DNA of 64,000 nt, taken from Catenulispora acidiphila DSM 44928. GTDB lineage: Bacteria > Actinomycetota > Actinomycetes > Streptomycetales > Catenulisporaceae. The position numbers and the translations under genes were made by a program. Of the stretch, positions 1 to 64,000 are shown in pieces (position 1 is the stretch's first letter; each line of letters starts with the position of its first letter). The notes below the pieces were generated by a model, which saw only the letters and a list, made by a program, of their open reading frames with translations, did not search any database and was not told the origin of the DNA. The stretch spans positions 2,480,001 to 2,544,000 of the forward strand of contig NC_013131.1 in assembly GCF_000024025.1 (NCBI RefSeq), in the 5' to 3' direction.

Positions 1-1165
1 CCAGGTGGACCTGTTCCCGGGCCGGCGCGGCGCGGGCAAGATCTTCCACACCCAGGTCCGGGCCTCCGGCTCGATCCCGCAGGTCTGCGCGCTGTTCGGG
101 CCCTCGGCGGCCGGCGGCGCCTACATCCCGGCGTTCTGCGACGTCGTGGTGATGGTCGAGGGGAACGCCTCGATGTACCTGGGCAGCGACCGGATGGTCG
201 AGATGGTTACCGGGGAGAAGACCACGCTGGAGGAGATGGGCGGCGCGCGCGTGCACTGCGCCGAGTCCGGCGTCGGGCACTTCCTGGTTAAGACCGAGCA
301 GGACGCGCTGGAGACCGTCAAGCGCTACCTGTCCTACCTGCCGTCGAACTGGCAGCAGGACGCTCCCTCGGCTGAAGCCGCGGACTCCCCGGCGAACATC
401 GACCTCGCCGCCCTGGTCCCGGCCAGCGAGCGCCAGGCGTTCGACATGCGCCGGTTCATCAAGGGTCTGGTGGACGCCGACTCCTTCTTCGAGTCGTCGT
501 TTTTTGAAATTCACGCACTGTGGGCCCGGGAGCTGACCGTCGGCTTCGCGCGGCTGGACGGCAAGCCGGTCGGGATCATCGCGAACAACCCGATGTTCAA
601 GGGCGGCGTGCTCTTCGTCGACTCCGCCGACAAGGCCACGCGGTTCATCCAGCTCTGCGACGCGTTCAACGTGCCGCTGCTGTTCCTGTCCGACGTGCCC
701 GGCTTCATGGTCGGCACGGCCGTGGAGAAACAGGGCATCATCCGGCACGGCGCCAAGATGATCACCGCGGTCTCCGAGGCCACGGTCCCGAAGATCTGCG
801 TGGTGGTCCGCAAGGCCTACGGCGCCGGCCTGTACGCCATGGCCGGTCCCGGCTTTGAGCCGGAAGCCACCATCGCGCTGCCCACCGCCAAGATCGCGGT
901 GATGGGCGCCGAGGCGGCGGTGAACGCCGTCTACGCGAACAAGATCGCCGCGCTCGACGATCCGGTCGCCGCCGCGGCCTACGTCGCGGACAAGCGCGCC
1001 GAGTACGAGACCGACATCGACTTCGTGCGCCTGGCCAGCGAGCTCGTCATCGACGACATCGTCGAACCGTCCGACCTGCGGTCCGCCCTGATCGCCCGCT
1101 ACCGCGCGGCTGAGGGCAAGGACCGCTTCTTCTCCCGCCGCCGTCACGGCGTCACCCCCGTCTGA
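1..1165 (+). CDS. Acyl-CoA carboxylase carboxyltransferase (beta) subunit, 5'-truncated by window edge
   Basis: This is the carboxyltransferase subunit of a cytoplasmic biotin-dependent acyl-CoA carboxylase, which moves CO2 from carboxybiotin to an acyl-CoA. The frame is already open at base 2, so the true start lies before the window. About 388 residues remain of a family usually near 530. Visible family blocks are PSAAGGAYIPAFCD and GEKTTLEEMGGARVH in the N-terminal crotonase-like half, then GGVLFVDSADKATRF, GIIRHGAKM and KAYGAGLYAMAGPGFEPE in the C-terminal half. The stop is followed 14 bases later by an acyl-CoA dehydrogenase with its own ribosome binding site. That operon order is typical of branched-chain amino acid or methylcrotonyl-type catabolism, but the substrate cannot be fixed from sequence alone; propionyl-CoA or acetyl-CoA remain possible. 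Confidence 0.93.
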   Translation, partial: QVDLFPGRRGAGKIFHTQVRASGSIPQVCALFGPSAAGGAYIPAFCDVVVMVEGNASMYLGSDRMVEMVTGEKTTLEEMGGARVHCAESGVGHFLVKTEQDALETVKRYLSYLPSNWQQDAPSAEAADSPANIDLAALVPASERQAFDMRRFIKGLVDADSFFESSFFEIHALWARELTVGFARLDGKPVGIIANNPMFKGGVLFVDSADKATRFIQLCDAFNVPLLFLSDVPGFMVGTAVEKQGIIRHGAKMITAVSEATVPKICVVVRKAYGAGLYAMAGPGFEPEATIALPTAKIAVMGAEAAVNAVYANKIAALDDPVAAAAYVADKRAEYETDIDFVRLASELVIDDIVEPSDLRSALIARYRAAEGKDRFFSRRRHGVTPV

Positions 1166-1179
1166 GCGGAGGAACTTCC

Positions 1180-2337
1180 ATGGATCACCGTCTGAGTGAA
1201 GAGTACGAAGCCCTGCGCGCCACCGTGGAGGAGTTCGCCCACGACGTCGTAGCCCCCAAGATCGGGGCGTTCTACGAGCGCGAGGAGTTTCCCTACGAGA
1301 TCGTGGCCCAGATGGGCCGCATGGGCCTGTTCGGCCTGCCGTTCCCGGAGGAGTACGGCGGCATGGGCGGCGACTACTTCGCCCTGTGCCTGGCGCTGGA
1401 GGAGCTGGCGCGCGTCGACTCCTCGGTGGCCATCACGCTGGAAGCCGGCGTCAGCCTCGGCGCCATGCCCGTCTACCGCTTCGGCACCGAGGAGCAGAAG
1501 CAGCAGTGGCTGCCCAAGCTCTGCTCCGGCGAGATGCTCGGCGCCTTCGGCCTGACCGAACCCGGCGGCGGCTCGGACGCCGGAGGCACCCGCACCACCG
1601 CGGTCCTGGAGAACGGCGAGTGGGTGATCAACGGCACGAAGTGCTTCATCACCAACTCCGGCACGGACATCACAGGCCTGATCACCGTCACCGCCGTCAC
1701 AGGAACGAAGCCCGACGGCCGCAAGGAAATCAGCAGCATCATCGTCCCCTCCGGCACCCCTGGCCTGACCGTCGCCCCGAAGTACAGCAAGGTCGGCTGG
1801 AACGCCTCGGACACCCGCGAGTTGTCCTTCACCGACGTCCGCGTCCCCGAAGCGAACCTTCTGGGCGACCTCGGCCGCGGCTACGCCAACTTCCTCCGCA
1901 CCCTGGACGAAGGCCGCATCGCCATCGCCGCCCTGTCCACCGGCCTGTCCCAAGGCTGCGTCGACGAATCAGTGAAGTACGCCCGTGACCGCGAAGCCTT
2001 CGGCCGCCCCATCGGCGCCAACCAGGCCATCCAGTTCAAGCTCGCCGACATGCGCCTCCGAGCCCACACCTCCCGCCTGGCCTACTACGACGCCGCCAGC
2101 CGCATGCTCGCCGGCGAACCCTTCAAAGCCGAAGCCGCCATGGCCAAGCTCTACAGCTCCGAATCCGCAGTCACCAACGCCCGCGAAGCCACCCAGATCC
2201 ACGGCGGCTACGGCTTCATGAACGAGTTCCCAGTCGCCCGCATGTGGCGCGACTCGAAGATCCTGGAGATCGGCGAGGGGACCTCCGAGGTGCAGCGGAT
2301 GCTGATCGCTCGGGACATGGGGTTGCCCGGGGCGTGA
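1180..2337 (+). CDS. Acyl-CoA dehydrogenase
   Basis: This is an FAD-dependent acyl-CoA dehydrogenase of 385 residues, the usual family length, introducing an alpha-beta double bond into an acyl-CoA thioester. The N-terminal helical domain is followed by the signature GAFGLTEPGGGSDAGGT (about residues 120-136) and FITNSGTD, which contact the flavin. Near the C-terminus the family block IHGGYGFMNEFPVARMWRDS leads to GEGTSEVQ, whose Glu (about 366) is the expected catalytic base. The ATG at 1180 has a GCGGAGGAA ribosome binding site 6-8 bases upstream. It lies 14 bases after the carboxylase gene, so the two are probably cotranscribed; such a pair fits isovaleryl-CoA or short-chain acyl-CoA oxidation. 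Substrate assignment is inference. Confidence 0.95.
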   Translation: MDHRLSEEYEALRATVEEFAHDVVAPKIGAFYEREEFPYEIVAQMGRMGLFGLPFPEEYGGMGGDYFALCLALEELARVDSSVAITLEAGVSLGAMPVYRFGTEEQKQQWLPKLCSGEMLGAFGLTEPGGGSDAGGTRTTAVLENGEWVINGTKCFITNSGTDITGLITVTAVTGTKPDGRKEISSIIVPSGTPGLTVAPKYSKVGWNASDTRELSFTDVRVPEANLLGDLGRGYANFLRTLDEGRIAIAALSTGLSQGCVDESVKYARDREAFGRPIGANQAIQFKLADMRLRAHTSRLAYYDAASRMLAGEPFKAEAAMAKLYSSESAVTNAREATQIHGGYGFMNEFPVARMWRDSKILEIGEGTSEVQRMLIARDMGLPGA

Positions 2338-2346
2338 TCCTCGGCG

Positions 2347-2382
2347 GTGTGCTCAGTGTGCTCAGTGTGCTCAGTGTGTTCT
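2347..2382. repeat. 9-bp tandem repeat, 4 units
   Basis: Three exact copies of GTGTGCTCA and a fourth variant (GTGTGTTCT) stand head to tail between the dehydrogenase stop and the terminator. Confidence 0.85.
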
Positions 2383-2390
2383 GCGCGCTC

Positions 2391-2423
2391 GGGGCGGTTT
2401 CAGCAGTGTGCTGAAACCGCCCC
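2391..2423. terminator. Bidirectional hairpin terminator
   Basis: A perfect 15-bp stem (GGGGCGGTTTCAGCA and its complement) closes a 3-base loop. It sits between the convergent acyl-CoA dehydrogenase and serine hydrolase genes and can serve both. There is no clear U-tract, as is common in actinomycetes. Confidence 0.8.
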
Positions 2424-2431
2424 GCGGTCGT

Positions 2432-3679
2432 TCAGCCCAGCGGGTAGGCCGGCGCCAAGGCGGCGGCGATGTCGGTGGCGACGGTCTGGGCGTAGTTGAC
2501 GTTCGGGGTGGTGGTCGGGCCGTCGGTGGTGTTGACGGCGATGGACAGGTCCTGGGACGGCAGGTAGGCCTGGACGGCGAAGTAGCCTGAGAACGAGGGG
2601 TTCTGGACGACCCAGGTGTTGACGACCTGGACGCCGAAGCCGTAGTGGGCGGCTTGGGTGTTCAGGCGGCAGATGCCGGGCGGGCACTTGCTCGGGTCGC
2701 CGAGGCCCACCGTGCCGGGGTTGAGCTGGAACTGGCGCCATGCGGGGGAGAGCAGGCGGCCGGTGCCGATGGCGCGGGCCGAGGTGGCCAGGTCGCAGAT
2801 GTTCTGGGTGAGGATGGCGCCGTGGGCGGTGGTCCAGGAGGGGTTCCAGAAGGTGGACTCCTCGTAGGTGCCGCGCTCGGAGGTGAAGGCGTGTACGGGG
2901 TCGGTGATCGGCGGCTTGGCGTCGATGAAGGTGTGGTCCAGGCCGAGCGGCTGCAGGACTCGCTGCTTGAGCAGCTGGTCGAGCGGGACGCCGGTGATCT
3001 TCTCCAGGGCTTCGCCTTCGAGGACGAAGTTGGCGTGCGAGTAGCTCCAGTTGGTCCCGGGGGCGTACCAGAGGTCGTGGTGGAAGGGGTACGCGAGGAC
3101 GTCGTCCTCGGTCCAGTAGCGGAACGGGTGCGGCTCGAGCGCGGCGAGGAAGTCCGGGTCGATCACGTAGTCGTGCAGCCCTGAGGTGCTGTTGCCGAGC
3201 ATCCGCAGCGTGATCTTGTCCGCGCCCTTGACCTGCAGGACCTTCGGGAGCAGGGGAGCCACCGGGGCGTCGAGGTCGACGATCCCCTTCTCGGCCAGCT
3301 GGAGCAGGATGGTGGCCATGTAAGCGATGCCCACCGAGCCGGTGCGGAACTGCATGTCGGTGTCGGCCGGGACGCCGGTCATGGACTCGCCCAAGGCCTT
3401 GGTGAGCACGTTCTGCCGGCCCTTCGTGACCTTGAGGATCACCGAGTTGAGCCCGAACTGCTGCTGGTCGGCCTTCGCGATCTTGAGGATCTGGAGCGCG
3501 GCGCCTTGAGCGGGTTCCGGCGAGCTCACACAGGCGCGTCCCTGGTCGGAGCTTGCCACGGCGGGGGTCGAGGCGACCGGGACGAGGGCGGCGGCGGCCA
3601 GGGCGGCGACGCCGAGCAGGGCCGCGGTGCGGCTGCTCCGGCTGGTCCTGCTGCTCCGCGGGGTCCGAGACAATGTCAT
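2432..3679 (-). CDS. Secreted serine-hydrolase / beta-lactamase-fold protein with degenerate catalytic motifs
   Basis: The 415-residue product has a Ser/Arg-rich start, a hydrophobic stretch and an Ala-rich cleavage region (about residues 18-42), so it is predicted to be exported. The body aligns by eye with class C beta-lactamase/D-alanyl-D-alanine carboxypeptidase-like hydrolases: LAEKGIVDLDAPV, LLGNSTSGLHDYV and YAPGTNWSYSHANFVLEGEALEKITG are typical blocks. The nucleophile motif normally reads SxxK, but here residues 115-118 are S-V-G-I, losing the general-base lysine. The usual YxN triad is Y-S-H (213-215). It may therefore be a non-enzymatic binding protein or have changed chemistry. 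The start at 3679 was chosen because CTAGGCGAC gives an AGG six bases before ATG; an in-frame ATG at 3697 is an alternative. It is divergent from the DUF89 gene. Confidence 0.85.
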   Translation of the reverse strand: MTLSRTPRSSRTSRSSRTAALLGVAALAAAALVPVASTPAVASSDQGRACVSSPEPAQGAALQILKIAKADQQQFGLNSVILKVTKGRQNVLTKALGESMTGVPADTDMQFRTGSVGIAYMATILLQLAEKGIVDLDAPVAPLLPKVLQVKGADKITLRMLGNSTSGLHDYVIDPDFLAALEPHPFRYWTEDDVLAYPFHHDLWYAPGTNWSYSHANFVLEGEALEKITGVPLDQLLKQRVLQPLGLDHTFIDAKPPITDPVHAFTSERGTYEESTFWNPSWTTAHGAILTQNICDLATSARAIGTGRLLSPAWRQFQLNPGTVGLGDPSKCPPGICRLNTQAAHYGFGVQVVNTWVVQNPSFSGYFAVQAYLPSQDLSIAVNTTDGPTTTPNVNYAQTVATDIAAALAPAYPLG

Positions 3680-3778
3680 GTCGCCTAGTAAAGACATTGA
3701 TGGAATCGGCGGGCTCGTAACACGCCGGTCGACCCGCCCGCGGTTTCCAAGCCGCAGCGCCGGGGGAAGCCGCAGCGT

Positions 3779-4927
3779 GTGGAAACGATCGTTTCGGACC
3801 GGCCCGAGTCCTTCGCCTGGAGCGTCTGGGCCAAGCGGCACCCGATCCTGATCAAGCAGATCCAGGACGCGTTCCCGTACCCGGCCGAGGTCCATCGGGC
3901 TCTGGACGCGCTGCTGGAGGAGACGCTGTCGGGGGTCATCCAGCGTTTGCCGGCCGACGCCCACGACTTCGCGCTCTGGGAAGACTGGGACCGCGGCTGG
4001 TACGGCGGCTCGTGGCTGAGCGCGCCGTTCCTGTGGGCCGAGTCGTACTTCTATCGCAGGCTGCTGGAGGCGGTCGGGTACTTCCGGCCGGGACCGTGGC
4101 AGGGCATCGATCTGTTCGGCCCGGCGAAGCACGCCGAGCTGCGCACGCCGACCGTCGAGGCGGAGCTGACGGCGCTCGACGACGTGGCAGGCCTGCCCCT
4201 CACCGAGCAGCGGCGCGCGTTGCTGGAGGCGGCGCTGTGGGGCAACCGCGCCGATCTCGGCTTCCGCATCACCGCAGCCGCCGAGGGTCCCTCGACCGAT
4301 CTGGTCGCCGACGACAGCGCCCAGCTCTGGTCGATCCTGGACGCCGCGTCACCGAACGCGACCGTGCACCTGGTCGCCGACAACGCAGGCCGCGAACTCC
4401 TCGCCGACCTGATCCTCGTCGACCACCTGCTGACCACCGGCGCCGCCACCCGCGTGGTGATGCACGTGAAGCCCCAGCCCTACTACGTCTCCGACGCCAC
4501 CGGCGCCGACGTGATCGCCGTCCTCCGCCGCATCACCAGCGCACCGGGCACCGCCGCCAAGGCCGGCCACCGCCTCTGGACCGCCCTCACCGACGGCGCC
4601 ATCACCCTGCGCACACACCCCTTCTGGTGCGCACCCCTCACCTTCCGCCACCTACCCCCCGACCTCACCGAAGCCATGTCCCCGGCAACCCTGACCATCC
4701 TGAAAGGCGACCTCAACTACCGCCGCCTCATCGGCGACCGCACCTGGCCCCCCACCACACCCTTCACAGACCTGACCGCCTACTTCCCCACCCCCGTCGC
4801 AGCCCTCCGCACCCTGAAGTCCGACGTCGCCGTCGGCCTCACCCCGCCGACCATCACCCAGCTCGACGCCACCGCCACCGCCTGGCGCACCACCGGCGAG
4901 CACGCGTTGATCCAGGTGCGGGCGTAG
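3779..4927 (+). CDS. DUF89 / ARMT1-family damage-control phosphatase
   Basis: The 382-residue product belongs to the DUF89 (ARMT1-like) metal-dependent phosphatases, which remove phosphate from harmful phosphometabolites such as fructose-1-phosphate-like sugars. The N-terminal helical part carries the family stretch SFAWSVWAKRHPILI. The active-site Asp-Asn pair is visible as VADNAGRELLADL (Asp201, Asn202), and a further metal or phosphate ligand as KGDLNYRRL (Asp311), with KPQPYYVSDA between them. The GTG start has a GGGGGAAG element about 10 bases upstream. It is transcribed away from the serine hydrolase across a 99-base gap. A protein-carboxyl methyltransferase role was once proposed for eukaryotic members; phosphatase is more likely. 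Confidence 0.85.
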   Translation: METIVSDRPESFAWSVWAKRHPILIKQIQDAFPYPAEVHRALDALLEETLSGVIQRLPADAHDFALWEDWDRGWYGGSWLSAPFLWAESYFYRRLLEAVGYFRPGPWQGIDLFGPAKHAELRTPTVEAELTALDDVAGLPLTEQRRALLEAALWGNRADLGFRITAAAEGPSTDLVADDSAQLWSILDAASPNATVHLVADNAGRELLADLILVDHLLTTGAATRVVMHVKPQPYYVSDATGADVIAVLRRITSAPGTAAKAGHRLWTALTDGAITLRTHPFWCAPLTFRHLPPDLTEAMSPATLTILKGDLNYRRLIGDRTWPPTTPFTDLTAYFPTPVAALRTLKSDVAVGLTPPTITQLDATATAWRTTGEHALIQVRA

Positions 4928-4943
4928 CCGGTTCTCCACCACG

Positions 4944-4978
4944 CAAAAAAAGAAGCCCCGCCGCACGCGCGGCAGGGC
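4944..4978 (-). terminator. Rho-independent terminator of the FMN reductase gene
   Basis: On the minus strand a GCCCTGCCGC stem pairs with GCGGCGGGGC around a GCGT loop (one mismatch) and is followed by TTCTTTTTTT. It lies just after the reductase stop and between convergent genes. Confidence 0.85.
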
Positions 4979-4997
4979 CTCCCTCAAAACCTCAGCG

Positions 4998-5567
4998 TCA
5001 GGCGTTGGCCTTGACCTTCTGGGTCTCCTCGATCTGCACGACCAGGGCGGCGATGAGGCCGGCGACGAGGTTGCGCGAGGTCTCGTCGACCAGGTTGCCC
5101 TCGTTGTCGAAGCGCTCCCAGTTGTTGCCGACGTGGACCTCGGGCTTGGTGACGACCTTGGCGTCGAGCCAGTGGAAGACGTCGCGGAGGTGGTTCTGGG
5201 CGCGGACGGTGCCGAAGCCGCTGCCGGAGGCGCCCATGACGGCGACCGGCTTGCCGGTCAGGACCGACTCGCCGTAGGGGCGGGAGGCCCAGTCCAGGGC
5301 GTTCTTCAGGACGCCGGGGATCGAGTAGTTGTACTCGGGGCTGGCGATCAGGACGCCGTCGGCGGCGGCGATCTTGGCCCGGAACTCGGCGACGGCGGCC
5401 GGGACGTCGCCCTCGAGGTCCTGGTCGAAGAAGGGCAGCTGGCCGATGCCGTCGTAGATCTCGATCTCCACGCCCTCCGGCGCCAGCTGCTTGGCGGCGC
5501 GGACCAGGGCGGTGTTGGTGGAGGCCTTACGCAGGGCACCGGAGAAGGCGAGGATCTTGGTGGTCAC
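4998..5567 (-). CDS. NADPH-dependent FMN reductase (flavodoxin-fold)
   Basis: This 189-residue cytoplasmic protein has the flavodoxin-like NAD(P)H:FMN reductase fold, using FMN to reduce quinones, flavins, azo compounds or metals. The FMN phosphate loop is GALRKASTNTAL near the N-terminus. The family block SPEYNYSIPGVLKNALDW lies mid-protein, followed by GKPVAVMGASGSGFGTVRA. The start was placed at GTG 5567, which has GGGAG about 8 bases upstream; longer forms would add a low-complexity Pro-rich leader. It is divergent from an HxlR regulator with two inverted operator-like sites between them, suggesting it is the regulator's target, possibly in response to electrophiles or quinones. Confidence 0.92.
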   Translation of the reverse strand: MTTKILAFSGALRKASTNTALVRAAKQLAPEGVEIEIYDGIGQLPFFDQDLEGDVPAAVAEFRAKIAAADGVLIASPEYNYSIPGVLKNALDWASRPYGESVLTGKPVAVMGASGSGFGTVRAQNHLRDVFHWLDAKVVTKPEVHVGNNWERFDNEGNLVDETSRNLVAGLIAALVVQIEETQKVKANA

Positions 5568-5730
5568 TTCTGAGCTCCCGGGGTCTGGGGACTGGTGGGT
5601 CTGGTGGTTCGGGGGTGGATCTGGTGGGTCTGGTGGATCTTGTTCGAGCAAGTGCAGCGGGTCTGACGTGCCCTGATGCCGACCGGGACGGGTCCGCACC
5701 AGGCGTAGTCGGTAACGCTCTGTGAGCTAG

Positions 5731-5745
5731 TTACCTTTCGTAAGG
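5731..5745 (+). promoter_or_regulatory. Candidate HxlR operator 1
   Basis: TTACCTTTCGTAAGG lies at the predicted transcription start of the FMN reductase promoter. Its close relative recurs inverted at 5782-5795. Confidence 0.6.
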
Positions 5746-5748
5746 ATG

Positions 5749-5777
5749 AAGGTAGAGGGCACGCTTACGCTTGTCAA
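5749..5777 (-). promoter_or_regulatory. Predicted promoter of the FMN reductase gene
   Basis: On the minus strand a consensus TTGACA (5772-5777) is 17 bases from TACCTT (5749-5754), which fits TANNNT. It implies a leader of about 175 bases. Confidence 0.6.
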
Positions 5778-5799
5778 GTCGCCTACGGAAGGTAAGCTA
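5771..5799 (+). promoter_or_regulatory. Predicted promoter of the HxlR gene, leaderless
   Basis: TTGTCA (5771-5776) and TAAGCT (5794-5799) are 17 bases apart, and the ATG at 5805 is 5 bases after the -10 box, so the mRNA is probably leaderless. The -35 shares bases with the opposing TTGACA. Confidence 0.55.
5782..5795 (-). promoter_or_regulatory. Candidate HxlR operator 2
   Basis: Read on the minus strand this is TTACCTTCCGTAGG, matching operator 1 at all but two or three positions. It abuts and overlaps the predicted -10 of the HxlR gene, as expected for autoregulation. Confidence 0.6.
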
Positions 5800-5804
5800 G
5801 GTCC

Positions 5805-6212
5805 ATGGCCGACAACACCGCGACGCCGCACGGGGAGCAACACCTGAGCTCCTTCTGCCCCCGCTTCCACACCGCGGTGGAGATCATCGGGCGCCGCTGG
5901 TCCGGGGCGATCCTCCGGGCGATGCTCGCCGGCTCCACCCGCTACACCGACATCGCCTGCTCCGTCCCCAAGCTCTCCGACCGCCTGCTGTCCGAACGCC
6001 TCAAGGAGTTCGAGCAGGTCGGCATCGTCGAGCGCGTCGTGATCCCGGAGACCCCGGTGCGGGTGGAGTACCACCTCACCCAGAAGGGCGCCGAACTGGA
6101 ACCGGCGTTCCAGCAGCTCGCCGACTGGGCCGAGAAGTGGATCGAACTCCCGCCGCTGCCTGAGGGCGTCGGCTGCCAGGAGTCGTTTTTGGAGCCCGGC
6201 GAGGGGCGCTAA
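5805..6212 (+). CDS. HxlR-family winged-helix transcriptional regulator
   Basis: The 135-residue product has the HxlR winged-helix layout: FCPRFHTAVEIIGRRWSGAILRAM, then YTDI, LSDRLLSERLKEFEQVGIVER and YHLTQKG. Cys18 lies in the F-C-P-R motif that in several HxlR members senses quinones, diamide or aldehydes by thiol modification; a second Cys is at 52. It is divergent from an FMN reductase and the intergenic region holds two inverted copies of one motif, so autoregulation and control of the reductase are likely. The ATG at 5805 follows the predicted -10 by 5 bases, with no Shine-Dalgarno, consistent with a leaderless message. Confidence 0.93.
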   Translation: MADNTATPHGEQHLSSFCPRFHTAVEIIGRRWSGAILRAMLAGSTRYTDIACSVPKLSDRLLSERLKEFEQVGIVERVVIPETPVRVEYHLTQKGAELEPAFQQLADWAEKWIELPPLPEGVGCQESFLEPGEGR

Positions 6213-6284
6213 TCTGACGCATGTCAGGCGTGATCACGGCCACGAGCCAGCGGCACGCAGCCACCGCGAAGTTGGGGGACGACG

Positions 6285-8294
6285 ATGTCCGCAGCCGACC
6301 AGCCCGCCGCGTTCGGGGAACTGCTCTGGACGCCGACCGACGCGCAGCGTCTGGGCTCACCGCTGCAGCGGTATCTGGACTGGCTCCCCAAGCAGGGCGT
6401 TGGGCCCTTCCCGGCCTACGCCGACGCCTGGCAGTGGTCTGTCGAGCACCCGGCTGAGTTCTGGGAAAGCCTCTGGCGCTACTTCGATGTCCAGGCCGCG
6501 ACTCCATACACCGCCGTTCTCCCGGACGCAGCGATGCCCGGCGCGCGCTGGTTCCCTGGCGCCACCCTGAACTTCGCCGAGCACGTCTTCCGCGCCGCCT
6601 CCGACGACCGCCCGGCCCTGCTGTTCGTCGAGGAGGGCGCCGAGCCGGTCGAGATCTCCTGGGCCGAGCTGCGCCGCCAGGTCGCCGGACTGGCCGCCAC
6701 GCTGCGCGCCTGGGGCGTCGGCGTCGGCGACACCGTCGCGGCCTTCCTGCCCAACACCCCGCACGCGATCGTCGCGCAGCTGGCTGTGGCGTCCGTCGGC
6801 GCGGTGTGGTCCGCCTGCGGCCCGGACTTCGGCACGCAGGGCGTCCTGGACCGGTTCGCGCAGATCCAGCCGAAGGTCTTCATCGGCGTCGACGGCTACC
6901 GCTACGGCGGCAAGCGCATCGACCGCCGCGCCGAATGCATGGAGACCCGCGACGCGCTGCCGTCCGTCGAGCACACCGTCTGGGTCGACTACCAGTTCCC
7001 TGAGGGTCCGGCGTGCGCGGAGAGCATCCGCTGGGCCGAGGCTGTCGCCGGTCCGGAGGGTGCCACAGCTGCTGAGCCGCAGCTGGTCTTCGAAGCTGTC
7101 CCCTTCGACCACCCGCTGTGGATCCTCTACTCCTCGGGCACCACCGGCCTGCCCAAGGGCATCGTCCACGGCCACGGCGGCATCCTCCTGGAGCACTACA
7201 AGGCCATCGCCTTCCACATGGGCGTCGAGGAGGGCGACCGGTTCTTCTGGTACTCCTCCACGAGCTGGATGATGTGGAACATCGTCCTGGGCTCGCTCCT
7301 GCTCGGCGCGACCGCCGTGCTCTACGACGGCAGCCCGGCCTTCCCGGACGTCAGCGGGCTGTGGCAGCTCGCTGAGAAGACCGGCGCGACGATGCTCGGC
7401 ACCAGCGCCGGCTACCTGATGGCCTCGCAGAAGGCGGAGCTACACCCCGGCCGCGACCTGGACCTGTCGGCGCTGCGCGCGATCGGCTCCACCGGCTCCC
7501 CGCTGCCCCCGACCGGCTTCCGCTGGGTCTACGAGGCCGTCGGCTCGGACATCTGGCTGAACTCGCTGTCCGGCGGCACCGACGTCTGTACCGCCTTCGT
7601 CGCCGGCAACCCGCTCCTGCCGGTGTACTCCGGCGAGATCCAGTGCCGCGCCCTGGGCTGCCGCGTGGAGTCCTGGGACCCCGAGGGCAAGCCGCACCTC
7701 GGCGAGGTCGGCGAGCTGGTCCTGACCGCGCCGACGCCGTCGATGCCGGTGAAGTTCTGGAACGACCCGGACGGCCACAAGTACCACGACGCCTACTTCG
7801 ACGTGTTCCCCGGCGTGTGGCGGCACGGCGACTGGTGCACGATCACCGAGCGCGGCGGTGTCGTCATCCACGGCCGCTCCGACTCCACGCTGAACAAGCA
7901 GGGCGTCCGCATGGGCTCGGCGGACATCTACGAGGTCGTGGAGAAGCTGCCGGAGATCCGCGAATCGCTGGTGATCGGCGTCGAACTCCCCGACGGCGGC
8001 TACTGGATGCCGTTGTTCGTGCACCTGGCCGCCGACGCCGTCCTGGACGACGCCCTCAAGGCCCGGGTCGCCGCCGCGATCCGCGCCGAACTCACGCCCC
8101 GCCACGTCCCCGACGAACTCGTCGAGATCCCCGGCGTCCCGCACACCCGCACCGGCAAGCGCCTGGAGATCCCGGTCAAGCGACTGCTGACCGGCGCCGA
8201 TCCGGCGAAGGCGGTGAACCTCGGGACGGTCGACGACCCGGCGCTGATCGAGTGGTTCATGGAGTACGCCAGGCAGCGGGACTCAGCCGGCTGA
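6285..8294 (+). CDS. Acetoacetate-CoA ligase (acetoacetyl-CoA synthetase)
   Basis: This 669-residue ANL-superfamily enzyme activates acetoacetate to acetoacetyl-CoA using ATP, feeding ketone bodies or PHB breakdown products into central metabolism. The N-terminal block FWESLWRYFDV and MPGARWFPGATLNFAEHVF is characteristic of this ligase rather than acetyl-CoA synthetase. The AMP-binding P-loop is LYSSGTTGLPKGIVHGHGG (about residues 281-299). RFFWYSSTSWMMWN, NSLSGGTDVCTAF and the hinge GRSDSTLNKQGVRMGSADIY follow, and the C-terminal TRTGKRLEIPVKRLL holds the lysine that is acetylated in many family members. Length matches the family. The ATG at 6285 has GGGGGACGA upstream. It stands alone between HxlR and a convergent small gene. 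Confidence 0.95.
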   Translation: MSAADQPAAFGELLWTPTDAQRLGSPLQRYLDWLPKQGVGPFPAYADAWQWSVEHPAEFWESLWRYFDVQAATPYTAVLPDAAMPGARWFPGATLNFAEHVFRAASDDRPALLFVEEGAEPVEISWAELRRQVAGLAATLRAWGVGVGDTVAAFLPNTPHAIVAQLAVASVGAVWSACGPDFGTQGVLDRFAQIQPKVFIGVDGYRYGGKRIDRRAECMETRDALPSVEHTVWVDYQFPEGPACAESIRWAEAVAGPEGATAAEPQLVFEAVPFDHPLWILYSSGTTGLPKGIVHGHGGILLEHYKAIAFHMGVEEGDRFFWYSSTSWMMWNIVLGSLLLGATAVLYDGSPAFPDVSGLWQLAEKTGATMLGTSAGYLMASQKAELHPGRDLDLSALRAIGSTGSPLPPTGFRWVYEAVGSDIWLNSLSGGTDVCTAFVAGNPLLPVYSGEIQCRALGCRVESWDPEGKPHLGEVGELVLTAPTPSMPVKFWNDPDGHKYHDAYFDVFPGVWRHGDWCTITERGGVVIHGRSDSTLNKQGVRMGSADIYEVVEKLPEIRESLVIGVELPDGGYWMPLFVHLAADAVLDDALKARVAAAIRAELTPRHVPDELVEIPGVPHTRTGKRLEIPVKRLLTGADPAKAVNLGTVDDPALIEWFMEYARQRDSAG

Positions 8295-8427
8295 ACAGGC
8301 CGGCGGGCACCCGAAAGCCGCCGCCGGACACCCGTGAGCCGAGCAACCGCCCCGGTTTCGGCGCCCCGCGCAGCCGCGAACTCCGCGACCCCGCGGACCA
8401 GCGGCCCCTTGAACCAGCGGACCAGCG

Positions 8428-8637
8428 CTAAAGCCGACCGGGCCCGGCCGGCAGCCCGAACCGGTCGGCGCGCACCGAGAACTCGGCGAACCGCGGCGCC
8501 GGCGCCGGCGACCACGGCTCGCCGGGCACGGTGCGGAAGTTGGCCCGGAACTGGGCCACCAGCGCGTCGAAGACCGGCGTGCCGCTCATGGATCCCGCGG
8601 ACGCCCTGCCGGCGCCGCCCCTGCTGTTCTCATACAT
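8428..8637 (-). CDS. Small hypothetical protein (about 69 aa)
   Basis: A short frame lies 71 bases downstream of the HAD phosphatase gene on the same strand. The likely product begins MYENSRGGAG and contains SGTPVFDALVAQFRANFRTVPGEPW, which has protein-like composition with Phe and Trp not expected of a random high-GC frame. An internal ATG at 8589 (MSGTPVFD) would give a 53-residue protein and has GGGA just upstream. The family is not recognised. It could be a small conserved actinobacterial protein or chance; codon third positions are GC-rich, favouring coding. Confidence 0.4.
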   Translation of the reverse strand: MYENSRGGAGRASAGSMSGTPVFDALVAQFRANFRTVPGEPWSPAPAPRFAEFSVRADRFGLPAGPGRL

Positions 8638-8708
8638 TGTCAAACCACTGTCTTCCGGCCGACGTGCGGCGGGAACGAAGGTGTTCACCGTCGGACCTGC
8701 TCTTGACT

Positions 8709-9488
8709 TCAGACCTCGTCCACCAGGTCGGCGATCGACTTCACGATCCGGGAGGGCCGGAAGGGGAAGCGCTCGATCTCGTCGGCCTGGGTCACGCCGG
8801 ACAGCACCAGGAAGGTCTCCAGACCCGCCTCGATGCCGCACAGCACGTCGGTGTCCATCCGGTCACCGATCATCGCGGTCACTTCCGAGTGCGCCTGGAT
8901 CTTGTTCAGACCCTCGCGCATCATCAGTGGGTTGGGCTTACCCACGAAGTAGGGCTCCACACCGGTCGCCTTGGTGATGAGCGCCGCGACCGCGCCGCAC
9001 GCCGGCTGCGGACCGTCGGGGGTCGGGCCGGTGGCGTCGGGGTTGGTGGCGATGAACCGCGCGCCGTTGGTCACCAGGCGGATGGCGCGGGTGATGGCGT
9101 CGATGCTGTAGGCGCGGGTCTCGCCCAGGACCACGTAGTCCGGCCTGGCCTCGGACAGCGTGTATCCGACGTCGTACAGCGCGGTGGTCAGCCCGGCTTC
9201 CCCTATGACGTAGGCGGTCCCGTTGGGCCGCTGGTTGTCCAGGAACTGCGCGGTGGCCAGCGCCGAGGTCCAGATGTTCTCCGCGGGCAGCGGGATGCCC
9301 AGATTGGTCAGCCGCGCCGACAGGTCGTGCGGGGTGTAGATCGAGTTGTTCGTCAGCACCAGGAACGGCCGGTCCTTCGCCCGCAGCCGGCGGATGAACT
9401 CGTCCGCGCCGGGGATCATGTGCCCCTCGCGGATCAGGACGCCGTCCATGTCGGTCATCCAGCACTCGACTGGCTTGCGGTCATGCAC
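8709..9488 (-). CDS. HAD-IIA family phosphatase (NagD-like)
   Basis: The 259-residue product is a cytoplasmic HAD-superfamily subfamily IIA phosphatase, related to NagD and p-nitrophenyl phosphatases. Motif I is [10 protein letters not shown] with both catalytic Asp residues, motif II is LVLTNNS, motif III includes GKPNPLMM (Lys), and motif IV is [11 protein letters not shown]. The large C2-type cap lies between motifs II and III. The GTG at 9488 has AGGAG 9 bases upstream. That ribosome binding site directly abuts an 8-bp stem (9501-9545), so translation may be structure-controlled. It probably acts on a sugar or nucleotide phosphate; the substrate is unknown. Confidence 0.93.
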
Positions 9489-9500
9489 TTCGATCTGCTC

Positions 9501-9545
9501 CTGGAATGGAAGGGAACAATGCGATGGTGGTGACCATCATTCCAG
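9501..9545 (-). promoter_or_regulatory. Nested hairpin in the leader of the HAD phosphatase gene
   Basis: On the minus strand CTGGAATG and CATTCCAG form a perfect 8-bp outer stem, and GATGGT/ACCATC an alternative 6-bp hairpin around GTGG/CACC. The 3' outer arm runs into the AGGAG ribosome binding site, so pairing could limit ribosome access. Confidence 0.45.
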
Positions 9546-9693
9546 AAGTGAAAAAGTTTAGCGCCGGTGCGCGTGTCGCCTCGCGGCGGAAAGCTCGCCG
9601 CGGCTCCAGCCGAACGGTATTCCACGACGGCGTAAATTGAGGCCCGGGGACATCTTCTACGCACCGGCGACTACGAGGCTAGCACGAACGATC

Positions 9694-9721
9694 AGTATAT
9701 TGTCCAAAGCGCCAGGTCAAA
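9694..9721 (-). promoter_or_regulatory. Predicted promoter for the HAD phosphatase gene
   Basis: TTTGAC (9716-9721) and TATACT (9694-9699) on the minus strand are separated by 16 bases, giving a leader of about 200 bases. Confidence 0.45.
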
Positions 9722-9879
9722 GACATGTTGACGACCCGTCAGAAAACACCTCCCGGCACGACCGCGCCGCTGAGGCGCTCCACCGAACAGCGCAGATCGG
9801 TTCGCGCCCCCGGCTGATCTTGCAGAACCTGCTGGAGGGCCCGCGCATCGCGGGCCGCGTATGAGGAGGAGAAACGACC

Positions 9880-10107
9880 ATGAAGAGCCGTCTCACCAAG
9901 CTCACCGCGACCGCGGGCGCCACCGTCCTGCTCGCCGGTCTCGGGGCCGTCGCGGCCACGTCCGCGTCCGCGGCGACCGCGCCGGCCGCCGCCGTCACGC
10001 ACACCGCCGCCGTGCCGATGAGCACCCCCATCGCGGCCCACCACCCGGGGTGGCGGCCCTGGTGCGAGATCGACCTGCTGGGCCCGGTCCTCTGCATCAA
10101 CCTCTGA
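9880..10107 (+). CDS. Small secreted two-cysteine peptide
   Basis: A 75-residue protein with a textbook Sec signal: basic start (MKSRLTKL), hydrophobic core ATVLLAGLGAVAA and an Ala-rich site near residues 31-33. The mature part is about 40 residues and ends in a Trp/Pro/hydrophobic segment with two cysteines, WRPWCEIDLLGPVLCINL, spaced to allow an intramolecular disulphide. The ATG has a strong GAGGAGGAG ribosome binding site 8 bases upstream, which supports it as a real gene. The family is not recognised. It could be a surface-active or cell-wall peptide (chaplin-like in size but not in motif) or an exported signalling peptide. Confidence 0.7.
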   Translation: MKSRLTKLTATAGATVLLAGLGAVAATSASAATAPAAAVTHTAAVPMSTPIAAHHPGWRPWCEIDLLGPVLCINL

Positions 10108-10148
10108 CAGCCCGCGACCCGGACGACGATCCGGGCCGCGGATGACAA

Positions 10149-10177
10149 GGGCCGGACGACCACGAGTCGTCCGGCCC
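10149..10177. terminator. Hairpin terminator
   Basis: A perfect 12-bp stem, GGGCCGGACGAC/GTCGTCCGGCCC, with a 5-base loop, follows the secreted-peptide gene by about 40 bases. No U-tract. Confidence 0.7.
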
Positions 10178-10200
10178 CGCCGTGTTCCTCAGAACCCTGC

Positions 10201-10440
10201 TTCGCGCTGTCGCTTCCTGGTTCGCGCTGCCGCTTCCTGCTTCGGGCTGTCGCTTCCTGCTTCGGGCTGTCGCTTCCTGCTTCGGGCTGTCGCTTCCTGC
10301 TTCGGGCTGCGGCTTCCTGGTTCGCGCTGCGGCTTCCTGCTTCGGGCTGTCGCTTCCTGGTTTGCGCTCCCGCTTCCTGCTTCGGGCTGCCGCTTCCTGC
10401 TTCGCGCTGTCGCTTCCTGCTTCGCGCTCCCGCTTCCCGG
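10201..10440. repeat. 20-bp tandem repeat array, 12 units
   Basis: Twelve contiguous units of consensus TTCGGGCTGTCGCTTCCTGC run without spacers, with substitutions at only a few fixed positions (for example TTCGCG versus TTCGGG, CTGT versus CTGC). It fills the space between the terminator and the 3' end of the MgtC gene. Because 20 is not a multiple of 3, each frame cycles every 60 bases. No gene is supported here. Confidence 0.95.
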
Positions 10441-10464
10441 CCGCCCGACTGCCTTCTAGCCGCC

Positions 10465-11199
10465 CTACTGCTTCCCGGCCGGTGTCGCGGCCGCGCCGCT
10501 GTCGGCCGCCACGGCGTCGACCATCACCGGCGCCTCGGGCATGACCGTCGCCGCCGTGGCCGCGGCCGCCTGCTGCGCGGCGATCACCGGGTTGATGAGC
10601 ACCACGGCGTCGCTGTCCGCGGTGTCGGCGGTCGCCACCCGGGCCTCGGCCATCTGCGAGGAGATCCTGGTGCCGCGCTTGAGGATCTGCGAGTGCACAT
10701 GCTCGTCGTGGTGCACCAGGCCGTTCCAGCGGCGCGCGTCGAGCGTGCGGATCAGCGGGATGTGGCGCAGCTCCAGGGTGAGCAGCGTGGCCGCGGTCGC
10801 GGTGATCGACTCCTTCACCAGTCCCAGGCCGCACGCCGCGCCGATCGCCGAGCAGGCGAAGATGCTCGCCGCGGTGGTGATGCCGTGCAGCACCTCGTGC
10901 TCCTGGACGGTCTGCCGGAAGCACAGCCCGCCGCCGATGAAGCCGATGCCGGTGACCGCGCCGGCCAGGATGGTGCTGGCGCCGTTGCCGGCCAGCACGC
11001 CTATCAGCGCCGTGGCCGCGCCCAGCAGCGAGAAGGTCCGGTCCCCGGCCATCGCGCCGCGGATCTGCCGCTCGAAGCCCAGCGCGAAGGTCAGCGCCCA
11101 GGCCAGGGCGATGCGCCCGACCGCGTCCCAGTGGGTCGGGACGTGGATGTTGTCGGCCGACGGAACGGCCGCCAGTAGGACGGACCCCACTGAGTGCAT
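10465..11199 (-). CDS. MgtC/SapB-family membrane protein
   Basis: This 244-residue inner-membrane protein has the MgtC signature: ALGFERQIRG, AGDRTFSLLGAATALIG, AVTGIGFIGGGLCFR and HGITTAASIFACSAIGAACGLG, spanning four or five transmembrane helices in residues 20-150. MgtC proteins support growth at low magnesium and modulate membrane ATPase or phosphate uptake. The soluble C-terminal region (about 160-244) lacks an obvious ACT domain and ends in an Ala-rich tail. The ATG has GGGGAGGAC upstream with good spacing. It is divergent from the acyltransferase gene, and a 20-bp repeat array follows its stop. The exact ion or partner is not deducible. Confidence 0.92.
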   Translation of the reverse strand: MHSVGSVLLAAVPSADNIHVPTHWDAVGRIALAWALTFALGFERQIRGAMAGDRTFSLLGAATALIGVLAGNGASTILAGAVTGIGFIGGGLCFRQTVQEHEVLHGITTAASIFACSAIGAACGLGLVKESITATAATLLTLELRHIPLIRTLDARRWNGLVHHDEHVHSQILKRGTRISSQMAEARVATADTADSDAVVLINPVIAAQQAAAATAATVMPEAPVMVDAVAADSGAAATPAGKQ

Positions 11200-11360
11200 G
11201 ACTGTCGTCCTCCCCTGATGTCCTCTGAATCCAACGGAACCATAGAGGTACCAAGGCCGGGCCCGGTACCCGAAGGCTTAACACCGGTCCGCCGTGACCG
11301 AACGGTGACCCGAGCCGGTCCCGCTCGGGAAGATCACGGTCAGGGGGTACCGTATCGGCC

Positions 11361-12023
11361 ATGGTGTCAGCGCTGGGCAACCGGCTGGCCGCCGGCCTGT
11401 GGGGCTGGCTGGCCAGGGCCGGGAAGGTGCACGCGGGCTCGCCGGCCGCCCGCCGTTTCGCCGCGTTCGGCGAGGGTTCCACGATGGCCTTCCCGCCCGG
11501 CACGGTCTTCGGGGAGCGCTACATCGCGGTCGGCGCGCACGTGCTGATCGGCGCGAGCGTCACCCTGTCCGCCGGTTTCGTCCCGGGTCTGGACCTGGGC
11601 CCGGAGACCCTGGTGCGGATCGGCGACGGCGTGGTGCTCGGGCGCGGCAGCCACGTGGTCGGCCACCGCTCGATCGACATCGGCGACGACGTCTACACCG
11701 GTCCGCACGTCTACATCACCGACCAGAACCACGGCTACGACGACCCCGACGTCCCGATCGGCAAGCAGTGGCCCAGCGAGGCGCCGGTGCGCATCGGCCC
11801 GGGCTGCTGGATCGGCGCGAACGCGGTGATCCTGCCGGGCACGGTCCTGGGCCGCAACGTGGTCGTGGCGGCCGGCAGCGTGGTCCGCGGCGAGTTCCCG
11901 GACCACTGCGTGGTCGGCGGCGTCCCGGCGAAGATGCTGCGTCGCTACGAGCCCACGACCGGCTGGGCACGCGTGGACTCTCTCCAGGCCCAGAGCAGGA
12001 ACGCCAGTCCCGCCAACGGATAG
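11361..12023 (+). CDS. Hexapeptide-repeat (left-handed beta-helix) acyltransferase
   Basis: The 220-residue product carries a left-handed parallel beta-helix with repeated I-G-x-x hexapeptides: VRIGDGVVLGRGSHVVGH, IDIGDDVYTGPHVYITDQNHGY, VRIGPGCWIGANAVILPGTVLGRNVVVAAGSVV and VVGGVPAKMLRRY. The His in DQNHGY is the expected catalytic residue of maltose/galactoside/serine-type O-acetyltransferases. The acceptor is probably a sugar or surface glycan. Its 3' end overlaps the convergent glycosyltransferase gene by 79 bases, and the C-terminal tail after MLRRYEP is unconserved in character. Divergent from MgtC. Confidence 0.92.
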   Translation: MVSALGNRLAAGLWGWLARAGKVHAGSPAARRFAAFGEGSTMAFPPGTVFGERYIAVGAHVLIGASVTLSAGFVPGLDLGPETLVRIGDGVVLGRGSHVVGHRSIDIGDDVYTGPHVYITDQNHGYDDPDVPIGKQWPSEAPVRIGPGCWIGANAVILPGTVLGRNVVVAAGSVVRGEFPDHCVVGGVPAKMLRRYEPTTGWARVDSLQAQSRNASPANG

Positions 12024-13171
12024 AGCGAGCTCAGCAGCATCTGCAACGGGTTCAGATCGGGGGAGGGCCCGATCACCTTGTGCGGCACCGCCCAGATCAG
12101 GAACGACAGGAACACCGCGCACCACACGACCGCGAGCCTAGGCGCGCGCACAGCCAGCAGCATCGCCACGGGAACGGCCCACACCCAGTGGTGCGACCAG
12201 CTGATCGGGGAGATCAACAACCCGGTGACCGCGCAGGCGAGCGCGCCGAGCGCGTCGTCGCCCCGCCTCGCGTTCCGCGCCGCCACCCACAGCCCCGCCG
12301 CGACCACGACGACGGCCGCGACCGCCCACAGCGCCTTGGGGTCGTCGATGTGCGTGATCCGCGCGATCATCCCGGACAGCGACTGGTTGTCGGTGATGTA
12401 GGTCTTGCCGACCTGATCGGTGTCGAAGACCTTGTGCAGCCAGAACTTCACCGACGCGTGGGGGAGCAGGACGAACCCGACCGCCATGGTCCCGACGGCG
12501 CTGAGCGCCGAGACGGCGGCCTCGCGGCGACGCCCGGCGAGCAGGAACCACAGGATGAAGACGCCAGGGGTCAGCTTGATGCCGGTCGCCAGCCCGATTC
12601 CCAGACCGCGCGGCCATTTGCTGCCCGGCGCGCGCGTGAGATCGAAGAGGATCAGCGCGGCCAACGCCAGGTTGATCTGCCCGTAGCGCAACGTGGTCCA
12701 CACCGGCTCGAACCACAGCCCGAGCCCGGCGATCGCGGCGAGGAGCGCCCACCGCTCGGCGAAGCCGGGTCGGTCCATCCATCCGCCGATCAGCTTCGCC
12801 GCCAGGTGCACCACCAGCGCCAGCAACACGATGTTGGCGGCGGTCACCAGGACCTTCAGCGCGCCGACCGGGATCCAGCTGATCGCCGCGAACAGCAGCG
12901 CCGCGAAGGGCGGGTACGTCGCCGGCAGCTGGTTGCCGCCAGCGGTGTCCACCTTGACGCCGGCGCCGTAGAGGTCGCGGCCGTGGAGCACCGCCTGCCC
13001 CTCGAACCGGTAGACGACCATGTCGATCATCGTCGGGTGGGCGAGCGCGCGGACCACGAGGTAGCCGGCCAGGCTCAGGGCGGCGAAGACGCCGAGCAGG
13101 ACGGTGAGGCTTCGTCGGCCGGAAGGGCTTTGTCGGCCGGAGAGGCTTCGTCGGTCGGGGAGGCGCGCCAC
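11945..13171 (-). CDS. GT87 (DUF2029) polyprenyl-phosphate mannosyltransferase-like membrane protein
   Basis: A 408-residue polytopic protein with about ten hydrophobic segments and the GT87 hallmark early luminal motif: MIDMVVYRFEGQAVLHGRDLYG, with the Asp expected to be catalytic, then LPATYPPFAALLF. Members (for example PimE-like and arabinan/mannan synthases) use polyprenyl-phosphate sugars on the outer membrane face. The GTG at 13171 is the only plausible upstream start but has a poor ribosome binding site. The first 20 residues consist of a Ser-Gly-Arg hexapeptide repeated from an 18-bp DNA repeat. It lies 25 bases after the GMC oxidoreductase gene, probably the same operon, and overlaps the convergent acyltransferase at the 3' end. 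Confidence 0.88.
   Translation of the reverse strand: MARLPDRRSLSGRQSPSGRRSLTVLLGVFAALSLAGYLVVRALAHPTMIDMVVYRFEGQAVLHGRDLYGAGVKVDTAGGNQLPATYPPFAALLFAAISWIPVGALKVLVTAANIVLLALVVHLAAKLIGGWMDRPGFAERWALLAAIAGLGLWFEPVWTTLRYGQINLALAALILFDLTRAPGSKWPRGLGIGLATGIKLTPGVFILWFLLAGRRREAAVSALSAVGTMAVGFVLLPHASVKFWLHKVFDTDQVGKTYITDNQSLSGMIARITHIDDPKALWAVAAVVVVAAGLWVAARNARRGDDALGALACAVTGLLISPISWSHHWVWAVPVAMLLAVRAPRLAVVWCAVFLSFLIWAVPHKVIGPSPDLNPLQMLLSSLYPLAGLAFLLWAWRESTRAQPVVGS
13107..13160. repeat. 18-bp tandem repeat, 3 units, within the GT87 N-terminus
   Basis: Three head-to-tail copies of AGGCTTCGTCGGCCGGAA-like units. Being six codons long they stay in frame and encode S-L/P-S-G-R-R/Q repeats on the minus strand. 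Confidence 0.85.
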
Positions 13172-13196
13172 CCAGGAGACCTTACGGGATCTCTCC

Positions 13197-14912
13197 CTAT
13201 CGGATCTCCACGATCGGCAGCCTCAACGCACCCGGAGCCGCCTCCGGGACCGCGGGCTTTGCCGGCCGCACATAGGGAATCCGCTTGTACGGTTCCCCTA
13301 GCGCGGGGCGCGTGTCCGCCTCGCCCTTGTTCGGCCAGAACGCGGCGGCACGCTCGGCCATCGCCGTGATCGTCAGCGAGGGGTTCACGCCGAGATTCGC
13401 CGAGACCGTCGAGCCGTCCGCGACGTACAGGCCGGGGTGGCCGAACACGCGGTGGTAAGGGTCGACGACGCCGTGGTCGCGGTCGCGGCCGATGACGCAG
13501 CCACCGATGATGTGCGCGGTCATGGGGATGTTGAACAGGTCGCCGACGGTGCCGCCGGGGATGCCGTTGATGCGAGCCGCGGTGCGGGTCACGGCTTCGT
13601 TGCCGGCCGGGATCCAGGTCGGGTTGGGCTGACCGTGGCCTTGGCGGGTGGTGAGTTTGTTCTTGCCGAACAAGCCGCGTTTGCGGGAGACGGTCAGCGA
13701 GTTGTCCAGGGCCTGCATCACCAGCAGGATGATCGAGCGCTCCGCGAACTTGCGGCTGGGCAGCATGCGCGGGACCCAGGAGGGGTGCTTCACGCCGATG
13801 CCGAGCAGCTTGATCCAGCGCGGGGTGCGGCCCTCGCCGTCGGTCAGTCCGGTCTTCAGCAACCCCATCGCGCCGCTGCCGCGGCCGTAGCGCACCGGCT
13901 CGATGTGCGTGTGGTCGTCGGGGTGGAAGGAGGAGGTGATGGCCACCCCTTCCGTGAAGTCGTACTGCCGCGGCTTCTTGGCCATCGCGCCGAGGAGCGA
14001 TTCGGAGTTGGTGCGGGTCAGTTCGCCCAGGCGCGGGGACAGCGACGGCAGCGATCCGTCGCCGGCCAGTTTGTGCAGGAGGCGCTGGGTTCCCAGGGCG
14101 CCGGCGCTGAAGACGACGTGCTCGGCGGTCAGGGTGCGCCGGCCCTTGGCGAACCACGCTCCGGTCGAGGACACGCGCACCTGGTAGCCGCCGCCGTCGA
14201 GCAGCGGTGTCACGCTCTCGACGGTCGTCAGCGGATGCACCTCGGCGCCGAGCTTCTCGGCGAGATACAGGTAGTTCTTGACGAGGGTGTTCTTGGCGTT
14301 GTGCCGGCATCCGGTCATGCATGCGCCGCACTGCAGGCACGGGTTCCGGTCCGGACCCGCGCCGCCGAAGAAGGGGTCGGAGACAGGGGCGGCCGCCGTG
14401 GCATCCGGATCGCCGAAGAAGACCCCGACCGGCGTGAGGTGGAAGGTGTCCCCGACACCCATCTCCTCGGCGACCGCCTTCATCTGGACGTCCGCCGGCG
14501 TCATCGTCGGGTTCTGCACCACGCCGAGCATCCGCTTGGCTTGGTCGTAGAACGGGGCGAGTTCGGTGCGCCAGTCGGCGACGTCTTGCCAGTGCGGGTC
14601 GTCGTAGAACGGGTCGAGCGGTTCGTACAGCGTGTTCGCGTACACCAGCGACCCGCCGCCGACCCCGGCTCCGGCGAGCACGACGACGTCCTTGAGCCGG
14701 TGGATGCGCTGGATGCCCTTGCAGCCCAGCTTCGGTGCCCACAGGAACGAGCGCAGGCGCCAGGAGGTCTTAGGGAAGTCGCCGTCGGCGAAGCGGCGCC
14801 CGGCTTCCAGCACGCCGACCTTGTAGCCCTTCTCGGTGAGCCGCAGCGCGGTCACCGAACCGCCGAAGCCCGAGCCGATGACCAGCACGTCGTAGTCCAC
14901 CGCTGCTCCCAT
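13197..14912 (-). CDS. GMC-family oxidoreductase (ChoD/cholesterol-oxidase-like)
   Basis: A 571-residue FAD-dependent glucose-methanol-choline oxidoreductase. The dinucleotide-binding motif GSGFGGS is at residues 13-19, the second FAD block is GAGVGGGSLVYANT (81-94), and the C-terminal GMC motif is GHPGLYVADGSTVSANLGVNPSLTI. A four-cysteine cluster C192-x2-C195-x2-C198-x3-C202 is typical of the actinobacterial ChoD branch and looks like an iron-sulphur or zinc site, unlike classic cholesterol oxidases. It has no signal peptide, so it is probably cytoplasmic. A sterol substrate is suggested by family only; 3-hydroxysteroids or other alcohols are possible. Upstream of GT87 on the same strand. 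Confidence 0.9.
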   Translation of the reverse strand: MGAAVDYDVLVIGSGFGGSVTALRLTEKGYKVGVLEAGRRFADGDFPKTSWRLRSFLWAPKLGCKGIQRIHRLKDVVVLAGAGVGGGSLVYANTLYEPLDPFYDDPHWQDVADWRTELAPFYDQAKRMLGVVQNPTMTPADVQMKAVAEEMGVGDTFHLTPVGVFFGDPDATAAAPVSDPFFGGAGPDRNPCLQCGACMTGCRHNAKNTLVKNYLYLAEKLGAEVHPLTTVESVTPLLDGGGYQVRVSSTGAWFAKGRRTLTAEHVVFSAGALGTQRLLHKLAGDGSLPSLSPRLGELTRTNSESLLGAMAKKPRQYDFTEGVAITSSFHPDDHTHIEPVRYGRGSGAMGLLKTGLTDGEGRTPRWIKLLGIGVKHPSWVPRMLPSRKFAERSIILLVMQALDNSLTVSRKRGLFGKNKLTTRQGHGQPNPTWIPAGNEAVTRTAARINGIPGGTVGDLFNIPMTAHIIGGCVIGRDRDHGVVDPYHRVFGHPGLYVADGSTVSANLGVNPSLTITAMAERAAAFWPNKGEADTRPALGEPYKRIPYVRPAKPAVPEAAPGALRLPIVEIR

Positions 14913-15050
14913 GGCGCGTAGAGTAGCCCTTATTCGACAGGCAATCTAGTAGATGCCCGCAGCCGTCTGTTCAGCGACAGCTTCGATAACAAGTCGGATT
15001 TCCCAAGCCTGGGACGCAACGGCAGCCGACCTTCAGGCGTCGATAGGGGC

Positions 15051-15884
15051 ATGAGGACTTCTGGGGCGGGGAAAGGCGGCGTCTTCGTTGCCGTGGCCGG
15101 CGCGGTGGCGCTCGGTGTGACAGGGTGCTCGTCGAACTCGGGCGGGACCAAAGCGAATACTGCGGACGCGGTTCAGCAGGCGGCGGTGGCGGCGAACACC
15201 TCCTCGGCGTCGAGCTCCACCTCGTCCTCCTCGAGCGCTCCGGCGCCGACTCCGACATCGGTGCCGACCAGCACCTCGGCCGCCGCGCCGAGCAGCTCGG
15301 CGGCGTCCAGCTCGTCCAGCACGTCGAGCTCGTCCTCGGCGCCGCATTCGACCTCGGCGCCGAGCACCAAGCCGACGACGAAGCCCTCGACGAAGCCGTC
15401 GACGCACCCGACCACGCCGACGTCGCCGAAGCCGTCGAGCAAGCCCACCACCCCGGCGCAGCACAGCGGCTCGGGCTGGCTGGCCGGCGTGCCGATCGGC
15501 AGCAACAAGCCCGGGACGCTCGACCCGCGCTGCATGACCGGCCGCGTGATCTGCATCGACATGGAGACCCGCACGCTGCTGTGGGTCGTGGACGGCAAGC
15601 CGCAGTACGGGATGGACGTGCGCTTCGGCGACGAGAACAACCCCACCCGCAAGGGCAAGTTCGACATCACCCTGAAGATGGAGCACTGCATCTCCACGAT
15701 CTACCACACGTCCATGCCCGACGCGATGTTCTTCAGCGGCGGCGAGGCGGTGCACTTCTCCATCGACTTCGCGACCTACGGCTACGCCCACCACTCCCAC
15801 GGCTGCGTGAACGTCCGCGACCGGGCCGCCGTGGCGAAGCTGTTCGCCGACACCAAGCTCGGCGACGGCGTGGTGGTCTACTGA
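15051..15884 (+). CDS. L,D-transpeptidase (YkuD domain) lipoprotein
   Basis: The 277-residue product starts with a basic N-terminus, a hydrophobic core and a lipobox V-T-G-C (Cys at about 26), so it is probably a lipoprotein facing the cell wall. Residues 45-145 are a Ser/Thr/Pro/Lys low-complexity linker that would span peptidoglycan. The C-terminal YkuD domain (about 150-277) carries the catalytic motif HFSIDF...YGYAHHSHGCVNVRD with Cys252 as nucleophile. Such enzymes make 3-3 peptidoglycan cross-links or attach proteins to the wall. The ATG has GATAGGGGC upstream. It precedes the GuaB1 gene on the same strand, with a separate ribosome binding site. Confidence 0.93.
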   Translation: MRTSGAGKGGVFVAVAGAVALGVTGCSSNSGGTKANTADAVQQAAVAANTSSASSSTSSSSSAPAPTPTSVPTSTSAAAPSSSAASSSSSTSSSSSAPHSTSAPSTKPTTKPSTKPSTHPTTPTSPKPSSKPTTPAQHSGSGWLAGVPIGSNKPGTLDPRCMTGRVICIDMETRTLLWVVDGKPQYGMDVRFGDENNPTRKGKFDITLKMEHCISTIYHTSMPDAMFFSGGEAVHFSIDFATYGYAHHSHGCVNVRDRAAVAKLFADTKLGDGVVVY

Positions 15885-15956
15885 ACCGCCGAAGTACACG
15901 GCCGCCGAGATACCTGGTCGGCGCGGCTCTGAACGCTCTCGGGCGTCTCCCGGTGA

Positions 15957-17447
<1,491 letters not shown>

Positions 17448-17458
17448 GATACCGAGTC

Positions 17459-17538
17459 GGTTCGCCGGTGACCTGATTCGCCGGTGACGTGGTTCGCTAA
17501 TGACTTGGTTCGCTAGCGATTTGGTTCGCCGGTGACTT
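17459..17538. repeat. 16-bp tandem repeat, 5 units
   Basis: Five contiguous units of consensus GGTTCGCCGGTGACTT (variants with CTAATGACTT and CTAGCGATTT) fill the gap between the convergent guaB1 and YibE/F genes. Confidence 0.92.
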
Positions 17539-17589
17539 GGCGATAGTGAGCGGCGTGTATGGGATCTCCCATATGCGCCGCTGCTTCCT

Positions 17590-19389
17590 TTACCCGTAGT
17601 ACGGCGGCGGGTCCTGTTGCTGCCCGCCATACGGATCGGATCCATATGGATTGGTGGCATACGGGTCGGACTCATACGGATCGGCGCCATACGGATCGGT
17701 CGTCCTATAAGGCTTCCCATAGGGATCGACCGCCGGCTGCGGCTGAGGCTGAGCTTGTGGCTGTGGCTGTGGCTGTGGCTGCGGCTGCGGCTGCGGCGCG
17801 GGCGCCGGGAACGGCGCCGGACGCGGCATCCGGTGCGGACCGCTACCACTCCCCACCCGCGTGCCATCCGAATTCCACTCACCGCTCCGACGACTCTCCG
17901 GCATGCGCGGGACCGGCGCCGGCCGCCCAGCGGCACCGCCGACTGCACCGCCGACTGCACTGCCGCCTGCACTGCCGGCCGGGCGCGCCGGGCGCGTCCC
18001 CACGACAGTGTCCTGGGTCAGCGCGTCCTCGTCGTTGAGGTCGTCGATGACGCTGCGGCGGCCGCCGCGCGCTCCACGACCTTCGCGCAGGTCTGTGTAC
18101 TCCAGGCGGGAGCTCTGCGACTCCGCGCCGTGACCCTCGCCGGAGGCGAAGTACGCGGCCAGCGCCGTGGTGATCGGCACCGCCGCGGCCAAGCCGATCG
18201 AGCCCACCAGCGTGCGCACGATCTCCTCGGCCACCACCTCGGCGCCGGCCGCACCGCTCCAGCCCTGGCTGGAAGTGGTCATTAGGACGAACAACGGCAA
18301 GCTGCCGCCCGCATACGCCAACACCAGAGTGTTGACGGTCGAGCCGATATGGTCCCGGCCGATCCGCATACCGACGCGGAACAACTCGCCGGCTCCCATA
18401 CTCGGATCCGCGGCCTTCAGCTCCCAGACCGAGGACACCTGCGTCGCGGTGACGTCGTTGAGCACACCGAGGGCGCCGATGATGATGCCCGCCAGCAGCA
18501 GACCCTGGACGTCGACCTTGTGGAAGTAGCCCGCGACGGTCGCGGCGTTGTCGTCGCCGAGCCCGGTCAGGTGGGCCAGCTTGGTACCCGCTTCTCCGAG
18601 GACACCGATCAGGCCCAGACTCAGCGCCGTCCCGAGCACGGCCACCGATGTCCGCACGGACACCCCGTGCGTCGCATACAGCGCCGCGAACAGGATGATG
18701 CCCGCGGTGACCGCCGCCACCTCGATGGAGTTCTCCCCGCCGACAATCGCCGGCAGCGTGAACTTCACGAGCACCGCGAACGACACCGCCAGCGCCGCGA
18801 TCGCCCCGGCACCACGCCAGCGCCCGATCACCAGGACGAACAGCGCGAACGCGATCCCCAGGCTCATCAGCGGCGGACCGCGCTGGAAGTCCTTGATGTC
18901 GTACTGGCCGTCCGCCGGCTGGCTCTTGTCGTAAGTGAGGACCAGATCGTCACCGACCGAGTACTTCGGCGTGGTCGGGTCCACCCCCACGGTCACCGTG
19001 GCGGTCGAGCCCTTGGTGGGCCCGTTGGTGATGTGGATGGTGAGCTTGTCGTTGGTGGCGTCCTGCCCGCCGGGCGCCGTGGTGCCGCCCGCCGGCGCCG
19101 TGCCGCCGTCGGCACCAGGCTGCACCAGCGCCGAGGCCGTCACCGTCCCCTGCACCCACACCTGCGGCGGGATCGGGGACTTCGACGCCGCCGGCCACAG
19201 CAGCACCAGCCCGGCCACCGCCGCCGCGGCCACCGGCAGCAACAGCGCGGTGATCAGGGTCCGCAGCCGGCGCGAGGCCGGCGCGGCCGGACCGTGCCCG
19301 TGCGAGTGCCCGTGGGACTGTCCGTGACCGGACCCGCCCCGGTCGGCACGGTCCTGCGCAGACCTCGAACGTCGGCTGCTCACGGCCAT
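17590..19389 (-). CDS. YibE/F-family membrane protein
   Basis: A 599-residue membrane protein. Following a His/Ser-rich basic N-terminus there is one TM helix, an extracytoplasmic beta-rich domain (about residues 60-150, with YSVGDDLVLTYDKS), and then seven or so TM helices containing the YibE/F block: LFAALYATHGVS, GIIIGALGVLNDVTATQVSSVWEL, RVGMRIGRDHIGSTVNTLVLAYAGGSLP. The function of the family is not established; transport of a small molecule has been suggested. The C-terminal 80 residues are Pro/Gln dipeptides followed by D-P-Y-x repeats, and the DNA there is visibly repetitive. The start at 19389 was chosen for GGAGA 4 bases upstream of ATG; the longer frame adds an improbable leader. 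Confidence 0.9.
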   Translation of the reverse strand: MAVSSRRSRSAQDRADRGGSGHGQSHGHSHGHGPAAPASRRLRTLITALLLPVAAAAVAGLVLLWPAASKSPIPPQVWVQGTVTASALVQPGADGGTAPAGGTTAPGGQDATNDKLTIHITNGPTKGSTATVTVGVDPTTPKYSVGDDLVLTYDKSQPADGQYDIKDFQRGPPLMSLGIAFALFVLVIGRWRGAGAIAALAVSFAVLVKFTLPAIVGGENSIEVAAVTAGIILFAALYATHGVSVRTSVAVLGTALSLGLIGVLGEAGTKLAHLTGLGDDNAATVAGYFHKVDVQGLLLAGIIIGALGVLNDVTATQVSSVWELKAADPSMGAGELFRVGMRIGRDHIGSTVNTLVLAYAGGSLPLFVLMTTSSQGWSGAAGAEVVAEEIVRTLVGSIGLAAAVPITTALAAYFASGEGHGAESQSSRLEYTDLREGRGARGGRRSVIDDLNDEDALTQDTVVGTRPARPAGSAGGSAVGGAVGGAAGRPAPVPRMPESRRSGEWNSDGTRVGSGSGPHRMPRPAPFPAPAPQPQPQPQPQPQPQAQPQPQPAVDPYGKPYRTTDPYGADPYESDPYATNPYGSDPYGGQQQDPPPYYG

Positions 19390-19529
19390 CGGCTCTCCGT
19401 GGGTCGGTGGTGCTGGGACGGCGCCCCGAACCCGCAGGGTGGGTGGGTCCGGGCTGCCGCCACACGATAGCGGCTGAAGGTAAGAACGCCGCCCGGCAGT
19501 GAACATCTTTGCGGATTTTTGACTGGTGC

Positions 19530-19700
19530 CGATGGCGGTCGAAGCGGTCGTGGTCAGTCGTCCTCGGTTTCGTGGCTCGGTCGTGGGCCGGTCGTGGTTC
19601 GGTCGTGGGTCGGTTGTCCTCGTCTCCTAGTCGGCTTCGTAGTCGGTCGTGGGTCGGTCGTGGTCAGTTCTGGTTAGTCGTCCTCGCTTTCCTCGTCGCT
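19530..19700. repeat. Degenerate GT-rich repeat region
   Basis: The stretch between the YibE/F start and the YnfA gene is built from variants of GGTCGTGG and GTCGTCCTCG in irregular order. No promoter or gene was recognised in about 400 bases, apart from the AGGAGG of ynfA at 19782-19787. Confidence 0.6.
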
Positions 19701-19796
19701 TTCGGAGCCGGTCTCGGGGTCGTGGCGGGCGACGCCCTAGGCTGGCGGCGCGGTGGCGGTCCCGCCGCGAGTGCGTGAGCCAGGAGGTCAGGTGCA

Positions 19797-20129
19797 GTGG
19801 TGGTCGCGAGGTCTGTCGCATTGTTCGTCGTCGCGGCGGTCCTGGAGATCGGCGGCGCGTGGCTGATCTGGCAGGGCGTGCGGGAGCATCGCGGCTGGGG
19901 ATGGACGGCCTGCGGCGCGATGAGTCTGGCGCTGTACGGATTCATCGCGACGCTTCAGCCCTCCGCCGACTTCGGGCGGGTCCTGGCGGCTTACGGCGGT
20001 GTGTTCGTGGCGGGCTCCTTGCTCTGGGCGTGGGTGGCCGACGGCTACCGGCCGGACCGCTTCGACCTCATCGGCGCGGCGGTCTGCCTGGTCGGCATGG
20101 GCGTCATCATGTACGCGCCACGTCGGTGA
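19797..20129 (+). CDS. YnfA-family (UPF0060) small membrane protein
   Basis: A 110-residue integral membrane protein with four TM helices and the UPF0060/YnfA pattern: [72 protein letters not shown]. YnfA is structurally related to small multidrug resistance exporters. The GTG at 19797 has AGGAGG 9 bases upstream; the adjacent GTG at 19800 is an equally valid start. It lies 24 bases ahead of the metallo-hydrolase gene, likely an operon. Confidence 0.93.
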
Positions 20130-20153
20130 GGCGGCATCGGGCATCATCGACGT

Positions 20154-20894
20154 ATGCGGGTGACGGTGTTGGGCGGCAGCGGCGCGTTTCCGACGGCTGA
20201 CAGCGCGTGCAGCGGGTTCCTCCTACACCACGACGGGTTCTCCCTTCTGGTCGATGCGGGCTACGCAGTCCTGCCGCGTCTTCTGGAACTGATGCCGGCC
20301 GAGCAGTTGGACGCCGTCTACATCAGCCATGGTCATCCGGACCACTGCGCCGATCTCAATCCCCTGCTTCGCGCCCGGGCGTTCGGCGGAGCCGACCCCG
20401 ATCCGCTGCCGGTGTACGCGCCGCCCAGGGCCCTGGACGCCGTACTCGCACTGGACCGGCCCGGCATGCTCGACGCAGCGCTGACCCGCCACGACTTCGA
20501 GCCGGGAGCGGCCTTCTCCGTCGGACCGTTCGAGCTACGGACCGCGCTGCTGCCGCACTGGCTGCCCAACGCGGCGGTGCGCGTCGCAGCCGGCGGCCAC
20601 TCTGTCGTCTACACCGGCGACGGCGGTCCGGACCCCGCGCTCGTCGAGTTGGCGCGGGGCGCGGACACGCTCATCGCGGAGGCCTCGTATCCGGAAGTGA
20701 TGGACGCCGATTCCGTCCGCTACCTGTCGACCGCCCGGCAGGTGGCACGGCAGGCGAGCGAAGCTGGGGTGGGCAGGCTGGTGCTGACGCACCTGATGCC
20801 TGGCTCAGAGCCGGGGGAGTACCTCGACGCCGCGGCGAAGGAGTACACCGGGCGCACCGGCGTCGCCACCGGCGGCCTGTCCTTCGACGCCTAG
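20154..20894 (+). CDS. Metallo-beta-lactamase-fold hydrolase (RNase Z-like)
   Basis: A 246-residue MBL-fold protein. The zinc-binding signature is YISHGHPDHCADLNPLL, followed by VYTGDGGPDPALVELARGADTLIAEASYP and VLTHLMPGSEP with the distal His. The start MRVTVLGGSGAFPT and the internal layout resemble the ElaC/RNase Z-related group, but the exosite for tRNA is not evident, so a general phosphodiesterase or hydrolase role is more cautious. The ATG lies 24 bases after ynfA; cotranscription is likely. Confidence 0.92.
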   Translation: MRVTVLGGSGAFPTADSACSGFLLHHDGFSLLVDAGYAVLPRLLELMPAEQLDAVYISHGHPDHCADLNPLLRARAFGGADPDPLPVYAPPRALDAVLALDRPGMLDAALTRHDFEPGAAFSVGPFELRTALLPHWLPNAAVRVAAGGHSVVYTGDGGPDPALVELARGADTLIAEASYPEVMDADSVRYLSTARQVARQASEAGVGRLVLTHLMPGSEPGEYLDAAAKEYTGRTGVATGGLSFDA

Positions 20895-20911
20895 CCGACC
20901 CGCCGCCCCGC

Positions 20912-21664
20912 TCAACCGGCCGTCACACCCACCGGACCGGAATCGCTCGGCGCGTGCTCGGTGTCGCCGCTGTACTTCGCCGAGGCGGTGTGCTCGCCCG
21001 GACCCACCTCGGCCTGCACCATCGCGCGCCCGCTGGACAGCGGGATCGGACCGGACGAGGCACCGTCGATGGAGAACTCCACACTGCCGGTCGCCTCCGC
21101 GGCGCCCGCGGTGCGGTGCGCCGGAGACACACGCGCCGTCATCGTCACGGTGCCGTCTTCAGCGACCTTCGCCACGGACAGCTTGGTGACCGTGGCGGTC
21201 TCGTCCGCCGCGGAGTGCTTCGAGGTGGGACTCTGCGGGTTCTTGGAACCGCCGGATGCCGGACCGCCTGTGGACGCGCTGGCGTTGGTGCCATGCGTGG
21301 CGGCCTTCGTTCCGTGGGCGGCCGCACCGCCCGCATGCCGGGTCGGGTGGGTGGTGGAGTGGCCCGCCCCGGTGTGACCCGTCTTGTGCGATGCCGTGTG
21401 GCCTGCCCCGGCGTGCCCGGTCGTGTGCCCCGGACGGCCGGTCTTGTGGCTGCCGGCCTTGCCGCCGGCATGACTCCCGCCACTCCCGCCCTTGCCGCCG
21501 GCGTGCGTCCCGGTCTTGCTGCCGGCGTGCCCGGTCCCCGGCGCCGTGGGCTGTCCGGCGGCGAACGCCACGCCGGGCGCCAGCATCAGCGCGGCGGCCG
21601 TGGCGGCGGCCACCGCCCCCGAGCAGCGGCGGGTACGGGACGCGGTCGAAGTCGTGCGAAACAT
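20912..21664 (-). CDS. Secreted protein with His/Gly/Thr-rich repeats and an Ig-like domain
   Basis: The 250-residue product has a signal peptide (basic start, AVAAATAAALMLAPGVAFA, cleavage near residue 36). Residues about 40-135 are a low-complexity stretch of G-H/T-H-A-G/K-T-G repeats, His-rich enough to suggest metal binding. Residues about 155-250 form an Ig-like bacterial domain: VTMTARVSPAHRTAGAAEATGSVEF, then AEVGPGEHTASAKYSGDTEHAPSDS. ATG 21664 has GGAGG 6 bases upstream. The protein is probably wall-associated or released; no anchoring motif is seen. Function unknown. Confidence 0.85.
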   Translation of the reverse strand: MFRTTSTASRTRRCSGAVAAATAAALMLAPGVAFAAGQPTAPGTGHAGSKTGTHAGGKGGSGGSHAGGKAGSHKTGRPGHTTGHAGAGHTASHKTGHTGAGHSTTHPTRHAGGAAAHGTKAATHGTNASASTGGPASGGSKNPQSPTSKHSAADETATVTKLSVAKVAEDGTVTMTARVSPAHRTAGAAEATGSVEFSIDGASSGPIPLSSGRAMVQAEVGPGEHTASAKYSGDTEHAPSDSGPVGVTAG

Positions 21665-21842
21665 GGTTGTCCTCCAGATCGATCGTGATCGGTGGCCATC
21701 CGGTCCGGCGACGGGCTGTCGGCGCGGTTCCCGGTGGTGAGAACAACTCTCCCGGACATCCACAAAGCGGACATCCGTCATCATGCTGAGATAAGCCTGC
21801 TGTTATCGGACGAGGCCGAATGGGTGACCACCGGCCGACCGA

Positions 21843-23006
21843 TCACTCCTCGTCGAGGAATCCCATCCGCCGTCCGAGCACCGGATCGGTCTCCCACCAG
21901 GGGCGGGTCCGCTTCGCCTCTTCGCCGGCGGGTGCGGCGCCGACGGTCGCCGGGGAAGTATGAGAAATAGACGCCGGGCTGGACGCGTCTACGTCATCCT
22001 GCGCATCCGCACCGCCGCCGACGCTGGGCGCACCGCCGCTGCCGACACCGCCGCCGCCCACACCGACCCCGGCGCCGACACCACCACCCGAACCGGAAGC
22101 CGTCCCGTAGACGATCGCCCCCTCAGCCTCCAAAGCGTCCAGCTCGGCGTCCACCTCGGCGGCCCGGTCGCGGTCCTCGTCGAACATCCGCCGCCACAAC
22201 GCGCCCAGGAACGGCACCCCGGCCAGGTCGCCGATGAGCCACAACGCCCCGCCGCCCCACACCTGATCCTGCTTGGGCGTCAGCCCTCCCGGCCGGTTCA
22301 GCGCCGTGTACCAGTCCCCGGCGACCAAGTGGTGCCCCAGCATCAGCGTCAAGCCCAGCGCACCGTCGGCGATCGCTTCGGCGAACGTGATCCACACCGA
22401 CACCAGGTGCGGGTACTCCTTCGGCACCGGGTCCAGGCGCAGCCGTGTCCAGTAGTAGAAGAACCCCAGCGCGCTCAGCGCGAAGCTCAGTACCCACGCC
22501 GCGCCGCGCGAGCGCAGCGTGTCCTCGTAGATCGGCGAGAAGTAGACGGTGAACGGCGTCACCAGGAACACGATCGACACCACGGCCGGGAACGTCAGCA
22601 GCGCCGCGATCCGCGTCGCCAGCACCCACCGGACCAGCGCGGCCAGCCGCCTCGGGCCGCCCTCGATCGCCATGGTCAGCGGCATCCCGAGCGCCAGGAA
22701 CAGCGGCACCACCATGAGCAGCGTGATGATCTGCACGGCGCGCGGCCAGAACATCACCTGCTGGTAGACCGCCAGGAAGGACATCGTGGTCCAGGCGAAC
22801 AGCACCAGGCCGAGCAGGAAGAGCACCGTGCGGTACAGCGGCCAGTGGCCGCCACGCCGCCGGACCACCACCGTGCCGGCGACGTAGAGCGCCGCGATGA
22901 CCAGCAGTATCGCCCCCACGTAGGGGTTCAGCCGCCACGCCGAGCCCACCTGGGACTCGCCCAGCGGAGCGGGCAGCGGAACGGCCGTCAAGGCTGGCGT
23001 CACCAT
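21843..23006 (-). CDS. CtaG/caa3-type cytochrome c oxidase assembly-like membrane protein
   Basis: A 387-residue protein with about seven TM helices in residues 28-270, matching the cytochrome c oxidase assembly (caa3_CtaG) family: YRTVLFLLGLVLFAWTTMS, VYQQVMFWPRAVQIITLLM, DGALGLTLMLGHHLVAGDWY and DQVWGGGALWLIGDLAGVPFL, with conserved histidines that could bind copper. The C-terminal region is an acidic helix, a Gly-rich linker and then WWETDPVLGRRMGFLDEE, an end typical of actinobacterial members. It probably helps copper delivery to cytochrome oxidase. The start at 23006 is followed by a hydrophobic N-terminus; no strong ribosome binding site is visible. Confidence 0.9.
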   Translation of the reverse strand: MVTPALTAVPLPAPLGESQVGSAWRLNPYVGAILLVIAALYVAGTVVVRRRGGHWPLYRTVLFLLGLVLFAWTTMSFLAVYQQVMFWPRAVQIITLLMVVPLFLALGMPLTMAIEGGPRRLAALVRWVLATRIAALLTFPAVVSIVFLVTPFTVYFSPIYEDTLRSRGAAWVLSFALSALGFFYYWTRLRLDPVPKEYPHLVSVWITFAEAIADGALGLTLMLGHHLVAGDWYTALNRPGGLTPKQDQVWGGGALWLIGDLAGVPFLGALWRRMFDEDRDRAAEVDAELDALEAEGAIVYGTASGSGGGVGAGVGVGGGGVGSGGAPSVGGGADAQDDVDASSPASISHTSPATVGAAPAGEEAKRTRPWWETDPVLGRRMGFLDEE

Positions 23007-23467
23007 GGGTCCTGACCCCTGCTCATATCGTCGTGCGTGGTGGTTCCGCCCCGAAAAGGACGGGAAGCGCAGCCATTTTATGACTCCGCTCCGCGATCTC
23101 GGCGGGCAGGTCCCGTCGGCAGCGGTGTCGGGGTGTCGGAGTGTCGGACCCGATCGATCCGCGGCTCGCCGATATGTCAGTATTCTGCGATACTGATGAT
23201 CAGCGCGGTGATCTTCCGGACACGCGCTGTCATCACCGCCCGAGGTTTACCGATCTCCGAAGCCCAGCACGGCGATCCATGGCCCGCCAATGGTGGCGCG
23301 CCACGGAACGAGCGCCTCAAGTGAGCAACCCCTGTCGTGTATTAGGAGTCTGAGTAGGGCATCCTAAGTAGAGGCGGTGGGTGCGCGGCAGCGGGCCCGA
23401 TCACGACGGCGCAGTCGGCTCCGGTTCCCCGGGCACGGCTGCGTGCTTGGCAGAAAGGGCCGTTGAC
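23007..23467. other. Intergenic region (461 bp) between divergent CtaG-like and DUF475 genes
   Basis: No gene or tRNA was recognised. It holds a triple GGTGTCGG-type motif near 23127-23150, the perfect palindrome at 23177-23196, and the AAAGGG ribosome binding site of the DUF475 gene. A yybP-ykoY manganese riboswitch, common before TerC genes, was looked for and not recognised. Confidence 0.5.
23177..23196. promoter_or_regulatory. Inverted repeat, candidate operator
   Basis: TCAGTAT and ATACTGA (7-bp perfect arms) flank TCTGCG. It lies in an AT-richer patch of the divergent intergenic region, as expected for a dimeric regulator site. Confidence 0.5.
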
Positions 23468-24538
23468 ATGCGCGGACGGGACTTCGGTGTCGCCTACGGT
23501 GCCACCCTCCTGGGATTAGTGCTCGCTCTGTGGCTCGGCGGCATCCGATCGGCGACCGTCGTGGCGATGCTGGCGGTGCTGGAGGTGGCTCTGTCCTTTG
23601 ACAACGCGGTCGTGAACGCGACGGTGTTGCGCCGGTTCGACCTGCGCTGGCAACGCATCTTCCTCACAGTCGGCGTGTTGATCGCGGTCTTCGGGATGCG
23701 TTTGGTCATCCCGATGGCGGTGCTGGTCGCGGTCACCCGGCAGAGCCCGTTTCATGTACTGAGCAGCTCCGTCCACGATCCGAACGGCTACGCCCACGAG
23801 ATCCTCGGGGTGCAACCGCTGATCGCGGCGTTCGGCGGGGTCTTCCTGCTGATGATCGCCATGGACTTCTTCCTCAGCGGGCACGACCTGATCTGGCTGC
23901 CGTTCTTCGAGCGGCGGCTGGCCGCGTTCGGCGAGCGCTTCAAGCCGCTGGCGCTGGAAGCCTTCCAGGTGGTCGGCGTCGTGCTCTTCCTGTTCGTCGC
24001 GGCGGGGACCTTCGCGACCGACCATCCGGTGGGCGTCCCGATCGCGGGCGTCATCGGGCTGGCCACGTACTTCACCATCAAGCGGCTCTCGGATGCCGCG
24101 GCGGACCGCAGCGAGTCGCTGGCCGACGAGGCGGACGAGACGCCACCGCAAGGCCGCCAAGCTTTGATGCTCTTCATATACCTGGAAGTCCTTGACGCCA
24201 CCTTCTCCTTCGACAGCGTCATGGGTGGCTTCTCCGTCACCGTCGACATCGCGCTGTTCACCATCGGCCTGGGCATCGGCGCCGCGTATGTCCGCAGCCT
24301 GACGGTGTTCCTGGTCCGCAAGAAGACGCTCGACCGGTACGTCTACCTCGAACACGGCGCGTACTACTCGATCGGCGTGCTCGCGGTATTGCTGCTGGTG
24401 GAGATCGGCCCGGACGTGCCGGACTGGCTCGCCTCGGTCGCGGGCACCTCGATGATCGTGGCGGCCTTCATCCATTCGGCGGTGAAGGCAAAGGGGGAAG
24501 ACCCGGCGGGCGCGGAGCACCCAGCGCTGAAATCCTGA
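23468..24538 (+). CDS. DUF475 / TerC-family integral membrane protein
   Basis: A 356-residue protein with about nine TM helices belonging to the DUF475 branch of the TerC superfamily, implicated in tellurite resistance and metal (Mn) export or loading of secreted proteins. The two hallmark acidic TM motifs are LEVALSFDNAVVNA (Asp45, Asn46) and LEVLDATFSFDSVMGGF, plus FFLSGHDLIWLPFFE. The ATG at 23468 has AAAGGG about 8 bases upstream; an in-frame extension to 23381 would add 29 low-complexity residues and is unlikely. Monocistronic. Confidence 0.92.
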   Translation: MRGRDFGVAYGATLLGLVLALWLGGIRSATVVAMLAVLEVALSFDNAVVNATVLRRFDLRWQRIFLTVGVLIAVFGMRLVIPMAVLVAVTRQSPFHVLSSSVHDPNGYAHEILGVQPLIAAFGGVFLLMIAMDFFLSGHDLIWLPFFERRLAAFGERFKPLALEAFQVVGVVLFLFVAAGTFATDHPVGVPIAGVIGLATYFTIKRLSDAAADRSESLADEADETPPQGRQALMLFIYLEVLDATFSFDSVMGGFSVTVDIALFTIGLGIGAAYVRSLTVFLVRKKTLDRYVYLEHGAYYSIGVLAVLLLVEIGPDVPDWLASVAGTSMIVAAFIHSAVKAKGEDPAGAEHPALKS

Positions 24539-24609
24539 CAGACCGGCCGCGCGGCGCGGCGGAGGAGACCGTCACCGACGGCCGTTCGCCTGCCGCGTCC
24601 CCGGCTCAG

Positions 24610-25083
24610 TCAGGAAGCGCGGTGCCCTCCGCCCGCCTTGCCCGCCGTGTGCACAGCGACGGCGACCCGCCACGTCTGGAGCATGACGAGCTCTGATATG
24701 CGCCATCCCTTGTCGGTGCGCCGGAAGTTGACGGAGTAGTAGCCCCCGCCGGGGTTCCAGATGTCGCCCTTCTGCCCGGGCACCCGCACCGACATCGGGT
24801 TGAAGAAGTGCGCCTCGGCACAGGCGCTGTCCCCGTGGATCTCGAAGCGCCGGTTGACGATCAGGTGGGCCCGGACCGGGACCTGCGTGAGCGACTTCTC
24901 CAGCCACTGCTGCGCGTCGTCCACCGACCCCCGGGGACCGCCGCTGGACTGGTAGTCGAAGACTGCGTCCGGCGTCGACAGACGTGTGAGTTCGGTCACT
25001 TGGTCGGTGTCGATCGCGACCGCGTACGCCGTGAGCAGGTCGTCGAGAGCGAACCGGTCGGTCACAGCGCGCTCGGTGTTCAA
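24610..25083 (-). CDS. SnoaL-like / NTF2-fold protein
   Basis: About 157 residues with the SnoaL-like cone fold: FALDDLLTAYAVAIDTDQVTELTRLSTPDAVFDY at the N-terminus, LIVNRRFEIHGDSACAEAHFF and GGYYSVNFRRTDKGWRISEL in the sheet. Members include steroid isomerases, dehydratases, polyketide cyclases and limonene epoxide hydrolase relatives, so the reaction is not predictable. The start was set at TTG 25083 because GGAGG lies 5 bases upstream; an ATG at 25107 would give 165 residues but has no ribosome binding site. Divergent from the anti-sigma-type ATPase. Confidence 0.85.
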   Translation of the reverse strand: MNTERAVTDRFALDDLLTAYAVAIDTDQVTELTRLSTPDAVFDYQSSGGPRGSVDDAQQWLEKSLTQVPVRAHLIVNRRFEIHGDSACAEAHFFNPMSVRVPGQKGDIWNPGGGYYSVNFRRTDKGWRISELVMLQTWRVAVAVHTAGKAGGGHRAS

Positions 25084-25229
25084 GGGTGCCTCCAAATGAA
25101 CGTGCATTCGCAGGAGTGAATCAGCCGTGCAGGGGGCATGACTGCCATCGCACGGGCAGCATGGCAACTGTACCGACGGCGGGGGAGCCGTTCCGAAACG
25201 GGACGAAGCGCGCCACTACGTGTGAGGTG

Positions 25230-25724
25230 ATGGAAGTGCTCGGGGTCGGGCGGGAGCCGAGATGCGGCTACCGGATCACCTTCGCTGTGCCCACGAAATC
25301 CGAGGGCGCGGCGGCGGCGCGCCGCGTGGCGCGCGAGGTCTTCGTCGACTGGGGCCTGGACCTCGACGAGACGATGGTCGACTCGGCGATCGTGATCATC
25401 AGCGAACTGGTCACCAACACCGCCAAGCACGCGGCGCTGTTGTGCCGCCAGGCGGAGGTGACACTGGCGCTGGAGTACGACTGCCTGAGCGTGGCCGTCC
25501 ACGACCGCCACCCGCATCGGCCCAAGGCGTTGCTGAGTCCGCACCCCGACGACAGCGGCGGCTGGGGACTGCAACTGGTGCGCGACCTGACCGCGGAGGT
25601 CGGCGGACGCACCGAGGTGCCGGCCGATGAGGACGGCGGCGGCAAGACGGTACGAGTCGAGTTGCCGCTGCGGGCGAACAACAGGTACTGGGAGTACGAA
25701 GAGAGCGCAGTCGGGGCGGCTTAA
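25230..25724 (+). CDS. ATP-binding anti-sigma-factor-type protein (HATPase_c_2)
   Basis: The product contains a stand-alone GHKL ATPase domain like SpoIIAB/RsbW: AAARRVAREVFVDWGLDLDETMVDSAIVIISELVTNTAKHA (N-box with ELVTNTAKHA), then VHDRHPHRPKALL (G1-like) and GGWGLQLVRDLTAEVGG (G2). Such proteins bind and phosphorylate anti-sigma antagonists or act as partners of sigma factors; Streptomyces-type genomes carry dozens of them. No sigma factor or STAS gene is adjacent. The start is uncertain: ATG 25230 (164 aa) follows GAGGTG very closely, and ATG 25161 (187 aa) is an alternative. Confidence 0.85.
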   Translation: MEVLGVGREPRCGYRITFAVPTKSEGAAAARRVAREVFVDWGLDLDETMVDSAIVIISELVTNTAKHAALLCRQAEVTLALEYDCLSVAVHDRHPHRPKALLSPHPDDSGGWGLQLVRDLTAEVGGRTEVPADEDGGGKTVRVELPLRANNRYWEYEESAVGAA

Positions 25725-25793
25725 GCCGGTTCCCCCTATATAGACCGCATTGGTCTGCATCGCATAAGCCTCCACACCGCTCAGCGAAAACGC

Positions 25794-25828
25794 ATGGTGC
25801 GCACCCGAACATCCGGGACGCGCACCAT
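25794..25828. terminator. Bidirectional hairpin terminator
   Basis: ATGGTGCGC pairs with GCGCACCAT, and the stem continues through CCG/CGG, between the convergent ATPase and FHA-ABC genes. The minus-strand side runs into GCGTTTTC, the plus-strand side into TATTGCGTCTTC. Confidence 0.75.
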
Positions 25829-25850
25829 TATTGCGTCTTCTGCCTTGCGT

Positions 25851-28583
25851 TTACTTTTGTTTCGGCTGTCCCACCGGTCGGATCGCCAGCCACGCCCCGG
25901 CGATGCACACCACAGTGAGCACACTGAGTGCGGCCATGTCGCCGTACCAGGTACCGGACTTGTGTGCCTGCGTCGAGTCACACTTCGCACCGGGCAGCGG
26001 TCCGGTCGGCAACGTGTCGTTGCAGCCGGTCCCGAGCAGGATGTCGGCGTTCGCCGTGGAGGCGGCGGCCGAGTAGCCCCACTTCGCCGAAGCCAGGTAG
26101 CTGGCCTGCTCCAGACCCGGGGTCTTGTTGACCGGGAACGCCGAGCCGGTGAACAGGAACTCCGCGAACAGGATGACCGGCAGGATGGTCAGCGCCTTGT
26201 CGCCGTTCGACACGAAGGCGGAGATCAGCAGGCCCAGAGCCATCGCGGCCAGACCGGCCAGCGCCACGTCGAAGAACAACTCGAACTGCCCGGAAGACAT
26301 CACCGAGCCGTCGTCGGGTCCGCCCTGGCGCACGATGCCGAGGAACACCAGGACTGCGGCCTGCGCGACCGTCAGCATGCCCAGCAGGATCACCTTCGAC
26401 AGCACATATGCCGACGGCGACAGCCCGATCGCTCTCTCTCGAGTGAGGATCGGTCTCTCCTTGACGATCTCGCGGATCGAGTTGGAGGCACCGAGATACG
26501 TCGCGCCCAGCACCAGCGCCAGCAGCACCGAGCCGGCCTTGTGGGCGGCGACCGGGTCCTTGGAGGACAGGTCGTTGGAGCCCAGCACCGCGAGCATCAG
26601 CAGACCCAGGATCGGCGCCTGCAGGAACAGCATCATGCTGTTTCGCTTGTCAGCCCATACGACCGAGCTGAACCGCTTGAACAACGTGGACAGCTGGTGA
26701 CCCCAGTGCGGGTTCGCCGCCGGGGTCGCGGCCTGCTGCGCGTTGGCCGCGCCGTTGACCTTGTTCAGCTGTGCGCCCAACGGAGCCTGCACGTACTGCT
26801 GGTCTGCCGGAGAACCGGCGAACGCGTGCTGGGCGAAACCGGGTGCGGCGCGGTCCAGGTCCTGGAAGACCTCCGCATAGGTGTTCCTGCTGAAGAACTG
26901 CAGGGTCTCCGGCGGCGGGCCGAAGAAGGCGGTCTGCCCGCCGGGCGCCAGGAACAGGATGCGGTCGCAGCGGTCCAGGCTCTGGATGCTGTGCGTCACG
27001 GTGATGACCGTGCGCCCGCCGTCGGCGAGCTTGCGCAGCAGGTCCATCACCGACTTCTCATAGCCCGGGTCCAGCCCGGAGGTCGGTTCGTCCAGGATCA
27101 ACAGGCTGGGGCGCGTCAGGAGTTCGATCGCGACAGAGGTGCGCTTGCGCTGACCGCCGGAGAGCTTCTCCACAGCCAGGTCCCCGCGCTCGGTCAGACC
27201 GAGTTCGGCCATCACCTCGTCGACGCGGGCATTGCGCTCGGCGGCCGGGACGTCCGGCGGGAAGCGGAGCTGCGCGGCATAGCGCAGGGCGTCGCGGACC
27301 TTCAGCTGCGGATGGAGGATGTCATCCTGCGGAACGTATCCGACGCGGTTGCGGAGCTCTGCGTAGTTCGCATAGAGGTCGCGTCCGTTATAGAAGACCG
27401 CACCGCGGTCGGCGGGACGGTTACCCGTCAGCGCCTTCATCAGCGTGGACTTGCCGGCGCCTGTAGGGCCGAGTACTGCCAGGAAGTCGCCGCCCTCCAG
27501 GGCGAAGCTCACGTTGTCCAGCAGGACCTTCGGTCCGGCCAGCACGCCGAGGTTCGCCGCGGAGAAGGTGATCCCGCCGGTGTCGACGAACTCCTGGAGT
27601 ACACCGTTGTGGAAACGCAGTAGATGCCGGGCGATCGCGATGATCGCGCCCTCGCGGACCTCCGCGCGGTTGACGCGCATACCGTTCAGGTACGTGCCGT
27701 TGTGGCTGCCCTTATCGACGATCTCGAAGCGCCCGCCCTTGAACTGCAACTCCGCGTGGAAGCGCGAGGCTTGCAGGTCGTGCAGGACGATGTCGTTCGT
27801 GGCGTCGCGGCCTATTCGCAGCGTGTTCGAGGTCTGGTAGACGCCGGTGTACTCACCCAGGCGCGGCTGCTGCGGCTGCTGTGCGGGGCTCTGCTGGGGA
27901 ATATACGGAGCGGCTTGTGGTGCGGCGCCTGGCTGCTGCGCCCACGGCTGCTGCTGTAGCTGAGGGTTGATGATGGTCGCGCCGCCTGCGTGAGCGCCCG
28001 CGAAGGGAGCGCCCATGGGAGCGCCGACAGGACCACCGGGCCCCTGAGGGGCGTGCTGCTGCCCGGGGTATCCCTGCGGCGCTTGCGGTGCGTGCTGTCC
28101 AGGCATGTGCGGTGGTTGCTGTCCTTGCGGACCCGGATATGGCTGCTGCCCCGGGTGGAATCCGCCTTGCGGCGAAGGCGCCTGCGCCGGCCCAGGTCCC
28201 GGCGGTCCGGGCCGCGCCCCGCCCTGCTGCTGTCCGGGTGGCGGCAGGTTGGGTCGCCGTGCGCCGGGGATCAGGCGCACCTCCTGGCCGTCCACCGGAT
28301 GCCCGAGCCGCACGACCACCGGTCCCGGCAGCACCATCGGCTGCGTGAGGCGCGTGTTCTGCACGAACGTGCCCTGACTGGAAGCGTCCTCCAGAATCCA
28401 CGCGCCGCCCTGGACGGTCAGCGTGGCGTGGATCCGGGACGCCCGGGGTTCGGCGACGATCACGTCGGCCTGATTGGGGTCGCGGCCGATGACGACCCGG
28501 CGGGTTCCGTCGAAGACCCGCTCGTTCCCGTCGGGAAGGATCTGCAGGGTCAGCGGTGCGGCCTGTTCCGGTTGCTGGGACAC
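25851..28583 (-). CDS. FHA-domain ABC transporter (Rv1747-like half transporter)
   Basis: A fusion of two FHA domains, an ABC ATPase and an ABC-2 permease in about 910 residues, the architecture of mycobacterial Rv1747. FHA1 (about 20-105) has IGRD and SRIHATL, but the usual S-x-N-G-T reads SSQGT. A Gly/Pro/Gln-rich linker (110-240) follows. FHA2 (about 253-330) has IGRD, SRFHAEL and the canonical SHNGTYLNG. The ATPase shows Walker A GPTGAGKST (372-380), signature LSGGQRKRT and Walker B LLILDEPTSGLDP. Six TM helices end the protein. FHA domains bind phosphothreonine, so control by a Ser/Thr kinase is likely. Substrate unknown; Rv1747 affects phosphatidylinositol mannosides. GTG 28583 was chosen; GTG 28652 is possible. 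Neither has a strong ribosome binding site. Confidence 0.93.
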   Translation of the reverse strand: MSQQPEQAAPLTLQILPDGNERVFDGTRRVVIGRDPNQADVIVAEPRASRIHATLTVQGGAWILEDASSQGTFVQNTRLTQPMVLPGPVVVRLGHPVDGQEVRLIPGARRPNLPPPGQQQGGARPGPPGPGPAQAPSPQGGFHPGQQPYPGPQGQQPPHMPGQHAPQAPQGYPGQQHAPQGPGGPVGAPMGAPFAGAHAGGATIINPQLQQQPWAQQPGAAPQAAPYIPQQSPAQQPQQPRLGEYTGVYQTSNTLRIGRDATNDIVLHDLQASRFHAELQFKGGRFEIVDKGSHNGTYLNGMRVNRAEVREGAIIAIARHLLRFHNGVLQEFVDTGGITFSAANLGVLAGPKVLLDNVSFALEGGDFLAVLGPTGAGKSTLMKALTGNRPADRGAVFYNGRDLYANYAELRNRVGYVPQDDILHPQLKVRDALRYAAQLRFPPDVPAAERNARVDEVMAELGLTERGDLAVEKLSGGQRKRTSVAIELLTRPSLLILDEPTSGLDPGYEKSVMDLLRKLADGGRTVITVTHSIQSLDRCDRILFLAPGGQTAFFGPPPETLQFFSRNTYAEVFQDLDRAAPGFAQHAFAGSPADQQYVQAPLGAQLNKVNGAANAQQAATPAANPHWGHQLSTLFKRFSSVVWADKRNSMMLFLQAPILGLLMLAVLGSNDLSSKDPVAAHKAGSVLLALVLGATYLGASNSIREIVKERPILTRERAIGLSPSAYVLSKVILLGMLTVAQAAVLVFLGIVRQGGPDDGSVMSSGQFELFFDVALAGLAAMALGLLISAFVSNGDKALTILPVILFAEFLFTGSAFPVNKTPGLEQASYLASAKWGYSAAASTANADILLGTGCNDTLPTGPLPGAKCDSTQAHKSGTWYGDMAALSVLTVVCIAGAWLAIRPVGQPKQK

Positions 28584-28769
28584 CCAGCCATCATTTCGGC
28601 TCGGCACCCCGCGCTGCAACGCGGATGGAGAACCGTGAAGGGGCTGTGACACGCGCGACGTCGCAGGTCCCTGCGCTGCGCGTGGTGTGTCCGGGGGTAC
28701 CAGGGCGGGGCGTTCCGGGGCACTCAGGACATCAAGACAACGTTAAGCTGTGAACTCTCTTAGGGGTTA

Positions 28770-29615
28770 TCACCGCTTACGGCCGACGCCTCCGTACATC
28801 CAGTACTGGTCGATATCCGCCGGCAGCTCCTCGGTCGGCCGCCACGCGGGCACCCGCACCAGGCCCGGGTCGACCAGGTCGAAGCCTTGGAAGAAAGCGG
28901 TGATCTGCGCGTGGTCGCGCGCCGCGCCCTCGGCGGCCTTGTTGTAGACCTGAAGCTTTTCCTGGTCGGTCGGCAGCAGGTCGGAGCCCGCGTGGGAGAT
29001 GACCAGATGGCTGCCGGGCGCCAGGTTCTCGGTCAGCGTGGCGATCACGCCCGCCGGGTCGGCCGAGTCCGGGAAGAAGTGCAGAACCGCGACCATGAGC
29101 AGCGCGACCGGCTGATCGAAGTCGATGAGCGCCGCGACGTCCGGGTGGGTCAGGATCGCCTTCGGGTCCCGAAGGTCGCCTTCGAAGACCCGGGTCCGTG
29201 CCTCGTCCGCCAACAGAGCCCGGCCGTGCACGGTCACCAGCGGGTCGTTGTCGACGTAGACCACCGAGGCGTCGGAGTGCACCGACTGCGCGACCTCGTG
29301 GGTGGGGCCGGCGGCCGGCAATCCTGCGCCGATGTCCAGGAACTGCTTCACTCCCTGCTCGGCGGCGTACCGCACCGCGCGCCCGAGGAACGCCCGGTTC
29401 GCCCGCGCCAGCATGGAGACGATCGGCACCGCCTCGGCGATCTTGTCGGCGACCTCGCGGTCCGCCGGGAAGTTCTGCTTGCCGCCGATCCAGTAGTCGT
29501 AGATCCGCGCCGAGTGCGGCTTCGAGGTGTCTATTCGGCTCGCGGCGTCGACCGCGCCCTCACGGGGAGGGGTGGTGACGGGGTCGGACCAAGGAGTCCC
29601 GGCGGCAGAGCTCAT
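28770..29615 (-). CDS. SAM-dependent methyltransferase (DUF574 family)
   Basis: A 281-residue protein of the actinobacterial DUF574/Methyltransf_19 family. The N-terminal signature is DTSKPHSARIYDYWIGGKQNFPADRE, then FLDIGAGLPAAG (SAM-binding motif I), VVYVDNDPLVTVHGRALL (motif II acidic residue) and ALLMVAVLHFFPD. Streptomycete-type genomes have many copies with unknown substrates. ATG 29615 has AGGATC about 9 bases upstream. Same strand as and upstream of the FHA-ABC gene, 117 bases apart. Confidence 0.93.
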   Translation of the reverse strand: MSSAAGTPWSDPVTTPPREGAVDAASRIDTSKPHSARIYDYWIGGKQNFPADREVADKIAEAVPIVSMLARANRAFLGRAVRYAAEQGVKQFLDIGAGLPAAGPTHEVAQSVHSDASVVYVDNDPLVTVHGRALLADEARTRVFEGDLRDPKAILTHPDVAALIDFDQPVALLMVAVLHFFPDSADPAGVIATLTENLAPGSHLVISHAGSDLLPTDQEKLQVYNKAAEGAARDHAQITAFFQGFDLVDPGLVRVPAWRPTEELPADIDQYWMYGGVGRKR

Positions 29616-29701
29616 GGCGCGAGATCCTACCGTCGCAGCACGAGTCCTGATACGCCATTTGGTGGATGCCGTTGAGCCCTCGGCGGGTGTTCGTCAGTTT
29701 G

Positions 29702-32700
29702 TCAGCCCTCGATGGCATCGATCGCGCGGTAGATCCGCTTGGCAGACACGGTCTCGGGGGTTCCGAGCTGTTGGGCGAACAGGCTGACTCGTAGCTCCTC
29801 GATCATCCAGCGGACGCGCCGCACATCCGCGTCGCCGCGCCGACCCGCCGGCAGCCGGTCCAGCAGCAGTTGGTACTCGTCGCGGACGTCGTGGATCTGG
29901 AACATCAGAAGCTGGTCCTGGTTCGGGTTGTCCGGCAGCTTGTCCAGACGGCGGTCCACGGCCCGCAGATAGCGGACCAGGTGCGGCAGCTGGTCGAAGC
30001 CGGTCTCGGCGACGAAACCCTTGTGGATCAGCCCGCTGAGCTGCTCGCGGACGTCGGCGAGCGAGGTCAGCAGGGAGCGGCTGGTAGTCGCCTTGAGCTT
30101 GCGCTCCACCTCGTGCCAGACCGACAGGACGCGCTCGACGGTCTGCACCACCTGCATCGAGGTGTCCGCCAGGTCGGCGCGGACTGCGTCGAACAGCTTC
30201 TGGTAGCTCGCCTCGTCCCACGCTGGGCCGCCGTTCAGGGCGATCAGGCGGTCGGCGGCGCAGGCGACGCAGTCCTCGAGCAAGGCCAGGGCGTTGCCGT
30301 AGGGATTGTGGCTTAGCGCGAGCTTGGCCGGGTTGCTCAGGCGGCCGTTGATGTGCTTGATCGGCGAGTTGACGTTCAGCAGCAGCATCCGGCGCGTGCC
30401 TGCGGCCATGGCTCGGCGCTGGTCCTCGGCGGTGTCGTAGAGCCGCACCGCCACGCTGTCGCCGGCGTCGGCCAGCGCCGGGTACGCCTTCATCGTCAGC
30501 CCGCGCCGCTTCTGCTCGAAGGTCTTCTCCAGCGTGCCGACGCTCCAGGTCTTCAGCCCTTCGCGGGCCAGGCCGTCGGCGGCGTCGTTGATGACGTCGC
30601 GGGTCTTGACCTTCAGCTGGAGCTTCAGCGCCTCCAGGTCCTTGCCTTCGGCGAGCTTGCGGCCCTTGTCGTCGACGATCCGGAAAGTCATCTTCAGGTG
30701 GTCCGGGACCCGCTGTAGGTCGAAGTCCGCGGGCTCGACCCGGTGCCCGGAGACCGCGCGCAACTCGCGGGCGATCGCCTCCAGCAGCTGTCCCTCGTTC
30801 GGGATCAGACTGCGACGCAGCGCCTGGGCGAAGTTCGGCGCCGGCACGAAGTTCACCCGCAGCTGCTTGGGCATCGACTTGATCAGCGCGGTGAGCAGTT
30901 CCTCGCGCAGGCCCGGGATCAGCCAGTCGAAGCCGTCGGGTGCGACCTGGTTCAGGACTGCCAGCGGGATATGAACGGTGACGCCGTCAGCGTCCGCACC
31001 CGGTTCGAACTGGTAGGTCAGCCGGAACTTCATCCGGCCCTGCCGCCAGGAGTCCGGGTAGTCCTGCTCCACCACGGCACCCGCGCCGTCGTTGATGAGC
31101 ATCGACTTCTCGAAGCTCAGCAGGTCCGGCTGCTCCCGGCTGGTCTTCTTCCACCAGGAGTCGAAGTGCCGGGCGGAGACCACGTCGGCCGGTACTCGGT
31201 CGTCGTAGAAGTCATACAACGTCTCGTCGTCGACCAGGATGTCGCGGCGGCGCGCGCGGTTTTCCAGCTCCTCGACTTCGGCGAGCAGTTTGCGGTTCTC
31301 AGAGAAGAACTTGTGGTGCGTCTGCCAGTCGCCCTCGACCAGTGCGTGGCGGATGAACAAGTCGCGCGCGACCTCGGGGTCGATGCTGCCGTAGTTCACC
31401 TTGCGGGAGGCGACGATCGGGATCCCGTAGAGCGTCACCTTCTCGAACGCCATGACGGCGCCCGCGGACTTCTCCCAGTGGGGTTCGCTATATGTGCGCT
31501 TCACTAGGTGCTGCGCTAGAGGCTCTGCCCATTCCGGCTTGATGGTGGCGACCACGCGCCCCCACAAGCGGCTCGTCTCCACGAGTTCGGCGGCCATGAC
31601 CCACTGCGGTGACTTCTTGAAGAGAACCGAACCGGGGGAGATGGCGAACTTCGCACTCCGTGCGCCGATGTACTCGAAGGACTCCGTGTCCTTAAGGCCG
31701 ATATGCGACAGCAGTCCGCTAAGCAGACTGATATGGATCTGGTCGGGTGCGGCCTCACTGCCGTTCGGAGTGAGCTCCAGTTGCTTGGCGATCTGCTTGA
31801 GCTGGCTGTGAACGTCCTGCCACTCGCGGATGCGCAGGTAATGCAGGAACTCCGCCTTACAGAGCTTGCGGAACTGGTTGGAGGAGAGCTCCTTCTGCTG
31901 CTCCTTGATGTAGTCCCACAGTTTCAGCCACGCCAGGAAGTCCGAGCCCTGCTCCTTGAAGCGCGAGTGCTTCTCGGCGGCCGCCTGCTGCTTGTCCGCG
32001 GGGCGCTCGCGCGGGTCCTGGATGGACAGCGCGGCGGCGATGATGAGGATCTCCTTCAGCGCGCCGTTGCGGTCCGCCTCCAGGACCATGCGGCCGAGCT
32101 TGGGGTCCACCGGGAGCTGCGCGAGCTTGCGGCCGACCGGCGTCAGGCGCTTGCGGGGGTCCTGCTCCTCGGGGTCGAGCGCGCCGAGCTCGTGGAGCAG
32201 GTTCACGCCGTCGCGGATGTTGCGGGCGTCCGGCGGGTCGAGGAACGGGAACGCGGCGACGTCGCCGAGGCCCAGCGCGCTCATCTGCAGGATGACGGAC
32301 GCCAGGGAGGTGCGCAGGACTTCCGGCTCGGTGAACTCCGGGCGGGACAGGAAGTCATCCTCGGCGTACAACCGGATGCAGATTCCGTCGCTGGTGCGGC
32401 CGCAGCGGCCCTTGCGCTGGTTCGCCGAGGCCTGCGACACCGGCTCGATCGGCAGGCGCTGCACCTTGGTGCGGTTGCTGTAGCGGGAGATGCGCGCGGT
32501 ACCAGGGTCGATCACATAGCGGATGCCTGGGACGGTGAGACTGGTCTCGGCGACGTTGGTCGCCAGGACGACGCGGCGGCCGACGTGGGGTTCGAAGACC
32601 TTGTGTTGCTCGGCAGTGCTGAGGCGCGCGTAGAGGGGGACGATCTCTGTGGTGCGCAGGTTGCGTTTCTTAAGGGCATCCGCCGTATCGCGGATCTCGC

Positions 32701-33634
32701 GCTCTCCAGATAGGAACACGAGTATGTCGCCGTGACCTTCTCGGCTGAGTTCGTCCACTGCGTCGCTGATCGCTTGGACCTGGTCACGGTCGGCGGCGTC
32801 GCCGTCTGCCTCGGGATCGTCTAGGAGCAGCGGCCTATAGCGGACCTCGACCGGATAGGTGCGGCCGGAAACCTCAACGATCGGGGCGTCGTTGCCGTCC
32901 CGGTCGGCGAAGTGGCGGGCGAAGCGCTCCGGGTCGATGGTCGCCGAGGTGATGATGAGCTTCAGATCGGGGCGGCGCGGCAGCAGGTTCTTGAGGTAGC
33001 CGAGCAGGAAGTCGATGTTCAGCGACCGCTCGTGGGCCTCGTCGATGATGATCGTGTCGTAGCGGCTCAGCGTCCGGTCCTGCTGGATCTCGGCCAGCAG
33101 GATGCCGTCGGTCATCAGCTTGACCAGCGTGTTGTCGCTGGAGTGGTCGGTGAAGCGGACCTTGTAGCCGACGGACTCGCCCAGCGACTGCCCCAGCTCC
33201 TCGGCGATGCGCTCGGCGACGGTGCGGGCGGCCAGCCGGCGAGGCTGGGTGTGCCCGATCAGTCCGGCGACGCCGCGGCCCAGCTCCAGGCAGATCTTCG
33301 GGATCTGGGTGGTCTTGCCCGACCCGGTCTCGCCGGCGATCACCACGACCTGGTGGTCCCGGATCGCCGCGGCGATATCGTCCTTGCGGGCGCTGACCGG
33401 CAGGTTCTCCGGATATGTGATCTTCGGGATGCTCGCCCTGCGGGCTTGGGCGCGCCCCGAGGCGGCCTGGATCTCGGCCTCGATCTCCGCGGCCACCGCT
33501 TGCAGTGCCTGGGGGTTGCGGATGCGGCGGGCGCCGTCGATGCGGCGCGACAGGCGGCGGCGGTCATGCGGTGTCAACTCCGTGAGGCGAGCGGTGAGCT
33601 CGGCGAGCGGAGCCGTCTTGAGCTGAGAGTCCAT
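29702..33634 (-). CDS. hrpA: ATP-dependent RNA helicase HrpA
   Basis: A 1310-residue DEAH-box helicase, close to the length of E. coli HrpA. Motif I is GETGSGKTTQIP, motif Ia TQPRRLAARTVAERIAEELG, motif II DEAH in IIIDEAHERSLNIDFLL, motif III SATID, motif V TNVAETSLTVPGIRYVID and motif VI QRKGRCGR. The helicase-associated HA2 and OB-fold regions follow, then the long C-terminal DUF3418 domain typical of HrpA. It unwinds RNA; bacterial HrpA acts in mRNA processing and rescue of stalled ribosomes. The ATG at 33634 leads directly into a conserved helical N-terminus. It is divergent from a hypothetical gene. Confidence 0.97.
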   Translation of the reverse strand: MDSQLKTAPLAELTARLTELTPHDRRRLSRRIDGARRIRNPQALQAVAAEIEAEIQAASGRAQARRASIPKITYPENLPVSARKDDIAAAIRDHQVVVIAGETGSGKTTQIPKICLELGRGVAGLIGHTQPRRLAARTVAERIAEELGQSLGESVGYKVRFTDHSSDNTLVKLMTDGILLAEIQQDRTLSRYDTIIIDEAHERSLNIDFLLGYLKNLLPRRPDLKLIITSATIDPERFARHFADRDGNDAPIVEVSGRTYPVEVRYRPLLLDDPEADGDAADRDQVQAISDAVDELSREGHGDILVFLSGEREIRDTADALKKRNLRTTEIVPLYARLSTAEQHKVFEPHVGRRVVLATNVAETSLTVPGIRYVIDPGTARISRYSNRTKVQRLPIEPVSQASANQRKGRCGRTSDGICIRLYAEDDFLSRPEFTEPEVLRTSLASVILQMSALGLGDVAAFPFLDPPDARNIRDGVNLLHELGALDPEEQDPRKRLTPVGRKLAQLPVDPKLGRMVLEADRNGALKEILIIAAALSIQDPRERPADKQQAAAEKHSRFKEQGSDFLAWLKLWDYIKEQQKELSSNQFRKLCKAEFLHYLRIREWQDVHSQLKQIAKQLELTPNGSEAAPDQIHISLLSGLLSHIGLKDTESFEYIGARSAKFAISPGSVLFKKSPQWVMAAELVETSRLWGRVVATIKPEWAEPLAQHLVKRTYSEPHWEKSAGAVMAFEKVTLYGIPIVASRKVNYGSIDPEVARDLFIRHALVEGDWQTHHKFFSENRKLLAEVEELENRARRRDILVDDETLYDFYDDRVPADVVSARHFDSWWKKTSREQPDLLSFEKSMLINDGAGAVVEQDYPDSWRQGRMKFRLTYQFEPGADADGVTVHIPLAVLNQVAPDGFDWLIPGLREELLTALIKSMPKQLRVNFVPAPNFAQALRRSLIPNEGQLLEAIARELRAVSGHRVEPADFDLQRVPDHLKMTFRIVDDKGRKLAEGKDLEALKLQLKVKTRDVINDAADGLAREGLKTWSVGTLEKTFEQKRRGLTMKAYPALADAGDSVAVRLYDTAEDQRRAMAAGTRRMLLLNVNSPIKHINGRLSNPAKLALSHNPYGNALALLEDCVACAADRLIALNGGPAWDEASYQKLFDAVRADLADTSMQVVQTVERVLSVWHEVERKLKATTSRSLLTSLADVREQLSGLIHKGFVAETGFDQLPHLVRYLRAVDRRLDKLPDNPNQDQLLMFQIHDVRDEYQLLLDRLPAGRRGDADVRRVRWMIEELRVSLFAQQLGTPETVSAKRIYRAIDAIEG

Positions 33635-33717
33635 GGCACGTCAAGGATAGGCTGGCGGCAGGCTTTACTTCTTCTGGTTATCGCCGGGGCCACGCCGCCG
33701 GCGGATGGGAGCACACG

Positions 33718-34323
33718 ATGGGTTCCGACCAGACAACCAGGGCCTCCCTGCACGGCATCGCCGAGCTGCTGCTCGCCGGGCCGCAGTACCGCGAACACGG
33801 CACCATCCGGCTCCGGGTCCTGCCCGGCGCCATCGCCACGATCGCGGCACCTGACCTGCGCGTCGACCACCTGAAGGTCCAGACTCACACCACCGGAGTG
33901 GAGGTGCGCGGCGCCACCTACGCCGAGATCGGCGCACAGTTGGGCGTCATCGCCGGCGCCCCGGAAGGGCTGTACGGCGAAGGCTCCGGCGCGAAGCCGT
34001 CGGACCGTCCCGTCCTGGACCCCCAAGCCGCCGAGGCGCTGCTGGAGGCGCTGGACCGCGGGGACCAGGGCCTGCGCCGCTTCGCTCCGGACCAGACGCC
34101 GGTGCTGTGGCCGGAGCACTTCGACGTCGGCATCACGATCGACGAGGTGAACTACGGCGTATCGCTCGGCGACGCGTTCCTCGACGAGCCGTACATGTAC
34201 GTCGGACCGTTCAAGCCGCGGACCGGGCCGTTCTGGAACGCGCCCTTCGGGGCGGCGCGGCCGTTGGCGGCGACGGTCGAGGAGATAGCGGAGTTCTTCG
34301 CAGAGGGGCGGAAGACGGTTTAA
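33718..34323 (+). CDS. Conserved hypothetical protein (201 aa)
   Basis: No family is recognised. The product is soluble with no signal or TM segment. It has a mixed alpha/beta pattern: HGIAELLLAGPQYREHGTIRLRVLPGAIATI, a variable middle, and an aromatic-rich C-terminal part FDVGITIDEVNYGVSLGDAFLDEPYMYVGPF...FWNAPFGAARP. ATG 33718 has GGGAG 7 bases upstream. Coding is well supported by third-position GC and start signals. It is divergent from hrpA and convergent with the ABC-F gene. Confidence 0.75.
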   Translation: MGSDQTTRASLHGIAELLLAGPQYREHGTIRLRVLPGAIATIAAPDLRVDHLKVQTHTTGVEVRGATYAEIGAQLGVIAGAPEGLYGEGSGAKPSDRPVLDPQAAEALLEALDRGDQGLRRFAPDQTPVLWPEHFDVGITIDEVNYGVSLGDAFLDEPYMYVGPFKPRTGPFWNAPFGAARPLAATVEEIAEFFAEGRKTV

Positions 34324-34335
34324 GCCTTCCTACGC

Positions 34336-34386
34336 CTAGCGCTTAGCTCCTAGCGGTCTAGCCCCTAGGGTGCCTCTACCACCTAG
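34336..34386. repeat. Cluster of five CTAG-containing repeats
   Basis: Five CTAG tetranucleotides occur in 51 bases (34336, 34350, 34358, 34365, 34383) as variants of CCTAGCG. The cluster lies between convergent genes. CTAG is normally scarce in such genomes. Confidence 0.7.
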
Positions 34387-34391
34387 CGCTC

Positions 34392-36029
34392 TCAGATCTC
34401 GGTGACCTTGCCGCCGTCCACGCTCAGCCGCCGCGTCGTCTGCACCGCCTCCAGCATGCGCCGATCGTGCGTCACCAGCAGCAGGGTCCCGGGGTAGTTC
34501 GCCAACGCCGCCTCCAGCTGCTCGATCGCGGCCAGGTCCAGGTGGTTCGTCGGCTCGTCCAGGACCAGCAGGTTCACGCCCCTGGCCTGGAGCAGCGCCA
34601 GCGCGGCGCGCGTGCGCTCGCCCGGTGACAACGTCGCCGCCGGGCGGAGTACGTGCTCAGCCTTGAGTCCGAACTTCGCCAGCAGCGTGCGGACCTCGGC
34701 CGGCTCGATCTCCGGGACCTGCGCCTCGAACGCGCGCAGCAGCGCCTGCTCGCCGAGGAACAGCCCGCGCGCCTGGTCGACCTCGCCGACCACCACGCCG
34801 GAGCCCAGCGCTGCCGTGCCCTCATCCAGCGGCAGGCGGCCGAGCAGGGCGGCCAGCAGCGTCGTCTTGCCCGAGCCGTTGGCGCCGGTGATCGCCACCT
34901 TCTCGGCCCAGTCGATCTGCACGCTCACCGGACCCAGGGTGAAGTCGCCGCGGCGGACCACGGCCTCCCGCAGCGTCGCCACCACGGAGCCGGAGCGGGG
35001 CGCGGCGGCGATCGTCATCCGCAGCTCCCACTCCTTGCGGGGCTCGTCCACGACCTCCAGACGCTCGATGCGCCGCTCGGTTTGGCGGGCCTTCGCAGCC
35101 TGCTTCTCCGTGCCCTCGGCTCGCGCCTTGGCCAGGACCTTGTCGTTGTCCGGGCGCTTCTTCAGCGCGTTCTTGACGCCCTTCTCCAGCCAGTTGCGCT
35201 GCATCCGGGCGCGCGCCTCCAGGCCCGCCTTGGTGTCGGCGTACTCCTCGTACTCGTCGCGCGCGTGCTGCCGCTCGACCTCCCGCTCCCGCAGGAAGTC
35301 GTCGTAGCCGCCGCCGACCTGCCGGATCACCTGCTGCGCGAGGTCCAGCTCGACGACGCGGTTGACGGTGCGGGCCAGGAACTCGCGGTCGTGGCTGATC
35401 AGGACCACCGGCGCGCGCAGCTCGGAGACGAAGCGCTCCAAGCGTTCCAGGCCGTCCAGGTCCAGGTCGTTGGTCGGCTCGTCGAGCAGGAAGGCGTCGT
35501 AGCGGCTCAGCAGCAGCGAGGCCAGCCCGGCGCGCGCCGCCTGTCCGCCGGACAGCGAGGTCATCGCCTGGTCCAGGTCCACGGCCAGCCCGAGGTCGGC
35601 GGCTACCGCCTCGGCGCGCTCGTCGAGGTCCGCGCCGCCCAGATTCAGCCAGCGCTCCAGGCTCTCGGAGTACGCGTCGTCGGCGCCCGGCGTGCCCTCG
35701 ACGAGCCCGGCGGTCGCGGCGTCCAGGGCTTCCTGCGCGGCGGTGACGCCGGTGCGGCGGGCCAGGAACTGCCGGACCGTCTCCTCCAGGCGCCGCTCGG
35801 GCTCCTGCGGCAGGTGGCCGATCGCCGCGCTCGGCGGACTGATCTGGACACCGCCGTTCTCCGGCTGGTCCAGGCCGGCGAGCAGGCGCAGCAGCGTGGA
35901 CTTGCCGGCGCCGTTCACCCCGACCAGCCCGACCACGTCACCGGGGGAGACCACGAGGTCCAGACCCGAGAACAGGACGCGGTCGCCGTGCCCGGCGGTC
36001 AGTTCCTTGGCGACGAGCGTGGCGCTCAT
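34392..36029 (-). CDS. ABC-F family ATPase (ribosome-associated)
   Basis: A 545-residue protein with two ABC ATPase domains and no TM segments, the ABC-F layout. Domain 1: Walker A GVNGAGKST, signature LSGGQAARA, Walker B DAFLLDEPTNDLDL. Domain 2: Walker A GANGSGKTT, signature LSPGERTRA, Walker B LLVLDEPTNHLDL. Between them is a charged coiled-coil linker (about 230-310) which in this family enters the ribosomal E site. It may act as a translation factor or give resistance to ribosome-targeting antibiotics. ATG 36029 has AGGAG about 9 bases upstream; the frame continues upstream without support. Divergent from alkB. Confidence 0.93.
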   Translation of the reverse strand: MSATLVAKELTAGHGDRVLFSGLDLVVSPGDVVGLVGVNGAGKSTLLRLLAGLDQPENGGVQISPPSAAIGHLPQEPERRLEETVRQFLARRTGVTAAQEALDAATAGLVEGTPGADDAYSESLERWLNLGGADLDERAEAVAADLGLAVDLDQAMTSLSGGQAARAGLASLLLSRYDAFLLDEPTNDLDLDGLERLERFVSELRAPVVLISHDREFLARTVNRVVELDLAQQVIRQVGGGYDDFLREREVERQHARDEYEEYADTKAGLEARARMQRNWLEKGVKNALKKRPDNDKVLAKARAEGTEKQAAKARQTERRIERLEVVDEPRKEWELRMTIAAAPRSGSVVATLREAVVRRGDFTLGPVSVQIDWAEKVAITGANGSGKTTLLAALLGRLPLDEGTAALGSGVVVGEVDQARGLFLGEQALLRAFEAQVPEIEPAEVRTLLAKFGLKAEHVLRPAATLSPGERTRAALALLQARGVNLLVLDEPTNHLDLAAIEQLEAALANYPGTLLLVTHDRRMLEAVQTTRRLSVDGGKVTEI

Positions 36030-36120
36030 GCGGCGTGACTCCTGTGATGCTCTTGACGTTGACGTGTTGTGCGTCTCGACGATAGCGGCCCGGTCAGCGG
36101 CTTCGCTTAGAATTGCACAC

Positions 36121-36759
36121 ATGTTCGAAGAAGCCTGGTTCCAAAGCTCCCTCCTCGACGTCGACACACCCGAGACCGTCGGCGCCCTCGGCACGACCGT
36201 GGAGCGCGTGAGACTGACCGACGGTGCCTGGGTGGATCTGCGCCGCGGCTGGATCTCCGGCGCCGACGAACTGTTCGCCCGCCTCATGGAGACCGTCCCC
36301 TGGCGTGCCGAACGCCGGAAGATGTACGAACGCATCGTCGACGTCCCCCGCCTGCTCTGCTTCTACGCCGACGGCGAACCCCTGCCCGACCCCCTACTGA
36401 CCGAGGCGCGCGCAACCCTCGACCACCACTACGCCCCCGAACTCGGCGAGCCCTTCACCACCGCCGGCCTGTGCCTCTACCGCGACGGCAAGGACAGCGT
36501 CGCCTGGCACGGCGACACCATCGGCCGCGGCTCATCCCAGGACACGATGGTCGCGATCCTCTCGCTCGGCACACCCCGCACCCTGGCCCTGCGCCCCCGC
36601 AACGGCGCCGCACCACCCCTGCGCTACGAGGTCGGCCACGGTGACCTACTGGTGATGGGCGGCAGCTGCCAGCGGACATGGGAACACGCCGTGCCGAAGT
36701 CGGCCAGGCCGCTGGGCCCGCGGATCAGTGTTCAGTTCCGCCCGCGCGGGGTGCGGTGA
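36121..36759 (+). CDS. Alpha-ketoglutarate-dependent dioxygenase AlkB family
   Basis: A 212-residue Fe(II)/2-oxoglutarate dioxygenase that oxidatively demethylates alkylated DNA or RNA bases. The iron-binding facial triad is H130-x-D132 (AWHGD) and H189 (TWEHAVPK). The 2-oxoglutarate-binding Arg pair lies in RISVQFRPR (Arg201, Arg207), and RLLCFYADG matches the nucleotide-lid area. It is full-length. The ATG at 36121 is preceded by an AT-richer TAGAATTGC stretch rather than a Shine-Dalgarno, suggesting a leaderless or short-leader transcript. Divergent from the ABC-F gene and followed by a tRNA on the opposite strand. Confidence 0.93.
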   Translation: MFEEAWFQSSLLDVDTPETVGALGTTVERVRLTDGAWVDLRRGWISGADELFARLMETVPWRAERRKMYERIVDVPRLLCFYADGEPLPDPLLTEARATLDHHYAPELGEPFTTAGLCLYRDGKDSVAWHGDTIGRGSSQDTMVAILSLGTPRTLALRPRNGAAPPLRYEVGHGDLLVMGGSCQRTWEHAVPKSARPLGPRISVQFRPRGVR

Positions 36760-36803
36760 ACAGTGATTTCAGCGCCTCCGGTGCTCGACCGGGCTGGGGC
36801 ACC

Positions 36804-36834
36804 AAAAAGGCACCACCTTTGTGAAGGTGATGCC
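36804..36834 (-). terminator. Terminator of tRNA-Val(CAC)
   Basis: On the minus strand GGCATCACCTT pairs with AAGGTGGTGCC (one G-U) around CACA, followed by TTTTTGG. It is 14 bases downstream of the tRNA. Confidence 0.9.
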
Positions 36835-36847
36835 TACTTGATCTGAG

Positions 36848-36919
36848 TGGGCGATACTGGGATCGAACCAGTGACCCCTGCCGTGTGAAGGCAGTGCTCT
36901 CCCGCTGAGCTAATCGCCC
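36848..36919 (-). tRNA. tRNA-Val (anticodon CAC)
   Basis: A full cloverleaf: acceptor GGGCGAT/ATCGCCC with discriminator A, D arm GCTC-GAGC, anticodon stem CTGCC/GGCAG with loop TTCACAC, and T arm ACTGG-TTCGATC-CCAGT. No encoded CCA. Confidence 0.97.
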
Positions 36920-37074
36920 GTGCCTCGTCGCCGCGTGCCCTCGGGGCCCGTTCCGACGTCCGTAACCTTACCGCATCCCGACAGTGCCGTGCGCACCCCT
37001 TTGCGGTGGCGTGCGAGCTGGTGGGTGTAAGGGCCGGGTAAGGATCGGCGCCGCGCCGGAACGCGTGGAATTCG

Positions 37075-37087
37075 TCACACTGTGTCA
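37075..37087. promoter_or_regulatory. Candidate BldD binding site upstream of ssgB
   Basis: TCACACTGTGTCA matches every defined position of the BldD box TNACNCWGNGTNA. BldD bound to c-di-GMP represses sporulation genes in Streptomyces, including ssgB. The site is 264 bases before the start codon. Confidence 0.7.
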
Positions 37088-37092
37088 CTGGT

Positions 37093-37209
37093 GGTATACG
37101 GTGGGTTCTGTCCCGATTCGGGGGATTGCGCCGCGCGTCGTCGGGGCGCCTGTCGTGCACGTCAAGGTCTTGTCCTCGACCTGATGGCCTACACACATCG
37201 CCGTATACC
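37093..37209. promoter_or_regulatory. Spaced inverted repeat GGTATACGG / CCGTATACC
   Basis: Perfect 9-bp arms at 37093-37101 and 37201-37209, 99 bases apart and starting 5 bases after the BldD box. Possibly a looping operator or paired promoter elements of ssgB. Confidence 0.45.
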
Positions 37210-37350
37210 GGGCACACGGGTTTACCGACCACCGGACCGTGGCATTCCTCCTTCGCGCCCCTCGACGCGAACCACTAGGAACGCAGGGACGTGAACCGCT
37301 GAGTTCGGGACCGCCCGCCTCGGCGCACTCCTAGCGAAAGGCCGACCGCC

Positions 37351-37764
37351 ATGAGCTCATCGGTCACCTGTGAGCTGCAGCTGCGTCTCGTCATCTCCGG
37401 CGACTCCTCGCTGCCGGTCCCCGCGGGCCTGCGCTACGACACCGCCGACCCTTACGCCGTGCACGCCACGTTCCACACCGGCGGGCAGGACACCGTGGAC
37501 TGGGTATTCGCCCGGGAGCTGCTGGCCGAGGGGCTGCGCCGCCCCACCGGCACCGGCGACGTGCGGGTGTGGCCCTCCCGGAGCCGCGGCCAGGCGATCG
37601 TGTGTCTGGCGCTCAGCTCGCCCGAGGGAGAGGCGCTCCTGGAGGCTCCCGCGCGGGCCCTGGAGTCCTTCCTGAAGCGCACCAACACCGCGGTCCCGCC
37701 CGGCCTGGAGCACCGCTTCTACGACCTGGACGCCGAACTCGTACATCTGTTCGCCGACAACTGA
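37351..37764 (+). CDS. ssgB: Sporulation-specific cell division protein SsgB
   Basis: A 137-residue SsgA-like protein. The run SSLPVPAGLRYDTADPY followed by AVHATFHTG, then RRPTGTGDVRVWPS and ALSSPEGEALLEAPARALESF, is nearly invariant in SsgB orthologues. SsgB recruits FtsZ to future septum sites in sporogenic hyphae through SsgA, so this organism very probably forms spores in aerial hyphae. The ATG at 37351 has a GAAAGG element upstream. The long upstream region carries a BldD-type operator. It stands alone and is convergent with pabC, separated by a strong terminator. Confidence 0.97.
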   Translation: MSSSVTCELQLRLVISGDSSLPVPAGLRYDTADPYAVHATFHTGGQDTVDWVFARELLAEGLRRPTGTGDVRVWPSRSRGQAIVCLALSSPEGEALLEAPARALESFLKRTNTAVPPGLEHRFYDLDAELVHLFADN

Positions 37765-37789
37765 GGCGGCGCACCGCCCCGAAACCGAC

Positions 37790-37822
37790 GCCCCCGCCGA
37801 TGCGATCACCATCGGCGGGGGC
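37790..37822. terminator. Hairpin terminator between ssgB and pabC
   Basis: A perfect 13-bp stem, GCCCCCGCCGATG/CATCGGCGGGGGC, with a 7-base loop, followed by ATTTCGT on the plus strand. Suitable for both convergent genes. Confidence 0.85.
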
Positions 37823-37860
37823 ATTTCGTGTCGGTTCAGGCGTCCGTCACTGTCCGTCGC

Positions 37861-38697
37861 TCACTGCGGGTCGTGGTCCTCGGCGGAGCGCTCGGCGAAG
37901 ACAGCCATCGCGCCCTTGGTGATCGGACCCGGCGCGGCCAGCTCGCGGCCGTCGGCGCGATGCACGCCCTGCACATCGCGCAGGGTCGAGGTCAGGAAGA
38001 TCTCGTCGGCGTCCAGCAGCGTCTCGAACGGCAGGTCCGCTTCCTCGGCGCCGGGCACCCACTTCAGGACCAGAGCGCGCGTGACGCCGGCCAGGCAGCC
38101 GGTGGCCAGCGGCGGGGTCAGGATGCGGCCGTCACGCACCACGAAGATGTTGCTGCCGGTGCCCTCGCTGAGCCGCCCGGTCGTGTCGGCGAACACCGCT
38201 TCGGTGGCTCCGGCGCTCTGCGCATGGGCTAATGCCTTGGCGTTCTCGGCGTAGGAGGTCGTCTTGATGCCGGCCAGGGCTCCACGCTCGTTGCGCGGCC
38301 AGGGCACGGTGGCGATCGCGGTGGTCTCGGCGTGCGCCTTGCTCGCGCCGACAGCGACCACCAGCGTGGGCCCGTGGGTGCCGCGCTCGGAGCCGAGCGG
38401 CGAGATGCCCGCGGAGTAGGTGATGCGGATGCGGGCCAGCGGCGGCACATCGTTGGCGAGCAGGGTCTCGGTCACCGCGTGCCGGACCGCGTCGACGTCC
38501 ACCGGCGGCAGCCCGAGCCCGTCGGCGGAACGGGCCAGCCGCGCCAGGTGCCGGGTCATCGCGAACGGCCGGCCGCCGACCGCCTTGACCGCCTCGAACA
38601 CGCCGTCGCCGACGGTGAAGCCGTGGTCGAAGACCGAGATCTGCGGGACGGCGGCGTCGACCAGGCCGGACCCGACCCAGACTTTGTCAGTGCTCAT
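37861..38697 (-). CDS. pabC: Aminodeoxychorismate lyase (class IV aminotransferase)
   Basis: A 278-residue PLP enzyme of aminotransferase class IV. The start VWVGSGLVDAAVPQISVFDHGFTVGDGVFEAVKAVGG, the internal GIKTTSYAENAKALAHA with the catalytic Lys, and EAVFADTTGRLSEGTGSNIFVV are typical. Immediately downstream of pabB (16 bases), it is best read as 4-amino-4-deoxychorismate lyase, releasing p-aminobenzoate and pyruvate for folate. Branched-chain or D-amino-acid aminotransferases share the fold and are the alternative. ATG 38697 has GGGAG directly upstream and AAGGAG further back. Confidence 0.9.
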   Translation of the reverse strand: MSTDKVWVGSGLVDAAVPQISVFDHGFTVGDGVFEAVKAVGGRPFAMTRHLARLARSADGLGLPPVDVDAVRHAVTETLLANDVPPLARIRITYSAGISPLGSERGTHGPTLVVAVGASKAHAETTAIATVPWPRNERGALAGIKTTSYAENAKALAHAQSAGATEAVFADTTGRLSEGTGSNIFVVRDGRILTPPLATGCLAGVTRALVLKWVPGAEEADLPFETLLDADEIFLTSTLRDVQGVHRADGRELAAPGPITKGAMAVFAERSAEDHDPQ

Positions 38698-38713
38698 GGC
38701 TCCCAAGTCTCCT

Positions 38714-39760
38714 TCACTGCGCGGCCGGCCGCGGTCCCGACGCGACCGCCAGCAGCCGCGCGGCCTTGAGCTCGGTCTCGTCCCATTCTCCCTGCGGATC
38801 CGACCCCCACGTGATGCCGGCACCGGTGCCGAAACACAGGCGGTCGTCCTGCCACCAGAACGTACGGATGCCCACCGCCAGCTCGCCGACACCACGATCG
38901 GCGTCCACCCACCCGACGGCACCGCAATACGGACCGCGCGGCGCGTTCTCCAGCTCGTCGATGATGCGCAACGCGCTGCTCTTCGGCGCCCCGGTGATGG
39001 AGCCCGCAGGGAAGGTCGCCGCGACCAGCTCTAGCCAGCCCACATCGGCGGTCAGCTCGGCGGTCACGGTCGAGACCAGGTGCACGAGCCCGGGATGCGG
39101 CTCGACACGCAGCAGCGCGGGGACCTCGACGGAGCCGATCTCGGCGACCCGCGCCAGGTCGTTGCGGACCAGGTCGACGATCATGATGTTCTCGGCGGTG
39201 TCCTTCGGGAGAAATTCCTCCTCGGTCCGCGCGGTGCCCTTGATGGGCTCGGAGGTGACGGTGCGGCCGTCGCGGCGCAGGAAGAGCTCGGGGGAGGCGG
39301 TCACCACGCGGGTGCCGGGGACGTTGACCAGACCGGCGTACGGAGCGGGGTTCCCCGTGCGTAGGCGCGCGGCGAGGGCGAGGGGTTCGGCCTGCGAAGC
39401 GATCGGCGCGGACAGGACGCGGCAGAGGTTCACCTGGTAGACCTCGCCGGCGGCGATCTCGTCGCGGATGGCTTTGACAGCTCCCACGTATGCGCCCTGA
39501 TCCATGGAGGAGATCCACGCGTCGCGGTCCGGACCGATCCAGGGCGTGCTTGGCGAGGGGAGCGGGGCGTCCCGGACGTCGTCGAAGCGCGCCAGGGTCC
39601 AATCGCCTTCGTAGGTGCCCACGACGGCCCAGAAGCCGGAGGAATCCAGGGCGCTCAGGTCCGAGGTAACGTCGCGCAGCCCGGTCGCGAGTCGGCCGGC
39701 GAAGTGGGCCAGCGGCTCGGGGTCGGATATCGGAGGCGGGCGGCGAGCAGGGGAGGGCAC
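38714..39760 (-). CDS. pabB: Aminodeoxychorismate synthase component I
   Basis: A 348-residue chorismate-binding enzyme. The catalytic block is SEPIKGTARTEEEF: the PIKGT lysine marks aminodeoxychorismate synthase rather than anthranilate synthase (usually PIAGT). Other blocks are AYVGAVKAIRDEIAAGEVYQVNLC, NIMIVDLVRNDLARVAEIGSVEVP, AATFPAGSITGAPKSSALRIIDELE and CGAVGWVDADRGVGELAVGIRTF. It is shorter than the E. coli enzyme because of a reduced N-terminal domain, as in other actinobacteria. The amidotransferase partner PabA is not in the window. The GTG at 39760 has only a weak GAGAGA upstream. Operon with pabC. Confidence 0.93.
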   Translation of the reverse strand: MPSPARRPPPISDPEPLAHFAGRLATGLRDVTSDLSALDSSGFWAVVGTYEGDWTLARFDDVRDAPLPSPSTPWIGPDRDAWISSMDQGAYVGAVKAIRDEIAAGEVYQVNLCRVLSAPIASQAEPLALAARLRTGNPAPYAGLVNVPGTRVVTASPELFLRRDGRTVTSEPIKGTARTEEEFLPKDTAENIMIVDLVRNDLARVAEIGSVEVPALLRVEPHPGLVHLVSTVTAELTADVGWLELVAATFPAGSITGAPKSSALRIIDELENAPRGPYCGAVGWVDADRGVGELAVGIRTFWWQDDRLCFGTGAGITWGSDPQGEWDETELKAARLLAVASGPRPAAQ

Positions 39761-39866
39761 AACTCATTGTCTCTCGCCGGGTGCCCCGCCCGCCTCTGAC
39801 CGGCTGCGAGACTGCCCTACCTCACTCGTCCTGAGTCCGCGCTACCTCACTCGTCCTTCATATGAC

Positions 39867-40790
39867 TCACGGCCCGAAGTCGTTCGCGTCGCTCGCGGTC
39901 GCGACGAAGCTGTGGATGTCCGGCGCCGACAGGCGGGTGAAGACGCCCGGCGTGCCAGGGACGGCGCAGCCGTTGCCCCAGCTCGTGACGCCGATCAGCT
40001 CCCATGTCCCGCCGGGCAGCGCGGCGAGCAGCGGGCCGCCGCTGTCACCGGTGCAGGCGTCGTGGTGGCCGTCACCGCCGGCGCACAGCATCTCCTGCGG
40101 GTAGAGCGCGGGGTTGCGGATGCCGTCGAAGACGCTCCGGCACGGGCCGTCACCGACCAGCGGGAGGTCCACCTGGCGGAGCTCGTCCGGGTACACGCCA
40201 CCGCCAACATCCGCCGGACCCTGCGCCTGGGTGCTGCCCCAGCCGATGGCGCGGGCCGGAGTGCCGGCGTGCTCGTAGGACTGGTTGCCGGAAGGCGGCA
40301 TGGTCGGCGAGGCGACGTCGGCGATCGGCGTGTCGAGCTGCACCACTGCTGCATCGTCGGACTCGGTAGCCGAGTCCCAGGTCGGGTCCATGTGGATCGC
40401 CGCGGGCACCCGGATCGCGCCATCGCTAGCGCTCAGCACCGTGCGGCCGACGATGATCCGCTCCTTGGCCTCGCCGGTACTCGCGGTCTGACCGACCGAC
40501 CACTGATCCACGCAGTGTGCCGCCGTCAGCACCTCATCCGGCGCGATGAGCGTCCCGCCACAGATGGTGAGGTAGCCGTTGCCGGCCCACTGCTGCAACG
40601 CAGCCATGAACGGATACGCACCATCCGGCGCCGCCGCGCCTCCAACGATCCGCGGAATCGGCCGCAACACCGCCGCCGCGGGCTTCGCCGGCGCCCCCAA
40701 AGCCGTCGCTGCGGCCACCCCGGCCACGGTCAGCACCCCCGCGACGCCCCACGCCGCCATCCGTGCGACCCGCCGCCTCAGCCGCGTCAT
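39867..40790 (-). CDS. Secreted trypsin-like serine protease (S1)
   Basis: A 307-residue chymotrypsin-fold protease. An Arg-rich start and hydrophobic segment (about 10-40) form a signal peptide. The mature N-terminus would be IVGG (48-51) after R47, implying trypsin-like zymogen activation. The catalytic triad is His92 (TAAHC), Asp146 (SDDAAV) and Ser250 (GDSGGPLL). DACTGDSGGP has Asp six residues before Ser, giving Arg/Lys specificity. Cysteines are placed for the usual disulphides. It is probably a development- or nutrient-linked exoprotease. ATG 40790; no strong ribosome binding site visible. Confidence 0.94.
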   Translation of the reverse strand: MTRLRRRVARMAAWGVAGVLTVAGVAAATALGAPAKPAAAVLRPIPRIVGGAAAPDGAYPFMAALQQWAGNGYLTICGGTLIAPDEVLTAAHCVDQWSVGQTASTGEAKERIIVGRTVLSASDGAIRVPAAIHMDPTWDSATESDDAAVVQLDTPIADVASPTMPPSGNQSYEHAGTPARAIGWGSTQAQGPADVGGGVYPDELRQVDLPLVGDGPCRSVFDGIRNPALYPQEMLCAGGDGHHDACTGDSGGPLLAALPGGTWELIGVTSWGNGCAVPGTPGVFTRLSAPDIHSFVATASDANDFGP

Positions 40791-41110
40791 CCCCGTACCT
40801 CTTCCCGTTCACACCCGAAGCCCACACTGACCGCCGAGCCCGCCCGCCGACCGCACCATCGTCGCCGCGAGCACCAGCACCACAACCCGCCACCACCGCC
40901 GAACCACCCGAACGAATGGCGACTCATTGTAGCGACATGATCGCGGGCAGAGACCACGGACACCGTTCTGCCCACCTTCGCCCATGTTTCAACCCCACCC
41001 TGTGACTCCTGAGGGGAATGGTTTTTGGATCCCCGCCCCGATCCGCTACAGTTCATGGTGTCGCCAGGGGGCGCAGCGAGGGAAACCAAGCAAACACCCC
41101 GAAAGCGCAC
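40791..41110. other. Intergenic region (320 bp) upstream of the tRNA cluster
   Basis: A long C/A-rich stretch precedes the protease start codon, and the tRNA promoter lies near 41024-41052. No gene was recognised. Confidence 0.5.
41024..41052 (+). promoter_or_regulatory. Predicted promoter of the tRNA cluster
   Basis: TTTGGA (41024-41029) and TACAGT (41047-41052) are 17 bases apart; transcription would start about 50 bases before tRNA-Gly. Confidence 0.55.
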
Positions 41111-41183
41111 GCGGATGTGGCTCAGTTGGTAGAGCATCACCTTGCCAAGGTGAGGGTCGCGAGTTCGAGTCTCGTCATCCGCT
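41111..41183 (+). tRNA. tRNA-Gly (anticodon GCC)
   Basis: Acceptor GCGGATG/CATCCGC with discriminator T, anticodon loop TTGCCAA, T loop TTCGAGT. First gene of a three-tRNA cluster. Confidence 0.97.
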
Positions 41184-41238
41184 CGGTTGGAAGGCTGGTC
41201 GGGTACCGTGTTCCACGCCTGATCGAGCCCACTCCCAC

Positions 41239-41309
41239 GGTGGTGTGGCCGAGAGGCGAGGCAACGGCCTGCAAAGCCGTCTACACGGGTTCAAATCCCG
41301 TCACCACCT
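41239..41309 (+). tRNA. tRNA-Cys (anticodon GCA)
   Basis: Acceptor GGTGGTG/CACCACC with discriminator T, anticodon stem ACGGC/GCCGT with loop CTGCAAA, T loop TTCAAAT. Second gene of the cluster. Confidence 0.97.
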
Positions 41310-41353
41310 CGCACGACGGCAAGGCAGTACAGCAAAACAAAGAAACGAAGCAA

Positions 41354-41425
41354 GGGCGATTAGCTCAGCGGGAGAGCGCTTCCCTGACACGGAAGAGGTC
41401 ACTGGTTCAATCCCAGTATCGCCCA
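41354..41425 (+). tRNA. tRNA-Val (anticodon GAC)
   Basis: Acceptor GGGCGAT/ATCGCCC, discriminator A, anticodon stem CTTCC/GGAAG with loop CTGACAC. It shares its acceptor and D arm with the tRNA-Val(CAC) 4.5 kb upstream. Last gene of the cluster and the boundary of the accessory cassette. Confidence 0.97.
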
Positions 41426-41438
41426 CATAAGACGGTAT

Positions 41439-41470
41439 GAACGCCGCACTCCATCAGGAGTGCGGCGTTC
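41439..41470. terminator. Strong hairpin after the tRNA cluster
   Basis: A perfect 14-bp stem, GAACGCCGCACTCC/GGAGTGCGGCGTTC, with loop ATCA, 14 bases after tRNA-Val. It also faces the 3' end of the accessory cassette on the other strand. Confidence 0.88.
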
Positions 41471-41542
41471 TGCGTTGGCGCGGGCAGATCAGTGACGCCT
41501 GGGCGATGAACGCGCTTGGTTGATTCGGCTGGAGAGCTTGGA

Positions 41543-42028
41543 CTAGCTCTTTCGGCGGCGGAAGCGATGTGGTTTCTCTGCTGATGGAGTCGGAGGCGTC
41601 TCTTGGGCGCGGCGCTCTTGTGACCTTGAGGTCGTGGGCTCTGCCTTGTTGAGGGTGTGTCGGCTGGCGGCTTCATCGCGTTCGGGTGTCTGGCCGTAGC
41701 GTCTGCGGTAGGCCTTGCCGAGGTCTTCGGCGGCTTCGAGGGCTAGGTCTATGGGGAGGTTTTGCGATAGTTCGCTGAGTGCTGCCAGGTAGGCGGTGTT
41801 GTCGGGTTGTGGGTGCTGCGCTTCTTTTTGGTCGGTGGTTGGCGGGGGGCGCCTTTTGGCCTTTTCGGGTTCGCGGGGCGGGGGAGGCAAGACTGTTCCG
41901 GTGAGTGGTTGGGTGGCCTTGGGTTGCTGGGCGTTGATGTGCCTTGGTTTGGGGTCGGGGTTGGTCTTGGGGTGTTCGTTGTTTGATTGGCTTTTGGTCT
42001 TCCTCAGAAGCCATGGCGATCGAGCCAT
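41543..42028 (-). CDS. Unrecognised accessory protein C of a three-gene cassette (161 aa)
   Basis: Last gene of the cassette beside the tRNA cluster. Its ATG overlaps the end of the 75-aa gene by 25 bases, so translation is probably coupled. The product is very hydrophilic: residues 10-80 are Pro/Lys/Gln-rich and probably disordered, a helical segment DNTAYLAALSELSQNLP and IDLALEAAEDLGKAYRRRYG follows, and the basic C-terminus ends RFRRRKS. No signal, TM segment or known domain is seen. The composition suggests a nucleic-acid-binding or scaffold role, but that is inference. The local DNA is lower in GC and richer in T than neighbours, hinting at horizontal origin. Confidence 0.6.
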   Translation of the reverse strand: MARSPWLLRKTKSQSNNEHPKTNPDPKPRHINAQQPKATQPLTGTVLPPPPREPEKAKRRPPPTTDQKEAQHPQPDNTAYLAALSELSQNLPIDLALEAAEDLGKAYRRRYGQTPERDEAASRHTLNKAEPTTSRSQERRAQETPPTPSAEKPHRFRRRKS

Positions 42029-42231
42029 CTGTTGATCCCATCGATCATGTCGTCGGCCAGGTTGCTCCAGAGAGCGATTTGGTCTCGTTTGATCTGGCGG
42101 TACTTGTATTTTGCGAGTATTGGCAGGATGTCGCGGACCCAGATGCGGCTGTATTCGAGCCAGTAGGTGGGGGAGTGGGAGAAGTTCGGGGTCGGAGGGC
42201 CGGCGCGGGGGCGGCGTTCCAGGGAGGTCAC
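42004..42231 (-). CDS. Unrecognised accessory protein B of a three-gene cassette (75 aa)
   Basis: A short frame whose start codon overlaps the stop of the 124-aa gene in the arrangement ATGA, and whose end overlaps the next gene by 25 bases. The product has aromatic-rich helices, YWLEYSRIWVRDILPILAKYKYRQ and IALWSNLADDMIDGINRWLDRHGF, which look like a genuine amphipathic helical protein. No family was recognised. The tight overlaps on both sides argue that it is a real gene in an operon. Confidence 0.62.
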   Translation of the reverse strand: MTSLERRPRAGPPTPNFSHSPTYWLEYSRIWVRDILPILAKYKYRQIKRDQIALWSNLADDMIDGINRWLDRHGF

Positions 42232-42602
42232 AGGCGGTCTCGGCGGCGCTGGCGGGCGCGGTCGAGGTCGGCGAGGGCGTCTTGGCGGATGTCGTCGTCC
42301 AGGCTCATGTTGTACACGGCGCGACGTGCGTCGTTGTGGGATTGGCTGATGGCCAGGACCGGGATGATGTCCTCGCGGATGACGCGGCGGCGCTCGTTGA
42401 GGAACTCGATCTGCAGGCTCGTCTCCGTCACGACCTTGACCACGGCGTACCGGGCCGATGCGAGGGCATAGGCGGTGTTCTCTGCCGCAGTCGCGATGGC
42501 CTTGACCACGGCCATTCTGGTCAGGCTGCCGGGCAGAACGTTCGGCAGGGTCGCGACCACTTCGTTGCGGTCGCCGTTGAAGCGGACGATCTCTTTACTC
42601 AT
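42228..42602 (-). CDS. Unrecognised accessory protein A of a three-gene cassette (124 aa)
   Basis: First gene of the cassette. The product begins MSKEIVRFNGDRNEVVATLPNV and is then mostly helical: TRMAVVKAIATAAENTAYALAS, ARYAVVKVVTETSLQIEFLNERR and DDDIRQDALADLDRARQRRRDRL, with a charged coiled-coil-like end. No TM helix, signal or catalytic motif. The ATG at 42602 is 20 bases from a perfect 14-bp palindrome that may be an operator. Unknown function. Confidence 0.68.
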   Translation of the reverse strand: MSKEIVRFNGDRNEVVATLPNVLPGSLTRMAVVKAIATAAENTAYALASARYAVVKVVTETSLQIEFLNERRRVIREDIIPVLAISQSHNDARRAVYNMSLDDDIRQDALADLDRARQRRRDRL

Positions 42603-42621
42603 GGGAATCCATTCGAGGAGG

Positions 42622-42635
42622 GACCGATATCGGTC
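42622..42635. promoter_or_regulatory. Perfect 14-bp palindrome before the accessory cassette
   Basis: GACCGATATCGGTC lies 20 bases upstream of the 124-aa gene. Candidate operator. Confidence 0.5.
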
Positions 42636-42714
42636 GACGAGGACTCGTCATGGCTGGTGGCGATTGGTGAGCCGTGTGGGATGAAAACGGCCCGTGATAC
42701 CAATGCGTTCCCGT

Positions 42715-42746
42715 TGAGTGAAGATCTTTAAATCGTCGTTCACTCA
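42715..42746. promoter_or_regulatory. Inverted repeat TGAGTGAA / TTCACTCA
   Basis: Perfect 8-bp arms flank a 16-base AT-rich core containing TCTTTAAAT. It is suited to a promoter-overlapping operator, in the only strongly AT-rich patch nearby. Confidence 0.5.
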
Positions 42747-43090
42747 TTTGTCTATGGTGTTTCCAGGGTGGTGAAAGGGCGTGGCGCGGCCGATCGCGAC
42801 AAGCTGCGGGGAATGTGTTTCGGCAGTTGATTAATACTGGGCTGGTTTGACGTTGCGGGTGCGGTGGATCGCGCTGAAGGATCGAGATTGATTAGCTGGG
42901 TTTATGAACACTTGCCGGATTCTCCTGCCAGAGCCCTGAATTTGGGGCGGGCATGGTAGTTCGCCCGTTTTGTGGTTCGCGGGTGGCGTGAAAAGGGCGT
43001 GCGGGTGTCGGGGGTGGTCGGTAATCTCTGGGGCGGCGGTGCGGTGGTTACCGCGTGGGTGGTGGCGGTGGGTGGGGACTGGGGTGGGTT

Positions 43091-44428
43091 GTGCGGGTCA
43101 GGGTGCTGCGGGTGCTGGATGTTGGGGGGTTGCCGCGGGTTTTTTGGTGGGTGTGGGTTAGTACGTTGGTGGCGCGGACGGGGGCTTTTGTTGCGCCGTT
43201 TCTTTCCTACTACCTGACGCGGTCGCTGGGGCATTCGGCGGCTTTTGCGGGGTTCGTTGCCGCGTTGAATGCGGGCGGGGCGGCTGTTTCGGCGGTGGTG
43301 GGGGGTGTGCTGGCTGATCGGGTGGGGCGGCGGGGGACGTTGCTGGGGGCGCTGGTGGCGTCGGCGGTGACGTTGGTGGCGCTTGGGTCGGTGCACTCGG
43401 TGGGGTTGATTGCGGTGTTGGCGTTCCTTGCGGGGTTGGCCAACAATGCGACGCGGCCGGCGACGGGGGCGATCATCGCGGACATCGTGCCGTCGGGGGA
43501 TCGGGGGCGGGCGTATGCGCTGAACTACTGGGCGATCAACTTGGGGTTCGCGGTCGCGATGCTGTCTGCGGGGGCGGTGGCGTCGCACGGGTATTCGCTG
43601 CTGTTCATGGGTGATGCGATCGCGAATGTGGGGTGCGCGGTCGTCGTCTTCTTCACGGTGCCGGAGACGCGGCCGACTTCTGTTGGTGTCGCCGGCGCAG
43701 GGCATGCCGGTCAGCCCGAGCGTGCGGGCACTCTCGTGGATGTGCTGCGCGACCGGATCTTCTTGGGGTTCCTGGGGGCGGTGCTGGTCGGGGCGGTCAT
43801 CTATTCGCAGGCTCAGACCGTGCAGCCGATCATGATGGGTCAGGACGGTCTTGGGCCTGGTGCATATGGCGCGGTCGCGGCGCTCAATGGGATCCTCATC
43901 GGTGTTCTGCAGTTGCCGATGACGTCGTGGATGCGGCGATACACCCATGGGTCGGTGCTGGCGGCCTCGTCGTTTCTGATGGGCGCCGGGTTCGCTGTGC
44001 CTTTGCTGATCTCGGCGGTGGGGCACCCGATGGGGGTCTATGCCGGCTCGGTGGTGGTGTGGACGATCGCGGAGATCGGGAGCACGCCGCCGCAGATGGC
44101 GCTGGGTGCGGATCTGGCGCCGGCGCATCTGCGCGGGAGGTATCAGGGGATGTCGACGCTGGCGTGGAGTGTGGCCGGCATCGTCGGTCCGTTGGTGGGC
44201 GGCTGGGCACTGACGGCGATCGGTGCTTCGGCCGTGTTGTGGGCGAGCCTGCTGCTCGGCGCGGCAGGTGTGCCGGCGTGGGTGATGCTCGACCGCCGAT
44301 CGAGAACACGAGTGGCCACGTTGCGCGCCGCCGAAGCGCACTGGGAACCGGTGTTGTCCGCCATCGCGTCACCCGAAGTGGTGTCGGCCGGTGTGCCGAC
44401 GTCCGAGCCGGAGCCGGAACCGGTGTGA
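43091..44428 (+). CDS. MFS transporter
   Basis: A 445-residue major facilitator with about 12 TM helices. The loop 2-3 motif A is GGVLADRVGRRGTLLGAL, and related features include RPATGAIIADIVPSGDRGRAYALNYWAINLGFAVA, typical of MdtH/YceL-type drug exporters. Substrate not predictable. Codon use is noticeably less C-biased (many GGG and GTG) than in neighbours. The start is uncertain; GTG 43091 leads into VRVRVLRVLDVGGLPRVFWW, a normal pre-TM1 segment, whereas a start at 43055 adds a Gly/Trp run. Confidence 0.88.
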   Translation: MRVRVLRVLDVGGLPRVFWWVWVSTLVARTGAFVAPFLSYYLTRSLGHSAAFAGFVAALNAGGAAVSAVVGGVLADRVGRRGTLLGALVASAVTLVALGSVHSVGLIAVLAFLAGLANNATRPATGAIIADIVPSGDRGRAYALNYWAINLGFAVAMLSAGAVASHGYSLLFMGDAIANVGCAVVVFFTVPETRPTSVGVAGAGHAGQPERAGTLVDVLRDRIFLGFLGAVLVGAVIYSQAQTVQPIMMGQDGLGPGAYGAVAALNGILIGVLQLPMTSWMRRYTHGSVLAASSFLMGAGFAVPLLISAVGHPMGVYAGSVVVWTIAEIGSTPPQMALGADLAPAHLRGRYQGMSTLAWSVAGIVGPLVGGWALTAIGASAVLWASLLLGAAGVPAWVMLDRRSRTRVATLRAAEAHWEPVLSAIASPEVVSAGVPTSEPEPEPV

Positions 44429-44458
44429 TCGAGAGTGTCGGCGGGCGAGGGGAAGCAT

Positions 44459-44512
44459 GTCGGACGAGGCGGTATTCAACGATTCGTCAGACGAGGCGAT
44501 ACTAAGCGGTTC
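44459..44512. repeat. 27-bp tandem direct repeat, 2 units
   Basis: Two adjacent copies beginning GTCGGACGAGGCGGTATT and GTCAGACGAGGCGATACT match at about 20 of 27 positions. Between MFS and the GH18-like gene. Confidence 0.7.
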
Positions 44513-44554
44513 GCGCGAATCGGTGGCGGTCCGCTGCACGGTTAGGCCACGTCG

Positions 44555-45820
44555 ATGAGGTCAGAAGGCCGGTCGACAAGTTCCGGAGTCGGGCTGACGC
44601 ACGATGACGGTCGGATGCATGACGACAGTTCGGCTGGCGATGATGGTTCGGCTCGGGATATCGACGGTGGCGTTGAAGGGTTGCCGGTTGGGCTGGCCGA
44701 ACCCGATTCGACCGAGCCTGACTTGGCACCGAAGCCTGCGCAGGCGCGTAACCCCCTGAAGCGCCTTGTTGCTTGGTATCGGCGTCGGCCGAAGTGGTGG
44801 CGTAGGGCGCTGGCTTCGCTGGTGGCCCTGTTTGCTTTGTTGGCGACGCTGGTCGGTACCACCGGCGTCGCGTTGTATGCCGAAGGCGCCGGTACGCCGC
44901 CAGCGGCTGCGCGTAGTACTGGCGACGACGCCTTGTGGCTCGGTCACGCCTGGGTCGGGTGGCAGGCTGGTGCGGCCGGGGCGCCCAAGACCGAGGCCGA
45001 CTTGCAGGCGCTGGTGGCTCAAGTTCGTTCTTCAGGTATCAAGGATCTGTTTGTCCACGACGGGCCCTTCGAGATAGACGGCTCGCTCAACGCGGCCCGT
45101 AGTCCGAAGGCCGAGTGGTTCATCGATGCCGTCCACCGGGAGCTGCCCGGGGTACGGGTCCAGGCGTGGCTCGGGCAGGTTGTCGGCGGTGGTGGGCTGC
45201 ATTTGGACGACGCGGCGACGCGTGGGCGGATCGTCGCCGGTGTCGGTGCCGCACTGGATCGCGGGTTCGACGGTGTTCACTTCGACTTCGAGCCGGTGTC
45301 CGACGGTGACGCTGGCTTCCTGGACCTGGTGAGCGCGACACGCACCGTGACTCAGGCCCACCATGCGTTGCTGTCGGTGTCTGTGCCACAGGTGGAGCCG
45401 TTGTCTGGGTTCCGGATCCCCGGGGACTTCTTGGCTGGGCATCCGAAGTGGTGGTCTCAGGGGTATCTCCGCCAGGTCGCCGTGCACTGCGACCAGGTAG
45501 CGGTCATGGCCTATGACACCTCTCTGCCGACCGCCTGGGCATACCGGGGCTACGTCGCCCGGCAGACCCAGGTGGCGCTGAATGCGGTGCCGTCGAATGT
45601 CGAGCTGCTGATGGGAGTCCCGGCCTTCCACACCCACGATCCAGGCCACTGGGTCCAGGCCGAGACCATGCCGGCTGCTCTGGACGGCGTACGGCTCGGG
45701 CTTGGCGCGCATCCGTCGTCGCGGCCGTTCGGTGTCGCGCTGTACGTCGACTTCGCCGCGACTCCGGCCGACTGGGCGGCCTACCGCACCGACTGGCTCA
45801 GTCCGGACCCGGCGGCGTGA
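44555..45820 (+). CDS. Membrane-anchored GH18-like TIM-barrel protein
   Basis: A 421-residue protein: an acidic cytoplasmic N-terminus (1-80), one TM helix (about 85-110, ALASLVALFALLATLVGTTGVAL) and an extracytoplasmic barrel. The glycoside hydrolase 18 active-site strand reads DGVHFDFEP (239-247): the proton donor Glu246 and Asp244 are present but the first inner Asp of DGxDxDxE is His242. VAVMAYDTS corresponds to the conserved MxYD strand. It could be a chitinase-like hydrolase, a peptidoglycan or glycan hydrolase, or a lectin-like derivative. The start at ATG 44555 is tentative; ATG 44618 is an alternative. The 3' end overlaps the convergent gene by 23 bases. Confidence 0.75.
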   Translation: MRSEGRSTSSGVGLTHDDGRMHDDSSAGDDGSARDIDGGVEGLPVGLAEPDSTEPDLAPKPAQARNPLKRLVAWYRRRPKWWRRALASLVALFALLATLVGTTGVALYAEGAGTPPAAARSTGDDALWLGHAWVGWQAGAAGAPKTEADLQALVAQVRSSGIKDLFVHDGPFEIDGSLNAARSPKAEWFIDAVHRELPGVRVQAWLGQVVGGGGLHLDDAATRGRIVAGVGAALDRGFDGVHFDFEPVSDGDAGFLDLVSATRTVTQAHHALLSVSVPQVEPLSGFRIPGDFLAGHPKWWSQGYLRQVAVHCDQVAVMAYDTSLPTAWAYRGYVARQTQVALNAVPSNVELLMGVPAFHTHDPGHWVQAETMPAALDGVRLGLGAHPSSRPFGVALYVDFAATPADWAAYRTDWLSPDPAA

Positions 45821-46397
45821 CCAGCGTTCGAGCGTCGACGTAGCGGGTGTTCGGGTCCAGGGGCAGCGGCTCGCCGCTGCTGGCCTCGGAGCAGCAGAAC
45901 GCGAACATGCCGGCGGCGTCGATCGGTGCGGTCTCGCCGCCGGACAGGCGCCAGCCGCGGACCACGTAGCCGGGTGTCCCGACGTCGGCGTCCGGTTCCA
46001 GCAGGGGGCGGGAACGCAGGATCACCGTCGCATCGGCTCCTGTCACGTGAGCCAGTGCGAAGAGCTCGCACAGCTCGCGCTCGGCGCCGGACGCGGGCAG
46101 GCTGACCGCCGGGATCTCCGTGGCGATGTCCATGCGGAGATCCTGGCCGGCGGTGACCGGTCCGGACGCGGTCGGCACCGAGCAGTTGAGCCGGTGCGCG
46201 CCGGTCCCGATGGTCAGGACGAGGCCTATGAACACTGACTCGGCGTGTTCGCGGGCTCGGACGACAGCCAGCTGCGGGTCGTCGGTGGTCCGGGCCGCGG
46301 TCCAGATCAGGGCGTCGAGGTCGTCGACCCGCTCGGTGAGGTCGGTCGGACCGGCGGGAACGGTGCGGGCGTGGGGCAGGTTGCTGATGGTCGACAT
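45798..46397 (-). CDS. Hypothetical protein (199 aa)
   Basis: No domain was recognised. The product is soluble, mildly acidic, with a helical N-terminus (TDLTERVDDLDALIWTAARTT) and a beta-rich middle (HAESVFIGLVLTIGTGAHRLNCSV). ATG 46397 has GGGAAGGACC upstream with good spacing, and third-position GC is high, so coding is likely. It is convergent with the GH18-like gene (23-base overlap). Confidence 0.7.
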   Translation of the reverse strand: MSTISNLPHARTVPAGPTDLTERVDDLDALIWTAARTTDDPQLAVVRAREHAESVFIGLVLTIGTGAHRLNCSVPTASGPVTAGQDLRMDIATEIPAVSLPASGAERELCELFALAHVTGADATVILRSRPLLEPDADVGTPGYVVRGWRLSGGETAPIDAAGMFAFCCSEASSGEPLPLDPNTRYVDARTLVTPPGPD

Positions 46398-46551
46398 GGA
46401 GGTCCTTCCCAGAGGATTCGAACTTTCGTGCTCGAATCAACTGTAAACGGACATCCAGGACTATGGGAGGTTTCTGTCATTCTGTTACGAGAAAATGTGC
46501 TGTTGTTCGGGCTCTGCGGTGTGACTATCACAGGACTGCGATCCGCAGGGT

Positions 46552-47712
46552 CTAGTACGACTTCGGAAGCCCCAGCGTGTGCTGCGCGACGAAGTTCAGG
46601 ATCATCTCCCGGCTGACCGGCGCGATCCGCGTCACGCGGGTCGCCGCGAGCAGCGGCGCCAAGCCGTACTCGGTCGCCAGGCCGTTGCCGCCGTGTGTCT
46701 GGATCGCCTGGTCGACGGCCTCCACCGCGGCGTCGGCGGCGGCGAACTTGGCCATGTTCGCGGCTTCGCCGGCGCCGAAGTCGTCGCCGTTGTCGTAGAG
46801 CCAGGCAGCCTTCTGCGTCATCACCTTGGCCAGCTCGACGTGGATCGCGGCCTGGGCGAGGGGATGCGCGACGCCCTGGTGGGTGCCGATGGGGCGGTCG
46901 CGCCAGACCGTCCGGGTCTTGGCGTACTCGGCGGCCTTGTCCAGGGCGTACTTCGCGGTGCCGATGGCGAAGGCGGCGGCCATGATGCGCTCGGGGTTCA
47001 GGCCCGCGAACAGCTGGAGCAGCCCGGCGTCCTCGTCCCCGATCAGCGCGTCGGCCGGGAGACGGACGTCGTCGAAGAAGAGCTGGAACTGCTTCTCCGG
47101 GCCGGCGATCTCCATCTCGATCATGGTCTTGGTGAAGCCCGGCGCGTCAGTGGGGACCACCATGAGCGCCGGCTTCAGGTCGCCGGTGGCCGCGTCCTTA
47201 GTGCGGGACACCACCAGGACCGCGTCCGACTCGTCGACGCCGGAGATGAAGACCTTCTGACCGGAAAGAACCCACTCGTCGCCATCGCGGCGCACCGTGC
47301 TGGTGATCTTGTGGGAGTTGGAGCCGGCGTCGGGCTCGGTGATGCCGAAGGCCATCTTGAAGGAGCCGTCGGAGATGCCCGGGAGCCACTTCTGCTTCTG
47401 TTCCTCGGTGCCGAAGCGGCCGATGATGGTGCCGCAGATGGCGGGGGAGACCACGATCAGCAGCAGCGGGCAGCCGGCCCGGGCAAGTTCCTCGCCGACC
47501 GCCGCCAGGTCGGCGATGCCGCCGCCCCCGCCGCCGTACTCCACCGGCAGGCTCACGCCCAGGTAGCCGGCCCGGCCCACCTCGGCCCACAGCTCGGTCG
47601 ACTTCAGGCCGGCCTTGGCCTGCTTGCGCACGTAGTCCGGTCCGTACCGCTTGGCCAGGTCGCGCACCGCCTGGCGGAGCGCCAGGCGCTCCTCGGGCTC
47701 CACGAAGCTCAT
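46552..47712 (-). CDS. Acyl-CoA dehydrogenase family protein
   Basis: A 386-residue acyl-CoA dehydrogenase. Typical blocks are PVEYGGGGGGIADLAAVGEELARAG, FKMAFGITEPDAGSNSHKI and VFISGVDESDAVLVVSRT. At the C-terminus the usual E-G-T catalytic segment is replaced by RIAPVSREMILNFVAQHTLGLPKSY. This pattern is seen in an actinobacterial subgroup, so the catalytic base must lie elsewhere or the reaction differs. ATG 47712; the frame continues upstream without support. It is divergent from the HtrA-like gene across about 108 bases. Confidence 0.92.
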   Translation of the reverse strand: MSFVEPEERLALRQAVRDLAKRYGPDYVRKQAKAGLKSTELWAEVGRAGYLGVSLPVEYGGGGGGIADLAAVGEELARAGCPLLLIVVSPAICGTIIGRFGTEEQKQKWLPGISDGSFKMAFGITEPDAGSNSHKITSTVRRDGDEWVLSGQKVFISGVDESDAVLVVSRTKDAATGDLKPALMVVPTDAPGFTKTMIEMEIAGPEKQFQLFFDDVRLPADALIGDEDAGLLQLFAGLNPERIMAAAFAIGTAKYALDKAAEYAKTRTVWRDRPIGTHQGVAHPLAQAAIHVELAKVMTQKAAWLYDNGDDFGAGEAANMAKFAAADAAVEAVDQAIQTHGGNGLATEYGLAPLLAATRVTRIAPVSREMILNFVAQHTLGLPKSY

Positions 47713-47820
47713 GCCCGCCAGCCTGCCAGGCCGGGAATGCAAAAACAATCCTGCCTGTTTGTTTTTCTGCCGGTGGTGCGGCCTGGGTTTCCGGGGGACC
47801 GCCGGGGTGAGGAGACAACT

Positions 47821-48759
47821 GTGACAGAGGACATATACGCCGGGCTGGATGACTACTCCCGGACCGTGGTCTCCGTCGCCGACACGCTGCGGCCCTCGGT
47901 GCTCAGCGTGCGGGTCCGGGGGCGGACCGGGGAGGGTTCCGGTTCGGCCGTCGCCTTCACCGGCGATGGATTCCTGGCTACGAGCGCGCATGTCGTGGAA
48001 GGCGTGAGTGCCGGGCTGGCCGTCACTTCCGACGGCGACGAGTACGGATTCGACGTCGTGGGCCGCGACCGGCTCTCCGACCTGGCGGTACTCCGCATGC
48101 CGTCGGGCCGGGTGCAGGCCGCGACACTTGGCGACGCGGACACGCTACGGGTCGGTCAGCTGGTCGTGGCCGTCGGCAACCCGCTGGGGCTGGCCGGTTC
48201 GGTGACCGCGGGCGTGGTCAGCGCGTTGGGGAGATCGCTGCCGACGCGGACGGCCCGCGGTCCGTCGGTGATCGACGATGTGATCCAGACCGATGCGGCG
48301 CTCAACCCTGGAAATTCTGGGGGAGCGCTCGCCGACCATCGCGGCCGGGTCGTCGGGGTGAACACGGCGGTGGCCGGGTTCGGACTGGGTCTGGCGGTGC
48401 CGGTGAACGCCACCACCCGTCTGATCCTGTCCGAGCTGATCAGCGCTGGGAAGGTGCGCCGCGCCTGGCTCGGCGTTGGCGGATCGACCGCGCCGCTGCC
48501 TTCCGAGCTTGGCGGCAGGCTGGGACGCCGGACCGGGTTCGGTGTCGCTCAGGTGGTGCCGGGAAGCCCTGCGGCCCAGGCCGGGGTGCTGGTCGGCGAC
48601 GTGCTGCTCAGCGTCGAGGGCCGACCGGTCGACGATGCCCAGGACCTTCAGCGGATCATGCTGGCACGGCGCGCCGGGGCGCAGGTCGCGATGACCCTGC
48701 ACCGGCGCGGCGCGATGGTGGACGTGACGGTCGTGCTGGCCGAGTTGTCAGGAGTCTGA
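47821..48759 (+). CDS. HtrA/DegP-like serine protease with PDZ domain (S1C), apparently cytoplasmic
   Basis: A 312-residue protease. The catalytic triad is His57 (TSAHVVEG), Asp87 (SDLAVL) and Ser166 (NPGNSGGAL). The PDZ domain (about 225-305) contains FGVAQVVPGSPAAQAGVLVGDVLLSVEGRPVDD. Unlike classic HtrA it has neither signal peptide nor TM helix: the GTG at 47821, with GAGGAG 7 bases upstream, opens directly on TEDIYAGLDDYSRTVV. It may degrade damaged or membrane-associated proteins from inside the cell. Its 3' end overlaps the convergent slipin gene by 12 bases. Confidence 0.9.
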   Translation: MTEDIYAGLDDYSRTVVSVADTLRPSVLSVRVRGRTGEGSGSAVAFTGDGFLATSAHVVEGVSAGLAVTSDGDEYGFDVVGRDRLSDLAVLRMPSGRVQAATLGDADTLRVGQLVVAVGNPLGLAGSVTAGVVSALGRSLPTRTARGPSVIDDVIQTDAALNPGNSGGALADHRGRVVGVNTAVAGFGLGLAVPVNATTRLILSELISAGKVRRAWLGVGGSTAPLPSELGGRLGRRTGFGVAQVVPGSPAAQAGVLVGDVLLSVEGRPVDDAQDLQRIMLARRAGAQVAMTLHRRGAMVDVTVVLAELSGV

Positions 48760-49803
48760 GGGTTTCGAGGTATCGGAATCGTCCGAGGGTTCCGCGGCGT
48801 CGCGCCAATGCGGCGCCTCAATGAGCGGCTCGGTCAACGGCCTGGCGATCGCGTCGGCAGCCGGTGCCAGGTCGGGGAGCGGGCTCGCCTCGGGGATTTT
48901 GTCAGCGGTGGGAGCGGCCGCAGCGTCGGCCTCTCCGCCCTCGATCGCGATCGTCTCCGACGCGGTCTCTACTGCTTCAGCCTTATCTGTGGTCAACGCA
49001 TCGACTGCCTTCTGCGCAGCCTTCAGAGCTTGCGTGGGCGCGCCGCCGCCCGCGCTCTCGAGGAAGCGCAGCAGCTCGACCGGGAACGGCAGGACCAGCG
49101 TCGAGTTCTTCTCCGCCGCGACCTCCACGATCGTCTGCAACAACCGCAGCTGCAGGGCGGACGGCGTCTCGGACATGATCCGTGCGGCGTCGGCGAGCTT
49201 GCTGGAGGCCTGGAACTCGCCGTCGGCGGTGATGATCCGGGCGCGGCGCTCGCGGTCGGCCTCGGCCTGGCGGGCCATCGACCGCTTCATCGACTCCGGC
49301 AGCGCCACGTCCTTGATCTCGACCCGGTCGATCTCCACGCCCCAGCCGGTCGCCGGGGTCTCCAGCATCAGCTCCATGCCCTGGTTCAGCGGCTCGCGGT
49401 TGGACAGCAGGTCGTCCAGCAGGCTCTTGCCGATGATGGAGCGCAGCGAGGTCTGGGCGACCAGTGACACCGCGTACTTGTAGTCCTGCACGTAGATGAG
49501 GGCTCGGGCTGGGTCGACGACCCGGAAGTAGACGACGGCGTCCACCCGTACCGTGACGTTGTCCCGGGTGATGCCCTCCTGGGCAGGCACCGGCATGGTC
49601 ACGACCTGCATGTTGACCGTGCGCATCCGGTCCACGCCCGGGATGATCCGGGTCAGGCCGGGTTGCCGGACGCTGTCCAGGACCTTCCCGAAGCGGAAGA
49701 CGATTCCCCGCTCGTACTGCTTCACGGTCCGCAGCGAGGCACCGAAGCCGACTGCTCCAGCCGCGGCGGCGGCGACGATGGCGCTCACGATCGCAGTGAT
49801 CAT
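48748..49803 (-). CDS. Slipin / stomatin-like SPFH-domain protein
   Basis: A 351-residue band-7 protein. One N-terminal TM helix (about 3-22), then the SPFH domain: VKQYERGIVFRFGKVLDSVRQPGL, DNVTVRVDAVVYFRVVDPARA, QTSLRSIIGKSLLDDLLSNRE, WGVEIDRVEIKDVALPESMKRSMARQAEADRERRARII. A coiled-coil tail follows, ending in an acidic Ala-rich extension (about 260-351). Slipins form membrane microdomain scaffolds and usually pair with an NfeD protease, absent here; instead an HtrA-like protease gene is convergent and overlapping. ATG 49803 has GGAAGG 6 bases upstream. Confidence 0.92.
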   Translation of the reverse strand: MITAIVSAIVAAAAAGAVGFGASLRTVKQYERGIVFRFGKVLDSVRQPGLTRIIPGVDRMRTVNMQVVTMPVPAQEGITRDNVTVRVDAVVYFRVVDPARALIYVQDYKYAVSLVAQTSLRSIIGKSLLDDLLSNREPLNQGMELMLETPATGWGVEIDRVEIKDVALPESMKRSMARQAEADRERRARIITADGEFQASSKLADAARIMSETPSALQLRLLQTIVEVAAEKNSTLVLPFPVELLRFLESAGGGAPTQALKAAQKAVDALTTDKAEAVETASETIAIEGGEADAAAAPTADKIPEASPLPDLAPAADAIARPLTEPLIEAPHWRDAAEPSDDSDTSKPSDS

Positions 49804-49996
49804 GGCGGTCCTTCCCACGAAAGGAAGCGGTGTCGGTGCCCCGCCGACCGGCGTTCGCACCCTGGTCGATCAGTATACGAATTTCCAGACCGTCCGGGAC
49901 TGTCTGGCATTGCCCGGACTACCTCAGCGGGGTCGGCGACGGTGCACGGCACCAGCGGCGTCAGCAGCGCCGACGATCGCAGGTGCGGCGGCCGTG

Positions 49997-51304
49997 TCAG
50001 CGGTACTCGGCGAGCCGGCGCCACACGCCGACCAGCGTCAGCGCCATCACCGCGCCGAACAGCACCGCGGGCACCGCGCCCCAGCCCGACGCTCCCGACT
50101 GCGCATCGGCCATGGTGGCCTGGAACGCCGCCAGCTGCGTGGCCGCAGCCTGACCGAGGTGGGTGTCGAGGGCGTAGAAGTCCTGGCCCAGCTGGCCGCC
50201 GGCGATGCCGGTCGCCTCGGTGAGCGCGCTGTCCACGTCGCCGCCGTCGACCTCGCTCTTGATTTTACCCGCGTCGCGTTGGACGGATGTCCAATCGGTG
50301 CCGGCGCGCTGGGAGAGCGCCTGGCCAGTGCCGTTGAGACCGGCGCTGAGCAGCCCCGGGGTGGCGGGCGTGCCGTTGAGCGAGGCGATGTCGGCGGCGT
50401 AGCCGTGGTCGTAGCCGAAGTCCGGCGCGACGGCGTAGCGGACGATGGAGCCGACCGCGTCGTAGGAGACCGCGCGGGCGTGCTGGATGCCCAGGTAGGG
50501 GTTCATGTGCTGGTCGACGACCTGCTTCAGGCGGTCGCTCTGCTGCGCGGTCATGCTCAGGCCGGACACCAAGAAGGCGGCTGTGGCGACGGTGGCCAGG
50601 GCGAGGAACGGGTTCAGCGTCCGGTGGAACCGGCGGGACAGTGCCACCTGGAAGAGGATTAGTGCGGCGAGCAGGAGCACCGTTGTGATGACTACTAGGA
50701 GCGTGTCCACGGACCAGGAGTCGTTCTCGCTCTTAGCCGAGTCCGTCAGCTGGTGCGCGTAGGAGTCGCGGATCTGCGCCGCTGTCGGCAGCAGATTGAA
50801 GTGCATGACGTCTGTGGCGCGGCTGTAGTAGGCCAGGGCGACGGAGTCGGGGTGTCCCTTGGTGGCGTCCTTAGAGAGCTGGTCCAGCGTCAGAGCCGTA
50901 GCGGACAGGTCGTGGTAGAGCGTGACCTTGTCCAGCATGGTCTGGAACTGGCCCTGGACCGCCGGGTCGGATGTCCCGCCGATGGCTTGGCGCAGGTCTG
51001 CGTCGATCTCGGCGACCCGGCTGTTCACGGTGGCCTGGGCGTCGCCCTGCACGGTGTCCAGGGCGCTGTCCCCAGTGGTCAGGATTTGGCGTGCGGTCTG
51101 TGAGTCCAGGTCGCTGAGCGCGAAGTACAGGTCGGAGGCGGCCTGCGCCAGGGGCGCGGTCTCCCGCCCGACCCGGTTCACGCCGTGCTGGGTGTCCGCT
51201 ATAGCTATCGTCCCCGTGGTCAGCGCCGCGGCGGCGAGCACCACTACCGCACCAGTCCACAACTGCAACCTGGTCGGTGTCCTGCGTTCAATTGTCCGCC
51301 CCAC
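49997..51304 (-). CDS. Four-TM sensor-like membrane protein, GlnX-like topology
   Basis: A 435-residue membrane protein: TM1 about 14-37, an extracytoplasmic helical domain (40-200) resembling four-helix-bundle chemoreceptor sensor modules, TM2 200-221, TM3 231-253, a second extracytoplasmic helical domain (255-405), and TM4 408-428. No HAMP, kinase or methyl-accepting domain. The size and layout match mycobacterial GlnX, which with lipoprotein GlnH signals amino acid levels to kinase PknG. No glnH or pknG is adjacent here, so identity is inference. ATG or alternative start at 51304. Downstream is the slipin gene on the same strand. Confidence 0.72.
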   Translation of the reverse strand: MGRTIERRTPTRLQLWTGAVVVLAAAALTTGTIAIADTQHGVNRVGRETAPLAQAASDLYFALSDLDSQTARQILTTGDSALDTVQGDAQATVNSRVAEIDADLRQAIGGTSDPAVQGQFQTMLDKVTLYHDLSATALTLDQLSKDATKGHPDSVALAYYSRATDVMHFNLLPTAAQIRDSYAHQLTDSAKSENDSWSVDTLLVVITTVLLLAALILFQVALSRRFHRTLNPFLALATVATAAFLVSGLSMTAQQSDRLKQVVDQHMNPYLGIQHARAVSYDAVGSIVRYAVAPDFGYDHGYAADIASLNGTPATPGLLSAGLNGTGQALSQRAGTDWTSVQRDAGKIKSEVDGGDVDSALTEATGIAGGQLGQDFYALDTHLGQAAATQLAAFQATMADAQSGASGWGAVPAVLFGAVMALTLVGVWRRLAEYR

Positions 51305-51374
51305 GGACCCAACTTAGGGACCGCTTGTGAACGGACAGCGACTCCACGTAGAACATTGATTCAACAGGACAGTC

Positions 51375-51391
51375 CTTAGGCGCCCCCTAAG
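51375..51391. promoter_or_regulatory. Inverted repeat CTTAGG-CGCCC-CCTAAG upstream of thrS
   Basis: Perfect 6-bp arms with a 5-base GC spacer in the 204-base divergent gap. Candidate operator; it is too short for a terminator. Confidence 0.4.
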
Positions 51392-51508
51392 CGCCCGATG
51401 CCTGTCGGGCGGCTACCCGGGACTACTGTCGCGCGAAGCACCCACGGCGGTCGGTAAAGTTTTCTCCTGTTCCACCCAGCAAGTTGACCCCCGTTGAAGG
51501 AGAGCCCC

Positions 51509-53509
51509 GTGTCCGACTTCGCAGTGACAATCGCCGACGGCCCCGATAGGGACGAGCGGACGGTCACGGTCGGCACGACGCTGGCGGACCTGTTCGCCGG
51601 CAACCGCTCCGTCGTCGCCGCCCGCCTGACCGATCCCACCGGGACCCGTCTGGTCGACCTGGCGACCCTGGCCAAGGCCGGCGACGTGGTCGAACCGGTC
51701 GCCGCCGACTCTGAGGACGGCCGCGCGATCATCCGGCACTCCACCGCGCACGTGCTGGCCCAGGCGGTGCAGCAGGCGTTCCCGGACGCCAAGCTGGGCA
51801 TCGGCCCGCCGATCCGCAACGGCTTCTACTACGACTTCGACGTCGAGAAGCCGTTCACGCCCGAGGACCTGAAGGCCCTCGAGAGCCGGATGCAGACGAT
51901 CATCAAGCAGGGGCAGCTGTTCTCCCGGCGTGCGGTCACCGACGAGGACGCCCGCGAGGAGCTCGCTGCCGAGCCCTACAAGCTGGAGCTGATCGGGCTC
52001 AAGGGCAAGGCCTCCTCTGATGACGCCGGCGAGGGCGTGGACGTCGAGGTCGGTGCGGGCGAGCTGACGATCTACGATAACCTCGACGCCAAGTCCGGCG
52101 ACCTGTGCTGGAAGGACCTGTGCCGCGGCCCGCACGTGCCCAGCACTCGGTTCATTCCGGCGTTCAAGCTGATGCGCTCTGCGGCCGCCTATTGGCGCGG
52201 CAGTGAGAAGAACCCGCAGCTGCAGCGCATCTACGGGACCGCTTGGGAGACGCGGGACGCGCTCAAGGCGCACTTGGAGTTCCTGGCCGAGGCGGAGAAG
52301 CGTGACCACCGCAAGATCGGTGCGGAGCTGGACCTGTTCTCCTTCCCTGACGAACTCGGTAGCGGTCTACCTGTGTTCCATCCCAAGGGCGGCACCATTC
52401 GTCGGGTCATGGAGGACTACTCCCGGAAGCGGCACGAAGAGGCGGGGTACGAGTTCGTCAACACTCCGCACATCACTAAGGGGAACCTGTACGAGATCTC
52501 CGGGCACCTCGACTGGTACAAGGACGGGATGTTCCCGCCCATGGTGCTGGACGAGGGACACGGCAAGCAGGAGTACTACCTGAAGCCGATGAACTGCCCG
52601 ATGCACAACCTGATCTACCGGGCTCGCGGGAAGTCCTACCGCGACCTGCCGCTGCGGCTGTTCGAGTTCGGCACTGTGTACCGCTATGAGAAGTCCGGTG
52701 TGGTGCACGGACTGACCCGAGTCCGTGGACTCACGCAGGACGACGCGCACATCTACTGCACACGTGAGCAGATGCGCGACGAACTCGTCAGCCTGCTGCG
52801 GTTCGTGCTGGACCTGCTGCGCGACTACGGACTGAACGACTTCTACCTGGAGCTGTCCACCAAGGATCCGGAGAAGTACGTCGGTACTGACGAGGAGTGG
52901 GAACTCGCTACGGACACCCTGCGCGAGGTCGCTGAGGGGGAAGACCTGGAACTGGTCATGGACCCGGGCGGCGCGGCGTTCTACGGCCCGAAGATCTCGG
53001 TGCAGGCGCGCGACGCCATCGGCCGGACCTGGCAGATGTCGACGATTCAGCTGGACTTCCAGCTGCCGCAGCGCTTCGACCTGGAGTACCAGGCGGCTGA
53101 CGGGTCGCGGCAGCGGCCGATCATGATCCACCGCGCGCTGTTCGGCTCGATCGAGCGCTTCTTCGGGGTGCTGACCGAGCACTATGCCGGGGCGTTCCCG
53201 GCCTGGCTGGCGCCGGTGCAGGTGGTCGGGATCCCGATCACCGACGCGCACGTGCCGTATCTGGAGCTGGTGGCCTCCAAGCTGCGTGCCGAGGGTGTCC
53301 GGGTCGAGATCGACTCCTCGGACGACCGGATGCAGAAGAAGATCCGCAACGCGCAGAAGCAGAAGGTTCCCTACATGCTGCTGGCGGGTGACGACGATGT
53401 GGCGAAGGCCGCAGTTTCGTTCCGGTACCGCAGTGGGGAGCAGAACAACGGGGTGCCGGTCGACGAGGCCGTCGCCGAGATCGTGAAGGCGGTGCGGGAG
53501 CGGATCTGA
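51509..53509 (+). CDS. thrS: Threonyl-tRNA synthetase
   Basis: A 666-residue class II synthetase charging tRNA-Thr. The N-terminal TGS domain is residues 1-62. The N2 editing domain has HSTAH (HxxxH) and CRGPH, so misactivated serine can be hydrolysed. The catalytic core shows motif 1 near [39 protein letters not shown], motif 2 [33 protein letters not shown], and motif 3 [21 protein letters not shown]. The anticodon-binding domain closes the protein. GTG 51509 has AAGGAGA 5 bases upstream, better than TTG 51494. No T-box leader was seen. Confidence 0.98.
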
Positions 53510-53538
53510 CGACGGATCCGCCGCGCCGCGGCTGGCGT

Positions 53539-53585
53539 GTCCGGCCGACCGGGACCAAACGGGGGCCCCGGTCTGCCGGCCGGAC
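53539..53585. terminator. Long imperfect hairpin after thrS
   Basis: GTCCGGCCGACCGGGACC pairs imperfectly with the complementary segment ending CCGGCCGGAC at 53585. No U-tract. Lies between thrS and nfi. Confidence 0.55.
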
Positions 53586-53613
53586 GCGGACGGGGAAAGC
53601 AGGGGGATGAGTA

Positions 53614-54285
53614 GTGCTGATCACGCATGAGAAGTGGCCGCGGACGGCGCAGGACGCCGAGGCGGAGCAGGAGCGGCTGGCCGGGAGCGTGGACGTGTCC
53701 ACGCCGCTGGCGCCGTTCCGGTACATCGCGGGGCTGGATGTCGCCTATGCGATCGATTCCTCGCGAGTCGCGGGGGCGGTCGTGGTGCTCGACGCCGACA
53801 CGCTCGCGGTGGAGGACATGGCGACGGCGGTGATGGACGTCGAGTTCCCGTATGTGTCCGGGCTCTTGGCGTTCCGGGAGATGCCGGCGCTGATCACGGC
53901 GCTGGGGCGGCTGTCGGTCGATCCGGATGTGCTGGTCTGCGACGGGTACGGGATCGCCCACCCGCGGCGGTTCGGTCTGGCGTGCCACCTCGGGGTGTTG
54001 GCGGGGAAGCCGGCGATGGGGGTGGCGAAGACGGCGTTCGTCGGGCAGGCCGCTGAGCCGGGGATTCAGCGCGGCGAGGCTGCTGACCTGGTGCACGGCG
54101 GGGAGGTCGTCGGCGCGGTGCTGCGGACGCAGCTGTCGACGAAGCCGGTGTTCGTGTCGCCGGGGCATTTGATCACGGCGAGCGACGCCACGCGGCTGGC
54201 GCTGCGGTTGGCGACGAAGTACCGGCTGCCGGAGACGACGCGGCTGGCTGACCAGCTGTCGCGGCGCGCGCTGGCTGGGGCGTAG
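53614..54285 (+). CDS. nfi: Endonuclease V (deoxyinosine 3' endonuclease)
   Basis: A 223-residue EndoV nuclease that nicks DNA (or RNA) near inosine from deaminated adenine. Conserved elements are AGLDVAYA with the first metal-binding Asp, PYVSGLLAFREMPAL with Glu and the PYIP-like wedge, VCDGYGIAHPRRFGLACHLGVLAGKPAMGVAKT with Asp and Lys, and KPVFVSPGHLIT with the later Gly-His. GTG 53614 has AGGGGG about 9 bases upstream. It stands alone, 104 bases downstream of thrS, and its stop is 5 bases from the convergent marR stop. Confidence 0.95.
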   Translation: MLITHEKWPRTAQDAEAEQERLAGSVDVSTPLAPFRYIAGLDVAYAIDSSRVAGAVVVLDADTLAVEDMATAVMDVEFPYVSGLLAFREMPALITALGRLSVDPDVLVCDGYGIAHPRRFGLACHLGVLAGKPAMGVAKTAFVGQAAEPGIQRGEAADLVHGGEVVGAVLRTQLSTKPVFVSPGHLITASDATRLALRLATKYRLPETTRLADQLSRRALAGA

Positions 54286-54290
54286 TTTTT

Positions 54291-54746
54291 TTAGCTTTCT
54301 TCGTCGGGCTGGTCGTCTGGCGCTTCGGCGTCGGCGGCCAGCTGCTTCAGGATGCGGACGAACAGCTCGGCCTCGATCGGGGTGAGGCCGGCCAGGAAGG
54401 CTTTCTCTGTCTCCTGATGGCGGCGCTCGCCTTCGGCGAGGGTGTTCTTGCCGTGTGCGGTGAGCTCGACGATGTTCTTGCGACGGTCGTCGGGGCTGCG
54501 ACGGCGTTCTACCAGGCCTTTTTCTTCGAGTTCGTCGACCAGCGCGACCATTGTCGTGCGGTCCACGCCGAGTTCTTTGGCCGCGTCGAGCTGCGACAAC
54601 GGCTCCGCGGCGTCGAGGACGATCAGGACGGCGAGCTGGCGGCCGGTGATGTTCAGCGGCTCCAGGGCGCGGGCGCCGGACTGGGAGAAGTTCAGTTGCG
54701 CGTGCTTCAGCAGGTAGCCGAGTCGGGAGGTGAGCAGTTCGGCCAT
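54291..54746 (-). CDS. MarR-family transcriptional regulator
   Basis: A 151-residue winged-helix regulator: LEPLNITGRQLAVLIVLDAAEPLSQLDAAKELGVDRTTMVALVDELEEKGLVERRRSPDDRRKNIVELTAHG is a complete MarR DNA-binding domain with the wing DDRRKN. The ATG at 54746 is 7 bases from TACAGT on the minus strand, with no Shine-Dalgarno, so the message is probably leaderless. Divergent from an LLM-class oxidoreductase with symmetric elements between; that gene is the likely target. Confidence 0.93.
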   Translation of the reverse strand: MAELLTSRLGYLLKHAQLNFSQSGARALEPLNITGRQLAVLIVLDAAEPLSQLDAAKELGVDRTTMVALVDELEEKGLVERRRSPDDRRKNIVELTAHGKNTLAEGERRHQETEKAFLAGLTPIEAELFVRILKQLAADAEAPDDQPDEES

Positions 54747-54750
54747 ACGA

Positions 54751-54807
54751 GGTACTGTACCCGGAGACTGATCGTCATGGCGGCTGATGATTTGGTACAG
54801 TGACGAT
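54751..54807. promoter_or_regulatory. Shared promoter/operator of the MarR and LLM genes
   Basis: GGTACTGTACC (54751-54761) contains a minus-strand TACAGT -10. TACAGT at 54796-54801 serves the plus strand, 6 bases before ATG 54808. ATCGTCA (54771-54777) and TGACGAT (54801-54807) form an inverted repeat. Both genes look leaderless; -35 boxes are unclear. Confidence 0.55.
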
Positions 54808-55719
54808 ATGGAGTTGAAGATAGGCATCAAAACCACCCCGATGCATGTGTCCTACGAGGACATCCGCCGGGTGTGGCAGGAGGCTGACGAGATGCCGGAG
54901 ATCGCCGACGCCTGGCTGTGGGACCACATGATGCCGCTGGCCGGCGATCGCGGCGGCGATCTGCTGGAGGGGTGGACGACGCTGGCGGCGTTGGCGGCCC
55001 AGACATCGCGGCTGCGGATGGGGCTGCTGGTGACGAGCAATCGCTTCCGGGCTCCGGCGGTGCTGGGGAAGATGGCGACGACGGTCGATGTGATATCGGG
55101 CGGCCGGTTGATCATGGGGTTGGGGGTCGGCGGGACGGTGCAGCCGCCGGGTGCGGGCGGGATACCCGGCGAGAACCCCGGAGTGATGGAGTACACCGCT
55201 TATGGCATACCGCTGATCAGCCCGCGCGAGGGGATCGCGCGGCTGGTGGAGACGGTGACCATCCTGCGGAGGATGTGGGCTGAGGAGTCGTTCGACTTCG
55301 AGGGACCGTTCACGACGCTGGTCGGGAATCGGAACTCGCCGAAGCCGGTCCAGGCGGCGGGGCCGCCGCTGCTGATCGGAGCTTGGGGAGATCGCATGCT
55401 GCGGGTGGTGGCGGAGCATGCGGATATTTGGAACATACCTGGGCCGCCGCACAATTCGGTGGAGTCGCTGGCGGAGCGCTCGCGGGTGCTGGATGCGCAG
55501 TGTGCGGCGGTGGGGCGGGATCCGGGGGAGGTGGTGCGGTCGGTGCAGTTGATAGTGGCGGACGACGGCGCCGACGAGGCTCGGGAGACGATCGCGGAGT
55601 TGGTGGGGGTGGGGTTTCGGCATGTGGTGGTGGGGTCGCGGCGGATGTATCAGGAGGATGGGATGAAGTGGTTGTTGGAGGAGGTGGTGCGGCCTGGGTA
55701 TGAGGTGGGGGCGGGGTGA
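54808..55719 (+). CDS. LLM-class flavin-dependent (F420 or FMN) oxidoreductase
   Basis: A 303-residue bacterial-luciferase-like TIM-barrel oxidoreductase: WLWDHMMPLAGDRGGDLLEGWTTLAALAAQTSRLRMGLLVTSNRFR, VDVISGGRLIMGLGVGG, then PLLIGAWGDRMLRVVAEHADIWN. This fits the F420-dependent group common in actinobacteria. Substrate unknown. The ATG at 54808 follows TACAGT by 6 bases (leaderless). Divergent partner of MarR. The last 100 bases of the gene become G/T-rich, continuous with the repeat field that follows. Confidence 0.92.
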   Translation: MELKIGIKTTPMHVSYEDIRRVWQEADEMPEIADAWLWDHMMPLAGDRGGDLLEGWTTLAALAAQTSRLRMGLLVTSNRFRAPAVLGKMATTVDVISGGRLIMGLGVGGTVQPPGAGGIPGENPGVMEYTAYGIPLISPREGIARLVETVTILRRMWAEESFDFEGPFTTLVGNRNSPKPVQAAGPPLLIGAWGDRMLRVVAEHADIWNIPGPPHNSVESLAERSRVLDAQCAAVGRDPGEVVRSVQLIVADDGADEARETIAELVGVGFRHVVVGSRRMYQEDGMKWLLEEVVRPGYEVGAG

Positions 55720-55889
55720 GCTGGGGTGTCACGGTGAGGCGGAGGTAGTGGGGGCGGCGAACTTGGGTGGCGTGTGATGCGGTGATGGCGGGGGCGAGGG
55801 CTGCGGTGGGAGTGCGCGGTGGTGGCTGCGCGGTGGTGGTGAAAGTGTGCGGCGGGTGGTGTGTCGGCGGCGGGTAGTGGGTGCTAGAT
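55720..55889. other. Low-complexity G/T-rich spacer
   Basis: Composed of GGTGG, GCGG and TGGTG runs after the LLM gene. No gene or clear repeat unit is seen. Confidence 0.5.
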
Positions 55890-56530
55890 GGGGAGATATC
55901 AGGCCCGTCGGGGCAGGCAGGTCGGGGTGGGCTGGGGTGGCGAGATATCGGGCCAGCCGACGGACCGAACGGCTGAGGTGGGTTGAGGTCGCGAGCGAGT
56001 TTGGCGGGAGATATCAGGCCCGCCAGGTGTGAGTAGGCGGATGCGACGGCGAGGTATTGGGCCTGCCGGTGGACGAATGGCTGACCTGGGTTGGCGCGGG
56101 CGGGGAGTGATCGGGCCCGGCGACGAGTGAGACAGCTGAGGTGGGCTTGGGTGGGGAACAGGCTCATGCGGTGCGGGTGGTGTGACTGCGGGCCCGCGGC
56201 GGGCGAGCGGCTGGGGATGAGTTGGCGGCGAATACGCCTATGCGGTGGGGGCGGTGAGATTGCGGGCCCTGCCTGCGAGCGAGCAACTGGGGATGAGCTG
56301 GTGCGCCGGATACGCCTATGTGGTGCGGGTGGCGCGAGATTGGGTCCGGCGACGGACCGGCGGCTGATGTGGGCTGCGGTAGTGAGTGTGGTCTAGTTGG
56401 CGCCGATGGCGAGGTGTCAGGGCTGCCGGTGGGGAACGGCCGATGCGCGTTGGGGCGGCGAGCGGCTGCGGCGAGATGTCGGACTCATCGATGGGTGGAC
56501 AGTTGGAGAGTCCTGGGGTGGCGAGTGTCT
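55890..56530. repeat. Degenerate long tandem repeat field, about 10-11 units of 50-77 bp
   Basis: A core resembling GGCGAGATATCGGGCC followed by GCCGACGGACGAACGGCTG and GAGGTGGGTTGG recurs near 55891, 55940, 56007, 56048, 56101, 56180, 56255, 56330, 56405 and 56470. Units differ in length and sequence and GATATC decays from left to right. Two units also share AATACGCCTATG. All frames are broken or low-complexity, so it is not coding. Confidence 0.75.
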
Positions 56531-56582
56531 GCTCAGGTAGGCATGAGTGCAGCGATGCCTGGCCAGCAGATAGACGTCAAGG

Positions 56583-57001
56583 GGATGAGATCCATGCGCC
56601 GTTGGTTGCGGCGGGGGAGACGTTCACGCCGTATCTGAGTGTGGTGGGGGCACAGGATGGGCTGACGCTCATGTCGGCGTCGAAGGCGGCGGTGGGGGCG
56701 GATGCCGGAGGAAGTGGGCATGGGCCGAGTCATCTGGGCGTGATTGCCCATGTGGCGGCGTTGCGTGAGGGTGGGGAGTGGCTGGATGCGCTGCTTGCCG
56801 GGATTGAAAAGAATCGCGTGCTGCTGGGGCGGCTGCTGGCGGAGTATTTGCCGGGGGTGAGGTGGCGTCCGGGGGCGGGTGGCGGTGAACTCCGGGATTC
56901 CGTTCGGGACGGGTGGGGCGGGGCATGTGCGGATCAATATTGCGACGTCGCCGGATGGGTTGACTGAGGTGGTCAGGCGGATGGCGGTGGCGGTGGGGTA
57001 G
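56583..57001 (+). pseudogene. Remnant of a MalY/PatB-type PLP aminotransferase (cystathionine beta-lyase)
   Basis: The 3' part of a class I/II aminotransferase is recognisable: [20 protein letters not shown], then [13 protein letters not shown] with the PLP lysine, [19 protein letters not shown] and [29 protein letters not shown]. After RPGAG the frame shifts (to the frame starting 56882) and about 40 family residues are missing. It resumes as [35 protein letters not shown] and ends at TAG 57001. Residues between SASKA and GHGPSHLG are also deleted. The 5' half, with most of the fold, is absent and its place is taken by the repeat field. Non-functional. Confidence 0.85.
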
Positions 57002-57037
57002 CAGGAGTTGTCGGGCTGCTGGCTTGTAGTTGGAGGA

Positions 57038-57595
57038 TTAGGGCTGGGTGGCGCGTAGGAAGGCTTCGTAGGCGGCGTCGTCGAAGAGCACGAAGCGGAC
57101 TTCCTTGACGTTGGTGGCCGTGGTGGTGATTGCGGCGATGGCGATATGTGCGGCGTCGGCGATGGGCCAGCCATAGATGCCGGTGGAGATGGCCGGGAAC
57201 GCGATTGTCTTCGCGCCGAGGGTGTCTGCGACGGCGAGTGAGTTGGTGTGGCAGGCGGTCAGGAGTGCGGAGCGGTCGTCGTTCGGCGAGTAGACCGGGC
57301 CGACGGTGTGGATGACCCAGTGGGCCGGGAGGCGGCCGGCGGTGGTGGCGACGGCCTGGCCGGTGGGGAGGCCGCGGCCGTAGTGCGATGCGCGGAGTGC
57401 GCGGCAGGCCTCGAGGATCTCTGGGCCGCCTGCGCGGTGGATGGCTCCGTCGACTCCGCCGCCGCCGAGTAGGGAGGAGTTGGCCGCGTTCACGATTGCG
57501 TCCGCGTGCTGCTTGGTGATGTCGCCGCGGATCAGGGTGATGCGGGGGTGGGACTGGGGTGGTGGCGGCGGGGATTGGCGTTGCGGCTCGGGCAT
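57038..57595 (-). CDS. Macro domain protein (O-acetyl-ADP-ribose deacetylase-like)
   Basis: A 185-residue single-domain macro protein. ITLIRGDITKQHADAIVNAANSSLLGGGGVDGAIHRAGG forms the ADP-ribose site (Asn-Ala-Ala-Asn, Gly-rich loop, Asp), and AFPAISTGIYGWP the distal loop. This MacroD-type pattern suggests hydrolysis of O-acetyl-ADP-ribose or mono-ADP-ribosyl-Asp/Glu. The N-terminus is Pro-rich. GTG or ATG start at 57595. The 5' flank is a 20-bp repeat array shared with the DUF4262 gene. Confidence 0.93.
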   Translation of the reverse strand: MPEPQRQSPPPPPQSHPRITLIRGDITKQHADAIVNAANSSLLGGGGVDGAIHRAGGPEILEACRALRASHYGRGLPTGQAVATTAGRLPAHWVIHTVGPVYSPNDDRSALLTACHTNSLAVADTLGAKTIAFPAISTGIYGWPIADAAHIAIAAITTTATNVKEVRFVLFDDAAYEAFLRATQP

Positions 57596-57636
57596 GCTGC
57601 GATGCTGCCAATGGTCGCGGGGCGTCGCAAGCGGTA

Positions 57637-57800
57637 GTGGAAGGCGGGGAGAGAGGCAGTGAAAGGCGGAGAGAGGCAGTGAAAGGCGGGGAGAGGTAGT
57701 GAAAGGCGTGAAGCGGCGATGAAAGTCGGGGAAGCGGTAGTGAACGGGGAAGATCGGTGGTGAATGGCGAGAGCGGTGATGAAAGGCGGGAAGCGCGAGG
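57637..57800. repeat. About 20-bp tandem repeat array, 8 imperfect units
   Basis: Units of consensus GTGAAAGGCGGGGAGAGGCA, decaying to GTGAACGGGGAAGATCGGTG and GATGAAAGGCGGGAAGCG at the right, fill the gap between the macro-domain gene start and the DUF4262 gene end. Confidence 0.85.
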
Positions 57801-57814
57801 CGCGAGGCGGGAGG

Positions 57815-58372
57815 CTACAAAGTCAGGGAAGAGGACACCCAGACGCTGTCCGGGTGCTCGTTCCGGGCCAGCCAGAGGAAGGGCTGCTGGTCTTGGCGCT
57901 CCGGGTCCGCGCCTTGCTCCCAGGGAAAGCGGCCCTGGCGGTCCGGCCAGACTGCCTGCAGCATCGGCCATGGGGGCGTTTGGAAGAAGTCGAGGCCTGC
58001 GCCGAACATGGCGGGGTACCAGCTCTGGTGGACTGGGCGGGTGGCGACTTCGTAGCCTTCGATGACGTTCAGGCGGCGCTTCTCGGCGCCGAGTGCTCGG
58101 CCTTCGCGGACCTGGACGGCGATCTTGGCGACCAGGGCCATGGCGTTCTCGACGGGGAGGCCTGTCATGCAGATGTCGTAGCCGCCGTGGGTGTGCCACA
58201 TGCCGATGGAGTAGGCCCAGTCCGGGGTGTCGTCGCCGGTGACGCCCATGATGTGCCAGCCGTGGTCGCGGACGTTGGTGGCGATCGCGCGGTCGCGCGG
58301 GTCCCACTGCGACTCGTCGGGGGTCGCGGGCTGGCACAGCAGACAGCGGCAGGGGGCGGGTTCTATGTCCAC
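57815..58372 (-). CDS. DUF4262 domain protein
   Basis: A 185-residue protein with the DUF4262 pattern: VRDHGWHIMGVTGDDTPDWAYSIGMWHTHGGYDICMTGLPVENAMALV. The N-terminus has C-R-C-L-L-C, a possible metal site. The C-terminal half (SWYPAMFGAGLDFFQTPPWPMLQAVWPD and FLWLARNEHPDSVW) is Trp-rich. The function of the family is unknown. Standalone between repeats and the TetR gene, same strand. Confidence 0.82.
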   Translation of the reverse strand: MDIEPAPCRCLLCQPATPDESQWDPRDRAIATNVRDHGWHIMGVTGDDTPDWAYSIGMWHTHGGYDICMTGLPVENAMALVAKIAVQVREGRALGAEKRRLNVIEGYEVATRPVHQSWYPAMFGAGLDFFQTPPWPMLQAVWPDRQGRFPWEQGADPERQDQQPFLWLARNEHPDSVWVSSSLTL

Positions 58373-58392
58373 GTCCTGAAGGTTACCCGGTG

Positions 58393-59049
58393 TCAGGCTC
58401 CTTGCGCGGGCCGGTTGCCGAGGTGGCCCGGGCCGTCGATGAGGAACTGCAGGGCGCGGTCCAGGACGCCGAACATGTCCGCGTCCGGGTCGGAGATCCA
58501 GCGCTGTTGCGCGGCCATCACGGCGCCTATGACGGTGCCGGCCAGGACTCGGACCTCCAGGTCGTCGGAGGTGCGGTTCAGGCGCTCGGCGAACAGGGTG
58601 GCGATCATGTCGGTGGTGGTGAACATGTGGTCCAGGGCGCGGGCGCGGACCTCGGGGATGGTGTAGGCCATGCGGGCGCGCTCCAGGGCCTCGGCCTGGT
58701 CCGTGGGGGGGACCTGGCTCATGGCCTCGTTCACGGCGGTGCGGAAGGCTTCGAGGATCGGCAGGTCTGGGGGCTGGGCGCGGAACGCCGCCTCGAGCAG
58801 CGGGTCGTAGTCGTCCTGGAGGATCAGGTCCTCCTTGGTCGGGAAGTAGCGGTAGAGCGTGCTTGGGGACACGTCGGCCGCGGCGGCGATCTGCTCCATG
58901 GTGGTGGCGCTGTAGCCGGCCTCGCGGAAGAGGCGCAGAGCGTGCCGCTGGATCGCGGCACGCGTCCGGGCCTTCTTACGCTCCCGCAGGCCGGTTGGAG
59001 CCGGCGCCGGCGCAAGGGCTTGGTCAGTCTGCGGCATTGAGGAGATCAC
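58393..59049 (-). CDS. TetR-family transcriptional regulator
   Basis: A 218-residue regulator. The HTH is RTRAAIQRHALRLFREAGYSATTMEQIAAAADVSPSTLYRYFPTKEDLI, with the helical ligand domain after residue 80. Its start overlaps the end of the exporter gene: GTG 59049 (four residues longer, GAG-type site) or ATG 59037, so translation is coupled to the exporter. It probably represses the exporter, relieved by a transported compound. Confidence 0.94.
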   Translation of the reverse strand: MISSMPQTDQALAPAPAPTGLRERKKARTRAAIQRHALRLFREAGYSATTMEQIAAAADVSPSTLYRYFPTKEDLILQDDYDPLLEAAFRAQPPDLPILEAFRTAVNEAMSQVPPTDQAEALERARMAYTIPEVRARALDHMFTTTDMIATLFAERLNRTSDDLEVRVLAGTVIGAVMAAQQRWISDPDADMFGVLDRALQFLIDGPGHLGNRPAQGA

Positions 59050-60601
59050 GACTCGATTCTGCTGCCTCGGCCTGCCGTTCGGTCACTCGGGCCTTGCGGG
59101 GGAGCTGCGTGGCGGCCAGCACGCCGATCACCGCGAAGCCCGCGCTGACCCACATCGTCATGCTCGTGGCGTGCACCAGCGCCGAGCGCACCGACTCCAG
59201 CAGCGACGGCGAGTGCAGCTGGGCCGCCACCGCGACGCCGGAGCCGGCGCTGCGGGTCGCCGCGGAGGCCAGAGGCGCCGGGAGGTGGGCCACGGCCGGT
59301 GCCAGATGGCTGCGGTACTGGCTGTTCAGGACCGTGCCCAGGATCGCCACCGCGCAGGTGCCGCCGATCTGGCGGATGGTCATCAGCAGGCCGGAGCCGA
59401 CGCCGGCGCGCTCGGCGCTGAGCTCGTCCAGCGCGACGTTCATCGTGATCGGCATGGCCAGACCGACGCCGACGCCGCCCATCGTGAGCCAGATCGCCAC
59501 GAAGCCGTAGCCGTCGTGCACGCCGGTGGCAGTGCCGATCATCAGCGAGATGGCCAGCAAGACGAATCCGGCGCCGATCAGCGGGGAGGGTCCGACCCTC
59601 TTCAGGAACGGTTGCCCGACCCGGACCCCGACCATCAGACCGGCGATCATCGGCAGCAGCCGGACGCCGGTTCCGAGCGCGTCGGCGCCCTCGACGGCCT
59701 GGTAGAACTGCGGCAGCGTGAACATCAGCCCGAACAGCGCGAAGCTGACGATGGTCGACAGGATCGTGCCCCAGGTGAAGCCGCGGGCCCGGAACAGTTC
59801 CAGGTCGATGAGCGTCTGCTGGGGACTGCGCTGCAGCTGGACGAACAAGACCAGGACCAGCAGCCCGCCGATGAGCGGGATCAGCGCCTCGGCCGAGCCC
59901 CAGCCGGCGTCACCGGCCTTGATCAGGCCGTAGGTGATCGCGGCGAGGCCGACCGCGGAGGCGGCCAGGCCCGGCAGGTCGATGCGCGGCTTGCGCTCGG
60001 CGCGCGACTCCGGGACCAGCCAGACCACCGCGAGCAGGGCGATCACCACGACCGGCAGGTTGATCAGGAACACCGAGCCCCACCAGTAGTGGTCCAGCAG
60101 CCAGCCGCCGAGGATCGGGCCGAGCGGGATGCCGAGCATGTTGGCGGTGGCCCAGATGCCCATGGCGCGGGGGCGCTCCTCGGGCGTGAACAGCACGGTC
60201 AGCACACTCATACTCAGCGGGATCAGCAGCGCCGCGCCGATTCCGAGCACCGCGCGCCAGGCGATCAGCTCGCCGGCGTTGGAGGAGAAGGCGCAGAACG
60301 CCGAGGCGATGCCGAAGGCGGTCAGCGCGATCACCAGCATCCGCTTGCGGCCGAACCGGTCGCCGAGCAGGCCGCCGGGCAGCAGCGCGATGGCCATCGC
60401 CAGGTTGTAGGAGTTCGCGAACCACTGCAGCTGGCTGGTCGAGGCCTTCAGCGACGTGGACAGCGTCGGCAGTGCGACGTTCAACACCGTCAGGTCCAGG
60501 CCCACGACCAGCAAGCTCAGCGCGAGACCGCCGAGCGCCCACCATTTGCGGCCGTCCGCCGCCCCCGGCGGTACCGCCGTTCCCTGCTCCGTCTGCGACA
60601 T
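59024..60601 (-). CDS. DHA2-family MFS drug exporter (EmrB/QacA-like)
   Basis: A 525-residue transporter with 14 predicted TM helices. Motif D1 is LDLTVLNVALPTL, motif A GDRFGRKRMLV, and motif C-like GIPLGPILGGWLLDHYWWGSVFLINLP marks drug-proton antiporters. ATG 60601 has AAGGGGG upstream. It is followed with overlap by TetR, an exporter-regulator operon. The AT-richer leader (60602-60660) may hold the operator. Substrate unknown; hydrophobic drugs or a metabolite are likely. Confidence 0.94.
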   Translation of the reverse strand: MSQTEQGTAVPPGAADGRKWWALGGLALSLLVVGLDLTVLNVALPTLSTSLKASTSQLQWFANSYNLAMAIALLPGGLLGDRFGRKRMLVIALTAFGIASAFCAFSSNAGELIAWRAVLGIGAALLIPLSMSVLTVLFTPEERPRAMGIWATANMLGIPLGPILGGWLLDHYWWGSVFLINLPVVVIALLAVVWLVPESRAERKPRIDLPGLAASAVGLAAITYGLIKAGDAGWGSAEALIPLIGGLLVLVLFVQLQRSPQQTLIDLELFRARGFTWGTILSTIVSFALFGLMFTLPQFYQAVEGADALGTGVRLLPMIAGLMVGVRVGQPFLKRVGPSPLIGAGFVLLAISLMIGTATGVHDGYGFVAIWLTMGGVGVGLAMPITMNVALDELSAERAGVGSGLLMTIRQIGGTCAVAILGTVLNSQYRSHLAPAVAHLPAPLASAATRSAGSGVAVAAQLHSPSLLESVRSALVHATSMTMWVSAGFAVIGVLAATQLPRKARVTERQAEAAESSRDLLNAAD

Positions 60602-60699
60602 GGCAGCCCCCTTCTCTTGGCAGTGACTTTGAAGTGGAAGCTACTCTCAGATTTGGAGAAGGGCAAGGGCAAGGGCAATGGTGGGCAGCTCCCGATCGC

Positions 60700-61419
60700 T
60701 CAACCGGCGAAGTACTCCAATGCCCTGGTCAGCGGTTTGCGGGCGAGGTCGGGAACTTCGCAGTCGGCGGCCGGATAGCCGACGGGGAAAAGGATGTAGG
60801 GACGTTCGGTCGTAGGGCGTTGCAGGATCTCGGTGAGGAACGCCATCGGGTTCGGCGTGTGGGTCAGCGTGGCCAGGCCCATGGTGTGCAGGGCGGCGAT
60901 GAACAGGCCGCAGGCGATGCCGACGCTCTCGTTGACGTAGTAGTTCTTGCGCAGCCGGCCGTCGGGCATCGGCGTGCTCTTCTCGGCGAAGGCGACGACG
61001 ATCCACGGGACCGTGTCCAGGTAGGACTTGTCCGAGTCGGTTTCCAGCGGTCCGAGGGCGTCGCGCCATGCCTCGGGCAGCCGGCCGCCCTCGTAGTTGA
61101 TGCGTTCTTCCTCCTCGGCGGCCTCGCGGATGCGGTGCCGCAGCGCCGGGTCGCCGACGGCGACGAACTTCCACGGCTGCTGGTGCGCGCCGGAGGGGGC
61201 GGTGTTCGCGGCGTCCACGGCCAGCTCGATCATCGCGGCCGGGACGGGGTCGGGGGAGAAGAAGCGGACGCTGCGGCGTGCCTGCAAGTGCGTCCGGAAC
61301 TGCTCGCCGCGCCGTATCGCCTCGGCCTGGTCGAGGCGCTCGGGACGATACGGCAGGAACGGATGGGTGTGGCTCCGCGGACTCGCGGGGGTGGTCGGGC
61401 CCTGGTCGAAGGCTGTCAT
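60700..61419 (-). CDS. Nitroreductase-family flavoprotein
   Basis: A 239-residue FMN-binding nitroreductase: RRSVRFFSPDPVP with the phosphate-binding Arg residues, DAANTAPSGAHQQPWKFVAVGD, YYVNESVGIACGLFIAALHTMGLATLTHTPNPM and FPVGYPAADCEVPD. The layout is closest to the iodotyrosine-deiodinase/BluB-like branch, so dehalogenase or oxidase activity is possible. ATG 61419. Divergent from the thioesterase gene. Confidence 0.92.
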   Translation of the reverse strand: MTAFDQGPTTPASPRSHTHPFLPYRPERLDQAEAIRRGEQFRTHLQARRSVRFFSPDPVPAAMIELAVDAANTAPSGAHQQPWKFVAVGDPALRHRIREAAEEEERINYEGGRLPEAWRDALGPLETDSDKSYLDTVPWIVVAFAEKSTPMPDGRLRKNYYVNESVGIACGLFIAALHTMGLATLTHTPNPMAFLTEILQRPTTERPYILFPVGYPAADCEVPDLARKPLTRALEYFAG

Positions 61420-61494
61420 GCCGCCCAGCGTAGGGGCGCGGTGTGGCTGGAATCACGTCGTCGCGGCGGGCCTGATTGAGGTACAGCTGAGGCT

Positions 61495-61965
61495 ATGAAC
61501 GATCTCGAAGCCGGCGGCACCGAGCCGCCGCTGCACGTGTTCCGCACCCGCGTCTGGTTCGACGAGCTGGACAAGGTCGGCGTCTTACATAACGCCCGCT
61601 ATGCGGTCCACGCCGAGCGCGCTCTGAGCACCTGGTACGAGAGCCGTCCGGAGCTGATCGACGGTCCGGACATGCGGCACCTGGTGAAGGCCTACGAGGT
61701 CGAGTTCCGCGTCCCGGTCGCGCAGGTCGGCGAGCTGGACGTGGAGCTGCGGGTGGTGAAGATCGGGACGACGAGCTGCGTCTACGAGTTCCGCTTCGTG
61801 GGCGAGGGCGGCGTGGTGCACGCGACCGGGCGGCGGACCATCGTGCGGACCGGCCCGGACCGGCGGCCGACGCCGTGGTCGGAGGAGTTCCGGCGGATTC
61901 ACGAACGCGGCGTGGGGGATGTCGGGGACGTGGCGGACGTGGCGGACGCGGCGGACGCCGAGTAG
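61495..61965 (+). CDS. Acyl-CoA thioesterase (hotdog fold, 4HBT)
   Basis: A 156-residue hotdog protein: VWFDELDKVGVLHNARYAVHAERALSTWYE contains the catalytic Asp and the helix of the 4-hydroxybenzoyl-CoA thioesterase type, followed by HLVKAYEVEFRVPVAQVGELDVELRVVKIG and the strand pair CVYEFRFVGEGGVVHATGRRTIVRT. The C-terminal 18 residues are an Asp/Val/Ala repeat (GDVADVADAAD) encoded by GTGGCGGAC units and overlap the convergent gene by 67 bases. The repeat looks like a recent extension. Confidence 0.92.
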   Translation: MNDLEAGGTEPPLHVFRTRVWFDELDKVGVLHNARYAVHAERALSTWYESRPELIDGPDMRHLVKAYEVEFRVPVAQVGELDVELRVVKIGTTSCVYEFRFVGEGGVVHATGRRTIVRTGPDRRPTPWSEEFRRIHERGVGDVGDVADVADAADAE

Positions 61966-63005
61966 AGGACCCGGAGCTGCGAGGGATCGGCGGGGTCGCG
62001 GTCGACGACCTGGACCGGCGGCCAAGTCCACTGCCAGACGCTGATGCCCGGCTCGCGGGAGAAGCGGATGTGGCCGCGGGTGCCTTCGACCGAGACGTGC
62101 GGCCAGGCTTCGGCGATGGTCTTGCGGCCGGAGCCGTGCGAGCGCAGTGCTTCGGCGAGGACTGCGATGGTGTCGTATCCCTCGAATGCGACGAAGGATG
62201 GCGTGACGCCTAGGCGCTCGCGCAGTTTTGCCTCTACGCGAGTGCCGAGCGGGGTGAGCTGGTCGGGTAGGTAGCTCAGGAACGGGATCGCGGTGCCGTC
62301 GCTGCCCAGCAATTCGGCCCATTCGGCGAACTCCGGCTGTCCGGCGGGGGCGCCGATGAGGATGTCAGTGAGGCGTGGGTCGGCGCGGACAGCCTTGACG
62401 ATCGGAACCGCTGGCTCCGGGGTGCCGACGAGAAGCAGCAGGACTGTCGCCTCATTGTCGACTAGGGCGTCGCAGACTTCGGCGATATCGACCTCGATGA
62501 GGGTGCCGCCGCGGGGAGTCAGATAATCGCGCAGGACGCGGATGCCGGATGACCAGTAGACGGTCGGCTGGGCGGCGACGGCGATGCGGCGGTGGCCTGC
62601 GGCGAGGAGGAAGTCGGCGTAGACCTGCCAGGAGTGGGACTGCGCCGGGGCGATGCGGGCGACCCAGTCGGTCGGCTGCTCGGTGAGGGTGTCGAGGACC
62701 GCTGAGGAGCACAGGAACGGCAGGGCGAGCGCGTCGGCGCGGGCGGCGATGGAGCGGGCGACGACGCTGTGGTACTCGCCGACGAGGGCTGCCACGCCCA
62801 GGTTGGCGAGCTCGTCGACGGCAGCCGCGGCCTTGGCGGGGTCGGCTGCGGTGTCGCGGACCAGGAGTTCTAGGGGAGTGCTGCTGTCGGCGGCGGCGAG
62901 TTCGAGGCCGGCGAGCAGGTGGTGACCGGCCTCGACCCAGCCCGGTCGGCTCAGGGGCAGCAGGGCGCCGATCCGGACGGGGGACTGGGGCAGAGGCATG
63001 TTCAT
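61899..63005 (-). CDS. Periplasmic-binding-fold (type I) protein without signal peptide, AmiC/LivK-like
   Basis: A 368-residue protein with the Leu/Ile/Val- or amide-binding fold: VRIGALLPLSRPGWVEAGHHLLAGLELAAAD at the start, VAALVGEYHSVVARSIAARADALALPFLCSSAVLD, HSWQVYADFLLAAGHRRIAVAA and FEGYDTIAVLAEALR. No signal sequence or lipobox precedes the fold and no ABC permease or ATPase is nearby. A cytoplasmic sensor like AmiC is therefore more plausible than a transporter component. The last residues (SASAASATSATSPTSPT) come from the repeat shared with the overlapping thioesterase gene. ATG 63005 or 62999. Confidence 0.85.
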   Translation of the reverse strand: MNMPLPQSPVRIGALLPLSRPGWVEAGHHLLAGLELAAADSSTPLELLVRDTAADPAKAAAAVDELANLGVAALVGEYHSVVARSIAARADALALPFLCSSAVLDTLTEQPTDWVARIAPAQSHSWQVYADFLLAAGHRRIAVAAQPTVYWSSGIRVLRDYLTPRGGTLIEVDIAEVCDALVDNEATVLLLLVGTPEPAVPIVKAVRADPRLTDILIGAPAGQPEFAEWAELLGSDGTAIPFLSYLPDQLTPLGTRVEAKLRERLGVTPSFVAFEGYDTIAVLAEALRSHGSGRKTIAEAWPHVSVEGTRGHIRFSREPGISVWQWTWPPVQVVDRDPADPSQLRVLYSASAASATSATSPTSPTPRS

Positions 63006-63078
63006 GTGCTGATAGTAGGCACGATCGGCGGGCCGGCTCCACGGCCACTGGGTCGGCGATGGCCTTGGCGAACCGCAC

Positions 63079-63379
63079 AGCTAGAAACCGGACAGCCGGA
63101 CAGTCCGACAGCCAGAAAGCCAGAAGCCCGACAGCCAGAAAGCCAGAAGCCCGACAGCAAGACAGCACGACGGTCAGAAGCCCGACAGCCAGAAGCCAGG
63201 TAGCCGGACCCGCTAGACCTGCCGGACCAGGCAGGGTAACCAGGACAGTTAGGCAGCTAGAAACCAGACAGCCAGACAGTCCGACAACCAGAAGCCCGAC
63301 AGGAAGACGGCACGACGGCCAGAAGCCAGAAGCCAGAAGCCAGATAGCCGGACCAGCTAGACCTGTCGGACCAGTCAGG
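63079..63379. repeat. Complex repeat region: two diverged copies of a 125-158 bp block
   Basis: Copy 1 (63079-63236) and copy 2 (63255-63379) both begin AGCTAGAAACC and end near GCTAGACCTG-CGGACCAG. Inside are short units such as AGCCAGAAAGCCAGAAGC; a 23-bp unit beginning so repeats exactly at 63110-63132 and 63133-63155. No gene. It resembles the reverse complement of the 20-bp array at 10201-10440. Confidence 0.85.
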
Positions 63380-63399
63380 ACAGCCCGACAGCCAGAAGC

Positions 63400-63444
63400 C
63401 AGACAAACAAGAGTGCCGCCGGAATCCGAAGACTCCGGCGGCAC
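63400..63444 (-). terminator. Terminator of the 6-phosphogluconolactonase gene
   Basis: GTGCCGCCGGA (63413-63423) pairs perfectly with TCCGGCGGCAC (63434-63444). On the minus strand it is followed by TCTTGTTTGTC. Confidence 0.85.
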
Positions 63445-63467
63445 GCTCGAGTGAATCAGTGCCCCGC

Positions 63468-64000
63468 TCAGCTGAGCGAGTACGGCGCCAGCTCCGCGGG
63501 CAGTTCCGAGGCTGAGGCCCGGTCGAGGAGGAACAGGCTTCGGCTGCGGCCTCGTGCGCCGGCGGCTGGGATCTGGACTGGTCCGGCGCCGGAGAGGGCT
63601 AGGTGCGTGACCTTTGCTTTCTCTGTTCCGGCGGCGACTACCCAGACTTCGGCGGCGGCCTGGATGGAGGGCAGGGTCAGGGAGACTCGGAGGGGTGGCG
63701 GTTTCGGCGAGTTGTGGACGCCGACGGCGCTGCGCTTGTCCTCGTACAGGGCTGGGTGGCCTGGGAACAGGGAGGCGATGTGGCCGTCTGGGCCCATGCC
63801 GAGGAGGAGGACGTCGAAGGCTGGGACGTCGGCGCCCTCGCGGGCGAAGTCCGCCAGGGTTGCCGCGTACTGCTCCGCTGACTGCTCGGGGGTGAAGCCC
63901 GCCTTGTCGGCGGCTGGGACCGCGTGGATGTTCTGCGGCGGGAGGAGGCCTTCGGCGACCAGGCCGTCGAGGAGGGCCTCGCGGGCCTGGGTTTCGTTGC
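63468..64000 (-). CDS. pgl: 6-phosphogluconolactonase, 5' end beyond window
   Basis: The C-terminal 177 residues of 6-phosphogluconolactonase, the second step of the oxidative pentose phosphate pathway. Recognisable blocks are NETQAREALLDGL at the window edge, GFTPEQSAEQYAATL, DVLLLGMGPDGHIASLFPGHPAL (the substrate loop), VGVHNSPKPPPLRVSLTLPSI and VWVVAAGTEKA. Most of the family is about 250 residues, so some 80 residues lie beyond the window. Followed by a hairpin terminator. Confidence 0.95.
   Translation of the reverse strand, partial: NETQAREALLDGLVAEGLLPPQNIHAVPAADKAGFTPEQSAEQYAATLADFAREGADVPAFDVLLLGMGPDGHIASLFPGHPALYEDKRSAVGVHNSPKPPPLRVSLTLPSIQAAAEVWVVAAGTEKAKVTHLALSGAGPVQIPAAGARGRSRSLFLLDRASASELPAELAPYSLS

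What the first reader, a model, noticed from the sequence alone, without database searches (positions are those of the whole stretch)
41543..42602. Undescribed three-gene coupled cassette next to a tRNA-Val
Three unrecognised small genes overlap (ATGA, then 25 bases), which implies translational coupling and fixed stoichiometry. They begin 118 bases past a tRNA-Val terminus, lie in DNA of lower GC than neighbours, and are preceded by two symmetric elements. This is the architecture of a small accessory or defence-like module or an integrative element remnant. Protein A looks coiled-coil, B is aromatic-helical and C is a disordered basic protein.
Basis: partly seen in the sequence, partly recalled or inferred. 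Interest (0 to 1): 0.7.

Follow-up and report, generated by a model that had tools for sequence, protein, structure and literature searches.

The report
Species-specific small operon beside tRNA genes
One soil actinomycete carries a small run of overlapping genes with no detected relatives, inserted in a spot between a transfer-RNA gene and a transporter gene where related species have nothing or something else; it is a genuine extra piece of DNA, but nothing shows that it is a defence system.

Summary
The genes are there, on the minus strand: A 42228-42602, B 42004-42231, C 41543-42028. A/B overlap by GTGA and B/C by 25 bases. They run towards the tRNA, so the end of C, not the start of the operon, lies 117 bases from tRNA-Val. 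Genome length equals that of Catenulispora acidiphila (10,467,782 bp). Codon signal: strong for A, good for B, weak for C. The segment is an extra ~1.5 kb: of 8 congeners where the place can be read, four have ~190-222 bases there, one 411, and three hold other DNA (1.0, 1.4, 2.6 kb). It has the lowest GC of any 1.5 kb in the window. A and B have no relative in the other 13 family genomes, and none convincing in wider searches. Not supported: defence (no PADLOC match), a coiled coil in A, an integrase link for B (61 of 3000 shuffles score as high), or a tRNA-site element remnant (no integrase, no tRNA-Val fragment, although the same search finds such fragments in sister genera). Two abutting 14-bp palindromes 20-47 bases before A may be an operator. 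Best reading: a gained, self-contained operon of ORFan genes, probably phage- or mobile-element-derived cargo, function untested.

The parts
42228..42602 (-). gene A, 124 aa, predicted all-helical, pI 9.7, no detected relative
   Evidence: coding signal; model; pI; no convincing relative
42004..42231 (-). gene B, 75 aa, GTG start overlapping the stop of A (GTGA); two predicted helices, 10 aromatic residues
   Evidence: no convincing relative; integrase SAM-domain lead rejected
41543..42028 (-). ORF C, 161 aa, basic (pI 10.3), 24 prolines, probably disordered; weakest coding signal; overlaps B by 25 bases
   Evidence: no relative in plasmids or viral contigs; in its own genome only weak matches, best E 0.057
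42622..42649 (.). two abutting 14-bp palindromes 20-47 bases upstream of A, candidate operator
   Evidence: first palindrome occurs exactly only here in the genome
41439..41470 (.). perfect 14-bp stem-loop between tRNA-Val and C; I infer a terminator for both converging units
   Evidence: I2; the terminator scan did not report it, as no T run follows; congeners also have a hairpin-like sequence at this place, of other sequence (by eye)
41471..42984 (.). extra segment (approximate ends) absent from congeners
   Evidence: homology to congeners stops at about the tRNA-Val end and resumes at or after 42985
41111..41426 (+). tRNA-Gly, tRNA-Cys, tRNA-Val cluster, intact, left flank conserved in the genus
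43091..44428 (+). MFS transporter gene, right flank, conserved in the genus (start codon chosen by comparison with congeners)

Best explanation
A lineage-specific accessory operon of ORFan genes (A-B, probably also C) sits in a variable pocket between tRNA-Val and an MFS transporter gene. Shown: gene layout, coding signal of A and B, absence from the same place in congeners, absence of detected relatives. Inferred: one transcript starts upstream of A and is controlled by a dimeric DNA-binding protein at the twin palindromes; A and B, coupled through the GTGA overlap, make two small helical partners; C is a basic, mostly disordered companion; the transcript ends at the hairpin shared with the tRNA cluster. 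The most likely origin is cargo from a phage or other mobile element, gained by ordinary recombination rather than by site-specific integration at the tRNA. The most likely role is that of a small regulatory or host-interaction module. Its biochemical action is not known.
For: Eight of nine congeners can be read at this place: distance from tRNA-Val to the MFS start about 190, 206, 210, 222, 411, 1032, 1434 and 2583 bases; own 1666; own insert DNA in none of them. Lowest GC of 1250 1.5-kb windows. The insert DNA has no substantial copy in the 14 family genomes: only scattered matches of at most about 60 bases. A and B show host-like codon-position GC. Relatives of A: 0 of 13 other family genomes; 2 of 393 other class genomes (E <= 0.01) and 4 of 390 other order genomes (E <= 0.05), no more than chance gives, as E-values are per genome. 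B: 0 of 13, 5 of 393 at E <= 0.01, chance level. Tandem palindromes just upstream.
Against: No phage-like or mobile gene is identified in the insert, so a mobile origin is inferred only from absence elsewhere, low GC and lack of relatives. No strong Shine-Dalgarno sequence precedes A, B or C by eye (upstream sequences; at most partial matches), and no sigma-70-type promoter was found, so expression is uncertain. No protein with a recognised DNA-binding domain is in the cassette. GC3 of A is host-like (0.88), so A is either not recent or came from a similar genome. The coding status of C is weak.
Confidence: 0.6

Rival explanations
1. An undescribed toxin-antitoxin-like or anti-phage module: A and B form a toxic/neutralising pair that represses its own promoter at the twin palindromes, with C as an accessory protein.
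For: Layout typical of such modules: two small overlapping genes, palindromic repeats just upstream, patchy occurrence.
Against: No PADLOC match; no Pfam or NCBIfam family over its cut-off; PHROG matches weak (best E 0.014). No nuclease, acetyltransferase, RHH or HTH family among those matches. Neighbouring defence genes were not looked for systematically.
Confidence: 0.12
2. Remnant of an element that integrated site-specifically at tRNA-Val (AICE-, ICE- or prophage-like).
For: The insert starts close to the tRNA-Val end; tRNA-Val is a known AICE site in Streptomyces (PMC9513070, passages read); displaced tRNA-Val 3' fragments occur in sister genera; B has marginal matches to an integrase domain (E 0.0064) and to an ICE protein family (E 0.078).
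Against: No displaced tRNA-Val fragment anywhere in the own genome at E <= 0.001; matches at the far end no better than in shuffles; no integrase in the insert; the integrase-domain match of B is equalled by 61 of 3000 shuffles on a profile of 13 integrases.
Confidence: 0.08
3. Only A and B are genes and C is a chance open frame; or all three are decaying DNA without function.
For: C scores badly in codon usage; a stop-free frame of the length of C has a 6.5% chance in such DNA; no strong Shine-Dalgarno sites by eye.
Against: A and B beat 2000 of 2000 base shuffles in codon score, and C beats 1997 of 2000; all three frames are intact and overlap head to tail.
Confidence: 0.2

Closest known systems
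Variable gene pockets beside tRNA genes (integration or recombination hot spots)
   Same: Conserved flanks, a tRNA gene on one side, different or no cargo in related genomes
   Different: No integrase, no displaced tRNA fragment; cargo of only 1.5 kb
Actinomycete integrative and conjugative elements (AICEs) and their decayed forms
   Same: Site beside tRNA-Val; unknown small genes as cargo
   Different: No integrase, rep or traB seen, no flanking repeats; AICE regions in PMC9513070 span 11.9-36.2 kb (passages read)
Type II toxin-antitoxin operons (features recalled)
   Same: Small overlapping genes with palindromes upstream, patchy occurrence
   Different: No known toxin or antitoxin family matched by any of the three proteins; three genes

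Membership tests
tRNA-site genomic island (Islander definition) | displaced fragment of the tRNA gene at the far end | tested here: not met
   best 12- to 30-base matches in 41441-43100 no better than in 6 shuffles per length; no tRNA-Val fragment in G000, while 18 shorter tRNA-Val matches appear in G002, G003 and G004; 11 of these were fetched and none holds a tRNA gene
tRNA-site genomic island (Islander definition) | tyrosine integrase gene inside | tested here: not met
   no integrase family over its cut-off in A, B or C; the genome's three PF14659 hits over the cut-off lie at 9.93, 9.94 and 10.33 Mb; B scores 16.4 bits, below the 22.6 cut-off, and fails the shuffle control
AICE | integrase, replication protein and TraB | tested here: not met
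   A, B and C, the only genes I recognise in the insert, have no Pfam or NCBIfam match over the cut-off; TraB and Rep were not sought by separate models
Type II toxin-antitoxin system | recognisable toxin or antitoxin domain | tested here: not met
Type II toxin-antitoxin system | toxicity neutralised by the partner; autoregulation at an upstream operator | not testable with these tools
   palindromes present, function untested
Known anti-phage defence system | match to a PADLOC model | tested here: not met
   0 families for each of the 3 proteins at E up to 5

The most novel reading that the evidence does not exclude
A-B-C is a new three-protein, self-regulated host-defence or toxin-antitoxin-like module, unrelated to any described family and confined to one species or its close kin.
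Probability: 0.08. Interest if true: 0.6.

Novelty: new member of a known kind. Interest (0 to 1): 0.22.

Why it matters
It is a clear case, with the place visible in congeners both nearly empty and filled with other DNA, of a small ORFan operon gained at a tRNA-flanking pocket. Such pockets are where new small systems are often found (general knowledge), but this one offers no functional handle beyond layout and a candidate operator.

Tried and rejected
Integrase domain in B: the Pfam match Phage_int_SAM_3 (E 0.0064; 16.4 bits, E 0.12 in the genome search) was tested with a profile from 13 integrases (11 phage, 2 own; 11 of the 25 phage hits listed, from 56 records, were fetched; the genome's third hit, L064, was left out because its longest open frame is not the integrase). 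B scored 3.4 bits, and 61 of 3000 shuffles of B scored at least that, the best 10.0. Rejected. The weaker NCBIfam match of B to ICE_PFL4669 (E 0.078) was not followed.

tRNA fragment as an att scar: none. Direct repeats bounding the insert: none but short or imperfect ones such as chance gives.

Weak family matches of the other two: A to UBM (E 0.057) and to six PHROGs (best E 0.014; four of the six over parts of residues 30-120 in families of unknown function), C to Filament_head (E 0.39) and one PHROG (E 0.2); treated as noise.

Weak relatives of A and B in other genomes: E-values are per genome and the numbers of hits are about those expected by chance or fewer. These searches sampled 394, 394 and 391 genomes of larger groups, and in each genome scored only the best candidates of a loose first look (up to 11 in the rows shown for A). 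The surroundings of one A hit (L048) and the DNA around another (L084) showed nothing alike; the other hits were not looked at. Arthrobacter phage Circum gp45 (E 0.8, 34 residues; neighbours): chance.

Structure: models of A (pLDDT 77, pTM 0.34, five models at 77 to 48) and B (70, 0.35) are too poor to use; Foldseek against PDB gave no match with E <= 0.001 for either. PDB sequence search: A best E 1.6, B best E 0.99. Rfam over 41300-43200: only the tRNA passes its gathering score. Sigma-70 promoter scan of 41400-43150: none found; one terminator-like site, 42945-42966 on the + strand, against 2.4 expected. Coiled coil in A: no periodicity.

A 96-residue frame in the G011 pocket looked to me, from recall, like a transposase scrap; Pfam gave no match, so it is not claimed.

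C was searched less widely than A and B: own genome, plasmids, viral contigs and the four family libraries only.

Full report
What is there. The genome in which the window lies is one contig of 10,467,782 bases, exactly the length published for the Catenulispora acidiphila type strain (PMC3035231, passages seen), so I take it to be that strain. The three open frames lie on the minus strand: A 42602-42228 (124 aa), B 42231-42004 (75 aa, GTG start), C 42028-41543 (161 aa). A and B share GTGA; B and C share 25 bases. The operon converges on the tRNA cluster Gly-Cys-Val (41111-41426), so it is the stop codon of C that lies 117 bases from the tRNA-Val end. A perfect 14-bp stem-loop (41439-41470) lies between them; that it terminates transcription is my inference, since no T run follows it.

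Are they genes. GC by codon position is .67/.42/.88 for A.55/.46/.79 for B and .64/.54/.67 for C; the protease gene nearby gives .71/.59/.89. With codon frequencies trained on 22 long frames of the window outside this region, A scores +0.51 bits per codon and B +0.11, and 0 of 2000 base shuffles reach either; C scores -0.80, 3 of 2000 shuffles reach it, and its part outside the overlap is still the best of the six frames there (-0.85, next -1.13). The yardstick is imperfect: the MFS gene scores -0.24, tied with one other frame, and the gene at 44555 scores -0.03. A stop-free run of the length of each has a chance of 6%, 14% and 6.5% by composition alone, so frame length is no evidence. No strong Shine-Dalgarno site precedes A, B or C by eye (sequences). 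I treat A and B as genes and C as probable.

An extra piece of DNA. The tRNA cluster and the MFS gene that follows are conserved in the genus. The place can be read in 8 of the 9 other congeners: the distance from the tRNA-Val end to the MFS start is 206 (G012), 210 (G007), 222 (G013), 411 (G011), 1434 (G005) and 2583 bases (G009), 1032 (G006; from the positions), and about 190 (G010, because the script's motif missed it); own is 1666. In G008 the contig ends 80 bases past the tRNA. Homology to own stops at about the tRNA end and resumes at 42985 or later, also in the two longest-but-one pockets G005 and G006. The G009 pocket holds different genes: a ricin-B-like protein (27.0 bits, just above the RicinB_lectin_2 cut-off of 25.6, and just below the Ricin_B_lectin cut-off) and a zinc-type dehydrogenase. 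The place is thus a variable pocket, and own carries about 1.5 kb that the others lack. Its GC is 60.9%; none of 1250 1.5-kb windows (step 50) in the 64 kb is as low.

Relatives. A: none in the other 13 family genomes; 2 of 393 other class genomes at E 0.004-0.006 and 4 of 390 other order genomes at E 0.02-0.05. As these E-values are per genome, that is no more than chance gives. B: 0 of 13, and 5 of 393 at E 0.0025-0.01, also chance level. No relative in GTDB species contigs by close peptide patterns (A, B), in viral contigs (A, B, C), phages (A, B; two records of one phage at E 0.8 for A) or plasmids (A, B, C). No family over its curated cut-off in Pfam or NCBIfam, nothing in PADLOC, and only weak matches (best E 0.014) in PHROGs. 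C was searched less widely.

Structure. AlphaFold2 without homologues predicts helices in A (12-22, 26-85, 89-98, 103-123) and B (21-44, 49-73), at pTM 0.34-0.35; Foldseek finds nothing significant. The long helix of A has no heptad pattern. The second helix of B is amphipathic (p 0.0015 at period 3.67, the lowest of 35 tests: seven periods on five segments). C has 24 prolines in 161 residues and pI 10.3.

Is it an integrative remnant. tRNA-Val is an AICE site in some Streptomyces (PMC9513070, passages read), and islands at tRNA genes leave a displaced fragment of the gene at the far end (PMC4383910, passages read). The tRNA-cluster search found 18 shorter tRNA-Val matches in three sister-genus genomes; the 11 that I fetched (8 in G004, 2 in G003, 1 in G002) contain no tRNA gene by ARAGORN, while one full copy taken as a control does. 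In the own genome the same search found the cluster, a second tRNA-Val gene and three tRNA-Gly-like matches, but no tRNA-Val fragment, and the far end of the insert has no match better than in shuffles. The insert has no integrase. For this reading speak two marginal matches of B, to an integrase N-terminal domain (E 0.0064) and to an ICE protein family (E 0.078); the first fails a shuffle control. I judge this reading not supported.

How it may work. Two 14-bp palindromes abut at 42622-42649, 20-47 bases upstream of A. Each alone is ordinary for this DNA; such a neighbouring pair arose in 4 of 30 Markov windows of 64 kb, so finding one right in front of this operon is suggestive of a double operator, no more. 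The first palindrome occurs exactly nowhere else in the genome, and 3 places match with one mismatch, so a large regulon is unlikely; autoregulation or a dedicated regulator would fit. Beyond that, two small coupled helical proteins and a basic disordered one fit a regulatory, phage-cargo or toxin-antitoxin-like module, and I cannot separate these by sequence.

Literature. Searches for Catenulispora acidiphila with genome terms (53 papers, 10 listed), for Catenulispora with island and integrative terms (1,082 papers, 8 listed) and for tRNA-Val integration (26 papers, 8 listed) listed no paper whose title or shown abstract concerns this locus; three papers were seen in passages and one in outline. 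That is not proof that it is undescribed.

Verdict. It is a real lineage-specific accessory operon of ORFans in a variable pocket; the defence and integrative-remnant readings lack support. Interest is modest.

Noticed in passing
L088-L098 (G004:C1 at 0.71-0.75 and 1.46-1.63 Mb; G003; G002): Displaced 3' fragments of tRNA-Val without a tRNA gene, 8 fetched in one sister-genus genome and 3 in two others: likely scars or ends of islands that integrated at tRNA-Val.
   Followed up: partly
L046:2645-4837 (G009 pocket): The same tRNA-Val/MFS pocket in another congener holds a ricin-B-like protein and a zinc-type dehydrogenase; a frame between them looks, from recall, like an ArsR-type regulator; the frame scanned there (L046:3758-4165, -) gave no Pfam match.
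   Followed up: partly
L043:2175-2822 (G005 pocket) and L009:1864-2894 (G006 pocket): The G005 pocket holds a 215-aa frame with hydrophobic stretches near its start and no Pfam match. The G006 pocket (1032 bases) shares only its two ends with that of G005 and has no obvious gene by eye.
   Followed up: partly
window 39867-40790 (-): Trypsin-family protease gene just before the tRNA cluster.
   Followed up: no
window 44555-45820 (+): Protein with a sub-threshold glycosyl hydrolase 18 match (20.7 bits, cut-off 29.6) and, by eye, a membrane segment in its N-terminal part, downstream of the MFS gene.
   Followed up: no
window 42716-42745: GAGTGAA...TTCACTC inverted repeat (7-base arms, 16 bases apart) further upstream of A, read by eye; possible second regulatory site.
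   Followed up: no
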